Below are positions 1 through 42,996 of a stretch of 42,996 bases of DNA, one piece after another. Every line of letters begins with the position of its first letter. The stretch's first letter is position 1. The DNA lies in contig JAFRZY010000029.1 in the NCBI GenBank assembly GCA_017442305.1, forward strand, positions 1-42,996, given 5' to 3'. Below the pieces are notes generated by a model, which was not told the DNA's origin, searched no databases, and was given only the letters and a program-made list of their open reading frames with translations. This DNA is from Bacilli bacterium. GTDB lineage: Bacteria > Bacillota_I > Bacilli_A > RF39 > UBA660. Made by a program: the position numbers and the translations under genes.

Positions 1-2
1 CG

Positions 3-1754
3 TTAAGTGATACCGAAGGAATGAAACTAACGCCATACGAATTTACAGTAACAAATAACTGTAGTACATCTGTTGATTATCAAGTAAATTTGGAAAGTAT
101 AGGAGATAGTACTAACGCAATCAAAGCAAGTGCTATTAAAGTAGCATTAAACGATGATATAAAACTATTAACAGTTGGAGGAAATACAGAACCAACAATA
201 AGTGAAGCATATGAATCAAATAGAATTCTTTTTGGTACATTAGCTGGGTCTTCAGAAGAAACAGAAGAAGATACCGTAACATATGAATTGCGCATCTGGA
301 TAGATGCAAATGCGCCAATAAGCGAACAAAATAAATCATTCAGAAGTAAAATAAGTGTAACAATAGGACAAGGAATAATAAATCCGTATAAAGAAGGTAC
401 TTTAGCTTATGATATTCTTTCAAATTATGGCGGAGCAGATGCAATAACAAGCTTGAGTGCAGAATGGACAGAAGGAGATGCCTCAACGATAACAGCAGCA
501 TCAAATTATGTTGGAACATCAAACAACTATTGGTATGGAACTAGTTATAAATTTGATAAAGAAACCGGAAAATATACATTATCAGGGACACTAACACAAG
601 CAACATTAACAGAATGTCGAAATGGGACAAAGACATGCGGAAAATATACATTAAAAAACGCAAGTTCAACATATGAAAATCAATGGTTATATGAAGTAAC
701 AAATTTTGGAACAAGTGGAGATTATGTAACAGCAAAAACTATCAAAGGAAGCAATGGATTTAGTGTAGTAACAACTGCGAGTGATGCAGGACTATATAAA
801 GCGCAAGATGATTTAGGAACTTCGTATTATTTTAGAGGAGCGCCAACAAATAATTATGTTAAATTTGGAACGTACGCAGAAGATTTGGTAATTGAATTTG
901 AAGAATATGATGAAGAAGCACAGGATTGGTTTCAGAGGACAATAAATATAAACGCAGGAAGTCCAATGTATTGGCGAATCGTGAGAATAAATGGCGATGG
1001 AACAATCCGAATGATATATGATGGAACATCACCAGTACAAAATGGAGTTGCACATACAGCAACAATAGCAAATACAGCATATAATGCTCATTATAATGAA
1101 GCAAAATATGTAGGATATACATATGATGTAAATGGAACAGAAACAGATAGTACAATTAAAGGTGTAGTAGATGACTGGTATGAAGCCAATTTAAAAGGAA
1201 TTTATGGAAAATATATAGCAGATAGCATATTTTGTAATGATCGAGAAACATATAAGTATAAATATAGAGATAGTAATTATAGCGTAACAACAGATCCAAA
1301 TCAAGCTGTGTATACAGACATAATCTATACATCCAAGATTAGATTAGAAACTGATAAAGCACCAGAATTAACATGTACAAATAAAAGTGATAGATATACA
1401 ATAGACGAATCATTAGGAAATGGATTATTAAGCAATCCAGTAGGATTAATAACAGCAGATGAAGCATTTTTTGCAGGAGGAACAGACAAAAGCTATAATA
1501 ATAATTATTATTTATATAACGGGGGTGTGAGCTATACTTCCACTCCTAATGAATTTTATGATTCCAATATCGAAGGCGATCAATTAACATATGTATGGAC
1601 CGTTGGTGATTTGGACGTGGATGGTTTAGTATCCGCTAGACCTGTTGATTATTTACTAGATACTCGCCCAGTAATTAACTTAAAAGCCGATGTTAAGTTT
1701 ACTGGAGATGGTAGAATAGACACTGATACTCCGTATGAAATTGTTATGAATTAA
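3..1754 (+). CDS. Large surface protein, copy A (5' end outside window)
   Basis: The reading frame is open from base 3, and residues before the first internal ATG (21) match the other copies (LSD-x-x-GMKLTPYEF), so this is the 3' part of a gene that begins upstream. The visible 584 residues start inside the TasA/camelysin-like N-domain (VTNNC, ITYELRIWIDANAP-like motifs). A central module follows (YWYGTSYKFD, TECRNGTKTCG), then the C-terminal domain opening at WRIVRINGDG (about residue 323 of the visible part) and ending with RPVINLKADVKFTG. The protein is probably secreted and surface exposed, as judged from complete paralogues B-D. The C-terminal domain resembles repeated extracellular domains common in gut Firmicutes, but its ligand is unknown. 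Central and C-terminal stretches are strikingly close to copy C, suggesting recombination between copies. Confidence 0.85.
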   Translation, partial: LSDTEGMKLTPYEFTVTNNCSTSVDYQVNLESIGDSTNAIKASAIKVALNDDIKLLTVGGNTEPTISEAYESNRILFGTLAGSSEETEEDTVTYELRIWIDANAPISEQNKSFRSKISVTIGQGIINPYKEGTLAYDILSNYGGADAITSLSAEWTEGDASTITAASNYVGTSNNYWYGTSYKFDKETGKYTLSGTLTQATLTECRNGTKTCGKYTLKNASSTYENQWLYEVTNFGTSGDYVTAKTIKGSNGFSVVTTASDAGLYKAQDDLGTSYYFRGAPTNNYVKFGTYAEDLVIEFEEYDEEAQDWFQRTININAGSPMYWRIVRINGDGTIRMIYDGTSPVQNGVAHTATIANTAYNAHYNEAKYVGYTYDVNGTETDSTIKGVVDDWYEANLKGIYGKYIADSIFCNDRETYKYKYRDSNYSVTTDPNQAVYTDIIYTSKIRLETDKAPELTCTNKSDRYTIDESLGNGLLSNPVGLITADEAFFAGGTDKSYNNNYYLYNGGVSYTSTPNEFYDSNIEGDQLTYVWTVGDLDVDGLVSARPVDYLLDTRPVINLKADVKFTGDGRIDTDTPYEIVMN

Positions 1755-1767
1755 ATATTTAAAAAAC

Positions 1768-1800
1768 AAATCACCTATGTTACAATAACATTGGTGATTT
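1768..1800 (+). terminator. Terminator of copy A overlapping the sufC ribosome site
   Basis: A long hairpin (AATCACC..TGTTA-caa-TAACA..GGTGATT) is followed by a T run. Its 3' arm contains GGTGAT, the only plausible ribosome site for sufC, whose ATG is at 1804. Confidence 0.75.
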
Positions 1801-1803
1801 TTT

Positions 1804-2529
1804 ATGTTACAAATTAAAAATTTAACTGCAAGTGTTGAAAGAAAAAAAATAATTAATGGGTTAGATTTAGAAATAAATGATTCAGAAATTCATGTTTTAA
1901 TGGGACCAAATGGTGTAGGAAAAAGTACTATTTGTAAAATTTTGTTAAAAGATGAAAATTATACTATATCTTCTGGTGTAATTATTTTTAATGGAACTAA
2001 GATAAATGATTTAAATACAACGGAAGTAGCGAGATTAGGAATTTATTTAGTTAATCAAAATCCAATTGGGATAGAAGGTGTAACTAATGCTGAAATGCTT
2101 AGAACAGCATTATCTGATATAACTGGTGAACGTGTTGGGATATTTGAGTTTAATAAAAAATTAGAAAATATTTGTAAAGAATTAGATATTCCAAAAGAAT
2201 TTATTCATCGTGAAATTAATGTTGGCATGAGTGGTGGAGAACGCAAGAAAAATGAATTAATGCATTTATGGATGTTGGAACCTAAGTTTATTATTTTAGA
2301 TGAATTGGATTCTGGATTAGATGTTGACGCTTTAAAAGTAGTTAGTGAATCAATAAATAAATATTATGAAAAGTTTAAACCAAGTATATTGATAATTACT
2401 CATCATAATAAGATTCTTGAATATATTAAACCGCATAAAGTTCATGTTCTAAAAGATGGAAAAATTATTAAAAGCGGAGATATTACCTTAGCCAAAGAAA
2501 TCGAAAATTCAGGATTTACTGCATTCTAA
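1804..2529 (+). CDS. sufC: SufC, Fe-S assembly ATPase
   Basis: This is the ABC-type ATPase that drives the SUF scaffold in cytosolic Fe-S cluster assembly. The 241 residues carry Walker A GPNGVGKST (34-42), signature MSGGERKK (142-149), Walker B FIILDE (162-167) and a switch His in LIITHH (near 200). The length and the SGGERKKNE form are typical of SufC rather than of a transporter ATPase. It is first of four same-strand suf genes. Only about 50 bases separate it from copy A, and they contain a terminator hairpin, so the promoter is either weak (possible -10 TACAAT at 1781) or expression depends on read-through. Confidence 0.95.
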   Translation: MLQIKNLTASVERKKIINGLDLEINDSEIHVLMGPNGVGKSTICKILLKDENYTISSGVIIFNGTKINDLNTTEVARLGIYLVNQNPIGIEGVTNAEMLRTALSDITGERVGIFEFNKKLENICKELDIPKEFIHREINVGMSGGERKKNELMHLWMLEPKFIILDELDSGLDVDALKVVSESINKYYEKFKPSILIITHHNKILEYIKPHKVHVLKDGKIIKSGDITLAKEIENSGFTAF

Positions 2530-2561
2530 CAAGGCAAAGTGAGTAAGCGAGATTTAAAAAT

Positions 2562-3233
2562 ATGAATAACATAGTAATAGATAGAGAAGAATTTTGTTTA
2601 GAAGATTTTGACGGTGAAGTAAAAATTAATGTTAAGAAGTTAATTTTAATAATTAAGGGACATGTAGTTATAAAAGAGTGGATAAAAAATAATGAATTGG
2701 ATTTAATGATTAATATGGAAGAAAATTCATCTTTAGAATATAATAGATTTGGCTTAGAGAACTCTGATAATAAGATAATTATTAATCAAAATAGTAATTC
2801 GAGAGTTATTTTTAAAGAATCTTTGTTAGTAGATAATGATTCAAAGTTAAAAATAAAAAATAATATTTTAGGTAATAATAATATTAGTGAAATAATAGTT
2901 AGAGCGGTATCAAAAGAAGATTCTAGGTTAGTGGTCGATGCTATTTTGGATGTTTTAGAAAACACTTTTGGTAATGAAGTAAAAGAAGATTTAAGAGGGT
3001 TAGAACAAGAAAATAGTAAGATTACAATAATTCCTGATATGCTAGTTGCATCATCCGAAGTAATGGCAAATCACAATGTTACAATAGGAAGCATTAGTAA
3101 AGAAGATTTATTTTATTTGTGTTCTAAAGGTTTAACTTTTGATAACGCTAAAAAGTTATTAGAGGTTGGTTTTTTAACAAGTATTTATGAAGATATAGAA
3201 ATGCAAGAAAAAATAAAAGAAATTATAAAGTAA
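2562..3233 (+). CDS. Short SufB/SufD-like scaffold protein
   Basis: This is the scaffold-type partner of SufC. The C-terminal part carries the SufB/D family hallmark (ANHNVTIGSISKEDLFYL, then SKGL and LEVGFL). The middle is a series of short hydrophobic/Asn-rich strands consistent with the family's beta-helix. At 223 residues it is about half the usual SufB or SufD length (about 420-470). The reading frame is clean, with no frameshift visible, so this looks like a compact protein rather than a broken one. No second sufB/sufD follows sufU. The start has no clear ribosome site. Whether it acts as SufB, as SufD or as a homodimer cannot be told from sequence alone. Confidence 0.85.
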   Translation: MNNIVIDREEFCLEDFDGEVKINVKKLILIIKGHVVIKEWIKNNELDLMINMEENSSLEYNRFGLENSDNKIIINQNSNSRVIFKESLLVDNDSKLKIKNNILGNNNISEIIVRAVSKEDSRLVVDAILDVLENTFGNEVKEDLRGLEQENSKITIIPDMLVASSEVMANHNVTIGSISKEDLFYLCSKGLTFDNAKKLLEVGFLTSIYEDIEMQEKIKEIIK

Positions 3234-3246
3234 TGGAGGTGAACTT

Positions 3247-4443
3247 ATGAATAGAGAAGATTTTCCGATGTTAAAGCAAGATATAATATATTTGGATAAT
3301 AGTGCGACTACATTAAAACCTGATTGTGTTTTAAATAAAATGGCGGAGTATTATAAAGAATATGGCGCTAATGCTCATAGAGGAGACTATGATATTTCCT
3401 ATAAAGTAGATTTAGAATACGAAAATGTACGAGATTTAGTACGTGATTTAATAAACGCTAAAAGTAAAGAAGAAGTTGTTTTTACAAGTGGTACTACAGA
3501 ATCATTAAATATGATTGTTAATGGTTTTTTTGAAAGTCTTTTAGAAGCCGGCGACGAAATAATTTTAAGTACTAGTGAACATGCTTCTAATATACTTCCT
3601 TGGTTTAGAATTGCTCGTAATAATGGATGTATTATAAAATATGTAAATCTTGATGATAATTATTATGTAACACTGGAAAATTTAAAAAAGGTTATAACTC
3701 CAAATACAAAAGTTATATCACTTGCTCATATTACTAATGTAATAGGTGATGTAAGACCAATAAAAGAAATTGCAAAGTTTGCGCATGAAAATAACATTTT
3801 TGTTGTTGTGGATGGTGCACAAAGTGTACCTCACATGAAAGTTGATGTTCAAGATTTGGATATAGATTTTTTAGCTTTTTCTGCCCATAAGATGCTAGGG
3901 CCTACTGGTGTTGGGGTGTTATATGGAAAAAAAGAATTATTAGAACATTTAGAACCTACTATATTAGGTGGGGGAATGAATGAGTCTTTTGATAACGAAA
4001 ATGCCGTAATATTAAAAAGTTTACCTACGAGATTAGAAGCTGGGACTCCTAATATTGCTGGAGTAATAGGATTTGGAGCGGCTATTAAATATATGAATCA
4101 AATTGGATATGATAGAATAATAGATAGAGAAAGATATTTAAGAAATTATTTGATTGAAAAATTAGTTAGAATACCTCATATTGATATTATCAATTTAGAA
4201 AGTGATAGTGGGATAGTTGCGTTTAATGTAAATGGCATTTTCAGTCAAGATGTAGCTTATTACCTAAATAAATATAATGTTTGTGTAAGAGCTGGTAATC
4301 ACTGTGCTAAAATTTTAAAAAATGCTGTTGGCGTTACAAATAGTATTAGAGTAAGTATAAGTTTTTATAATACAGAATCAGAAATAGATGATTTAGTAGA
4401 ACTATTAAAAAACAAAGATAAAATTATGAAAGAGATGTTGTAA
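3247..4443 (+). CDS. sufS: SufS cysteine desulfurase
   Basis: This PLP enzyme takes sulfur from cysteine and passes the persulfide to SufU for Fe-S cluster assembly. The 398 residues show the PLP lysine in SAHKMLGP (K215), the phosphate-binding TSGTTES motif (80-86) and the catalytic Cys353 in the short loop RAGNHCA typical of group II desulfurases. A strong GGAGG site precedes ATG 3247. The stop codon overlaps the sufU start (TAATG), so the two are translationally coupled. Confidence 0.95.
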   Translation: MNREDFPMLKQDIIYLDNSATTLKPDCVLNKMAEYYKEYGANAHRGDYDISYKVDLEYENVRDLVRDLINAKSKEEVVFTSGTTESLNMIVNGFFESLLEAGDEIILSTSEHASNILPWFRIARNNGCIIKYVNLDDNYYVTLENLKKVITPNTKVISLAHITNVIGDVRPIKEIAKFAHENNIFVVVDGAQSVPHMKVDVQDLDIDFLAFSAHKMLGPTGVGVLYGKKELLEHLEPTILGGGMNESFDNENAVILKSLPTRLEAGTPNIAGVIGFGAAIKYMNQIGYDRIIDRERYLRNYLIEKLVRIPHIDIINLESDSGIVAFNVNGIFSQDVAYYLNKYNVCVRAGNHCAKILKNAVGVTNSIRVSISFYNTESEIDDLVELLKNKDKIMKEML

Positions 4444-4868
4444 TGGATACTAATTTAAAAAAAGAAATAATTATGGATCATTATTTGAATCCTAAAAACA
4501 AAATTACTACTGATGATTCTAGGTATGTTAAAGTTAATACAAATAATGAATCATGTATTGATAACTTAAACTTTTATGTTTTATTTAATGGTGATTTAAT
4601 AGAAGATATTAAATTTGACGGGGAAGCTTGTGCTATTAGTACTTCCTCATCTTCGATAATGATTACTAATATGATTGGAAAAACTATTGCTGAAGCCGAA
4701 GAATATATTAATAATTTTGAAGCCATGATTAATGAAGAAAAATATAATAGTGATATATTAAATGAAGCAAATGCTTATGATGATATATATAAACAAAATA
4801 ATCGTAAGAATTGTGCATTGCTTCCATATAAAGGAATTAAAAAGGCTATAGCGGAATACCGCAAATAG
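4443..4868 (+). CDS. sufU: SufU sulfur-transfer protein
   Basis: This zinc-dependent sulfurtransferase accepts persulfide from SufS. The 141 residues contain the expected metal ligands: Cys38 and Asp40 (NESCIDN), Cys63 (GEACAIS) and Cys124 (KNCALLP). The spacing fits SufU, not IscU. It overlaps the sufS stop by one base and is the last gene of the suf run. Its last codons form the 5' arm of the operon terminator. Confidence 0.93.
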   Translation: MDTNLKKEIIMDHYLNPKNKITTDDSRYVKVNTNNESCIDNLNFYVLFNGDLIEDIKFDGEACAISTSSSSIMITNMIGKTIAEAEEYINNFEAMINEEKYNSDILNEANAYDDIYKQNNRKNCALLPYKGIKKAIAEYRK

Positions 4869-4876
4869 CCTTTTTG
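4840..4876 (+). terminator. suf operon terminator
   Basis: The stem AAAGGCTAT / ATAGCCTTT encloses a second stem GCGG-aata-CCGC and is followed by T residues. It overlaps the sufU stop codon and abuts the antisense promoter of toxin locus 1. Confidence 0.85.
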
Positions 4877-4902
4877 ACTTTTGTAAATATATATGATATA
4901 TT
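4874..4902 (+). promoter_or_regulatory. Antisense RNA promoter, toxin locus 1
   Basis: TTGACT (4874-4879), a 17-bp spacer and TATATT (4897-4902). The matching promoter in locus 2 is TTGACA-17-TATATT. Confidence 0.8.
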
Positions 4903-4908
4903 GAATAT

Positions 4909-5012
4909 GTCAAGGAAACTTGCATAAAATAAAAAAGGAACACTTAATATTGCTAGTGTTGAGTGCTACCTATTTAAAGGGTTTGCACCTAACTATTTGT
5001 TAGGTGCTTTTC
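4909..5012 (+). ncRNA. Candidate antisense antitoxin RNA 1
   Basis: The predicted transcript is about 100 nt. Its 5' end folds into a CAAG-GAAA-CTTG hairpin inside an 18-base block conserved in all three loci. It runs antisense through the 3' untranslated region of the toxin mRNA and ends at a strong terminator (GCACCTAAC-tattt-GTTAGGTGC, 4985-5007, then T residues) at the toxin stop codon. This convergent, 3'-overlapping layout matches known type I antitoxin RNAs. The function is inferred. Confidence 0.65.
4930..4960 (-). terminator. Toxin 1 mRNA terminator
   Basis: On the minus strand AACACT-loop-AGTGTT (4960-4955 with 4944-4939) is followed by CC and a T6 run. It places the mRNA 3' end inside the antisense gene. 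Confidence 0.7.
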
Positions 5013-5095
5013 TATTTTATAGTTACAAAGAGTAATGCTATAAGTAGAAGAATAATTATGATTAAAGAAAAGATTAAAAAATCTTTCTTTTTCAC
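5012..5095 (-). CDS. Small hydrophobic peptide, candidate type I toxin 1
   Basis: A 27-residue peptide starts with MKKKDFLIFSL and continues as one membrane span ending VTIK. The start is GTG at 5095, seven bases after GGAGGT (5103-5108, minus strand). An in-frame ATG at 5101 sits too close to that site. The Shine-Dalgarno is locked in a perfect 8-bp hairpin (5103-5110 with 5118-5125). A promoter lies upstream (TTGTTA-17-TATAAT, 5184 to 5156). Short Lys-capped single-span peptides with sequestered ribosome sites and an antisense partner are the hallmark of type I toxins (Fst, TxpA, BsrG class). No family match could be tested here. Confidence 0.65.
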   Translation of the reverse strand: MKKKDFLIFSLIIIILLLIALLFVTIK

Positions 5096-5102
5096 AAGCA
5101 TC

Positions 5103-5135
5103 ACCTCCAATTCTGTCTTGGAGGTAGCACCCAAC
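5103..5135 (-). promoter_or_regulatory. SD-sequestering hairpin and 5' long-range pairing element, locus 1
   Basis: ACCTCCAA / TTGGAGGT forms an 8-bp hairpin with a 7-nt loop over the toxin Shine-Dalgarno. The adjoining 5' segment (5123-5135) reads GTTGGGTGCTACC in the mRNA and can pair with GGTAGCACTCAAC at the mRNA 3' end (4958-4970) with one G-U pair. Confidence 0.7.
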
Positions 5136-5155
5136 TATTAAATATTCCTATAAAC

Positions 5156-5184
5156 ATTATACAATAAGTAAACTACATTAACAA
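5156..5184 (-). promoter_or_regulatory. Toxin 1 mRNA promoter
   Basis: On the minus strand: TTGTTA (5184-5179), 17 bp, TATAAT (5161-5156). The predicted start is near 5149. Confidence 0.75.
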
Positions 5185-5221
5185 TAAAATAACTTGAATT
5201 TAAAAGAAAATAATGATATAT

Positions 5222-5435
5222 TAGTTTCATAAAGTGAAGCGAAAAGACTAGTAATAGAAGTTTATTTTAAATAGAGATCTAGTGGTTGGTGGAAACTAGA
5301 AAAATAAATCTATGAATCTACTTTTCAAACGGATTAATAAATCCCGGGTTGTTCCGTTATAAATAATTAAGAAATATAAAGGATGGTACCGCAGAATTGC
5401 TCCTTAAGGAGATTCTGTGGTTTTTATTTTAGAAA
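5222..5435 (+). promoter_or_regulatory. T-box riboswitch controlling serS (specifier TCT)
   Basis: The T-box core AGGATGGTACCGCAG is at 5380-5394. Upstream is a stem I-like region with GAA-TCT-AC, which gives a serine specifier codon TCT at 5317-5319. Downstream is a terminator with CTCC-ttaa-GGAG flanked by CAGAAT/ATTCTG and then TTTTTATTTT (5392-5432). Uncharged tRNA-Ser is expected to stabilise the antiterminator and switch on serS, as in other Firmicutes. Confidence 0.92.
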
Positions 5436-5446
5436 GGAAAGAGAAT

Positions 5447-6733
5447 ATGTTAGATATTAAATTTGTTAGAGAAAACAAAGAAATAGTAAAAGAAAATATT
5501 AAAAAGAAATTTCAAGAACACAAACTACCTTTGGTTGATGAAGTAATAGCACTTGACGAACAAATAAGAGCGTTAAAACTTGAAGGTGATGAACTTCGTA
5601 AAAACAGAAATACAATAAGTGGGGAAATTGGTTTGCTTATGCGTGAGAAAAAAGTAGAAGAGGCAAATCAAAAAAAAGCTGAGGTTGTAGCTATTAATGA
5701 AAAATTAGTTAGTATTGAAGAAAACGAAGCAAAATTAAATGAAGAACTAAAAAAGAAAATGATGGTTATTCCTAATATTATTGATGCTTCAGTACCAATT
5801 GGTAAAGATGATACTGAAAATGTTGAAATTGAGAAATTTGGTGAACCAGTTGTTCCAGAGTTTGAAATTCCGTATCATGCTGATATTATAGAAAAATTGT
5901 GTGGTTTAGATAAAGAGTCTGCAGGACGTACTAGTGGTAATGGCTTTTATTACTTAATGGGCGATATTGCAAGACTTCATTCAGCAATGCTTTCATATGC
6001 AAGAGATTTTATGATTGATAAAGGCTTTACTTACTGTGTTCCACCATTCATGATAAGAAGTGATGTTGTAAGTGGAGTTATGTCTTTTGATGAAATGGAA
6101 GCAATGATGTATAAAATTGAAGGTGAAGATTTATTCTTAATTGGAACTTCAGAACATTCAATGATTGGTAAATTTAAAGGACAACTTATTCCAGAAAAAC
6201 AACTTCCTTTAACATTAACTTCATATTCTCCGTGTTTTAGAAAGGAAGTAGGAGCTCACGGAATTGAAGAAAGAGGAATTTACAGAGTACATCAATTCGA
6301 AAAACAAGAAATGGTAGTATTGTGTAAAATGGAAGAAGCAATGGATTGGTACAACAAAATGTGGAAATTCACTGTTGATTTCTTCCGTAGTTTAGATGTT
6401 CCAGTAAGAACGCTTGAATGTTGTAGTGGAGATTTAGCAGATCTTAAAGTTAAATCTTGTGATATAGAAGCATGGAGTCCAAGACAAAAGAAATATTTTG
6501 AAGTTGGTTCATGTTCTACTTTAGGTGATGCGCAAGCTAGACGTTTGGGAATACGCGCTAAAGGTGAAGAAGGGAATTATTTAGTTGCAACTTTAAATAA
6601 TACAGTACTTGCTACCCCTCGTGGATTAATTGCGGTATTAGAAAACAATGTTAATGCAGATGGTAGTGTTAATATCCCAGTTGCATTAAGACCATACATG
6701 GGTGGAAAAGAAAAAATAGAGATTAATAAATAA
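5447..6733 (+). CDS. serS: Seryl-tRNA synthetase
   Basis: This class II aminoacyl-tRNA synthetase charges tRNA-Ser. The start chosen is ATG 5447 (MLDIKFVRENKEIV), with AAAGGAAAGAG upstream. The longer frame beginning at 5417 would run into the T-box terminator. The 428 residues show an N-terminal charged coiled-coil arm (about 10-105), then the catalytic core with the motif 2 region (SPCFRKEVGAHG, then YRVHQFEKQEM) and motif 3 (NNTVLATPRGLIAVLEN). The T-box upstream reads a serine codon, which agrees with the product. It is a single-gene unit with its own terminator. Confidence 0.96.
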   Translation: MLDIKFVRENKEIVKENIKKKFQEHKLPLVDEVIALDEQIRALKLEGDELRKNRNTISGEIGLLMREKKVEEANQKKAEVVAINEKLVSIEENEAKLNEELKKKMMVIPNIIDASVPIGKDDTENVEIEKFGEPVVPEFEIPYHADIIEKLCGLDKESAGRTSGNGFYYLMGDIARLHSAMLSYARDFMIDKGFTYCVPPFMIRSDVVSGVMSFDEMEAMMYKIEGEDLFLIGTSEHSMIGKFKGQLIPEKQLPLTLTSYSPCFRKEVGAHGIEERGIYRVHQFEKQEMVVLCKMEEAMDWYNKMWKFTVDFFRSLDVPVRTLECCSGDLADLKVKSCDIEAWSPRQKKYFEVGSCSTLGDAQARRLGIRAKGEEGNYLVATLNNTVLATPRGLIAVLENNVNADGSVNIPVALRPYMGGKEKIEINK

Positions 6734-6763
6734 AAAGAAGAGCTTTCAAACTCTTCTTTTTAT
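6731..6763 (+). terminator. serS terminator
   Basis: AAAGAAGAG-loop-CTCTTCTTT followed by T residues. Confidence 0.85.
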
Positions 6764-6772
6764 GTGTCAACT

Positions 6773-6843
6773 AAGTTATCGACAGTTGACAGGAGGGGGG
6801 GGTATATTATACTAATCCTAGATAGTAGAAAGTAGGATAGTAT
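6773..6843 (+). promoter_or_regulatory. G8-spacer promoter of surface protein copy B
   Basis: The element holds a DnaA-box-like TTATCGACA (6776-6784), TTGACA (6786-6791), GGA plus eight G (6795-6802) and TATATTATACT, with TATACT (6808-6813) as the best -10. The -35/-10 spacer is 16 bp. A short leader with AGGA (6833-6836) leads to ATG 6844. Copies C and E have almost the same block, and D shares the promoter part. Confidence 0.8.
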
Positions 6844-8949
6844 ATGAGAAATAAAAAGACAGTAATCACTGTAACTAGTATAGTAGCAGTACTCCTAGTA
6901 ATAATCGGAGTAACATATGCATACTGGTTAGTAACAAAAACTCAAACTAATCAAAACTTAATTAGTTCTGGTTGTTTAGATATAACATTAAATGGTGAGA
7001 AAAATGATATTGAGTTAACTAATCAATTTCCACTAAGCGATGAAGATGGAATGAAACTAACACCATACGAATTTACAGTAACAAATAACTGTACAACAAG
7101 TGTAGATTATCAAGTAAATTTGGAATCAATTGGAGATAGTACTAATGCCATAAAGGCAAGTGCTATTAAAGTAGCTTTAAACGATGAAATAAAACTACTA
7201 ACAGCTGGAGGAAATGCAGAACCAACTCTAAGTGAAGCATATGAATCAAATATGATTTTATATGGCACATTAGCTGAGTCTTCAGAAGAAACGACAGATG
7301 ATACAATAACATATGAATTGCGTATATGGATAGATGCAAATGCTCCAATAAGTGAAATGAATAAAACATTCACAAGTAAAATAAGTGTAACAGCAGGACA
7401 AGGAGTAATAAATCCATATAAAGAAGGAACACTAGCATATGATATTCTATCTAACTATGGAGGAGCAGATTCAATTTCAAAAATAAATACTAAATTAACG
7501 GCAGGAGATACTAATACAACATCTCAAAAAGAATATTGGGAACCTTATGCAAAATATTGGTATGGAAGCTCATATACATTTGACGAAGAAAATGGATATA
7601 CTTTATCAGGGGTATTAACTCAAGCAACATTAGAAGAATGCCGTAATGGCACAAAAAACTGTGGAAATTATACGTTTGCTAGAACTGAACCAGATTATAG
7701 TGGTATAGAAATATATGAAATAACATCATTTGGTACGGGATCAGCGGTATCAAACAGTGATGTAACCTTTAAAAAAATAAAAGCAACTAATACTTTTGCA
7801 AATGTAATTGGTGATGGTGAAGTCGGTTTATATAAAGCCAAAGATGATTTAGGAACAAGTTATTATTTTCGTGGAGATGTAGAAAATAATCATGTTAAAT
7901 TTGGTGTAGAATCAGTTTATCAAATAGTATATAATAGCGATGAAATAGTTTTTGAAACTAAAAAAGTAGACAAACAGTTTTCAAACATGGAAGAATGTAT
8001 GAATAGCGAAGAATTTAAAAATGCTGATGCTGAAACAGATTTAGATGTTTGGTGTGCAAGAGATACAGAAGCAACTGAGGAATCTTATATACTATTTTAT
8101 GATGTTGGTGGATATGAAACAAAAAAAATAACCGATACTGCGAAGTTTTCGAATAGTTTAGAATGTTTATCTAGTGATAAATATAACACGCTTACTGGGG
8201 TATATGGAGAAGAAAATGTGTGGTGCGAAAAGACAGGGGAAGGGAATCCAATTTATTGGCGCATCGTTCGAATTAATGGCGATGGAACAATCCGTATGAT
8301 TTTTGATGGAAACAGCGCTATAGTAGAAACCAAATATAACAACAACTATGATAATTCAAAGTATGTTGGTTATACTTATAATGATGGAACAGGAAAGCAA
8401 GCAGATAGTACTATTAAGGGTTTAGTGGATTCATGGTATAAAGATAATTTATCAGAAAAATATGGTAAATATATTGCTGATGGAATATTTTGCAACGATA
8501 GAGAAATAGCAGAAAAAGTAGAAGTGTATCCTGGTTTATATCATGAATACTATGCGCCTTATAATAGATTAAATAATCTATCCCCACAGCTTACATGTCC
8601 AAATAAAAATGATAGATATACAGTGAATGATAAAATTGGTAATGGGTTACTTACTTATCCAGTTAGTTTAATAACGGCAGATGAGGTAATGTTTGCTGGA
8701 TCATTGCTAAATAGCAATACTAGCAATGATCATTATATGTTCTCCGATACATGGACTATTAGTCCTGCGTTTCAAGCCGCCGAAAGTTATATACATGCTT
8801 ATTATTCAATTGGAAATGGGAAATTAGCAGATAAATATCTCGCTTGGACGTATGATGTTCGTCCTGTAATTAACTTAAAAGCCGATGTTAAGTTTACTGG
8901 TAATGGTCGAATAGATACAAATAGTCCATATGAAATAGTTATGGAATAA
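6844..8949 (+). CDS. Large surface protein, copy B
   Basis: This is a secreted protein of 701 residues. Residues 1-28 form a signal peptide/anchor (RNKK, hydrophobic core, VTYA-YW cleavage-like site) as in TasA/camelysin proteins processed by SipW-type peptidases. The N-domain (about 30-190) contains SSGCLDI, VTNNC and ITYELRIWIDANAP. A central region has Cys pairs (ECRNGTKNCG at 266-273), then two related inserts (about 370-404 and 428-461, each FSN..EC..S...VWC). The C-domain starts at WRIVRINGDG (472-481) and ends RPVINLKADVKFTG. It stands alone between serS and miaB with its own G8 promoter. The function is unknown; an adhesin or antigenically varied coat protein is inferred. Confidence 0.85.
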   Translation: MRNKKTVITVTSIVAVLLVIIGVTYAYWLVTKTQTNQNLISSGCLDITLNGEKNDIELTNQFPLSDEDGMKLTPYEFTVTNNCTTSVDYQVNLESIGDSTNAIKASAIKVALNDEIKLLTAGGNAEPTLSEAYESNMILYGTLAESSEETTDDTITYELRIWIDANAPISEMNKTFTSKISVTAGQGVINPYKEGTLAYDILSNYGGADSISKINTKLTAGDTNTTSQKEYWEPYAKYWYGSSYTFDEENGYTLSGVLTQATLEECRNGTKNCGNYTFARTEPDYSGIEIYEITSFGTGSAVSNSDVTFKKIKATNTFANVIGDGEVGLYKAKDDLGTSYYFRGDVENNHVKFGVESVYQIVYNSDEIVFETKKVDKQFSNMEECMNSEEFKNADAETDLDVWCARDTEATEESYILFYDVGGYETKKITDTAKFSNSLECLSSDKYNTLTGVYGEENVWCEKTGEGNPIYWRIVRINGDGTIRMIFDGNSAIVETKYNNNYDNSKYVGYTYNDGTGKQADSTIKGLVDSWYKDNLSEKYGKYIADGIFCNDREIAEKVEVYPGLYHEYYAPYNRLNNLSPQLTCPNKNDRYTVNDKIGNGLLTYPVSLITADEVMFAGSLLNSNTSNDHYMFSDTWTISPAFQAAESYIHAYYSIGNGKLADKYLAWTYDVRPVINLKADVKFTGNGRIDTNSPYEIVME

Positions 8950-8956
8950 ATAAAAT

Positions 8957-8987
8957 AGAAGGGTTTTAAAACTCTTCTTTTTTTGTT
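8957..8987 (+). terminator. Copy B terminator
   Basis: AGAAGGGTTTT / AAAACTCTTCT inverted repeat followed by T7. Confidence 0.85.
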
Positions 8988-9017
8988 ATAATACTTTCAT
9001 TGAAGTGAGTGATTATT

Positions 9018-10418
9018 ATGAATATGCCAAATATGCAAGAAGCTAAAATTAGAACCAAAAATCCAGTAAAGCATATTGAACAAGATTTAAAATTAGAAGA
9101 AAAATTTAAAGGTAAAAAGTATTTTTTAAGAACTTATGGTTGTCAAATGAATGTTCACGATTCAGAAGAAATTAGAAGATATTTAGAATTATTAGGATTT
9201 GAAGGAACTGAAGTATTAGAAGAAGCAGATATTGTTGTACTTAATACATGCGCAATAAGAGAAAATGCACATGATAAAGTATTTGGGTTTTTAGGGCGTT
9301 GTAAACATATTAAAAGAGATAAACCAGAACTAATAGTGGCAATTGGTGGTTGTATGAGCCAAGAAGAAAGTGTTGCCAATGAAATTAAAAATAAACATCC
9401 TTATGTTGATATAGTATTTGGTACTCATAATATTAATGAATTACCTAAAATGATTTTAGAATGTAATCATAAGCAAAATATTAATGTTTATTCATATGAA
9501 GGAAATGTATATGAAAATATAGAGTATAGTAGGGATTCTAAAATAACCGCTTGGGTTAATATTATGTATGGTTGTGATAAATTTTGCACTTATTGTATAG
9601 TTCCTTATACTAGAGGAAAACAAAGAAGTCGAAAGATAGATAAAATTTTAGAAGAAGTTCAAACCCTAAAAGAAGAAGGCTATCAAGAAATAACTTTGTT
9701 GGGTCAAAATGTAAATGCCTATGGTAAGGATTTAGAAGACAATGTTGATTTTGCAACACTTTTAGAAGAAACTGCTAAAATAGGGATACCTCGCATTCGC
9801 TTTGTAACATCACATCCATGGGACTTTACTGATGAAATGATTGATTTGATTGCTAAATATCCTAATATTATGCCGTATATTCATTTGCCTTTACAAAGTG
9901 GATCAAATAATATTTTAAAATTAATGGGTAGAAGATATACTAAAGAAGAATATTTAGAATTGTTTCATAAGATTAAAGAAAAAATACCTAATGTTGCAGT
10001 AACAACTGACATTATAGTGGGATTTCCTAATGAATCTGAACAAGATTTTTTAGACACTTTAGAAGTTGCAAATGAATGTAAGTATGACGGTGCTTTTACT
10101 TTTATCTATTCTCCTAGAGAAGGTACTCCTGCTAGTAAAATTAAGGATAGTGTATCTTTAAAAGAAAAAGAAGAACGTTTACAAAAGTTAAATGTTTTAG
10201 TAAATGAATATTCATTAGAAAATAATAAGAAATATATTAATAGAGTAGAGAATGTATTAATACTAGGGGAAAGCGAAAAAGATAAAAATAAAGTTTATGG
10301 TTATACCGAAACTATGAAATTAGTTAATGTAAAAGCAGATAATAGTGTAATTGGTAAAATTGTTCCAGTATTAATTACTGATGCTAAGAGTTTTAGCTTA
10401 GATGGAATTATAAATTAA
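9018..10418 (+). CDS. miaB: MiaB, tRNA 2-methylthio-adenosine synthase
   Basis: This radical-SAM methylthiotransferase adds the ms2 group to i6A37 of tRNAs. ATG 9018 is preferred over GTG 9009 because the GTGAGTGA ribosome site spaces better. The N-terminal UPF0004 domain binds the auxiliary cluster through Cys42, Cys78 and Cys112. The radical-SAM motif CDKFCTYC gives Cys186, 190 and 193, followed by VPYTRG. A TRAM domain forms the last about 65 residues. Its two Fe-S clusters depend on the SUF system nearby. Confidence 0.95.
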   Translation: MNMPNMQEAKIRTKNPVKHIEQDLKLEEKFKGKKYFLRTYGCQMNVHDSEEIRRYLELLGFEGTEVLEEADIVVLNTCAIRENAHDKVFGFLGRCKHIKRDKPELIVAIGGCMSQEESVANEIKNKHPYVDIVFGTHNINELPKMILECNHKQNINVYSYEGNVYENIEYSRDSKITAWVNIMYGCDKFCTYCIVPYTRGKQRSRKIDKILEEVQTLKEEGYQEITLLGQNVNAYGKDLEDNVDFATLLEETAKIGIPRIRFVTSHPWDFTDEMIDLIAKYPNIMPYIHLPLQSGSNNILKLMGRRYTKEEYLELFHKIKEKIPNVAVTTDIIVGFPNESEQDFLDTLEVANECKYDGAFTFIYSPREGTPASKIKDSVSLKEKEERLQKLNVLVNEYSLENNKKYINRVENVLILGESEKDKNKVYGYTETMKLVNVKADNSVIGKIVPVLITDAKSFSLDGIIN

Positions 10419-10446
10419 AAGCATAATGAAAAGTTATGCTTTTAAA
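10418..10446 (+). terminator. miaB terminator
   Basis: AAAAGCATAA-tgaaaag-TTATGCTTTT, a perfect 10-bp stem. Confidence 0.85.
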
Positions 10447-10495
10447 ATATCCAAAAATATATTATACTAGATATAGAATAAAATATGGTGATAGT

Positions 10496-11116
10496 ATGAA
10501 AAACAGATATAAATTTTCATTATTAATAATTGCTATACTTTTAGCATTTTCAATGACTGTTGGTACCAGTTATGCTTTTTGGAGTACCACTCATACTCAA
10601 ACCGGTACTAATGATGTTGCTGCAGGATGTTTAAAAATAGAAGTTAACGATTTAGATGTAGAAGGGCTTTCTACTAGTATTAATTTAACTAACGCATATC
10701 CTAAAAATGATGTTTTGGGATTGCAATCGAAACCATATACATTAACAATAAAGAATGTTTGTGATATTAAAGCTAGTTATACAATCTCTTTAAATACGTT
10801 ATCTAGTTCAGGCTTAACTGAAGGTGAAATAAAATATCATTTTGTAAAAACATCGCCAACTGAAACTTTTATGAATCCAGCTTTAATTAATACAATGGAT
10901 GTTTTAGAAATAAATTCAGAAATAGCAGCTGGTATAGATGGCGAAATCCATTCATCTTATGAATTAGCATCAGGAGTGTTAAATGGACAAGTAGAAAATG
11001 TAACTGATTCAGTAACATACAATTTGCGTTTGTGGATTGATAATGATGCTAGCAATAGTATTATGGGAAATACATATAAAGCCGCAATTGCGGTATATGC
11101 AGTGGCATCCAATTAA
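10496..11116 (+). CDS. Single-domain TasA/camelysin-like secreted protein
   Basis: The 206-residue protein is homologous to the N-domain of the large surface proteins and has nothing after it. It has a signal peptide (KNRYKFSLLIIAILLAF) with a TSYA-FW cleavage-like site. GCLKIEV, IKNVC and VTYNLRLWIDNDA follow, matching GCLDI, VTNNC and TYELRIWIDANA of copies A-D. The start is ATG 10496 with GGTGAT. The promoter has the same TATATTATACT -10 block as the G8 promoters but no TTGACA and no G run. A role as a fibre or matrix subunit, as for TasA, is inferred. No SipW peptidase gene lies in the window. Confidence 0.75.
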   Translation: MKNRYKFSLLIIAILLAFSMTVGTSYAFWSTTHTQTGTNDVAAGCLKIEVNDLDVEGLSTSINLTNAYPKNDVLGLQSKPYTLTIKNVCDIKASYTISLNTLSSSGLTEGEIKYHFVKTSPTETFMNPALINTMDVLEINSEIAAGIDGEIHSSYELASGVLNGQVENVTDSVTYNLRLWIDNDASNSIMGNTYKAAIAVYAVASN

Positions 11117-11147
11117 AAAAACACCTTATGGTGTTTATTTTTTTAAA
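11115..11147. terminator. Bidirectional terminator between the TasA-like gene and galE
   Basis: AAACACC-ttat-GGTGTTT is flanked by an A run and a T run, so it serves both converging genes. Confidence 0.85.
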
Positions 11148-12142
11148 TTCTTTTCAAAGTTCCAAGAATCTTTACACATATCTTCTAAAGATTTTTTGGC
11201 AACAAATCCTAATTCTTTTTCAGCTTTTTTAGTATCTGAATAACATTTTGCAATATCTCCCGGTCGACGTTCTGTAATTTGATACTTTATTGTTAAGTTA
11301 TTAGCTTTTTCGAAAGCTTGAATCATTTCTAAAACACTGTAACCTTTACCTGTTCCGATATTGTATATGTATAATCCTTTTTCTTCTTTAATTAATTTTT
11401 CTAAAGCTTTTTCGTGAGCAATAGCTAAATCAACTACATGAATGTAATCTCTAACTCCAGTACCGTCTAGAGTATCGTAATCGTTACCAAATACTTTTAG
11501 TTCTTCTAATTCGCCTTTAGCTACTTTGGTAATAAATGGCATCAAGTTAGCAGGAATACCTACAGGCTCTTCGCCAATTAAACCACTTTCGTGTGCTCCT
11601 ACTGGATTAAAGTATCTTAATATTGCAATATCCCAAGTGTTATCAGCAGCGTATAGATCTTTTAATATTTTTTCTACAAAGAATTTACTTGTACCATATG
11701 GGTTAGTAGTATCTCCAGTTTTAGATTCTTCGTTGATTGGTACATTATCAGGAGTACCATAAACTGTTGCGCTAGAAGAGAATACCAATTTTTTAACATT
11801 ATGACTATCCATTATTTCTAATAAAAATAGAATTGTTGAAACATTATTAATATAATATTTAACTGGTATTTTTGTGGATTCTCCAACAGCTTTAAATGCT
11901 GCAAAATCAATTACAGCATCTATTTGATTTTCTTCAAATATTTGATTTATTTTATCTTTGTTAATTAAATCTTCTTGATAAAATTTAAAATCTTTGCCTG
12001 TAATTTTTTTGATGTTTTCTAAAACCTCTGGTTTACTATTTGAGAAGTTATCGACAATTATAACCTCGTGATTATTGTTAAGTAGTTCAACTACTGTATG
12101 TGAGCCAATGTATCCAGCTCCTCCTGTAACTAATATTTTCAT
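11135..12142 (-). CDS. galE: UDP-glucose 4-epimerase
   Basis: GalE interconverts UDP-glucose and UDP-galactose for cell-surface glycans. The 335 residues form a short-chain dehydrogenase fold with NAD-binding GGAGYIGSH at the N terminus, the catalytic YGTSK motif near residue 150 and the GTGKGYSVLE substrate region. The start at 12142 has AGGAGGA, with a -10 TATAAT about 30 bases upstream. It is monocistronic. The nearby glycolipid glucosyltransferase (31159) uses UDP-glucose, but no operon link exists. Confidence 0.95.
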   Translation of the reverse strand: MKILVTGGAGYIGSHTVVELLNNNHEVIIVDNFSNSKPEVLENIKKITGKDFKFYQEDLINKDKINQIFEENQIDAVIDFAAFKAVGESTKIPVKYYINNVSTILFLLEIMDSHNVKKLVFSSSATVYGTPDNVPINEESKTGDTTNPYGTSKFFVEKILKDLYAADNTWDIAILRYFNPVGAHESGLIGEEPVGIPANLMPFITKVAKGELEELKVFGNDYDTLDGTGVRDYIHVVDLAIAHEKALEKLIKEEKGLYIYNIGTGKGYSVLEMIQAFEKANNLTIKYQITERRPGDIAKCYSDTKKAEKELGFVAKKSLEDMCKDSWNFEKNLKK

Positions 12143-12182
12143 ATTTATCCTCCTAATTTATTATACCAAATAAAAGATAATA

Positions 12183-12209
12183 AAAAAACTAGATATTTTT
12201 ATCTAGTTA
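12183..12209 (-). terminator. tRNA-Met terminator
   Basis: On the minus strand AACTAGAT-aaaaat-ATCTAGTT is followed by T residues. Confidence 0.85.
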
Positions 12210-12218
12210 CTTTATTAT

Positions 12219-12295
12219 TGGTAGCGAGAGAGGGGATCGAACCCCCGACCTACCGGGTATGAACCGGTCGCTCTAGCCAGCTGAGCTATCTCGCC
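12219..12295 (-). tRNA. tRNA-Met (CAT), elongator type, CCA encoded
   Basis: This is a complete 77-nt cloverleaf on the minus strand. The acceptor is GGCGAGA/TCTCGCT, the D arm AGCTCAGCTGGCTAGAGC, the anticodon CAT (12259-12261), the T arm GGGGGTTCGATCCCC, and 3' CCA is encoded. The body closely resembles the Bacillus subtilis elongator tRNA-Met. The weak first pair is G-U. Confidence 0.95.
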
Positions 12296-12314
12296 ATTTC
12301 GGTTGACAATTTGA

Positions 12315-12343
12315 ATTATATCAAATAATAATTAATTTAGCAA
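12315..12343 (-). promoter_or_regulatory. tRNA-Met promoter
   Basis: On the minus strand TTGCTA, 17 bp, TATAAT, about 20 bases before the mature 5' end. Confidence 0.75.
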
Positions 12344-12426
12344 CTTTTTTTGTATATTTTAAATTAATTATTTAAATTATAGTTGTTATAATATAAGCCT
12401 TTTATCCTTTTTGTGTGTATTAATTA

Positions 12427-12455
12427 TTGTTTTTGCTTATTATTTGGTGTAAAAT
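12427..12455 (+). promoter_or_regulatory. Promoter of the thioredoxin-like gene
   Basis: TTGTTT (12427-12432), 17 bp, TAAAAT (12450-12455), 20 bases before the start codon. Confidence 0.6.
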
Positions 12456-12475
12456 GAATATATGGAGTGATAACA

Positions 12476-13195
12476 ATGGAAAAAGACAAGAAGATATTAT
12501 TAGGAATAATTGGGTTGATAGTTGTAGTAGCTGCTGTAATAGTGGTGTTATTAGTAAAAGATAATAAAGTTGTTTATTCAGAAGATGAAGTTAAATTTAA
12601 AGAAGAATATGAAGCTTTAAATAATCAAGGGAATAATTATAATGATAAAAAGTATTTAGAACTAAATATTATTGAAGATAATAATGTGGTTTATGCAACT
12701 GAAGAAGAAATAGTAACAATACTAGAAGAAGGCGACGGAGTAATTTATTTTGGATTTCCTGGATGTCCTTGGTGTAGAGCAATGATTTCTCCTCTTTTAG
12801 AAATAGCAAATGAAAATGATATAAAAAATATTTATTATTTAAATATTTTGGAAATGCGTGATTCTTATAAAGTTGAAGATAAAAAAGTTCTTCGTACAAA
12901 AGAAGGAACCGATGCTTATTATAAGATATTAAAAGAATTAGAAGAATTTTTAAATGATTATAGTATTACTGATGCTAAAGGAAAAGAATATAAAACCGGA
13001 GTTAAAAGATTATATGCTCCAACTGTTGTAATGGTAAAAGATGGGGAAGTTAAAGCTTTTCACGAAGATGTTTTACCTTCATTAGAAGACCCTTATCAAG
13101 GATTAACTGCTGAACAAGATAAAGAACTAAGAAGTGTATTTACAGAAATGATTAATAAATATCACGGAAATGTTTGTACTAAAGAAGGATGCTAA
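12476..13195 (+). CDS. Membrane-anchored thioredoxin-like protein (CPWC)
   Basis: This is a probable extracytoplasmic thiol oxidoreductase of 239 residues. An N-terminal membrane anchor (about 7-27, MEKDKK in front) is followed by a thioredoxin fold with FPGCPWC, active-site Cys97 and Cys100, and the partner cis-Pro region YAPTVVMV. Two more Cys lie at the extreme C terminus (NVCTKEGC). The start is ATG 12476, preceded by GGAG. The insertion between the active site and the cis-Pro strand resembles bacteriocin-transport accessory proteins. The substrate is unknown, but the Cys-rich surface proteins in this window could be clients (inference). Confidence 0.8.
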   Translation: MEKDKKILLGIIGLIVVVAAVIVVLLVKDNKVVYSEDEVKFKEEYEALNNQGNNYNDKKYLELNIIEDNNVVYATEEEIVTILEEGDGVIYFGFPGCPWCRAMISPLLEIANENDIKNIYYLNILEMRDSYKVEDKKVLRTKEGTDAYYKILKELEEFLNDYSITDAKGKEYKTGVKRLYAPTVVMVKDGEVKAFHEDVLPSLEDPYQGLTAEQDKELRSVFTEMINKYHGNVCTKEGC

Positions 13196-13215
13196 GCACG
13201 TAAGTGCTTTTTTTC
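13195..13215 (+). terminator. Terminator after the thioredoxin-like gene
   Basis: GCAC-gtaa-GTGC followed by T7. Confidence 0.7.
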
Positions 13216-13261
13216 TTGTTTAAATATTTTATTTATCTTATAATAAATACAGGTGAGGTTT

Positions 13262-14536
13262 ATGAAGATAATAACATTGTTACCAGCAGATCAGTATATT
13301 GTTATCAATAAAACAATTCTAACTGAAATAGATAAAAAAAATCTTATAAATCTTTATGAACCGATTATTGGAGCTAGTGCTGTAAGTCTTTATTTAACTC
13401 TGTGGAGTGATTTAGATAAATTAGAACTAATGAGTATCGATTATACTCATCATCATTTAATGACTTTGCTTAAAATGGATTTGAATACTATTAAACTAAG
13501 TAGAGAAGCTTTAGAGGGTGTTGGACTTTTAAAAACATATTTTAAAAGCGGTAATATTAACAGTTATATTTATGAACTTTATTCTCCTCTTTCAGCTAGT
13601 GAATTTTTTAATCATCCAATATTTAATATAGTTCTTTATATTAATATTGGAAAAATGGAATATGAGATGTTAAAAAAACAATATAATAAAATTAATGTTG
13701 ATTTAAAAGAATATGAGGATATTACTAAAAGAATTGATGAAACTTTTGAATCGGTTAATAGTGAAATTAATGTGGATGCTAGAGAAAGAACTATAATGCC
13801 TGTTAGCACTATAAATGAAGTTGATTTTGATTTAATTATAGAAACTTTGCCAAAAAGTATTGTTAATAAAAGAACGTTTGATAAAAGAAATAGAGAACTT
13901 ATTAACAATTTGGCTTTTATATATGATTTAGATACTTTAAAGATTATTGAAATTTTACGAATGGTATTAAATGAAAATGGCTATTTGAGTAAAGAAGAGT
14001 TACGTAAGACCGCACGTAAATATTATCAATTTAATAACGGTGGATTGCCAACGCTATTATATCGTAGTCAACCAGAATATTTAAAAAGTCCGGTTGGAGA
14101 TAATACTAAACGGGGAAAGATTATTGGGGTTTTTGAAAATACGACTCCTTATGATTTTCTTAAAAATAAATATAAAGGCAGCAATCCTACTAGTAGAGAT
14201 TTAAAACTTTTAGAATCATTATTAATTGATTTAGAATTAAAGCCAGCAGTAGTTAATGTTTTAATTGATTATGTTTTAAGAAAAAATGATAATAAACTTA
14301 CAACTTCTTTTGTTGAAACAATAGCAGGTCAGTGGAAAAGAGCGGGAATAGAAACAGCTCGTGATGCTATGGACATCGCAGCGAAAGAACATAAAAAATA
14401 TAATAAACAAATTGCCTCAAAGACAAATATTAAGAAAATAGAAGAACCAGTATGGTTTAATAAAGAAATAGAAAAAGAAGAAATTACAGATGAAGAAAAA
14501 GAGGAATTAGCAGAATTATTAAAAGAATTTAGGTGA
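13262..14536 (+). CDS. dnaB: Replication initiation / membrane attachment protein DnaB (Firmicutes type)
   Basis: This is the helicase co-loader used with DnaI at the chromosomal origin and during replication restart, not the E. coli DnaB helicase. Start ATG 13262 follows AGGTGAGG. The 424 residues show the winged-helix N-domain (LLPADQYIVINKT, then LYEPIIGASAVSLYLTLW) and a C-terminal DnaB/DnaD domain around 280-390 (YDFLKNKYKGSNPTSRDLKLLESLL, split here only by reading). The end is Glu-rich. dnaI follows after four bases, the usual order. Confidence 0.9.
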   Translation: MKIITLLPADQYIVINKTILTEIDKKNLINLYEPIIGASAVSLYLTLWSDLDKLELMSIDYTHHHLMTLLKMDLNTIKLSREALEGVGLLKTYFKSGNINSYIYELYSPLSASEFFNHPIFNIVLYINIGKMEYEMLKKQYNKINVDLKEYEDITKRIDETFESVNSEINVDARERTIMPVSTINEVDFDLIIETLPKSIVNKRTFDKRNRELINNLAFIYDLDTLKIIEILRMVLNENGYLSKEELRKTARKYYQFNNGGLPTLLYRSQPEYLKSPVGDNTKRGKIIGVFENTTPYDFLKNKYKGSNPTSRDLKLLESLLIDLELKPAVVNVLIDYVLRKNDNKLTTSFVETIAGQWKRAGIETARDAMDIAAKEHKKYNKQIASKTNIKKIEEPVWFNKEIEKEEITDEEKEELAELLKEFR

Positions 14537-14540
14537 TAAG

Positions 14541-15431
14541 ATGCAAAATTTAGAGTTGGGTAATAAAGATAAAATCAACAAAGGTTTAAAAGAAACTTTT
14601 GAGAAAGCTAAAGAAAATCCGAAATTTGTAAGGTTAGTTAAAAGTTTAAAAGTAAATGATGAATGCGCTATGCGATACACATCAAAACTAGAAGACACTT
14701 TAGAAGAGCTTAAACACTGTGATGGTTGTAGAGGACTTTTTGAATGCCAAAATAGAGTTGAAGGTCATGTTTATTATCCTTGTGCAGATGAAAATAAAAT
14801 AATGTTTTCTTATGCTCCTTGTAAATACTATAAAGAATGTCAAAGAAATATTGATAATAAAATGACTAGCAGTAAAGAACTTGCAACAGCTCGAATTAAA
14901 GATATTGATATTGAAGACAAAAAAAGAATTAAGTTAATTAAATGGATTAAAGAATTTTATGATAATTATGATAATGCTAAAAATATAAAAGGACTTTATT
15001 TACATGGTAGTTTTGGTGCTGGAAAAACTTTTATGTTGGCCGCTTTACTTAATGAATTAACTATTAATAAAAAAGTTAAAACAGAAATTGTTTATTTTCC
15101 TGAACTATTGAGAGACCTAAAAGAAGATTGGGATTTCTTTGGTAATAAAATGGAATATTTAAAATCAGTTGATATCTTACTTATAGATGATATAGGTGCA
15201 GAAAAAGTTACTGAATGGGGAAGAGATGAAGTACTAGGTACAATTTTACAAACTAGAATGAATAATAATTTGTGTACATTCTTTACTTCGAATTTAACAA
15301 TAGAAGAATTGGAAAGACACTTGTCTTTAACTAAAAATAGTGAAGATACAGTTAAGTCAAGAAGAATTATTGAAAGAGTTAAACAATTAACTGAAGATTT
15401 AGAACTAATAAGCGAAAACAGAAGAAAATAA
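14541..15431 (+). CDS. dnaI: Helicase loader DnaI
   Basis: DnaI is an AAA+ ATPase that loads the replicative helicase. The N-terminal Cys-rich region (Cys60, 63, 69, 81, 94, 100) fits the DnaI zinc-binding domain. Walker A is GSFGAGKT (156-163), Walker B LLIDDIGAE, sensor FFTSNLT. The length of 296 residues is typical. A GGTGAT ribosome site lies across the dnaB stop. The terminator overlaps the stop codon. Confidence 0.95.
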   Translation: MQNLELGNKDKINKGLKETFEKAKENPKFVRLVKSLKVNDECAMRYTSKLEDTLEELKHCDGCRGLFECQNRVEGHVYYPCADENKIMFSYAPCKYYKECQRNIDNKMTSSKELATARIKDIDIEDKKRIKLIKWIKEFYDNYDNAKNIKGLYLHGSFGAGKTFMLAALLNELTINKKVKTEIVYFPELLRDLKEDWDFFGNKMEYLKSVDILLIDDIGAEKVTEWGRDEVLGTILQTRMNNNLCTFFTSNLTIEELERHLSLTKNSEDTVKSRRIIERVKQLTEDLELISENRRK

Positions 15432-15447
15432 TTCTTCTGTTTTTTGT
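15416..15447 (+). terminator. dnaB-dnaI terminator
   Basis: AAAACAGAAGAA-aataa-TTCTTCTGTTTT and further T residues, overlapping the dnaI stop. Confidence 0.85.
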
Positions 15448-15459
15448 TTAAAACTATTA

Positions 15460-15488
15460 TTGACTCGACATTAATATTATATTATACT
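15460..15488 (+). promoter_or_regulatory. Promoter of the repeat surface protein
   Basis: TTGACT (15460-15465), 17 bp, TATACT (15483-15488), ahead of ATG 15512. Confidence 0.8.
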
Positions 15489-15511
15489 CGTAATAGAGAG
15501 TAGGGTTGTAA

Positions 15512-16588
15512 ATGAAGAAAATTATTTTTGCGTTGGTATGTTTATTATTTGTGCCAATCGGAGTAAATGCGATAGGTGTCAAGATAAGTTGTGATGGCGA
15601 AACTTTAGATGCTGATAATAAGCTAGTTAAGAATTGTACTGTTTATGTTGAAAGCGCTACTGAAACGGAAAAATTTTATGGTATAAAACTTGATTGGATA
15701 TTAAATAATGCTACTTTAAAAAGTGCAGAGGTAATGGATTCGCGTATTAAATTTGAATCAAATACAAATGCAGGATTTGCGGTTAAAGTAGAACCGGTTT
15801 ATGGTGATGTAGAGGATACTGGTATTTATATTACGGGATTTACAAAGCTTAATATAGTGAAAGCGAGTTTTTTTGTAACAGATTCTAGTAAAGAATGTAC
15901 AGTAAATATATCGCCAACCGCATGGTCTTGTAAAAGTAATAACGGAACATATTATAATCGGGCTGGTGAAGTTGTAACTTACAAGGAGTTTCAAGCGGAT
16001 TGTGGACAATTAACTTGTGAAGAGTATAATGGAAAATATTATAATAGTAAAGGTGTAGCAGTAAGCGAAAATGAATATAAAGCAGACTGTGGAAAATTTA
16101 GTTGTGAAACAGATAACGGAAAATACTATGGCAATGATGGCAAGGAAATAACAAAAGAGGCTTATGAAAAAGAATGCTTACCACAAAAAGAAATTCCAAA
16201 ATGTAAAATAGAAGATGGGAAATACTATGATTCTGAAGGAAAAGAAGTAACCAAAGAAGCATACGAAAAAGCATGTTTACCTCAAAAAGAAACTCCAAAA
16301 TGTAAAATGGAAGACGGAAAATATTATGATTCTGAAGGAAAAGAAGTAACCAAAGAAGCATACGAAAAAGCATGTTTACCACAAAAAGAAACTCCAAAAT
16401 GTAAAATAGAAGACGGAAAGTATTATGGTTCTGAAGGAAAAGAAGTAACCAAAGAAGTTTATGAAAAAGAATGCCCTGGGGAAGAAGTTAAAACAGGAAT
16501 TGTATCCTATACTGTGATTATTATTGGAATTATGGTTATAGCTGGAACTTTATATTACCATACTAAGAAAAGAAACTATTTTAATTAA
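15512..16588 (+). CDS. Cys-paired tandem-repeat surface protein with C-terminal membrane anchor
   Basis: No known family was recognised. The 358 residues begin with a signal peptide (MKKIIFALVCLLF, cleavage near VNA). A beta-rich domain (about 20-145) is reminiscent of cohesin-type folds. Six repeats follow, each Cys-x(3-4)-GKYY-x(3)-GKE(V/I)TKEAYEK-x-Cys. The first two are 29 residues, later ones 33. A C-terminal membrane span (VSYTVIIIGIMVIAGTLYY) and the basic tail KKRN end the protein. The two Cys per repeat probably form a disulfide. The anchor lacks LPxTG. It has its own promoter and terminator. Confidence 0.8.
   Translation: MKKIIFALVCLLFVPIGVNAIGVKISCDGETLDADNKLVKNCTVYVESATETEKFYGIKLDWILNNATLKSAEVMDSRIKFESNTNAGFAVKVEPVYGDVEDTGIYITGFTKLNIVKASFFVTDSSKECTVNISPTAWSCKSNNGTYYNRAGEVVTYKEFQADCGQLTCEEYNGKYYNSKGVAVSENEYKADCGKFSCETDNGKYYGNDGKEITKEAYEKECLPQKEIPKCKIEDGKYYDSEGKEVTKEAYEKACLPQKETPKCKMEDGKYYDSEGKEVTKEAYEKACLPQKETPKCKIEDGKYYGSEGKEVTKEVYEKECPGEEVKTGIVSYTVIIIGIMVIAGTLYYHTKKRNYFN
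15932..16486 (+). repeat. In-frame tandem repeats within the surface protein gene
   Basis: There are six protein repeats. The units beginning near 16202 and 16301 are almost identical 99-bp copies, and the next one starts the same way, so array length could change by recombination or slippage without a frameshift. Confidence 0.85.
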
Positions 16589-16593
16589 ATAAT

Positions 16594-16626
16594 ATAGCAG
16601 ATGCTTAAAAAAGCATTTGCTTTTTA
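16594..16626 (+). terminator. Terminator of the repeat surface protein gene
   Basis: AGCAGATGCTT-aaaa-AAGCATTTGCT followed by T5. Confidence 0.8.
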
Positions 16627-16642
16627 AGTGTTAATAAATTGC

Positions 16643-16671
16643 TTGACAAATCATATAGTTTAATATATAAT
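16643..16671 (+). promoter_or_regulatory. infC-rpmI-rplT promoter
   Basis: TTGACA (16643-16648), 17 bp, TATAAT (16666-16671): both hexamers are consensus. Confidence 0.9.
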
Positions 16672-16678
16672 CTAATTG

Positions 16679-16810
16679 TTATTGAAAAGGAAAGCGATTT
16701 ACATCCACCTGATTGCAGATAGCAATAGGTAAAAGGCCAAGAAAGATATTTAAAATAAATAGATTAATTAGGACTTTTAGGTGGATATTAGGTTATCTAC
16801 CTTTTTAATT
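16679..16810 (+). promoter_or_regulatory. L20-type leader with transcription attenuator
   Basis: The leader ends in a terminator (AGGTGGATA-ttaggt-TATCTACCT, 16779-16802, then TTTTAATT). ATCCACCT at 16703-16710 can pair with AGGTGGAT of the terminator's 5' arm, giving an alternative antiterminator fold. This matches the layout of Firmicutes infC leaders, where excess ribosomal protein L20 binds the leader and promotes termination. Confidence 0.8.
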
Positions 16811-16828
16811 GTATGGAGGTGCTTTACT

Positions 16829-17353
16829 ATAGCAAATAAAAGAGAAGAATTACCAATTAATGAAGAAATTAAGGTAGCAGAATTAATGGTTATTGGTCCA
16901 AATGGAGAACAAATGGGAGTTAAAAATATTAACGATGCATTAACACTTGCAAACTATGCTGGTTTAGATTTAGTGTTAATGAATGGAAATACTACTCCTG
17001 CTGTTGGAAAAATAATGGATTATAACAAGTACAAATATGAACGTCAAAAGAAACTTAAAGAAGCTCAAAAGAAACAAAGAGAAACAAATAAAGATGTTAA
17101 AGAATATCGTTTATCTGTTACAATCGATGTTCATGACTTTGAGACTAGACGTAGGAATGCTGCAGAGTATTTACAAAAAGGGCATAAAATAAAAGCGTTC
17201 ATAAGATTCAAAGGTCGTCAAATGACTCACCCTGAATTAGGTAAAGATGTACTATTAAAATTTGCAACAGCCTTAGAAGAAAATGCGGTAATTGAGACTC
17301 AACCAAAAATGGAAGGTCGTCAAATGTATATGCTATTAGCACCAAAAAAGTAG
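16829..17353 (+). CDS. infC: Translation initiation factor IF-3, ATA start codon
   Basis: IF-3 binds the 30S subunit and checks start-codon pairing. The start is ATA at 16829, eight bases after GGAGGT (16815-16820). The protein then reads ANKREELPINEEIKVAELMV, as IF-3 should. The longer frame opening at 16781 lies in the attenuator and would be an artefact. Rare start codons (ATT, ATA, ATC) are a known autoregulatory feature of infC because IF-3 discriminates against them. The 174 residues contain the N-domain, a Lys-rich linker (KLKEAQKKQRE) and the C-domain (FIRFKGRQMTHPELG). rpmI and rplT follow closely. Confidence 0.95.
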   Translation: MANKREELPINEEIKVAELMVIGPNGEQMGVKNINDALTLANYAGLDLVLMNGNTTPAVGKIMDYNKYKYERQKKLKEAQKKQRETNKDVKEYRLSVTIDVHDFETRRRNAAEYLQKGHKIKAFIRFKGRQMTHPELGKDVLLKFATALEENAVIETQPKMEGRQMYMLLAPKK

Positions 17354-17368
17354 AAGGAAGGTATTAAA

Positions 17369-17557
17369 ATGGGAAAACAAAAAACTCATAAAGCAAGTAG
17401 TAAAGTTTTTAAGAAAAAAGCAAATGGAACATTAACTTACAAAAAGTCAAATGGTAACCATAAAACTGCAAAAGATAGCGCAAAACAAGTAAGACAAAGA
17501 AGAAATAAAGGAACATTAGCAAAAGGAGATACTAACAGAATTAAAACTGTTATTTAG
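17369..17557 (+). CDS. rpmI: Ribosomal protein bL35
   Basis: This 62-residue, strongly basic protein of the large subunit begins KQKTHKASSKVFKK, the bL35 N-terminal signature. It is the second gene of the conserved infC-rpmI-rplT operon, 12 bases before rplT, and has GAAGGAAGG upstream. Confidence 0.96.
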   Translation: MGKQKTHKASSKVFKKKANGTLTYKKSNGNHKTAKDSAKQVRQRRNKGTLAKGDTNRIKTVI

Positions 17558-17569
17558 TGAGGTGAGAAT

Positions 17570-18115
17570 ATGACAAGAGTTAAAGGCGGATCAGTTTCTA
17601 AAACTAGAAGAAGAAAAGTTTTAAAAGCAGCAAAAGGATATTTTGGATCTAAACATAGATTATATAAAACTGCTCAAGAACAAGTATTCCATAGTGGAGT
17701 ATATGCTTATAGAGACAGAAGACAAAATAAAAGAAATTTCAGAAAATTATGGATTACTCGTATTAATGCAGCATGTCGTGCTAATGAAATTAGTTATTCT
17801 AAATTCATTAATGGTTTAAATCTTGCTGGTGTAACAGTTAACCGTAAAATGTTATCTGAACTTGCTATCGATAATATGGAAGCTTTTGCAAATTTAGTAG
17901 CAATTGCTAAAAGCGCTTTAAATGGAGAAATAGCTGCTCCTAAAAAAGAAGAAGTAAAAGAAACAAAAACTACTGCAAAAAAAGAAGAAAAAGTTGAAGA
18001 AGCAACAGACTTAAGTTCTAAAACTTTAGCTGAATTAAAAGCTATGGCTAAAGAAGCTGGAGTTAAAGGCTATTCTTCAATGAAAAAAGATGAACTTATA
18101 GCTAATTTAAAATAA
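17570..18115 (+). CDS. rplT: Ribosomal protein bL20 with C-terminal Rho-N-like extension
   Basis: bL20 is an early assembly protein of the 50S subunit and the translational or transcriptional autoregulator of this operon in Firmicutes. Residues 1-120 are a complete bL20 ([19 protein letters not shown], then [17 protein letters not shown]). The protein is 181 residues rather than about 118. Residues 121-146 are a Lys/Glu/Thr linker, and 147-181 ([29 protein letters not shown]) look like a Rho-N/SAP-type helical nucleic-acid-binding motif. The extension is in frame with no sign of sequencing error. Confidence 0.95.
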
Positions 18116-18118
18116 TTA

Positions 18119-18149
18119 TATAAGATACTCAAGAGAGTATCTTTTTTTG
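18119..18149 (+). terminator. infC operon terminator
   Basis: AAGATACTC-aaga-GAGTATCTT followed by T residues. Confidence 0.88.
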
Positions 18150-18157
18150 TGTCAAAC

Positions 18158-18228
18158 AAGTTATTCACAGTTGACAGGAGGGGGGGGTATATTATACTAA
18201 TCCTAGATAATAGAAAGTAGGATAGTAT
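18158..18228 (+). promoter_or_regulatory. G8-spacer promoter of surface protein copy C
   Basis: TTATTCACA (18161-18169) fits the DnaA-box form TTATNCACA. TTGACA is at 18171-18176, eight G at 18180-18187 and TATACT at 18193-18198. The spacer is 16 bp. The leader to ATG 18229 is nearly identical to that of copy B. Confidence 0.8.
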
Positions 18229-19956
18229 ATGAGAAATAAAAAGATAGTAATCACAGTAACAAGTATAGTAGCAGTACTCCTAGTAATAATCGGAGTAACG
18301 TATGCATACTGGTTAGTGACAAAAACACAAACTAATCAAAATGTAATCTCATCAGGATGTTTAGATATATCATTAAGTGGTGAGAAAAACGATATTGAAT
18401 TAACTGATCAATTTCCGATGAGCGATGAAGATGGAATGAAACTAACACCATACGAATTTACAGTAACAAATAACTGTAATACATCAGTAGATTATCAAGT
18501 TAATTTAGAAAGTGTTGGCGATTCTACATCAGCAATTAAAGCAAGTGCTATTAAAGTTGCGCTAAACGATGAAATAAAACTATTAACTGCTGGTGGAAAT
18601 ACAGAACCAACAGTTTCAGGAGCATACGAATCAAATATGATTTTATATGGAACATTAGCTGGGTCATCAGAAGAAACAGAAGAAGATGAAGTAACCTATG
18701 AGTTAAGAATCTGGATAGATGCGAATGCCCCAATAAGTGAACAAAATAAAACATTCCAAAGTAAAATAAGTGTAACAATAGGACAAGGAATAATAAATCC
18801 ATATAAAGAAGGTACATTAGCTTATGATATACTTTCAAATTATGGAGGAATAAGCGCAATAACTGAAGTAACTGATTTTAGTTCTGGGACAACTGCGAGT
18901 GATGCCGGACTATATAAAGCACAAGATGATTTAGGTGTGAGCTATTACTTTAGAGGAGCACCAACAAATAATTATGTTAAATTTGGAACATATTCGGTTG
19001 ATATTATGAATCCTAATTATTTAGATACACCTTATGGCATTTGCCCTTCTGGGGATTGTTCTATATATATTGTTGATGTTTTTGAAACCATGGCTCAATG
19101 CGAAGAAACGAGAAATATTAACCTAAGTAATGGTATGCCATCAGATTATGTTTGCGGGAAAATATTAGATGAAAAAGCGGGGGATCCAATGTATTGGCGA
19201 ATCGTAAGGATTAATGGCGATGGAACAATCCGACTTGTTTATGATGGAACAAGTCCTGTAACAAATAGAACAGCCCATACAGCAACAATCGGTGCTACAG
19301 CATATAACACAAATGCTAATGATCCAAAATATGTAGGATATACCTATGATGTAAATGGTGTTGAAACAGCTAGTACAATTAAAGGTGTAGTAGATGACTG
19401 GTACGAAGAACACTTAAAAGATACATATGAAAAATATATAGCAGATAGTATCTTCTGTAATGATAGAGAAATATATAAGTATCAATATTTAAATGAAGAT
19501 TGGACAGTAATAACAGATCCAAATCAAGCGACGTATATTAATGAATATTATTCTCCATATGGCAGATTAGCAGATAATAAAGCACCAGAATTAACATGTA
19601 CAAATAAAAGTGATAGATATACAACAAATGATAAGTTAGGGAATGGCTTACTAAGTAATCCAGTAGGATTATTAACGGCAGACGAAGTATTCTTTGCAGG
19701 AGGCACAAATTTAGCTAATAATACATATTACCTATATAGCAATGAAAACTATTGGACCTTCTCTCCAGAATCTTTCAATGATGGTTACCCTCAACCATTT
19801 GTGTGGTTTGTTAGTGGCGATGGCATTGTTACAAATACCGGTGTAACCAGTGTTGAAATTAATGCGCGCCCAGTAATCAACTTAAAAGCTGATGTTAAGT
19901 TTACTGGTGATGGTCGAATTGATACAAATACCCCATACGAAATAGTAATGAATTAA
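18229..19956 (+). CDS. Large surface protein, copy C
   Basis: This 575-residue paralogue of A, B and D has the same signal peptide and N-domain (about 1-190, almost identical). It is the shortest full copy: the central YWYG...ECRNGTKTCG module found in A and B is absent, and the chain passes from SNYGG almost directly to TTASDAGLYKAQDDLG. A short Cys-containing insert (AQCEETR, DYVCGK) precedes WRIVRINGDG (about residue 323). The end is RPVINLKADVKFTG. It lies alone between rplT and ftsA and is transcribed from its own G8 promoter. Confidence 0.85.
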   Translation: MRNKKIVITVTSIVAVLLVIIGVTYAYWLVTKTQTNQNVISSGCLDISLSGEKNDIELTDQFPMSDEDGMKLTPYEFTVTNNCNTSVDYQVNLESVGDSTSAIKASAIKVALNDEIKLLTAGGNTEPTVSGAYESNMILYGTLAGSSEETEEDEVTYELRIWIDANAPISEQNKTFQSKISVTIGQGIINPYKEGTLAYDILSNYGGISAITEVTDFSSGTTASDAGLYKAQDDLGVSYYFRGAPTNNYVKFGTYSVDIMNPNYLDTPYGICPSGDCSIYIVDVFETMAQCEETRNINLSNGMPSDYVCGKILDEKAGDPMYWRIVRINGDGTIRLVYDGTSPVTNRTAHTATIGATAYNTNANDPKYVGYTYDVNGVETASTIKGVVDDWYEEHLKDTYEKYIADSIFCNDREIYKYQYLNEDWTVITDPNQATYINEYYSPYGRLADNKAPELTCTNKSDRYTTNDKLGNGLLSNPVGLLTADEVFFAGGTNLANNTYYLYSNENYWTFSPESFNDGYPQPFVWFVSGDGIVTNTGVTSVEINARPVINLKADVKFTGDGRIDTNTPYEIVMN

Positions 19957-19983
19957 AGAAGAAACCAATTCTTCTTTTTCTTT
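19953..19983 (+). terminator. Copy C terminator
   Basis: AAGAAGAA-acca-ATTCTTCTT followed by a T-rich run. Confidence 0.75.
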
Positions 19984-19986
19984 TGG

Positions 19987-20015
19987 TTGCAGAATCTTCC
20001 TAATTTTTGTATAAT
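19987..20015 (+). promoter_or_regulatory. ftsA promoter
   Basis: TTGCAG (19987-19992), 17 bp, TATAAT (20010-20015). Confidence 0.7.
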
Positions 20016-20045
20016 TATTATTAGTAGATAATAAGGAGTGTCAAT

Positions 20046-21290
20046 ATGAGAAGAATAATTGCTAGTTTAGATATTGGTTCAAATTCTATAAAGTTAGTTA
20101 TTGGTGAAATAGTTAAAAGCCGTCTTAATATTTTAGCAGCTTTAGATACTCCTAGTCGTGGTATAAAAAAAGGATTTATAGTAAATAGCGAGAGTGCAAT
20201 AGAAGCTTTAAGCGAAATATTTAATAAAGCTGAAGATATGCTTGGGCTTAAAATAAAAAAAGTTATTGCTAGTGTACCTTCCAATTTTGCGGAATGCTTT
20301 TTATCTGAAGGAAGCAGTACAATAACAAATGAAAATAAAGTTGTAGGGCCTAATGATATAGTAAGAGCAATGCAAGCTAGTGTTTATAATAAAATTCAAG
20401 ATAATATGGAACTTGTAACAATTATCCCTACAATATTCAGAATAAATGATACGGATGTAGTAAAAAATCCTAAAAATATGATTGCGGATAAATTAACTGT
20501 TAAATCAGTTATTGTAAGTGTTCCCAAAAAGAATGTAATGCCAATAGTTAAATGCTTAGAAAGAATTGGAGTAGAAGTTGTTGATATAGCACTATCTTCA
20601 TTAGGAGATTATGCTTTAGCTAAAACTAAAGATTCTTCTAAGGAAGTAGGGGCTTTAATTAATATTGGGGATTCTACAACTACAGTTTCAATATTTAACC
20701 GAGGAGTTTTAACTAATACCGAGGTAATTGATTTAGGCGGTCAAAATATTGATAATGATATAGCGTTTATTTATAAGATTCCGAGAACTGAAGCTAAGTA
20801 TTTAAAAGAAAATTTGAGTTTAGCTCATAAGCGTTTAGCGGTTCCAAGTGAGTATGTTATTGTTACTGACAAAAATGGTGAATCAGTAAAAGTTAATCAG
20901 TATGAAATTAGTGAAGTTGTTATGAGTAGGTTAGAAGAAATGCTTAATTTAGCAAAAAAACAAATTAACCTCTTAACAAAAAAGGAAATTAGTTATATAA
21001 TATTCACAGGAGGAGTAACGGAGTCTGTAGATTTTGGATTACTTCTAGAAGAAATATTTGGTAATAATGTTATATTATCTCAAGTATCTGAATTGGGTGT
21101 TAGGGATAATAAATATTCGACTAGTGTCGGATTAATCAAATATTATAATGGTAGATTAAAATTAAGAAACAAAGAATTTTCGATATTTAGTATTGAAGAA
21201 CAAGAAGAGTTAAGTGGTTTAACTAGAAAAGTAAATATTTCAGAAAACTCAATATTAGGTAAGTTATTCGGATATTTTTTTGATAATTAA
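20046..21290 (+). CDS. ftsA: Cell division protein FtsA
   Basis: FtsA is an actin-like ATPase that tethers FtsZ to the membrane. The 414 residues begin with the phosphate-1 motif [15 protein letters not shown]. Domain 1C ([10 protein letters not shown]) is present, then the second nucleotide-binding part ([23 protein letters not shown]) and a C-terminal amphipathic helix ([12 protein letters not shown]) for membrane binding. AAGGAG precedes the start. ftsZ follows after 11 bases. Confidence 0.93.
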
Positions 21291-21301
21291 GGAGAGTATG
21301 T

Positions 21302-22369
21302 ATGAACGGATTAATGATGGATCAAATTGCAAAAATTAAAGTTGTTGGTGTTGGTGGCGGTGGCTGCAACGCAGTTAACAGAATGATCGAAGAAGGAGTT
21401 AAAGGTGTTGAGTTTATCGTAGTTAATACCGATTTACAAGTATTAAATGCAAGTAGAGCGGAAAATAAAATTCAAATTGGTTCTAATATTACTGATGGAC
21501 TAGGAGCTGGAGCTAATCCAGAAATTGGTAGAGCAGCTGCCCTAGAAAGTAAAGTAGAATTAGAAGAAGCATTACAAGGAGCAGATATGGTATTTGTTGC
21601 TTGTGGTTTAGGTGGAGGTACTGGTACTGGTGCTGCTCCAATTATTGCGGAAATTGCTCAAGAACTTGGTGCTTTAACTGTAGGTATAGTTACTAAACCG
21701 TTCCGTTTTGAAGGAAAGAAAAGAATGGAAAATGCTCTTCTTGGTTTAGAAGAACTAAAGAAACATGTTGATACATTAATCATTATTCCAAACGATAGAT
21801 TAAGAGATATAATTGATAAAACTACAAGTTTTGAAGATGCATTCAAAGAAGTAGATAACGTACTTCATAGAGGTGTACAATCTATCTCAGATTTGATTGC
21901 TGTTACTGGAGTTATTAACCTTGACTTTGCTGATGTAAAAGCAGTTATGGAAAAAAGCGGAAGCGCAATTATTGGTATTGGCTGTAATGCTGGTGAAAAT
22001 AGAGCGATTGAAGCTGCTCGTCAGGCCGTTGCTAACTCACTTCTTGAAGCAACTATCGAGGGAGCAACAAATGCTATTGTTAACGTAACAGGTGGTAAAA
22101 ACCTTACATTATTCGAAATTGAAGATGCTGTTGAAACTGTTAGAGAAGCAGCTAATAGTGATGTTAACATTATCTTTGGTGCTATTAAGAACGAAAACTT
22201 AACTGATGAAGTAATAGTTACAGTAATCGCTACCGGTTTTGATGAAACTGTAAACGAAGAAGAAACTCTATATAGTGATAATGATAGAATAGTTCCTCGT
22301 CGTAGAGTTGTAGCGGATGACGAAGATTTAGATATTCCACCATTTTTAAGAAGCAGAGATGATTTCTAA
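21302..22369 (+). CDS. ftsZ: Cell division GTPase FtsZ
   Basis: FtsZ is the tubulin-like protein forming the division ring. The 355 residues contain the GTP-binding loop [10 protein letters not shown], an N-terminal [14 protein letters not shown], the T7-loop region [11 protein letters not shown] and the C-terminal tail ending [12 protein letters not shown], the conserved peptide that binds FtsA. The start could be ATG 21302 or internal Met codons a few residues on. It overlaps nothing and ends at a clear terminator. Confidence 0.97.
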
Positions 22370-22397
22370 GAAGATTATTTAATCTTCTTTTTTTATT
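22365..22397 (+). terminator. ftsAZ terminator
   Basis: AGAAGATT-attt-AATCTTCT followed by T7. Confidence 0.88.
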
Positions 22398-22445
22398 GTC
22401 CAAAATTTAAAAACGACAAATAATTTATTCTTTCTTTTGTATAAT
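22396..22445 (+). promoter_or_regulatory. spoIIG promoter with Spo0A-box-like sites
   Basis: A -10 TATAAT lies at 22440-22445. TGTCCAA (22397-22403) and, on the minus strand, TTTGTCG (22420-22414) resemble the Spo0A box TGTCGAA, with the second site where a -35 would be. That is the arrangement of the Bacillus spoIIG promoter. Both sites are imperfect. Confidence 0.4.
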
Positions 22446-22461
22446 CAAATTGGTGATAATA

Positions 22462-23259
22462 ATGACTGTTTATCTTGATTTAGTATTATTTTTAAACTTT
22501 GCCTTTGATTTTTTACTTTTACTAGCTGTTAATATTGTTTTAAAAAGAAATGTTAAATTAAGAAGAATTTTATTAGGATCTATAATAGGTAGTTTAAGTA
22601 TATTATTTTTGTTTATCAAATTAAATTCTTTTGCGTTGTTTTTATTAAAAATGATAATAAGCATTATAATGTCTTTAGTTACGTTTAAATATAAATCGCT
22701 TAAATATACTTTTAATAATTTATTATATTTATACATGATTAGCACAATATTAGGAGGCTTTCTTTATCTACTTAATATCGAATTTAGCTATAAACAAGAA
22801 GGGTTAGTGTTTTATTTTAAAGGTTTATCTATAAATTTTATTATTCTTTTATTGGTCGCGCCAATAATAATTTATATTTATATAAGACAAACAAAGTCTT
22901 TAAAAAATAATTATAGTTGTTATTATAAAATTGAAATTATATTTAAAAATAATCAAAGTATTACCTTAAATGCTTTTTTAGATACTGGAAATAAGCTAAA
23001 AGATCCAATTACTAAAAAAGGTATTATTTTAATTAATAAAGAAGTTATAAAAGGAAAATATAATATTCGTAGTCCTATGTATGTTCCATATAATAGTTTG
23101 AATAATCATGGTTTATTAAAATGTTTTGCTCCAAAATATATAGTTATAGAAAATAAGATTTATACAAATTTTTTGGTTGGACTTTCAGATAATAAAATTA
23201 ATATTGATGGAGTAGATTGTCTTTTAAATTATAAATTAATGGAGGAATTAAAATGTTAA
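22462..23259 (+). CDS. spoIIGA: Sporulation sigma-E processing peptidase SpoIIGA
   Basis: This is the membrane aspartic protease that activates pro-sigma-E in the mother cell. ATG 22462 is preferred (TVYLDLVLFLNFAFDFLLL, as in the family). The N-terminal half has about five membrane spans. The cytoplasmic protease half contains the catalytic motif FLDTGN. At 265 residues it is a little shorter than the Bacillus protein. The stop overlaps the sigE start by seven bases, tying synthesis of protease and substrate together. Confidence 0.9.
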   Translation: MTVYLDLVLFLNFAFDFLLLLAVNIVLKRNVKLRRILLGSIIGSLSILFLFIKLNSFALFLLKMIISIIMSLVTFKYKSLKYTFNNLLYLYMISTILGGFLYLLNIEFSYKQEGLVFYFKGLSINFIILLLVAPIIIYIYIRQTKSLKNNYSCYYKIEIIFKNNQSITLNAFLDTGNKLKDPITKKGIILINKEVIKGKYNIRSPMYVPYNSLNNHGLLKCFAPKYIVIENKIYTNFLVGLSDNKINIDGVDCLLNYKLMEELKC

Positions 23260-23936
23260 GAAAAATTATAGAGTTTTTAAAATTGAAATATAATGAATGT
23301 TTTTTTATTGGTAGTACGGATAAATTGCCGCCACCTTTGTCAAAAGATGATGAATTAAAATATTTGATTGAAGCAAAAAAAGGGAATGAAGCAGCCCGAA
23401 ATATATTAATTGAGCATAATCTTCGTCTAGTAGTTTTTTTAGCTAAAAAATATGAAAATACTGGTTATGATATTGAAGATTTAGTAAGTATTGGTTCAAT
23501 TGGATTAATAAAAGGAATTAATACTTATAAGATTGATAAAAATATTAAACTAGCAACTTATGCATCACGATGTATCGCTAATGAAATATTAATGTTTTTA
23601 AGAAAAAATAAGAAACGTAAAGGTGAGATTAGTTTTGAAGATGCGCTTAATTATGATGCTGAAGGAAATGAATTACATTTAGAGGATATTTTAGGGACAG
23701 AAGATGATGTTGTGCCTAAAGAGTTTGAAGATAGGATGGATAAAGAACGGTTAGAAAAAGAGATAAGTATTTTAGATGAACGCGAAAAAAATATAATGAC
23801 TCTTAGATATGGCCTTTTTAACACTAAAGAATATACCCAAAAAGAAGTGGCAAATATGCTTGGAATAAGTCAATCTTATATTTCGCGAATTGAGAAAAAA
23901 GTTATAAAAAAATTAAAAACTGTCATGAAAATATAA
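23253..23936 (+). CDS. sigE: Sporulation sigma factor E (pro-form)
   Basis: This is the early mother-cell sigma factor. A short pro-sequence (about 18 residues, MLRKIIEFLKLKYNECFF) precedes IGSTDKLPPPLSKDDE, which aligns with the Bacillus pro-sigma-E processing region. Region 2 (NLRLVVFLAKKYENTG, IEDLVSIGSIGLIKGINTY) and region 4 (YTQKEVANMLGISQSYISRIEKK) are complete. Position after spoIIGA separates it from sigK. Ribosome site GGAGG lies in the spoIIGA end. Confidence 0.93.
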   Translation: MLRKIIEFLKLKYNECFFIGSTDKLPPPLSKDDELKYLIEAKKGNEAARNILIEHNLRLVVFLAKKYENTGYDIEDLVSIGSIGLIKGINTYKIDKNIKLATYASRCIANEILMFLRKNKKRKGEISFEDALNYDAEGNELHLEDILGTEDDVVPKEFEDRMDKERLEKEISILDEREKNIMTLRYGLFNTKEYTQKEVANMLGISQSYISRIEKKVIKKLKTVMKI

Positions 23937-23948
23937 TTTTATGAATAA

Positions 23949-23992
23949 AAAAGCTCTTTTTATATCAAAAATATGATATGAAAGGAGCTTTT
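23949..23992 (+). promoter_or_regulatory. 19-bp hairpin sequestering the sigG ribosome site
   Basis: Bases 23949-23967 pair with 23974-23992 without interruption (two G-U pairs, 6-nt loop). The 3' arm contains AAAGGAG (23981-23987), the Shine-Dalgarno of sigG. Read-through mRNA from spoIIGA-sigE would therefore be poorly translated for sigG. A hairpin of this kind is known for the Bacillus subtilis sigG leader. Confidence 0.8.
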
Positions 23993-23995
23993 AAA

Positions 23996-24772
23996 TTGGC
24001 TAAACATAAAGTGGATATAACTGGGATTAATACAAACAATATAAAAGTGTTAACTCAAGAGGAAATGAATGATTTGTTTATTAGATATCGTAATGGTGAT
24101 AATAAAGCTAAAGAAGAACTTATTAATGGTAATTTGAAATTAGTTTTATCTATTATTAGAAGATTTCAAAATAAAGTAGATAATTTAGATGATTTATTTC
24201 AAGTGGGAGTTATTGGACTTATCAAAGCTATTGAAAACTTTGATTTATCTTATGGTCTTAAATTATCGACTTACGCTTGTCCTTTGATTATTGGGGAAGT
24301 AAAGAGAAGTATTCGGGATAATACAGCTTTTAGAGTAAGTCGCAGCGTAAAAGATTTAGCATACCAAATAATAAAATATAAAGATGATTATTTGACCAAA
24401 AATGGTATTAATCCTACTAATCAAGAAATTGCTAAAGCGTTAAATATTGAAGAATATCAAATAGCGTATGCGATAGATTCTTTAAAGGATCCAATGAGTA
24501 TTTTTGAGCCTATTTATAATGATGGAGGAGATACAATTTATTTACAAGATCAAATTGCCGATAAAAAAGATAGTGAAATTGATAAGGATATGCTTATTAG
24601 TTTAAGAAAAGCATTAAATAAAATAAAAGAAAGAGAAAGAAGTATTTTAATTAATAGATTTATAATTGGTAAAACCCAAATGGAAATAGCTGAATCTTTA
24701 AATATTAGTCAAGCTCAAGTATCTCGAATAGAAAAAAGTGCTATTGATAATGTAAAACGACTAATTAAATAA
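23996..24772 (+). CDS. sigG: Sporulation sigma factor G, TTG start
   Basis: This is the late forespore sigma factor. The start is TTG 23996, eight bases after AAAGGAG, giving AKHKVDITGINTNNIKVLTQEEM, which fits the SigG N terminus. An upstream in-frame ATG (23978) lies inside the hairpin and in front of the ribosome site. The 258 residues contain region 2 (NLKLVLSIIRRF, DDLFQVGVIGLIKAIENFD), region 3 and region 4 (QMEIAESLNISQAQVSRIEK). It follows sigE directly, as in Bacillus and Clostridium. Confidence 0.92.
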   Translation: MAKHKVDITGINTNNIKVLTQEEMNDLFIRYRNGDNKAKEELINGNLKLVLSIIRRFQNKVDNLDDLFQVGVIGLIKAIENFDLSYGLKLSTYACPLIIGEVKRSIRDNTAFRVSRSVKDLAYQIIKYKDDYLTKNGINPTNQEIAKALNIEEYQIAYAIDSLKDPMSIFEPIYNDGGDTIYLQDQIADKKDSEIDKDMLISLRKALNKIKERERSILINRFIIGKTQMEIAESLNISQAQVSRIEKSAIDNVKRLIK

Positions 24773-24802
24773 TTGGGGCATAAAATTTAATAGGGTGGTT
24801 AA

Positions 24803-25030
24803 ATGCGATTATCAGATTTGCAACAAAAAGAAGTAGTTAACGTAATCGATGGTAAAAATTTAGGTAAAATAATAGATGCTGAAATAAATGCCGAAGGCCA
24901 AATAGAATATTTTATAGTTGAACAGAAAAAAATGTTTCAAAGAGTATTTTCGGGAAGCGGCGAAATTTTAATTACATTTAAAAATATAAAAAAGATTGGG
25001 TCGGATGTAATATTAGTTGAATATGTATAA
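24803..25030 (+). CDS. YlmC/YmxH-type PRC-barrel protein
   Basis: The 75-residue protein is a single PRC-barrel fold (RLSDLQQKEVVNVIDGKNLG, then GEILITFKNIKKIGSDVILVE). Members of this family sit next to sigG in many spore formers, and their role is not well defined. AGGGTGG lies before the start. It closes the sporulation cluster. Confidence 0.8.
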   Translation: MRLSDLQQKEVVNVIDGKNLGKIIDAEINAEGQIEYFIVEQKKMFQRVFSGSGEILITFKNIKKIGSDVILVEYV

Positions 25031-25049
25031 ATATATGGACCTTGAAATA

Positions 25050-25140
25050 TTATTCTTAATAAACTATCAATTAGAATTGTTAAAAATACTGAGACTATTA
25101 ATGTTGAATGATAAAACCTATCATTAGATATTAAGAATAA
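25050..25140 (+). ncRNA. Structured RNA element after the ymxH-like gene (candidate)
   Basis: A perfect 12-bp outer stem (25050-25061 with 25129-25140) encloses a 7-bp hairpin (AATGATA-aaacc-TATCATT, 25107-25125) and a 4-bp hairpin (CAAT-taga-ATTG, 25068-25079). An intrinsic terminator follows. It could be a 3'-UTR structure or a small RNA. A 30-codon frame (ATG 25035 to TAG 25127) lies across it but has no ribosome site. Confidence 0.4.
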
Positions 25141-25163
25141 GAACAGAAATGTTCTTTTTTTAT
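25140..25163 (+). terminator. Sporulation cluster terminator
   Basis: AGAACA-gaaa-TGTTCT followed by T residues. Confidence 0.8.
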
Positions 25164-25196
25164 TACTTTGTGGTATAATATGAGCAGGTGAAAAAT

Positions 25197-25667
25197 ATGA
25201 ATAAAAAGGTTTGTATTTTAGGGATTGTTATTATATTGTTAGATCAAATTTCTAAAAATATAATTAGTTCAATATTATCTTTGGGTAAAAGTATCAAGGT
25301 TATTAAAGATTTCTTTTATTTAACGTATGTACATAATTTTGGCGGTGCTTGGAGCATATTTAATAATAGAGTTCCCTTATTAGTAATTGCAACCTTTGTT
25401 ATTATTTTTATTCTTATTAAATATATGGATAAATTTAAGATAAATAAAAGAAATGCTTTAGCTTTTGGTTTGCTTTTTGGGGGAATAATTAGTAATTTAA
25501 TTGATCGCATTTGTTTTGGATATGTTAAAGATTTTTTAGATTTTAAAATATTTAACTATAATTATCCTGTATTTAATATAGCGGATATTGCAATTGTAGT
25601 AGGAGTATTTTTAATGATTATAGCAATAATTAAAGGAGAAGATAAAAATGGAACTAGTAGTAACTGA
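25197..25667 (+). CDS. lspA: Lipoprotein signal peptidase
   Basis: LspA is a membrane aspartic protease that cleaves prolipoproteins after lipidation. The 156 residues have four membrane spans. The first catalytic Asp is in NLIDRI and the second in NIADIAIV. HNFGGAW near residue 45 is the conserved HNxGAAW-like loop. ATG 25197 is used; GTG 25188 is an alternative but overlaps the ribosome site. The prsA lipoprotein of this window is a likely client. It overlaps rluD by 20 bases. Confidence 0.92.
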   Translation: MNKKVCILGIVIILLDQISKNIISSILSLGKSIKVIKDFFYLTYVHNFGGAWSIFNNRVPLLVIATFVIIFILIKYMDKFKINKRNALAFGLLFGGIISNLIDRICFGYVKDFLDFKIFNYNYPVFNIADIAIVVGVFLMIIAIIKGEDKNGTSSN

Positions 25668-26544
25668 TAACGACATTAGATTAGATAAGTATTTGGCGTT
25701 AAATACTGATTATAGTAGAGAATATATATCTAAAATGTTAGATAATGGTTTTATTTTAGTAAACGATAAAATTGTTAAAGCTAGTTATAAAATTAAAGAA
25801 GGGGACAAAATAATTTTAGATGAATCTTTTAAAGAAGATACAGATATTGTTCCTACTAAGATGGATTTAGATATAGTGTATGAGGATCAGGATGTAATAG
25901 TGGTTAATAAACCTAGTGGATTAACTGTTCATCCGGGAAGTGGTAATTATACTAATACTTTAGTTAATGGGCTTATGTATCATACAAAAGAATTGAGTGA
26001 TATTGGCGGGGAAGAACGTCCGGGAATAGTGCATAGAATAGATAAAGATACTAGTGGACTATTATTAATTGCCAAAAACAATAAAGCGCATAGTGTATTA
26101 AGCGATGATTTTAAAAATAAAAAAGTTAAAAGAAAATATATCGCACTTATAAATGGAGTATTTCCGCATAATACTGCCACTATTGATGCTCCTATAGGTA
26201 GAGATAAAAATAATCGTCAAAAAATGACTGTTACAGAAGAAAATTCAAAAAATGCAGTTACACATCTTACAGTTTTAAAAAGATATAAAAAACATACATT
26301 AATTAGCTTACTATTAGAAACTGGACGTACGCATCAAATAAGAGTTCACATGGAGTATATAGGATATCCAATTTTTAATGATCCTGTGTATTCTAAAAAT
26401 CAAGCTACTGAATTTGGTCAATTCTTACATTCTTCAGAGATGGATTTTATTCATCCGATAAGAAAAGAAGAGATGCATTTTGAGGCCTCCCTTCCAAAAG
26501 AATTTAAAGAATTTATTAATGAGCTAGAGCAAGAAATTGAGTAA
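25648..26544 (+). CDS. RluD-family pseudouridine synthase
   Basis: This enzyme converts uridines of rRNA to pseudouridine. The N-terminal S4 RNA-binding domain (residues 10-60, LDKYLALNTDYSREYISKML) is followed by the catalytic domain with HRIDKDTSGLLLIAK (Asp132). RTHQIRVHMEYIGYPIFNDP is the second family motif. The start is at ATG 25648 inside lspA, the common lspA-rluD arrangement (YlyB in Bacillus). The exact target site cannot be read from the sequence. Confidence 0.92.
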   Translation: MELVVTDNDIRLDKYLALNTDYSREYISKMLDNGFILVNDKIVKASYKIKEGDKIILDESFKEDTDIVPTKMDLDIVYEDQDVIVVNKPSGLTVHPGSGNYTNTLVNGLMYHTKELSDIGGEERPGIVHRIDKDTSGLLLIAKNNKAHSVLSDDFKNKKVKRKYIALINGVFPHNTATIDAPIGRDKNNRQKMTVTEENSKNAVTHLTVLKRYKKHTLISLLLETGRTHQIRVHMEYIGYPIFNDPVYSKNQATEFGQFLHSSEMDFIHPIRKEEMHFEASLPKEFKEFINELEQEIE

Positions 26545-26860
26545 CTATATTACTAAATAACATGATAGTAAATAAAAAATAGGGTAAACTAAGCAAAGGA
26601 GTTCTTTTTAAGACTCTTTTTAAATCCAATAAAAGAACAAAAGTCATAATCATTAAAAATAGACTGTTTAATAATGAGAATGTTAAATTGTTAAAATAAA
26701 AGAAAAATAAAGTCATTGATACATTTAAAATATAAGTTGAAAACAAACAATAAATTAGATCTTTATCTAATAGATTATTCTTTAAAACTATAAATATGTC
26801 AATCGATATATATAATAATGAAATTAAATAAATTATAAATAGTAAAGTAATGTTGTTCAT
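26516..26860 (-). CDS. Small four-span membrane protein, unknown function
   Basis: No family was recognised. The 114 residues are mostly hydrophobic with about four predicted membrane spans and a KNNLLDKD loop. The start has AGAGGCGAG about eight bases upstream (minus strand). It fills the gap between rluD, whose 3' end it overlaps by 29 bases, and the divergent rhomboid gene. The frame has no competitor in this interval, which supports it being real. Confidence 0.6.
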   Translation of the reverse strand: MNNITLLFIIYLISLLYISIDIFIVLKNNLLDKDLIYCLFSTYILNVSMTLFFFYFNNLTFSLLNSLFLMIMTFVLLLDLKRVLKRTPLLSLPYFLFTIMLFSNIVTQFLALAH

Positions 26861-26922
26861 AAACTCGCCTCTTTACTAAATTTATGAATTATTATAAAAT
26901 ATTATTACATGGAGATGATAAA

Positions 26923-28071
26923 GTGAGCACAATAATGATGGATAATAAAGACGAAATTCTTATGTCTTTGGTGCACTATTTTGTAACTGAAAAAGATTAT
27001 ACTCCAATAGTCGTAAAAGGGGTAAAAGATGAGATTTGGTTAGAAAATACTGAAGGACCTTATAGAATAATTAGAATAAATTCTAATTATATTCATAATG
27101 ATGAACAATTTAATTTCGATATTTTTAAAACAAAAAATATAATGAAACAAATAAAGAAAAAAACCGTTTCGTTTTCAGTAAATACATTAAACATATTTTT
27201 AGATGTAGGTGAAAACGTTAATATAAAATCCGTAAAAAATATTGATGCTATTAAAGTTAAAAGTTTAAAAGATGTTAAGAAAAAGAAAGATTTATTAGAA
27301 ATATTTCCAGATATAAAAGATAAATTAATTACTGATAAAAAGGGAATGGATTTAATTATTAATGTTACTAAAGATTTAAATAATAAAACTGAAAAAACAA
27401 ATAAGGCATATGAAGCAACATTTAGTAAAAAAACAATTTTAATGACAAAAGTTATTATATCTTTATGTGTTGTTATGTTTGCAGCTATGTATTTGCTTGG
27501 TAATGGTAGCAATGATGGATTAACTCTCTATTTATTTGGAGCAAACTTGCCTGAAGCAGTTAAAGCTGGTGAAATTTATCGTTTAATTACATGTGCATTT
27601 TTACATTCGGGAATAATTCATTTGTTGTTTAATATGTATGCTTTATATGTAATTGGTCACCAAGTAGAAACGTATATAGGTAAATTTAAATTCACTGTTA
27701 TATATCTAATTAGTGCGATATCAGGTAGTTTAATGTCTGCTATATTTACCGATGCAATGTCAGTAGGGGCAAGTGGTGCTATATTTGGACTTTTAGGTTC
27801 ATTACTTTATTTTGGATATCACTATCGATTATATTTAGGAGATGTCTTAAGAAGCCAAATAATTCCACTTATTATTGCCAATTTAGCTTTAGGTTTTATT
27901 TTGCCGGGTGTTGATAATGCTGCGCATATTGGAGGTTTAATAGGTGGATATTTAGCTACTATGGCTTTAGGAGTTAAAGGAAAAAGTAAAAAACAAGATA
28001 TGATAAATGGGACTATAGTGTTAATTATTTATTTAGCGTTTTTGTCATTTATTTTGTTTAAATTTATTTAA
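26923..28071 (+). CDS. Rhomboid-family intramembrane serine protease (GluP-like)
   Basis: This is a membrane protease with a large cytoplasmic N-domain. GTG 26923 is preferred because GGAG sits eight bases before it and this leaves room for divergent promoters. ATG 26884 is in frame but has no ribosome site. Residues about 1-165 form the soluble domain (DEIWLENTEGPYRIIRI as in GluP). The rhomboid core follows, with HSGIIHLLFNMYALY, catalytic Ser285 in GASGAIFG and His336 in AAHIGGLIGG. The TPR tail of Bacillus GluP is missing. Confidence 0.88.
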   Translation: MSTIMMDNKDEILMSLVHYFVTEKDYTPIVVKGVKDEIWLENTEGPYRIIRINSNYIHNDEQFNFDIFKTKNIMKQIKKKTVSFSVNTLNIFLDVGENVNIKSVKNIDAIKVKSLKDVKKKKDLLEIFPDIKDKLITDKKGMDLIINVTKDLNNKTEKTNKAYEATFSKKTILMTKVIISLCVVMFAAMYLLGNGSNDGLTLYLFGANLPEAVKAGEIYRLITCAFLHSGIIHLLFNMYALYVIGHQVETYIGKFKFTVIYLISAISGSLMSAIFTDAMSVGASGAIFGLLGSLLYFGYHYRLYLGDVLRSQIIPLIIANLALGFILPGVDNAAHIGGLIGGYLATMALGVKGKSKKQDMINGTIVLIIYLAFLSFILFKFI

Positions 28072-28094
28072 GGTGCAAATGCATCTTTTTTTGT
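28069..28094 (+). terminator. Terminator after the rhomboid gene
   Basis: A short stem GGTGC / GCATC is followed by T7. It is weaker than others in the window. Confidence 0.55.
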
Positions 28095-28104
28095 GTAAAA
28101 TAAA

Positions 28105-28142
28105 CTATCCACAGTTGACAAGCGGGGGGGGTATATTATACT
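28105..28142 (+). promoter_or_regulatory. G8-spacer promoter of surface protein copy D
   Basis: CTATCCACA (28105-28113), TTGACA (28115-28120), AGC plus eight G (28124-28131) and TATACT (28137-28142). The spacer is 16 bp. Unlike B, C and E, it is followed by about 130 bases of unrelated leader. Confidence 0.8.
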
Positions 28143-28168
28143 TACCTTGTAAAATAGATAGACAGCAT

Positions 28169-28214
28169 AATGATAATATCACATTGACAGTGATAGGTTA
28201 AATTGATATTATTA
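28169..28214 (+). promoter_or_regulatory. Second promoter and inverted repeats before copy D
   Basis: TTGACA (28184-28189), 17 bp, TATTAT (28207-28212). The -35 lies in the loop of TATCAC-attgaca-GTGATA, and TGATAATATC / GATATTATTA forms an outer inverted repeat. These could be operator sites. Confidence 0.55.
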
Positions 28215-28274
28215 AAATGTAACAAAATATGACAATACAACCATGATATATTTTACGAAGGAAGGATAGTAAAA

Positions 28275-30164
28275 ATGAAAAATAAAAAGACAGTAATCAC
28301 AATAACAAGTATAGTAGCAGTACTCCTAGTAATAATTGGAGTAACATATGCATATTGGTTAGTAACTAAGACTCAAACTAATCAAAATATAATCTCATCA
28401 GGATGTTTAGATATATCATTAAGTGGTGAGAAAAATGATATAGAATTAACTGATCAATTTCCAATGAGCGATGAAGATGGAATGAAACTAACACCATACG
28501 AATTTACAGTAACAAATAATTGTAATACTTCAGTAGATTATCAAGTAAATTTAGAATCAATAGGTGACTCAAATAACGCAATTAAAGCAAGTGCAATCAA
28601 AGTAGCGTTAAACGACGAAATAAAGCGTTTAAGACAAGGTGGGAATGTTGCTACTACCTTAAGTGAAGCATACGAATCTAATAGAATACTATTTGGGACA
28701 TTAGCGGGTTCATCAGAAGAAACAGAAGAAGATACCGTAACATATGAATTACGCATCTGGATAGATGCAAATGCTCCAATAAGTGAACAAAATAAAACAT
28801 TCAGAAGTAAAATCAGTGTAACAATAGGACAAGGTATATTTAATCCTTATAAAGAAGGAACACTAGCGTATGATATTTTGTCTAATTATGGTGGAGAAGA
28901 AGCTTATTCTTCAGTAAATACTTATTGGACTATGGAAAATATTGAAAACGCACCAACAGAAAATGTGTCTGTACCAGATGCTACAGATTTATGGTTTTCT
29001 GATGAATATATTTTTGATGTAAACACCGGAATGTACAAATTAAGTGGTGAATTAATGAAAGCAACAATGATTGAATGTCGAGGAACTGAAGGACTATGTA
29101 AAAAGTATTCGCTATTAAGTACTGATGAAAATTCTGAATCTTACAAGTTGTTTGAAGTAACGGAATATATAGGTGATTTTGTTGTTAAGGCCAAAGTAGC
29201 CAAATCTAAGAATGAAGAAAGCTCTGTTATATCAACTACCGAATCTGGTTTATACAAAACCGCTGATGAATTAGGAGATACCTATTATTTTAGAGGAGAT
29301 ATAAAAAACAATTATGTCAAGTTTGGAACCTGGGGAAACGAAGCAACTGCAGTTAGACTTTATGCCCTTTCTAATAATACTTATACTGAATTTGGTTCTA
29401 TGTTAGAGTGTGAAATGCGAAGAGCACAATATTCTGAATCTCAGGACTATGACTACGAGTGCAGAACAGAAAACTATACTCCAGAAGAAGCGGGAGAAGA
29501 TATGTATTGGCGAATTGTTCGCATCAATGGTGATGGGTCAATTAGATTAATTTATGATGGAACATCACCTGTAGAAAACGATGTTAGTCATAAGGATTAT
29601 ATAAAGACAGACGGATTCAGCTATTATGAAGGAATGGGGCTTGTTTCTGCTTCAAAATATGCAGTTGTATTTAATAACCAAACTGTTTCTGGAAGAACTA
29701 AAGGCCTTTTGGATTTATGGTATGAAGATAATTTAAAAAACGACTATGCGAAATATATAGCAGATTCAGTTTTCTGCAGTAATTCAAGCAAACTTAATTC
29801 AAGATTCGATGGTAATTATGATAATGACGATAGACTTTACGAAAGTCCAATCATAAGTTGTTCTAATAAGGATGACAGATATACAATGAACACAAATATT
29901 GGAAATGGGTTACTTACAAATCCGGTAGGATTGTTGTCAGTTGATGAGTTTGTGCTATCAAGTTATAATCAGACCAAAGATTTTATATCTAATTCAGAGT
30001 TTTGGTTAATGACACCGCTTTCCAATTCTGTGGTTTATTTAAGTACTGGCGCTGATGACAATTATTATCCTCATAATATTCGCCCGGTAATAAATTTAAA
30101 AGCTGATGTTAAGTTTAGGGGCGAAGGAACTATCGATAGTCCATACGAAATTGTAATACAATAA
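28275..30164 (+). CDS. Large surface protein, copy D
   Basis: This 629-residue paralogue has the conserved signal peptide (KNKKTVITITSIVAVLL) and N-domain to about residue 195. It then diverges more than the other copies. The central module is recognisable (DLWFSDEYIF, MIECRGTEGLCKKYS), and a Cys insert (LECEMRRAQ, YDYECR) precedes WRIVRINGDG near residue 411. The C-domain lacks the YVGYTYDVNG segment and ends RPVINLKADVKFRG. The ribosome site is AAGGAAGGA. Its leader differs from the other copies and includes a second promoter. Confidence 0.85.
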   Translation: MKNKKTVITITSIVAVLLVIIGVTYAYWLVTKTQTNQNIISSGCLDISLSGEKNDIELTDQFPMSDEDGMKLTPYEFTVTNNCNTSVDYQVNLESIGDSNNAIKASAIKVALNDEIKRLRQGGNVATTLSEAYESNRILFGTLAGSSEETEEDTVTYELRIWIDANAPISEQNKTFRSKISVTIGQGIFNPYKEGTLAYDILSNYGGEEAYSSVNTYWTMENIENAPTENVSVPDATDLWFSDEYIFDVNTGMYKLSGELMKATMIECRGTEGLCKKYSLLSTDENSESYKLFEVTEYIGDFVVKAKVAKSKNEESSVISTTESGLYKTADELGDTYYFRGDIKNNYVKFGTWGNEATAVRLYALSNNTYTEFGSMLECEMRRAQYSESQDYDYECRTENYTPEEAGEDMYWRIVRINGDGSIRLIYDGTSPVENDVSHKDYIKTDGFSYYEGMGLVSASKYAVVFNNQTVSGRTKGLLDLWYEDNLKNDYAKYIADSVFCSNSSKLNSRFDGNYDNDDRLYESPIISCSNKDDRYTMNTNIGNGLLTNPVGLLSVDEFVLSSYNQTKDFISNSEFWLMTPLSNSVVYLSTGADDNYYPHNIRPVINLKADVKFRGEGTIDSPYEIVIQ

Positions 30165-30196
30165 AAAAACTCGATAAATAAATTCGAGTTTTTGTT
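30163..30196. terminator. Bidirectional terminator between copy D and lexA
   Basis: AAACTCG-loop-CGAGTTT is flanked by A and T runs. Confidence 0.85.
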
Positions 30197-30198
30197 TG

Positions 30199-30828
30199 CT
30201 ATAAATGTCTATAAAGACCTATTGCTTTACCTAATATAGTAACTGTATCAAATATAAATGGCTCCATCTCGTCGTTTTCAGGTTGTAATCTAATGTGGTC
30301 ACTTTCTTTGTAAAAAGTTTTAAGTGTTACCTCGTTTTCGGGTGTCATTGCTACAACTATATCCCCATTACGTGCAACATTTTGTTTTTGAACTATTACA
30401 ACATCACCATCATAAATACCTACATTAATCATCGATTCGCCGCTTACTTTTAGTGTAAATACTGTAGCAGTAGCTGGAATAAGTGATGCGGGTAAATCAA
30501 AAAATTCATTTGGTTGTTCGATTGCTTCGATTGGATTACCAGCAGTAATTTTACCAAGTAGGGGAACTTTTACTACATCTTCAGATTGTTCTAAATATTC
30601 ATTATCCCCAACAACTTCAATAGTTCTGAATTTTGAATTTGTTGATTTTAAACATCCAGCACTTTCTAATTTTTTTACATGCGTATGAACCGTAGCGGGG
30701 CTAGATAATCCTAGACCAGCACCGATTTCTCTAATTGCTGGTGGGTATCCGTGAGTAGCAATGTATTTTTTTATAAAGTCTAATACTTCTTTTTGTTTTT
30801 TTGTTAAGTTTTTTTCGTTATTATTCAT
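30199..30828 (-). CDS. lexA: LexA, SOS repressor
   Basis: LexA is a transcriptional repressor that cleaves itself when RecA is activated by DNA damage. The 209 residues contain an N-terminal winged helix (QKEVLDFIKKYIATHGYPPAIREIG), cleavage site Ala97-Gly98 (LLGKITAGNP) and the catalytic dyad Ser132 (SGESMIN) and Lys170 (EVTLKTFY). The start has GGAGGTT. Its promoter overlaps a LexA box, so it should repress itself, and it is divergent from a small membrane gene with another box. Confidence 0.96.
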   Translation of the reverse strand: MNNNEKNLTKKQKEVLDFIKKYIATHGYPPAIREIGAGLGLSSPATVHTHVKKLESAGCLKSTNSKFRTIEVVGDNEYLEQSEDVVKVPLLGKITAGNPIEAIEQPNEFFDLPASLIPATATVFTLKVSGESMINVGIYDGDVVIVQKQNVARNGDIVVAMTPENEVTLKTFYKESDHIRLQPENDEMEPFIFDTVTILGKAIGLYRHL

Positions 30829-30849
30829 TTTTAAATAACCTCCAAAATA

Positions 30850-30927
30850 ATATTAACATACCAAATGTAAAATGTCAAACATTTGTTCAAATTTGTTATT
30901 GACACGAACAAACGTTTATATTATACT
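30850..30927. promoter_or_regulatory. Divergent LexA-controlled promoters with two SOS boxes
   Basis: The plus-strand promoter is TTGACA (30899-30904), 17 bp, TATACT (30922-30927). The SOS box CGAACAAACGTTTA (30905-30918) fills its spacer. The lexA promoter on the minus strand is TTGACA (30878-30873), 17 bp, TAATAT (30855-30850), with a variant box CAAACATTTGTTCA (30876-30889) over the -35. The boxes fit the Firmicutes consensus CGAAC-N4-GTTYG with one and two mismatches. Confidence 0.85.
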
Positions 30928-30952
30928 TGGTTTAGAAAGAGGAGGTAAGAAA

Positions 30953-31102
30953 ATGAAAAAATTTATGGTAAAGAACTTTGGAGTTATTTTATTTTATGGA
31001 ATTATAGTATTAGGAGTATTAGTATTAAATTTTAGGTTTTCTTATCTAAATAACAATACTAAAAACATAAATAATCAAAGTACTATTGCGTTAAATAAAT
31101 AA
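30953..31102 (+). CDS. SOS-controlled small membrane protein (YneA position)
   Basis: This 49-residue protein has one membrane span (about 9-27, GVILFYGIIVLGVLVLNF) and a polar Asn-rich tail. AGGAGGT is optimally placed. It is divergent from lexA and has a LexA box between its -35 and -10. In Bacillus the gene in this position is yneA, an SOS-induced division inhibitor with a span plus LysM. Here the LysM part is absent, so homology is not claimed, but an analogous damage-induced division block is a reasonable inference (compare short inhibitors such as SidA). Confidence 0.75.
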   Translation: MKKFMVKNFGVILFYGIIVLGVLVLNFRFSYLNNNTKNINNQSTIALNK

Positions 31103-31158
31103 TTATTTTGTATTAATTTTTTTTAAAATGCTGTATAATTTAGTAGAGGTAACAATTT

Positions 31159-32298
31159 ATGAAAAAGAAAATATTAGTTCCGTATGCTACATATGGAAGT
31201 GGTCATAAAGCAATTGCAAATTATATAGAAAAATATTTTAAAAATAAAAATGAAGATGTTGAAATATTAACTTTAGATTTATTGGGATATTCAATGCCAG
31301 TAGTAGGTAAAGTTACTAAAGTTATAAGCGAGTTTTTTATGCTTAAACAGCCATTTATTTGGGATGTGTTTTTTACTTTATCTGATACTAAAGTAAGTGC
31401 TCATATTACTAATGAATTTGGAATGCGCTTGTTTAAAAACAAAAAGTTACAAAAAATTATTGAAGAATTTAATCCTGATCTTACGATATCTACACATTTT
31501 TTTGGGAGTTCTTTAATAGCTCACTATAATAAAAAGAAAATTATAAATTCAAAAATTATTACTATAGTTACAGATTATGTGGCTCACGAATTATGGCTTA
31601 GCAGTCATCGTGATACTGATTATTTAGTTGTTTGTAGCAATGAAGAAAAAAGATATTTAGTAAACGAAAGAGACATACCTAAAGATAAAATAAAAACTTA
31701 TGGTATTCCAATTTTTCCAGAGACTAATTCCAATTTTGATAAAAATAAAATGTTAAGTAAGTTACGACTTAAAGAATCGCAATTAACGTGTGTATTTTTT
31801 GCTGGAGGAGGTAACGGGTCGACTACTACTTTACCTTATATAAAAAGGCTTCTGAAACAAAATTTGCCACTTAATTTAATTTTTATTTCAGGTAAAAACG
31901 AAAAAGCGGAAAAGAAAATAAAAGAATATGTTAAAAGGTTTAACGCTAAGAATTGTAAAGTTTATGGATATGTAAATAATGTTCCAGAAATATTACAAGT
32001 GGCTGATTTTGTTGTAACCAAACCGGGTGGGGTACAAACTACGGAATGTTTATATTTTAAAAAACCGATGATAATGTTACGAAGTAGTGGGGGTCAAGAA
32101 AATGGTAATATTAAATATGTAGCCAAAAAGGGTTATGGTAAAATGTTTAGATTTCCTTTTACTTGTGTTAACTATATTGTCAAAGTGGTTAAGAATCCAA
32201 GTAATTTAAAACAAATGGAAAAGAATTTAAATCGTATGAATAATCAAGATGCCATGGATCAGATATATAAACTTGCTATCAAGTTATTAAACAAATAA
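31159..32298 (+). CDS. Diacylglycerol glucosyltransferase (UgtP/MGDG-synthase family)
   Basis: This enzyme transfers glucose from UDP-glucose to diacylglycerol, making membrane glycolipid and often the lipoteichoic-acid anchor. The 379 residues start with ILVPYATYGSGHKAIANYI, the MGDG-synthase N-terminal motif. The C-terminal GT28 domain has FFAGGGNGSTTT and KPGGVQTTECLYFKKPMI, the nucleotide-sugar site. GAGGT precedes ATG 31159. It is a single-gene unit with its own terminator. Confidence 0.88.
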   Translation: MKKKILVPYATYGSGHKAIANYIEKYFKNKNEDVEILTLDLLGYSMPVVGKVTKVISEFFMLKQPFIWDVFFTLSDTKVSAHITNEFGMRLFKNKKLQKIIEEFNPDLTISTHFFGSSLIAHYNKKKIINSKIITIVTDYVAHELWLSSHRDTDYLVVCSNEEKRYLVNERDIPKDKIKTYGIPIFPETNSNFDKNKMLSKLRLKESQLTCVFFAGGGNGSTTTLPYIKRLLKQNLPLNLIFISGKNEKAEKKIKEYVKRFNAKNCKVYGYVNNVPEILQVADFVVTKPGGVQTTECLYFKKPMIMLRSSGGQENGNIKYVAKKGYGKMFRFPFTCVNYIVKVVKNPSNLKQMEKNLNRMNNQDAMDQIYKLAIKLLNK

Positions 32299-32321
32299 TG
32301 ATGTAATTATTTGTTTTTTTT
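32288..32321 (+). terminator. Glucosyltransferase gene terminator
   Basis: AACAAATAAT-gatgta-ATTATTTGTT followed by T residues, overlapping the stop codon. Confidence 0.82.
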
Positions 32322-32350
32322 GATATAATTGTTGTTAGGATGTGATACTG

Positions 32351-34333
32351 GTGAATAAAGAAGATTTAAAAATAGTAAATAATCTAAAAATATTGGGTAT
32401 AGATATGATTGACCATGCGGGAAGTGGTCACCCTGGTATAGTTCTTGGTGCTGCACCTATAATTTATACGTTGTATGCTAAACACATGAAAATTAATCCT
32501 AGTAATCCTAAATGGATTAATCGAGATAGATTTGTATTATCAGCGGGTCATGCATCAGCACTTTTATATGCGACATTACATATGGCTGGTTATGATTTAA
32601 GTATCAATGATTTAAAAAGTTTTAGAGAACTTAATTCGGTAACTCCCGGACATCCAGAATATAATGTTACTCCTGGTGTTGATGTATCAACTGGACCTTT
32701 GGGTCAAGGAGTTGCTAATGCTGTAGGTATGGCAATGGCCGAAAGATATATTCGCAATTTAATAAAAAAATATGATAAAAATTCTAATTTGATAGATTAT
32801 TACACATATTGTCTATGTGGAGATGGAGATTTAATGGAAGGTGTTGCAGCTGAAGCGGCGTCTTTTGCAGGTAATCAAAATCTTGACAAATTAATAATAT
32901 TATATGATAGAAATCAAATCAGTTTAGATGGTAAAACAAATATTACATTTGATGAAGATGTAGAAGAACGCTTTGAGTCTTACGGTTTTAATGTTATTGA
33001 AGTAAAAAATGGTGAAAACGTAAAAGCTATTAGTAACGCCATTACTGAAGCTAAAAAATCTAAAATGCCTTCTTTAATAATTGTTAATACAATTATAGGG
33101 AGAGGTAGTGAGTTAGAAAATACGAATAAGGTACATGGAAAACCTTTAGAAAAGACTGATATTTCTAAGTTGCGTGAAATTTTAAAAATTACCAGTGAAC
33201 CATTTGTAGTAGATGAAGAAGCTAAAATGTTATTCCGTAACCAAATTACTAAACGGTGTAATGAAGAGTTTAAAAGATGGTTAGTAGAATACAAAAGAGT
33301 TAGTGAAAGCAATAATTCTAAATTAGGCAGTATTTTAAATTCTCTTGAAAAAGGGATTTTGGCGATAGATTTTGATAGTAGTAATTTTAAATTAGACCAA
33401 AGATACAAAGAAGAACTAAGATTATCTAATCATCGAGTAATGAATATAATTAATGAAAAATCACATTTCTTTTTAGGAGGTAGTGCTGATCTTTCTAGCT
33501 CATGTAAAACAAATTTAGAAACTTCAGGAATTTGTAGTAGAGAAAATCCGGTAGGTAAGAATATCTATTTTGGAGTAAGAGAGCATGCGATGGGGGCAAT
33601 ATTAAATGGCATGGCTTTATCTAACCTAAAAGTTTTTGGTAGCACATTTTTAGTATTTAGTGATTATTTAAAACCAGCAATGCGTATGAGTGCATTAATG
33701 GATTTACCAGTAACCTATATATTTACTCATGATTCTATTGCTGTTGGTCAAGATGGTCCAACACATGAGCCTGTTGAACAGCTTTCTATGCTTAGAACGA
33801 TTCCAAATATGAAAACTTTTAGACCAGCAGATATTAACGAAGTTATGGGGTCTTGGGAATATATTTTAAAAAATAATCATCCAGCTTCTTTGGTAATAAG
33901 TAAAAATGAAATGCCGATGCTAACAGGAACTAATGCCAAATATGTTTCTTATGGCGCGTATATGGTTAGAAGAGAAATTGGTGAGTTAGAAGCAATAATA
34001 ATAGCAACGGGAACTGAAGTAAAAACCGCTATAGAATTAGCAGAAGATTTAACTTTGATGGGACATCATATAAGAGTTGTATCAATGCCATCAATGGAGC
34101 TTTTCTTAAAACAAGATAAAAAATATGAAGAAATATTACTTCCAAAACATATAAAAACTATTGTAATAGAACCATCTAATAAATTGATGTGGTGCAGATT
34201 TGCAACTAGCGAAGAATATGTACTAGGAATAGATGATTTTGGTGCTAGCGGCAAATCAAAAGATGTTTTAAAAAAATATGGCTATGATTATGAATCGTTA
34301 AAAGAAAGATGTATTGAATTGTTGAAATTTTGA
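32351..34333 (+). CDS. tkt: Transketolase
   Basis: Transketolase is a thiamine-diphosphate enzyme of the pentose phosphate pathway. GTG 32351 is chosen (AGGATGTGAT upstream); GTG 32342 is in frame but too close to that site. The 660 residues contain GSGHPGIVLGAAP, the TPP motif GDGDLMEGVAAEA, the Pyr domain with FGVREHAMGAI and FTHDSIAVGQDGPTHEP, and the C-terminal domain. No hairpin terminator follows. The -35 of the antisense promoter of toxin locus 2 overlaps its stop codon. Confidence 0.95.
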   Translation: MNKEDLKIVNNLKILGIDMIDHAGSGHPGIVLGAAPIIYTLYAKHMKINPSNPKWINRDRFVLSAGHASALLYATLHMAGYDLSINDLKSFRELNSVTPGHPEYNVTPGVDVSTGPLGQGVANAVGMAMAERYIRNLIKKYDKNSNLIDYYTYCLCGDGDLMEGVAAEAASFAGNQNLDKLIILYDRNQISLDGKTNITFDEDVEERFESYGFNVIEVKNGENVKAISNAITEAKKSKMPSLIIVNTIIGRGSELENTNKVHGKPLEKTDISKLREILKITSEPFVVDEEAKMLFRNQITKRCNEEFKRWLVEYKRVSESNNSKLGSILNSLEKGILAIDFDSSNFKLDQRYKEELRLSNHRVMNIINEKSHFFLGGSADLSSSCKTNLETSGICSRENPVGKNIYFGVREHAMGAILNGMALSNLKVFGSTFLVFSDYLKPAMRMSALMDLPVTYIFTHDSIAVGQDGPTHEPVEQLSMLRTIPNMKTFRPADINEVMGSWEYILKNNHPASLVISKNEMPMLTGTNAKYVSYGAYMVRREIGELEAIIIATGTEVKTAIELAEDLTLMGHHIRVVSMPSMELFLKQDKKYEEILLPKHIKTIVIEPSNKLMWCRFATSEEYVLGIDDFGASGKSKDVLKKYGYDYESLKERCIELLKF

Positions 34334-34358
34334 CAATTATAAATATTTATGATATATT
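34330..34358 (+). promoter_or_regulatory. Antisense RNA promoter, toxin locus 2
   Basis: TTGACA (34330-34335), 17 bp, TATATT (34353-34358). The -35 overlaps the tkt stop. Confidence 0.82.
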
Positions 34359-34364
34359 GAATGT

Positions 34365-34477
34365 GTCAAGGAAACTTGCATAAAATAAAAAAGGGAATAC
34401 TTAACATTCGCTAGTTGAGTACTCACCTACATGGTTTTTGTACTTAATCTAAAGCTTTAGATTGAGTACTTTTTTTA
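34365..34477 (+). ncRNA. Candidate antisense antitoxin RNA 2
   Basis: The predicted RNA is about 110 nt. It carries the conserved 5' hairpin block (GTCAAGGAAACTTGCATA) and ends at a long hairpin (GTACTTAATCTAAAG / CTTTAGATTGAGTAC, 34440-34469) with T7. It is antisense to the 3' untranslated region of toxin mRNA 2. Confidence 0.65.
34390..34423 (-). terminator. Toxin 2 mRNA terminator
   Basis: On the minus strand AGTACTCAAC / GTTAAGTATT (9 of 10 pairs), then CCC and T6. Confidence 0.65.
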
Positions 34478-34489
34478 TTTTAATCTTTA

Positions 34490-34564
34490 TCATTTAAATA
34501 ATAAGAGGATTAATAAAAAGATGATAATGATTAAAGAAAAAATTAAAAAATCTTTCTTATTCAA
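34490..34564 (-). CDS. Small hydrophobic peptide, candidate type I toxin 2
   Basis: The 24-residue peptide (first residues MNKKDFLIFSL, then one span ending LLLFK) is clearly homologous to the peptide of locus 1. The start is TTG at 34564, eight bases after GGAGGT. The ATG just after the ribosome site runs into a stop after four codons. The ribosome site pairs with CCTCCT upstream (hairpin 34574-34589). Promoter TTGTTC-17-TATAAC lies at 34650-34622. The antisense RNA and layout are as in loci 1 and 3. Confidence 0.65.
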   Translation of the reverse strand: MNKKDFLIFSLIIIIFLLILLLFK

Positions 34565-34572
34565 TTTTCATC

Positions 34573-34600
34573 ACCTCCTTTTTAGGAGGCAAGTACTCAA
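34573..34600 (-). promoter_or_regulatory. SD hairpin and 5' long-range pairing element, locus 2
   Basis: CCTCCT / AGGAGG covers the ribosome site. TTGAGTACTTGCCT at the mRNA 5' end (34600-34587) pairs over 14 positions with the 3' end (34428-34415), with two G-U pairs. Confidence 0.65.
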
Positions 34601-34621
34601 TTGTTAAATGTTCCTATTAAT

Positions 34622-34650
34622 GTTATACAATAAGTAAACTGCTTGAACAA
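34622..34650 (-). promoter_or_regulatory. Toxin 2 mRNA promoter
   Basis: On the minus strand TTGTTC (34650-34645), 17 bp, TATAAC (34627-34622). The spacer end (GTTTACTTATTG) is identical to locus 1. Confidence 0.7.
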
Positions 34651-34728
34651 GTAAATACATGGATAATTTTTAAAATATATATTTATAAGATAGTCTTTAT
34701 TTGTTATAATAAATTAGAGGTGACTAAG

Positions 34729-35862
34729 ATGATATATCTAGATTATAGTGCTACAACACCTGTATCGTTTGAAGTGCTAGATTCTTATAACAGAACAACA
34801 AAAGAATTTATTGGCAATGCCAATTCTATACATGGTTTAGGTGTTAAATCTAAAGATTTACTTAATAGTGCAACTAAGCAAATAGCAGACCTTTTTAGCG
34901 TGATGGAAAGTGAAATAACTTATACTTCAGGAGCAACAGAATCAAATAATTTAGCGTTAATTGGAGTAGCTCTAGCGTATCATAAAGTGGGTAAACATAT
35001 AATAGTTTCTAAACTTGAACATCCATCTGTTTATAAAATTTGTGATTATTTAGCTAGTATTGGTTTTGAAATAAGTTATGTTAATAATGATTCTGAAGGA
35101 TTAATTGATTTTGATGATTTAAAAAAATTAGTAAGAGAAGATACTATTCTTGTTAGTATTTGTGCAGTAAATAGTGAAACAGGAGTTAGACAACCTCTTA
35201 AGATGATACGTCAAATTATCAAAAAAGAAAACAATAACACTATCTTACATTCGGATATTACTCAAGCTATTGGGAAAATCTCAATCAACTTTCACGATGT
35301 TGATTTAGCAAGTATGTCAGCCCATAAAATTTATGGTCCTAAGGGTATCGGGCTTTTATATAAAAATGAAAGAGTTCGTTTAGAACCGTTATTATATGGT
35401 AGTGGTAAAAGTAATGATTTACATCCTGGGACTCCAGCGTTACCATTAATTGTTTCTTTTGCTAAAGCAATTAGAATTGCTTTAAATGATTTAGATAAAA
35501 GAGAGCATTTTATTGAAAGATTAAATGAAAAAATATGTAAAGAGTTAGAATACTATCCTGTTATTAAGATAAATAAAACTAAATATTCAATTCCACATAT
35601 TTTAAATATCAGTTTAATGAATATTCGACCAGAAACATTTATTCATGCGATGGAAGAACAAGATGTTTATTTAAGTACTAATACTGCTTGTGCAAGTGGG
35701 GATATTTCAACTAGTGTTATGGCAATTTATAATGATAAAGTAAGAGCTTCAAGCACAATAAGAATAAGCTTATCTTATTTAACGACAACAGATGAGATAA
35801 ATAAATTTTTAAATTATTTTAAAATGGTTTATGAAAAATTAAATATATTAGTAAATAAATAA
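34729..35862 (+). CDS. nifZ: Cysteine desulfurase of the NifZ/IscS type
   Basis: This PLP enzyme supplies persulfide sulfur, here most likely to ThiI next to it for 4-thiouridine in tRNA, as in Bacillus nifZ-thiI. ATG 34729 is used (AGAGGTGA upstream); a GTG at 34720 overlaps the ribosome site. The 377 residues begin MIYLDYSATTP. The PLP lysine is in SAHKIYGPKG (Lys200), and catalytic Cys321 is in TNTACASGD, the longer loop of group I desulfurases, unlike the SufS at 3247. Confidence 0.9.
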   Translation: MIYLDYSATTPVSFEVLDSYNRTTKEFIGNANSIHGLGVKSKDLLNSATKQIADLFSVMESEITYTSGATESNNLALIGVALAYHKVGKHIIVSKLEHPSVYKICDYLASIGFEISYVNNDSEGLIDFDDLKKLVREDTILVSICAVNSETGVRQPLKMIRQIIKKENNNTILHSDITQAIGKISINFHDVDLASMSAHKIYGPKGIGLLYKNERVRLEPLLYGSGKSNDLHPGTPALPLIVSFAKAIRIALNDLDKREHFIERLNEKICKELEYYPVIKINKTKYSIPHILNISLMNIRPETFIHAMEEQDVYLSTNTACASGDISTSVMAIYNDKVRASSTIRISLSYLTTTDEINKFLNYFKMVYEKLNILVNK

Positions 35863-35901
35863 AAAATGGTGTATAATACGTAGCAGAAAAGAGGTGAGCA
35901 G

Positions 35902-37089
35902 ATGGAAAAAATTATTTTAATTAAGTATGGTGAGTTATCTACTAAAAAAGCTAATATCAATTTCTTTTTAAAGACTTTAAAAGATAATGTTGAAAGATCT
36001 TTAAAAACGGAAGATGTTACAGTTAATTATGATAAGGGAAGAATGTTTGTTAGTTTAAATAAGGATAACTTTGATTTAGTAGTTGAAAAATTAAAAAAGG
36101 TATTTGGTATTCATGAAATAGTTATAGGATATAAAATAGAAGATACCGACTTAAATGCTATTAAATCTCATTTGCTTACACTAGCTCAGGAAAAAGAGTT
36201 TAAAACATTTAAAGTAGAAACTAAAAGAAGCGATAAAACATATCATTTAAATAGCATGGAAATTAGTAGAACTTTGGGAGCTCATTTACTTAAAAATATT
36301 GAAGGATTAAAAGTAGATGTTCATAATCCAGAATTAAATATTAATGTGGAACTTAGAAAAAATGCTTGTATCATATATTTTGAAAGATATGAAGGAATTG
36401 GTGGCTATCCAGTTGGAACTTTAGGAAAAGGTCTACTTATGCTTTCTGGTGGAATAGATTCACCAGTTGCAGGGTATCTAGCAATTAAACGAGGCGTAAA
36501 GTTAGAAGGGATTTATTTTGAAAGTCCTCCACATACTTCTGTTGCTGCCAAAAACAAAGTAATGGATTTAGCTTCTAAGTTAGCAGTATATAATAATGAT
36601 TTTAAATTGCACGTTATTAATTTTACGGAAATACAAGAAGCAATATTTAAAAATATTCCTCATGAATATTTAATAACTATAATGCGTCGAATGATGTATC
36701 GAATTAGTGCGATTATTGCTAAAAATAATCGAGGGCATATATTGGTTAATGGTGAGTCTATTGGTCAAGTTGCGTCACAAACTTTAACTAGTATGGAAGT
36801 TATTAATTCTGTAGTAAATATTCCTGTTATTAGACCAGTAGCGTGTTTTGACAAAACAGAAATAATTAAATTGGCAAAAGAGATTGATACATATGAAACT
36901 AGCATTTTACCATTTGAAGATTGCTGTACAATATTTGTGCCAGAACATCCGGTAATTAATCCCGAAAAAATAAAGTGCGAAGAATATGAAAAATTAATTC
37001 CGTGGGAAGAATTAATATATAAAGCAATTAAGAATCACGAAGTAATTAAAGTAAGTGATAAAAAAGAACAATATAATGAATTGTTATAA
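35902..37089 (+). CDS. thiI: ThiI, tRNA 4-thiouridine synthase
   Basis: ThiI activates U8 of tRNA with ATP and inserts sulfur. The 395 residues contain a ferredoxin-like/THUMP N-domain (about 60-165) and the PP-loop ATPase motif SGGIDS (182-187), then NGESIGQVASQTL and FEDCCTIFVPEHP. There is no C-terminal rhodanese domain, the usual form in Firmicutes, so sulfur should come directly from the adjacent NifZ. GAGGTGAGC precedes ATG 35902. Confidence 0.95.
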   Translation: MEKIILIKYGELSTKKANINFFLKTLKDNVERSLKTEDVTVNYDKGRMFVSLNKDNFDLVVEKLKKVFGIHEIVIGYKIEDTDLNAIKSHLLTLAQEKEFKTFKVETKRSDKTYHLNSMEISRTLGAHLLKNIEGLKVDVHNPELNINVELRKNACIIYFERYEGIGGYPVGTLGKGLLMLSGGIDSPVAGYLAIKRGVKLEGIYFESPPHTSVAAKNKVMDLASKLAVYNNDFKLHVINFTEIQEAIFKNIPHEYLITIMRRMMYRISAIIAKNNRGHILVNGESIGQVASQTLTSMEVINSVVNIPVIRPVACFDKTEIIKLAKEIDTYETSILPFEDCCTIFVPEHPVINPEKIKCEEYEKLIPWEELIYKAIKNHEVIKVSDKKEQYNELL

Positions 37090-37118
37090 AAAAGAAACTA
37101 AATAGTTTCTTTTTTGTA
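37086..37118 (+). terminator. nifZ-thiI terminator
   Basis: AAAGAAAC-taaata-GTTTCTTT and further T residues. Confidence 0.85.
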
Positions 37119-37165
37119 TTTACATAAAATGTTCATTTTTAAGCATAATAATTGTAGGTGATATT

Positions 37166-37366
37166 ATGCAAAAACGATTAGATTATTTTTATAAAAGTTA
37201 TGATATAGATAGTGATAATGCCTGGGAGAGAAAAACTATTGGATGTATGAATGAGTACGGCTATAATTTTGATTCAAATAAAAAAAGAATTATAGATTAC
37301 GAAAAAAAGTGTAGTAAAGTATTATATAGTGATGTTAAGAAACGTAACATTAAAGGAAAAAGATAG
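37166..37366 (+). CDS. Small basic protein, unknown
   Basis: No family was recognised. The 66 residues are soluble, rich in Lys, Tyr and Asp (start QKRLDYFYKSYDIDSDNAW, end KKRNIKGKR), with two Cys. TAGGTGAT lies well spaced before ATG 37166. It sits between two terminators with about 75 bases of upstream AT-rich DNA, so it looks like an independent unit. Confidence 0.6.
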   Translation: MQKRLDYFYKSYDIDSDNAWERKTIGCMNEYGYNFDSNKKRIIDYEKKCSKVLYSDVKKRNIKGKR

Positions 37367-37386
37367 AAAAATTATCTTTTTTTTTG
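37355..37386 (+). terminator. Terminator of the small gene
   Basis: AAAGATA-gaaaaat-TATCTTT followed by a long T run. Confidence 0.78.
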
Positions 37387-37412
37387 TATAATTATAAATG
37401 AGGTGGAATTAT

Positions 37413-38603
37413 ATGAAAATATTATGTGTAAATGCTGGTAGTTCTTCTTTAAAATTTCAATTAGTAGAAATGCCAGAAGAAAAAGTATTAATTAATGGTT
37501 ATATTGAAAAAATAGGGTTAGATGACTGTTTTTATACTTTAAAAATTAATGGTGAAAAAATTAAGAAAGCTAAACTTTTAAAAGATCATAGTGAGGCTGT
37601 GCAAATATTAATTGCTGAATTATTAGAAAATAAAATTATTGAATCATTAGATGAAATTAAAGCAGTAGGTCACAGGGTTTTACATGGCGGAGAAAAATAT
37701 GCTGACTCTGTTGTAATAACTGAAGAAGTAATTGAAGATATTAAATCTTTAACAAAACTTGGGCCATTACATCACCCTGGTAATTTAGCTGGAATAGAAG
37801 CTATGATGAATGCGATTAATGTACCAAATGTAGCAGTATTCGATACAGCTTTTCATCAAACTATGCCCGCTAAAAACTTTATTTATCCAGTTCCATATGA
37901 ATGGTATCAAAAATATGGTGTAAGAAAATATGGTTTTCATGGTACAAGTCATAAATACATTACAGAAGCAATGCAAGAAAAATTAGGTAAAAAGGATGTT
38001 AATATTATCAGTTGTCATATTGGTAGTGGTTCTTCTATTGCTGTAGTAAAAAATGGTAAATGCGTTAATACTACAATGGGGCTTACTCCGCTTGATGGTT
38101 TAATGATGGGAACAAGAAGTGGTTCAATCGATCCATCTATAATTGAATATGTATGTAAAGAATCAGGTATGGATGTAGCAGCAGTTACTAATGAGCTAAA
38201 CAAAAAGAGTGGTTGTTTAGGTATTGCTGGAGTTTCTGATAACCGTGATATGGAAGAAAAAATGAATAATGGTGATGAACTTGCAACTCTAGGATTTACA
38301 ATGTTAACTGATCGTATTGCTAAATATATTGCTGAATATTATTTAGAACTAGATGGAAATTGCGATGCCATTGTATTTACTGCCGGAGTTGGAGAAAATG
38401 GTTGTGTAGTACGTGAGATGGTAATGAACAAATTAAATCCTATTGGTATATTTGCAGATTCAGAAAAGAATGCAAGTATAGCTGGATTTAAAGATATTAA
38501 TGAAGGAGTTATTTCTTCTAGTGAATCTTCTATACCAGTAATGGTAATTCCAACAAATGAAGAAATAATGATAGTTAGAGATACATATAAATTTGTAGAA
38601 TAA
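37413..38603 (+). CDS. ackA: Acetate kinase
   Basis: Acetate kinase interconverts acetyl phosphate and acetate with ATP formation, the energy-yielding step of acetate fermentation. ATG 37413 is chosen (GAGGTGGA upstream). The 396 residues start MKILCVNAGSSSLKFQL. FDTAFHQTMP, GFHGTSHKY, the phosphate motif ISCHIGSGSSI and the adenosine motif FTAGVGENG are all present. No pta gene is adjacent. Confidence 0.97.
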   Translation: MKILCVNAGSSSLKFQLVEMPEEKVLINGYIEKIGLDDCFYTLKINGEKIKKAKLLKDHSEAVQILIAELLENKIIESLDEIKAVGHRVLHGGEKYADSVVITEEVIEDIKSLTKLGPLHHPGNLAGIEAMMNAINVPNVAVFDTAFHQTMPAKNFIYPVPYEWYQKYGVRKYGFHGTSHKYITEAMQEKLGKKDVNIISCHIGSGSSIAVVKNGKCVNTTMGLTPLDGLMMGTRSGSIDPSIIEYVCKESGMDVAAVTNELNKKSGCLGIAGVSDNRDMEEKMNNGDELATLGFTMLTDRIAKYIAEYYLELDGNCDAIVFTAGVGENGCVVREMVMNKLNPIGIFADSEKNASIAGFKDINEGVISSSESSIPVMVIPTNEEIMIVRDTYKFVE

Positions 38604-38609
38604 AAGGAA

Positions 38610-39587
38610 GTGATTACTATAACTAGTAATGCATTATTAAAACAAATATATAAAAAAATTAAAGCATATGATGAAATTGTTATAGCACGTCATATTGGAC
38701 CTGATCCGGATGCTATTGCAAGTCAAATGGCATTAAGAGAAGCTATTAAACTAACTTTTCCTACTAAAAAAGTTTTAGCAGTGGGAGTTGGAGTAGCAAA
38801 ATTTAGAAGTTATGGATATTTAGATAAAATGGAATATGAAAATTTAAATAATCCATTATTAATAGTTTTAGATGTGCCTAATATGCATCGTATAGATGGT
38901 ATTGAGGGTCTTAATTATAAAGAAATAATAAAGATTGATCACCATCCAAAAGAAGATATTCCTGCTACTATTGACTGGACTGAAATAGAGGCATCAAGTA
39001 CATGTCAGATGATTGCGGAATTACTTCTTAATACAAAACTATTAATAAACGAAAAAATAGCCAGTAATTTATTTTTAGGGATAATTTCTGACAGTGATCG
39101 TTTTGTATTAAAAAATACTACATCAAAAGCTTTGCGAATAACTGCAGATTTAATAGATAAAGTTGGACTCGAATTTACCCAATTATATGATGTTCTTTAT
39201 ATGAGATCGATGGATGAAATTAGATTCCAAGCTTATATTGCTAATAATATAGAAATAACAGAAAATAATTTTGGGTTTATAGAGTTAACTCCTGAAATTA
39301 TAAGGGAGTATAATGTTGATTTTGCAACAGCTTCTAATATGATTAATAATTTTAATTTTATTAATGAATTATTGGTTTGGATATTTATTTCTTTCGACGA
39401 AAAAAATGATATATATAAAATAAACTTGCGTAGTAGAGGCCCAGTTATTAATACTATAGCTAATAAATATAATGGTGGTGGGCATAAATTCGCAAGCGGT
39501 TGTCGTATTAAAGAAAAAGCAGATATTGAGAATCTAAAAAAAGATTTAGATATGGCTTGTTTGGAATTTTTAAAAGAAAGAGAATAA
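38610..39587 (+). CDS. DHH/DHHA1 phosphoesterase (NrnA-like)
   Basis: This enzyme probably degrades nanoRNA and/or pAp or cyclic-dinucleotide products. The 325 residues have the DHH domain (GPDPDAIASQ, VLDVPN, IDHHPKE) and the DHHA1 domain with NKYNGGGHKFASGC. The start is unusual: in-frame GTG 38610 lies inside the ribosome site, and the best-spaced codon is ATA 38619. No in-frame ATG occurs before the DHH motif. It lies six bases after ackA. Confidence 0.88.
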   Translation: MITITSNALLKQIYKKIKAYDEIVIARHIGPDPDAIASQMALREAIKLTFPTKKVLAVGVGVAKFRSYGYLDKMEYENLNNPLLIVLDVPNMHRIDGIEGLNYKEIIKIDHHPKEDIPATIDWTEIEASSTCQMIAELLLNTKLLINEKIASNLFLGIISDSDRFVLKNTTSKALRITADLIDKVGLEFTQLYDVLYMRSMDEIRFQAYIANNIEITENNFGFIELTPEIIREYNVDFATASNMINNFNFINELLVWIFISFDEKNDIYKINLRSRGPVINTIANKYNGGGHKFASGCRIKEKADIENLKKDLDMACLEFLKERE

Positions 39588-39600
39588 TCTTTCTTTTTTA
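39570..39600 (+). terminator. DHH gene terminator
   Basis: AAAGAAAGA-gaataa-TCTTTCTTT followed by T residues, overlapping the stop codon. Confidence 0.72.
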
Positions 39601-39617
39601 ATAAGAAAGGGGATAAT

Positions 39618-40385
39618 ATGGAAATAAAAAGCTTTAAAAAACTTAAAGATAATCGATATAAAGTAGAGCTAGATAATAATGAGGTGATTACTTTATATGA
39701 TGATGTTATAGTGGAATATAATTTATTATTTAATAAAGTAATGGACGAAAAGAAATTAAAAGAAATAGTAAATAAGAATAGTGAGAAAGAAGCTTATTAT
39801 CTAGCTATAAAAATGTTAAATACAAAAATGCGTACTGCTAAAGAGATAAATAAGCAGTTGAAAAAGAAGGATATTTCATCTACAGTTATTAATAATATCA
39901 TAGATAAGTTATATCAAGAAAAATATTTAGATGATGAAAGATACATTAAAGCTTATGTTAATGATCAAGTGAATCTTTCGATAAACGGGCCACTAAAAAT
40001 AAAAAGAGAATTAGTAGAATTAGGGTTTAACGAATTAGATATCGATTCTTATCTTAATACAATAGATGAAGAAATATGGTTAACTAAAATAGATAAGTAT
40101 ATCACTAAAAAGTTAAAAGCTAGTTCAAATTTAAGCGCATATAAATTAAAAATAAAAGTTATTAACGAATTAGTTAATAAAGGTTATAAAAAAGATATGG
40201 TTACAGAAATGATTGGAAATTACGAATTCAAAAATAGCGATGATTTATTAATAAAAGAATATAATAAAATTAAAAGAAAGTTAGAAAGCAAATACGCAGG
40301 AAGCGAATTAAATTATTATATAAAGGCTAAATTATTGGCGAAAGGTTTTATTTTGGAAGAAATAGAAAAGGTAATAGGTGATTAA
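39618..40385 (+). CDS. recX: RecX-family regulator of RecA
   Basis: RecX modulates RecA filaments during recombination and SOS. The 255 residues are helical and repeat-like, with the family motif YLDDERYIKAYVNDQ and RTAKEINKQLKKK before it. An N-terminal strand-rich part resembles RecX of low-GC Gram-positives, and the length matches theirs. AAAGGGG precedes the start. The HD gene begins one base after its stop. Confidence 0.88.
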   Translation: MEIKSFKKLKDNRYKVELDNNEVITLYDDVIVEYNLLFNKVMDEKKLKEIVNKNSEKEAYYLAIKMLNTKMRTAKEINKQLKKKDISSTVINNIIDKLYQEKYLDDERYIKAYVNDQVNLSINGPLKIKRELVELGFNELDIDSYLNTIDEEIWLTKIDKYITKKLKASSNLSAYKLKIKVINELVNKGYKKDMVTEMIGNYEFKNSDDLLIKEYNKIKRKLESKYAGSELNYYIKAKLLAKGFILEEIEKVIGD

Positions 40386-40386
40386 T

Positions 40387-40935
40387 ATGTATACTAAAGA
40401 AGAAGAGTCTATTAAGTTGGTTGTTAAAGCTTTTGAAAATAAAAAAAGAATTAAGGAAGATATTAATTTGGCCGTTCATAGTATCACAGTTGGTTACATG
40501 CTTAAAGATATAGGGTGTGATGAAAATACTGTTATAAGTGGTTTTTTACACGATATTATTGAAGATACAGATTATGACTATAATTATCTAAAAGAAAATT
40601 ATGGCGAAGAAATAGCCAATAATATTTTAATTGTTTCAGAGGATGTTACAATTTCAGATTGGCATGATAGGAAAATAGAATTCTTAAAAAGATTTGAGAA
40701 TTCAGATATTAATGTTTTATTAATTGAATTAGCCGATAAGTTACATAATTTAGTTTTTGATTATAATGTGTATTTAAAAAGCGGTAAAGAAGCTTTAGCG
40801 ACTCTTAATATTAGTTATGATATGACTAAATGGTATTATTTAGAATTTCAAAAATTATTTAATAAAAGAATAGATAAAGATAATGAATTGTTAATTAGAT
40901 TTAATAAAATTTGTGATATCTATTTTAATGAATAA
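40387..40935 (+). CDS. HD-domain hydrolase related to ppGpp hydrolases
   Basis: The 182 residues form one HD domain. The first metal His is in NLAVHSITVGYM, followed by FLHDIIEDTDYDY, the HDxxED motif of RelA/SpoT hydrolase domains, and LADKLHNL. There is no synthetase or TGS domain. A small alarmone hydrolase is the likeliest call, but other nucleotide hydrolases share this fold. ATG 40387 follows AGGTGAT in the recX end, so the pair is coupled. Confidence 0.75.
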   Translation: MYTKEEESIKLVVKAFENKKRIKEDINLAVHSITVGYMLKDIGCDENTVISGFLHDIIEDTDYDYNYLKENYGEEIANNILIVSEDVTISDWHDRKIEFLKRFENSDINVLLIELADKLHNLVFDYNVYLKSGKEALATLNISYDMTKWYYLEFQKLFNKRIDKDNELLIRFNKICDIYFNE

Positions 40936-40966
40936 AAAAAAGAAACTGTTTAGTTTCTTTTTTTAT
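40936..40966. terminator. Bidirectional terminator between the HD gene and prsA
   Basis: AAAGAAAC-tgttta-GTTTCTTT is flanked by A and T runs. Confidence 0.85.
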
Positions 40967-41991
40967 TCTTCAGTATTTTGTGCTCTTGATAAAGCATTTT
41001 GAATATACAATGCATATTGTTTTTGAATTTCTGAATCAGTAATTTCTACACCATATTCTTTACGTAACTCTTTTAAAGCATTAATTGAAATAGTTGCATC
41101 TTTTGCTAATAATTCTTTGGATAAAGTTTCAATTATTTCTTCTTTTTTATCTTCTAAAGAAGCTTTTTCTTTAATTTCAACTCTATAAATAACATGATAT
41201 CCTAAACTAGTTTTAATAACTTCAGTTGAGAATTCTTTGTCATTTAATTTATAAGCAGCATCTAATAATTCATTATATTCACTACTTAAAGTACCATAGT
41301 TTACAAATCCTAAAGAACCATTTTTATTCTTTGTGGCATCATCTTTAGAGTTTTCTTTTGCAAGTTTTGCAAATACTTTAGAAATGTCTTCGTTGTTTTT
41401 TTCTGCTTCTTTTAATTTCTTTATTAAATCTTCAGCTTTTTCTTTAGCTGCAGTTTCAGCTTCTTTCTTATCGCTATCTGATGCGTTTTCTTTTACATCA
41501 GGAGTTATTAAGATATGATTTACAGATACATCTCCATAAACTTCATCTTTATAATAATCTTTAATTTGTTTTTCTGTTACTTGAGTTTTAGCATAATCTT
41601 CAACGGCTAAATTTTGTAAGTAACTTAAATATAATGAATCTTGATAAGCTTCAATAGTTGCATATCCAGTATAATATTGGATTGCTTGTAATAATGTTGC
41701 TTCATCTTCGTATTGTTCTAACATTGCATCAATTGTTGAAGAAGCGTATTCTTTAGCATCTTCTAAGTCATCCTTATATTCTTGTTCTAAGATATTCTTA
41801 TCGATTAGATTAACTATAGCACTTAGGGCATAGTCGCTTTTGATTTCGTTATATAAATCATTAGCACTAATCATATCTCCGTTTTTAAATGTAACAACAG
41901 CGTCATCTCCATTAGATAGTTTTGGAACTTCGCCACATCCGCTTACTAATAATAAAATTGCAGCGGCTAAAATTATTTTCTTTTTCATCAT
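40963..41991 (-). CDS. prsA: PrsA-like foldase lipoprotein (parvulin)
   Basis: This is an extracytoplasmic peptidyl-prolyl isomerase that helps secreted proteins fold. The signal peptide ends in lipobox LVSGC (Cys19), so LspA should process it. The parvulin domain spans about 150-275 (VSVNHILITPDVKE, GSLGFVNYGT, TSLGYHVIYRVE) within a charged helical chaperone domain. The length of 342 residues is usual. GAGGTGGA precedes a double ATG. Secreted proteins such as copies A-E could be clients (inference). Confidence 0.92.
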   Translation of the reverse strand: MMKKKIILAAAILLLVSGCGEVPKLSNGDDAVVTFKNGDMISANDLYNEIKSDYALSAIVNLIDKNILEQEYKDDLEDAKEYASSTIDAMLEQYEDEATLLQAIQYYTGYATIEAYQDSLYLSYLQNLAVEDYAKTQVTEKQIKDYYKDEVYGDVSVNHILITPDVKENASDSDKKEAETAAKEKAEDLIKKLKEAEKNNEDISKVFAKLAKENSKDDATKNKNGSLGFVNYGTLSSEYNELLDAAYKLNDKEFSTEVIKTSLGYHVIYRVEIKEKASLEDKKEEIIETLSKELLAKDATISINALKELRKEYGVEITDSEIQKQYALYIQNALSRAQNTEE

Positions 41992-42007
41992 TCCACCTCA
42001 ATAAAAT

Positions 42008-42036
42008 ATTATAGCAGTAAAAAATATAAAATACAA
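42008..42036 (-). promoter_or_regulatory. prsA promoter
   Basis: On the minus strand TTGTAT (42036-42031), 17 bp, TATAAT (42013-42008). Confidence 0.75.
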
Positions 42037-42049
42037 GAAATTAATACTC

Positions 42050-42076
42050 ACATAAAATTTAATTAACCATAAAATA
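42050..42076 (+). promoter_or_regulatory. Possible mother-cell sigma promoter for the YjcZ-like genes
   Basis: ACA (42050-42052), 15 bp, CATAAAATA (42068-42076) resembles the SigK form AC / CATAnnnTA. No sigma-A hexamers fit in this gap. Confidence 0.35.
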
Positions 42077-42109
42077 TAAATGAAAAGACAAATAAAGGAG
42101 GAATGATTT

Positions 42110-42211
42110 ATGAATAACAATTGCGGATGCCACAGTGGTAATGGAATTGGAGCAGCAATCATTTTAGTATTATTTATTCTATTAATAATCATATTAGGAG
42201 CAGTTATCTAG
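42110..42211 (+). CDS. YjcZ-like tiny membrane protein 1
   Basis: The 33 residues start NNNCGCHSGNGIG and continue as one membrane span (AAIILVLFILLIIILGAVI). The Gly/Cys-rich head plus LVLFILLIII span is the pattern of YjcZ-type small sporulation proteins. AAAGGAGG precedes the ATG. It is followed by a second gene of the same kind. Confidence 0.7.
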   Translation: MNNNCGCHSGNGIGAAIILVLFILLIIILGAVI

Positions 42212-42238
42212 TCTTTTAAATATTAAAGGAGGTGTCCC

Positions 42239-42358
42239 ATGAGCTGTTGTAATAAAGAAAACAAAAAAGCTAATAGTTGTGGATTTAACAATGCATTTAT
42301 AATTTTAATATTATATATCTTGCTAGCAATAATTGTTGGCGGAGTACTTTTCTATTAA
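42239..42358 (+). CDS. YjcZ-like tiny membrane protein 2
   Basis: The 39 residues have a polar Cys-containing head (SCCNKENKKANSCGF) and one span (AFIILILYILLAIIVGGVL). A perfect AAAGGAGGTG ribosome site precedes ATG 42239. It is 27 bases after the first, with the same head-span plan, so the two are probably a duplicated pair in one transcript. Confidence 0.7.
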   Translation: MSCCNKENKKANSCGFNNAFIILILYILLAIIVGGVLFY

Positions 42359-42387
42359 AAAGAAGGAATATACCTTCTTTTTTTGTT
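42357..42387 (+). terminator. Terminator of the YjcZ-like pair
   Basis: AAAGAAGG-aatata-CCTTCTTT followed by T residues. Confidence 0.85.
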
Positions 42388-42498
42388 TTTTATAAAATTT
42401 ACTTTATTGCTTTTTATTTAATTCAATTATAGTTATTATTGTATACCAAAAAGAATTTTTTATTTAAAATTATTAGTGTTTATAACCTTTTTTGCAAT

Positions 42499-42527
42499 TT
42501 GCACGTAAAAAATAACTAATATATAAT
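42499..42527 (+). promoter_or_regulatory. Toxin 3 mRNA promoter
   Basis: TTGCAC (42499-42504), 17 bp, TATAAT (42522-42527). The 110 bases between the previous terminator and this promoter are AT-rich and show nothing else. Confidence 0.7.
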
Positions 42528-42547
42528 GCCGAATAGGGAATATCAGT

Positions 42548-42584
42548 TGTTGGATGTCTACCTCACTTTATAAAGAAGGGAGGT
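42548..42584 (+). promoter_or_regulatory. SD hairpin and 5' long-range pairing element, locus 3
   Basis: ACCTC (42560-42564) can pair with GAGGT (42580-42584) of the ribosome site. TGTTGGATGTCTACC (42548-42562) pairs over 15 positions with GGTAGACATTCAACA (42725-42739), with one G-U. Confidence 0.65.
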
Positions 42585-42593
42585 TTGAGAATT

Positions 42594-42692
42594 ATGAGGA
42601 AAAGAGTATTCGTACTAGAACTACTCAAAAACATTGCTCTCATTTTATTACTCCTAATTATTATGATAATAGTAATAAAAAAAGACATCTAA
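42594..42692 (+). CDS. Small hydrophobic peptide, candidate type I toxin 3
   Basis: The 32-residue peptide has a basic start (MRKRVFVLELLKN), one membrane span (IALILLLLIIMIIVI) and a charged end (KKDI). The start is ATG with GGGAGGT nine bases upstream. The sequence differs from peptides 1 and 2 although the surrounding RNA elements are conserved, so this copy may have different target specificity. The locus is inverted relative to loci 1 and 2, with the peptide on the plus strand. Confidence 0.65.
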   Translation: MRKRVFVLELLKNIALILLLLIIMIIVIKKDI

Positions 42693-42787
42693 GCGATAGC
42701 TTAAATGTCATAACACTTATTTAGGGTAGACATTCAACACATCAAAACTGAATGTTCCCTTTTTTAATATATGCAAGTTTCCTTGAC
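42676..42787 (-). ncRNA. Candidate antisense antitoxin RNA 3
   Basis: The minus-strand promoter is TTGATA (42822-42817), 17 bp, TACAAT (42799-42794). The RNA carries the conserved 5' hairpin block (42789-42771) and ends at GACATTTAAGC / GCTTAGATGTC (42709-42684) with T7. It covers the toxin mRNA 3' untranslated region. Confidence 0.65.
42730..42765 (+). terminator. Toxin 3 mRNA terminator
   Basis: ACATTCA-loop-TGAATGT, then TCCC and T6. Confidence 0.7.
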
Positions 42788-42815
42788 ATATTCATTGTAA
42801 CACAGCAAAAAACAA

Positions 42816-42883
42816 TTATCAACAGTTGACAGAAGGGGGGGGTATATTATACTAATCCTAGATAGTAGAAAGTAGGATAGTAT
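42816..42883 (+). promoter_or_regulatory. G8-spacer promoter of surface protein copy E
   Basis: TTATCAACA (42816-42824), TTGACA (42826-42831), GAA plus eight G (42835-42842) and TATACT (42848-42853). The spacer is 16 bp. Its -35 lies three bases from the -35 of the divergent antisense RNA 3 promoter. Confidence 0.8.
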
Positions 42884-42996
42884 ATGAGAAATAAGAAGGT
42901 AGTAATCACTGTAACTAGTATAGTAGCAATACTCCTAGTGATAATCGGAGTAACGTACGCATACTGGTTAGTAACAAAGACTCAAACTAATCAAAA
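42884..42996 (+). CDS. Large surface protein, copy E (3' end outside window)
   Basis: Only the first 37 codons are present: RNKKVVITVTSIVAILLVI, then GVTYAYW and KTQTNQ, the signal peptide and start of the N-domain shared with copies B-D. The short leader with AGGA is nearly identical to copies B and C. The rest lies beyond the window. Confidence 0.85.
   Translation, partial: MRNKKVVITVTSIVAILLVIIGVTYAYWLVTKTQTNQ

Follow-up and report, generated by a model that had tools for sequence, protein, structure and literature searches.

Poly-G tracts within promoter spacers of putative surface-protein genes: a probable phase-variation system in uncultured Bacilli

Genes for a family of putative surface proteins in an uncultured member of the Bacilli are preceded by promoters in which a run of G residues fills part of the spacer between the -35 and -10 hexamers. 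We consider it probable, though short of certain, that slippage in this run makes expression phase-variable as part of a genome-wide surface-protein system. The promoters are predicted to be of the sigma-A type. Replication slippage would add or remove G residues and shift the spacer toward or away from 17 bp, and transcription of the downstream surface or secreted protein would be raised or lowered in a heritable and reversible manner. We infer, rather than show, that slippage is the cause, that lengths switch inside a population and that transcription is affected; tract variation probably lets single cells switch their surface proteins up or down at random. The layout is one promoter per surface-protein gene, scattered over the genome, and the design recurs, in varied form, across a family of uncultured host-associated Bacilli.

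The window, that is, the whole stretch of DNA analysed (42,996 nucleotides), is contig C29 of genome G000, a MAG of 657 kb estimated to be 64.6% complete. An earlier note on this DNA had described four elements of the form TTGACA-N3-G8-TATATTATACT; all four are where it had placed them (Table 1), and the distance of 16 bp between TTGACA and TATACT holds in every copy. No match to the 28-bp element is expected in shuffled sequence. The G8 runs are as rare as had been claimed, being the only G or C runs of at least six bases in the window (GC content 28.6%), and G7 matches numbered 8 against a mean of 0.34 in dinucleotide shuffles. This anatomy is demonstrated by the sequence alone. The 5′ UTR of copy D is of a second type, unrelated to that of copies B, C, and E; the same promoter thus stands before two unrelated leaders, which indicates conservation of the promoter block in its own right and not simply as a by-product of gene duplication.

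Each copy precedes one long gene, and the copies are scattered amid housekeeping genes: the upstream neighbours, named from their translations, are serS (copy B), rplT (copy C), and a rhomboid-like gene (copy D). The window's three complete proteins begin alike, with an N-terminus of the form MRNKKTVITVTSIVAVLLVIIGVTYAYW that by its sequence is a SipW-type signal or membrane anchor; beyond it they differ. A Pfam search of the surface proteins gave nothing above the cut-off and no confident domain; the 701-aa protein had a weak, sub-threshold match to Peptidase_M73/camelysin. An N-terminal hydrophobic segment was found in 96 of 114 distinct ORFs behind G-run promoters, compared with 157 of 463 ORFs elsewhere in this DNA (84% vs 34%; Fisher p about 5e-23). 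The contrast is approximate, since ORF calls were simple and some background ORFs are spurious. Judged by these predicted N-termini, G-run promoters control secreted or membrane-anchored proteins, and to that extent the link with surface proteins is demonstrated. At some loci (L028, L037, L040, L282) the promoter precedes small helical proteins that are not of the SipW type and that resemble WXG100/T7SS substrates or a VirB2-like pilin.

Table 1. Positions of promoters, adjoining elements and genes in the window.
Feature	Position	Strand	Details
Promoter copy B	6786..6813	+	Pattern match; spacer 16 bp; -35 TTGACA 6786-6791, GGA, G8 6795-6802, TATAT, -10 TATACT 6808-6813
Promoter copy C	18171..18198	+	G8 at 18180-18187; spacer 16 bp
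Promoter copy D	28115..28142	+	G8 at 28124-28131; spacer 16 bp
Promoter copy E	42826..42853	+	G8 at 42835-42842; spacer 16 bp
Upstream box, copy B	6776..6785	+	DnaA-box-like 10-mer TTATCGACAG adjoining -35
Upstream box, copy C	18161..18170	+	TTATTCACAG
Upstream box, copy D	28105..28114	+	CTATCCACAG
Upstream box, copy E	42816..42825	+	TTATCAACAG
701-aa protein	6844..8949	+	ORF and translation; N-terminal membrane anchor / SipW-type signal (..GVTYAYW..)
575-aa paralogue of 701-aa protein	18229..19956	+	ORF and translation
629-aa paralogue of 701-aa protein	28275..30164	+	ORF and translation
Start of further paralogue	42884..42996	+	MRNKKVVITVTSIVAILLVIIGVTYAYW..; cut by contig end; sequence read directly
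Ordinary promoter of secreted protein	15460..15488	+	No G run; spacer exactly 17 bp
Other listed ordinary promoters	4874, 16643, 30899, 34330		All with 17-bp spacer
Intergenic element with TGTCAAGGAAACTTGCATA	4870-5150		
Intergenic element with TGTCAAGGAAACTTGCATA	34330-34620		
Intergenic element with TGTCAAGGAAACTTGCATA	42600-42800	-	

Genome G000 holds 16 promoter copies, 15 of the exact design (the window's four included) and one variant, TTGACAGAAG8ATATTATACT. Sixteen of the 18 runs of at least seven G residues in this genome lie inside the element. The earlier note had conceded that all four copies are of equal length; this stands within the window and fails genome-wide, where 14 of the 16 copies carry G8, one G9, and one G10. 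These lengths correspond to spacers of 16, 17, and 18 bp, so that one-base changes cross the 17-bp optimum. Most copies, at G8, would reach 17 bp by the gain of one G. The exact G000 pattern was not found in a scan of named genomes, from which the window's own genome was possibly excluded.

A relaxed pattern (TTGACN{0,9}G7N{0,12}TATAMT) was used to search the family. It matched in 102 of 385 genomes and 43 of 118 genera, with up to 42 matches per genome; both the flanking bases and the position of the G run within the spacer vary among these genomes. The reversed pattern, used as a control, had zero matches in the family, and the strand control with a C run had only one in 193 genomes. In the same class outside the family, nine of 341 genomes matched, with at most three copies each. 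Among named genomes, most of the matches listed came from uncultured Bacilli and Clostridia that live in the guts of animals; the others included Candidatus Ancillula, Treponema ruminis, and Pumilibacter muris. In the genomes with the most copies, nearly all runs of at least seven G residues lie in such promoters, as in G079 (42/43), G177 (38/42), G347 (27/30), G260 (27/29), G157 (26/31), and G255 (26/33). Other genomes, such as G244 (37/56) and G405 (22/38), are less exclusive. No such promoter was found in the congener G150, which has only three G runs. A search of IMG/VR returned 11 scattered matches of no clear relevance.

Several promoters of the TTGACAAGC type were observed in Candidatus Ancillula sp. 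Gsp477_bin129 (L101, L117, L129, L135, L148, L186, L203), with tracts of G9 to G13 before TATAAT and more varied genes downstream; this is apparently an independent case. Five copies of TTGACTTA-G9/10-TATAAT were seen in G071 (C15, C19, C26, C53, C67). Their hexamers are 11-12 bp apart, too short for a standard promoter, and the true -35 could be farther upstream. In G297 and G334 (L242-L248), tracts of unusual length (G12 to G16) adjoin the -10, some with a one-base interruption.

Spacer and tract lengths were compiled from the search outputs for 352 promoters in 65 genomes, 60 of them of the family. Ordinary promoters without a G run showed a spacer peak at 17 bp when the whole range was scanned across roughly 0.8 Mb of this DNA. 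The window scan that gave the five ordinary promoters of Table 1 looked for 17-bp spacers only. G-run promoters are demonstrably off this optimum: the spacer is 17 bp in 26 of the 352 (7%), 15 or 16 bp in 207, and 18 to 20 bp in 102. Copies within one genome are not independent; with one value per architecture, 22 of 174 have a 17-bp spacer. The tract touches the -35, lies in mid-spacer, or touches the -10, depending on the genus. The conserved feature, as far as sequence comparison goes, is thus the presence of a G run at any place in a spacer whose total length stays within a few bases of the optimum. Variable position combined with a total length near the optimum fits the needs of a slippage switch and is not the picture expected of a fixed operator.

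Tract length itself demonstrably varies, both among copies and between orthologues. The number of G residues differs in 25 of 47 multi-copy groups whose flanks are exactly identical within one genome. In G255 the form TTGACTCC-Gn-TATTATATAAT occurs 26 times, with a spacer of 15 bp in 13 copies and of 16 bp in the other 13; one 15-bp copy has A plus G7, with otherwise identical flanks. If these were two fixed classes, near paralogues would have equal lengths. Nearest paralogues agreed in 11 of 25 cases, which is the chance level, so length is unrelated to paralogue similarity in this genome. One clear orthologous promoter pair was identified, in the sister species G079 (C1:24995) and G260 (C1:5609). 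Over about 60 bases around the promoter the only difference is G8 vs G7, which gives spacers of 18 and 17 bp; mean column identity of the alignment was 92%. Between G255 and G301 there were too few orthologues for a comparison of tract lengths. Lengths are uniform for the commonest flanks in G264 (12/12) and G032 (7/7). Consensus assemblies show only the majority length at each locus and do not reveal how strongly these proteins are expressed.

An upstream box adjoins the -35 in G000, and its TA and ACAG are invariant in all 16 copies. It is DnaA-box-like, a 9-mer of the TTATCCACA type. Several other genera have a similar motif, each at its own constant distance (-14, -16, -25), and loci with the motif were also noted in G035, G400, G023, G255, and G264. 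Overall, a DnaA-box-like motif lies upstream of 36 of 159 G-run promoters and of one of 159 control stretches. An intergenic element with TGTCAAGGAAACTTGCATA also occurs three times in the window. Read on the opposite strand, the first two copies have coding capacity for a short hydrophobic peptide (KKKDFLIFSLIIIILLLIALLFVTIK type), and the elements resemble a type I toxin-antitoxin locus; an Rfam search of them gave no match.

It is conceivable, although we hold it only tentatively and as the less likely outcome, that the promoters form a contingency regulon, in which dozens of dispersed promoters carry one evolved off-optimum switch and bring about an almost mutually exclusive display of antigens with no recombination involved, perhaps in connection with replication. 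The shared switch would comprise the box, the -35, the poly-G spacer, and the -10, with the majority length off the optimum. Each cell would express only the few copies that had slipped to about 17 bp, and the tie to replication might run through the DnaA-box-like element.

The earlier note had set a slippage-prone spacer against a fixed regulator-binding site, and the comparative evidence (lengths, positions, and spacers off 17 bp) favours the former. A fixed operator, in which the G run would be bound by a regulator of a surface-protein regulon, has some appeal given the strict G-not-C orientation and the invariant TA..ACAG box in all 16 copies. The candidates would be a CsoR/RcnR-like reader of G tracts, or a factor that recognises both the run and the DnaA-box-like element. 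Operators of the CsoR/RcnR family contain G runs, and the G035 promoter has what we take to be a resemblance to the RcnR-type TACT-G6-N-AGTA operator. However, tract length and spacer position differ widely, no dyad is common to the genera, and 18 of 30 genomes lack the CsoR/RcnR family, among them G079 with its 42 copies, G157, G035, and G297. A CsoR/RcnR/FrmR operator was rejected as a general cause, because the regulator does not track the element, and we regard a fixed operator of any kind as very unlikely. An artefact of assembly or sequencing at homopolymers and repeats seems scarcely credible. It is true that all the family data are metagenome assemblies and that many copies lie near contig ends; yet different projects have independently assembled the element, at least one complete isolate chromosome from another group (Treponema ruminis, not of the family) carries it too, the flanks are exact while the run alone varies, and a tract of G8 to G9 is not too long for short reads.

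Evolutionary tuning is harder to dismiss, even if we think it improbable. Here the easily mutated G spacer would set a fixed strength for each gene and lineage, with no switching within the population, as the uniform lengths in G264 and G032, the intact mismatch repair, and the mild rather than extreme departure of most spacers from 17 bp would allow. The independence of length and paralogue similarity in G255 speaks against it, as do the retention of pure G runs while neighbouring bases vary and the existence of the long, very slippery tracts of G297 and G334. Slippage is favoured by the variation in length with identical flanks, between orthologues, and independently of paralogue similarity, by the different placement of the tract across genera, and by the clustering of spacers at least one base off 17 bp. 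An ordinary, lineage-fixed difference in promoter strength is not excluded. The G8 length of 14 of the 16 G000 copies and the uniform lengths in G264 and G032 count against slippage, as does the bias for G over C, which slippage alone does not predict; possible reasons for the bias are shared ancestry or a promoter requirement for G residues on that strand. Of 28 genomes, 26 have MutS; the cells are therefore not general mutators through its loss, and loss of mismatch repair as the driver was ruled out. With MutS present, G8 may slip slowly. Reiterative transcription at the start site was ruled out as well, since the G run lies upstream of the -10.

If slippage of the spacer is confirmed, this would be among the largest promoter-level phase-variation systems known to us, and it would reside in uncultured gut Bacilli; there is no sign here that these Bacilli are pathogens. 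Such a system would suggest that host-associated bacteria in general can vary their surfaces by switching poly-G promoters. It also predicts that tract lengths differ within one sample, which should be visible in existing metagenome reads. No paper linking RF39-type Bacilli with phase variation was found in a literature search; membership of the genome in that order is itself inferred from its setting.

Related systems are known from other bacteria. In Neisseria meningitidis porA, expression is set by a poly-G tract in the spacer, which shifts the separation of -35 and -10 about a value of 17 bp; in Treponema pallidum tp0126, an OmpW homologue, poly-G likewise occupies the spacer and transcription is best when this measures 17 bp (both as summarised in PMC7864442). 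Like tp0126 and tprE/G/J, the promoters described here carry poly-G before a surface-protein gene. Unlike them, they number up to 42 per genome in an uncultured Bacilli family, whereas a few promoters in one species are concerned in T. pallidum; length variation in vivo has been demonstrated only in Treponema and not in the Bacilli system. The porA case differs in that it is a single gene for an outer-membrane porin in which switching has been measured, and N. meningitidis opc in that its poly-C tract overlaps the -35. Runs of G with a range of lengths in reads have been described in predicted promoters of Helicobacter canadensis (PMC2823697), but only five possible promoter tracts are involved, one of them poly-A, and most tracts lie in coding regions. 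In Mycoplasma gallisepticum, many paralogous vlhA surface-protein genes each have a repeat in the promoter region (PMC6258824). These are GAA trinucleotide repeats upstream of the promoter, a feature that the window element does not have; its repeat is a G homopolymer inside the spacer. Four sequence-level features of the porA and tp0126 kind are present: a homopolymer within the spacer, crossing of 17 bp, length variation with fixed flanks, and surface or secreted targets. By this analogy, the Bacilli system would resemble porA and tp0126 in mode and come nearer to vlhA in scale.
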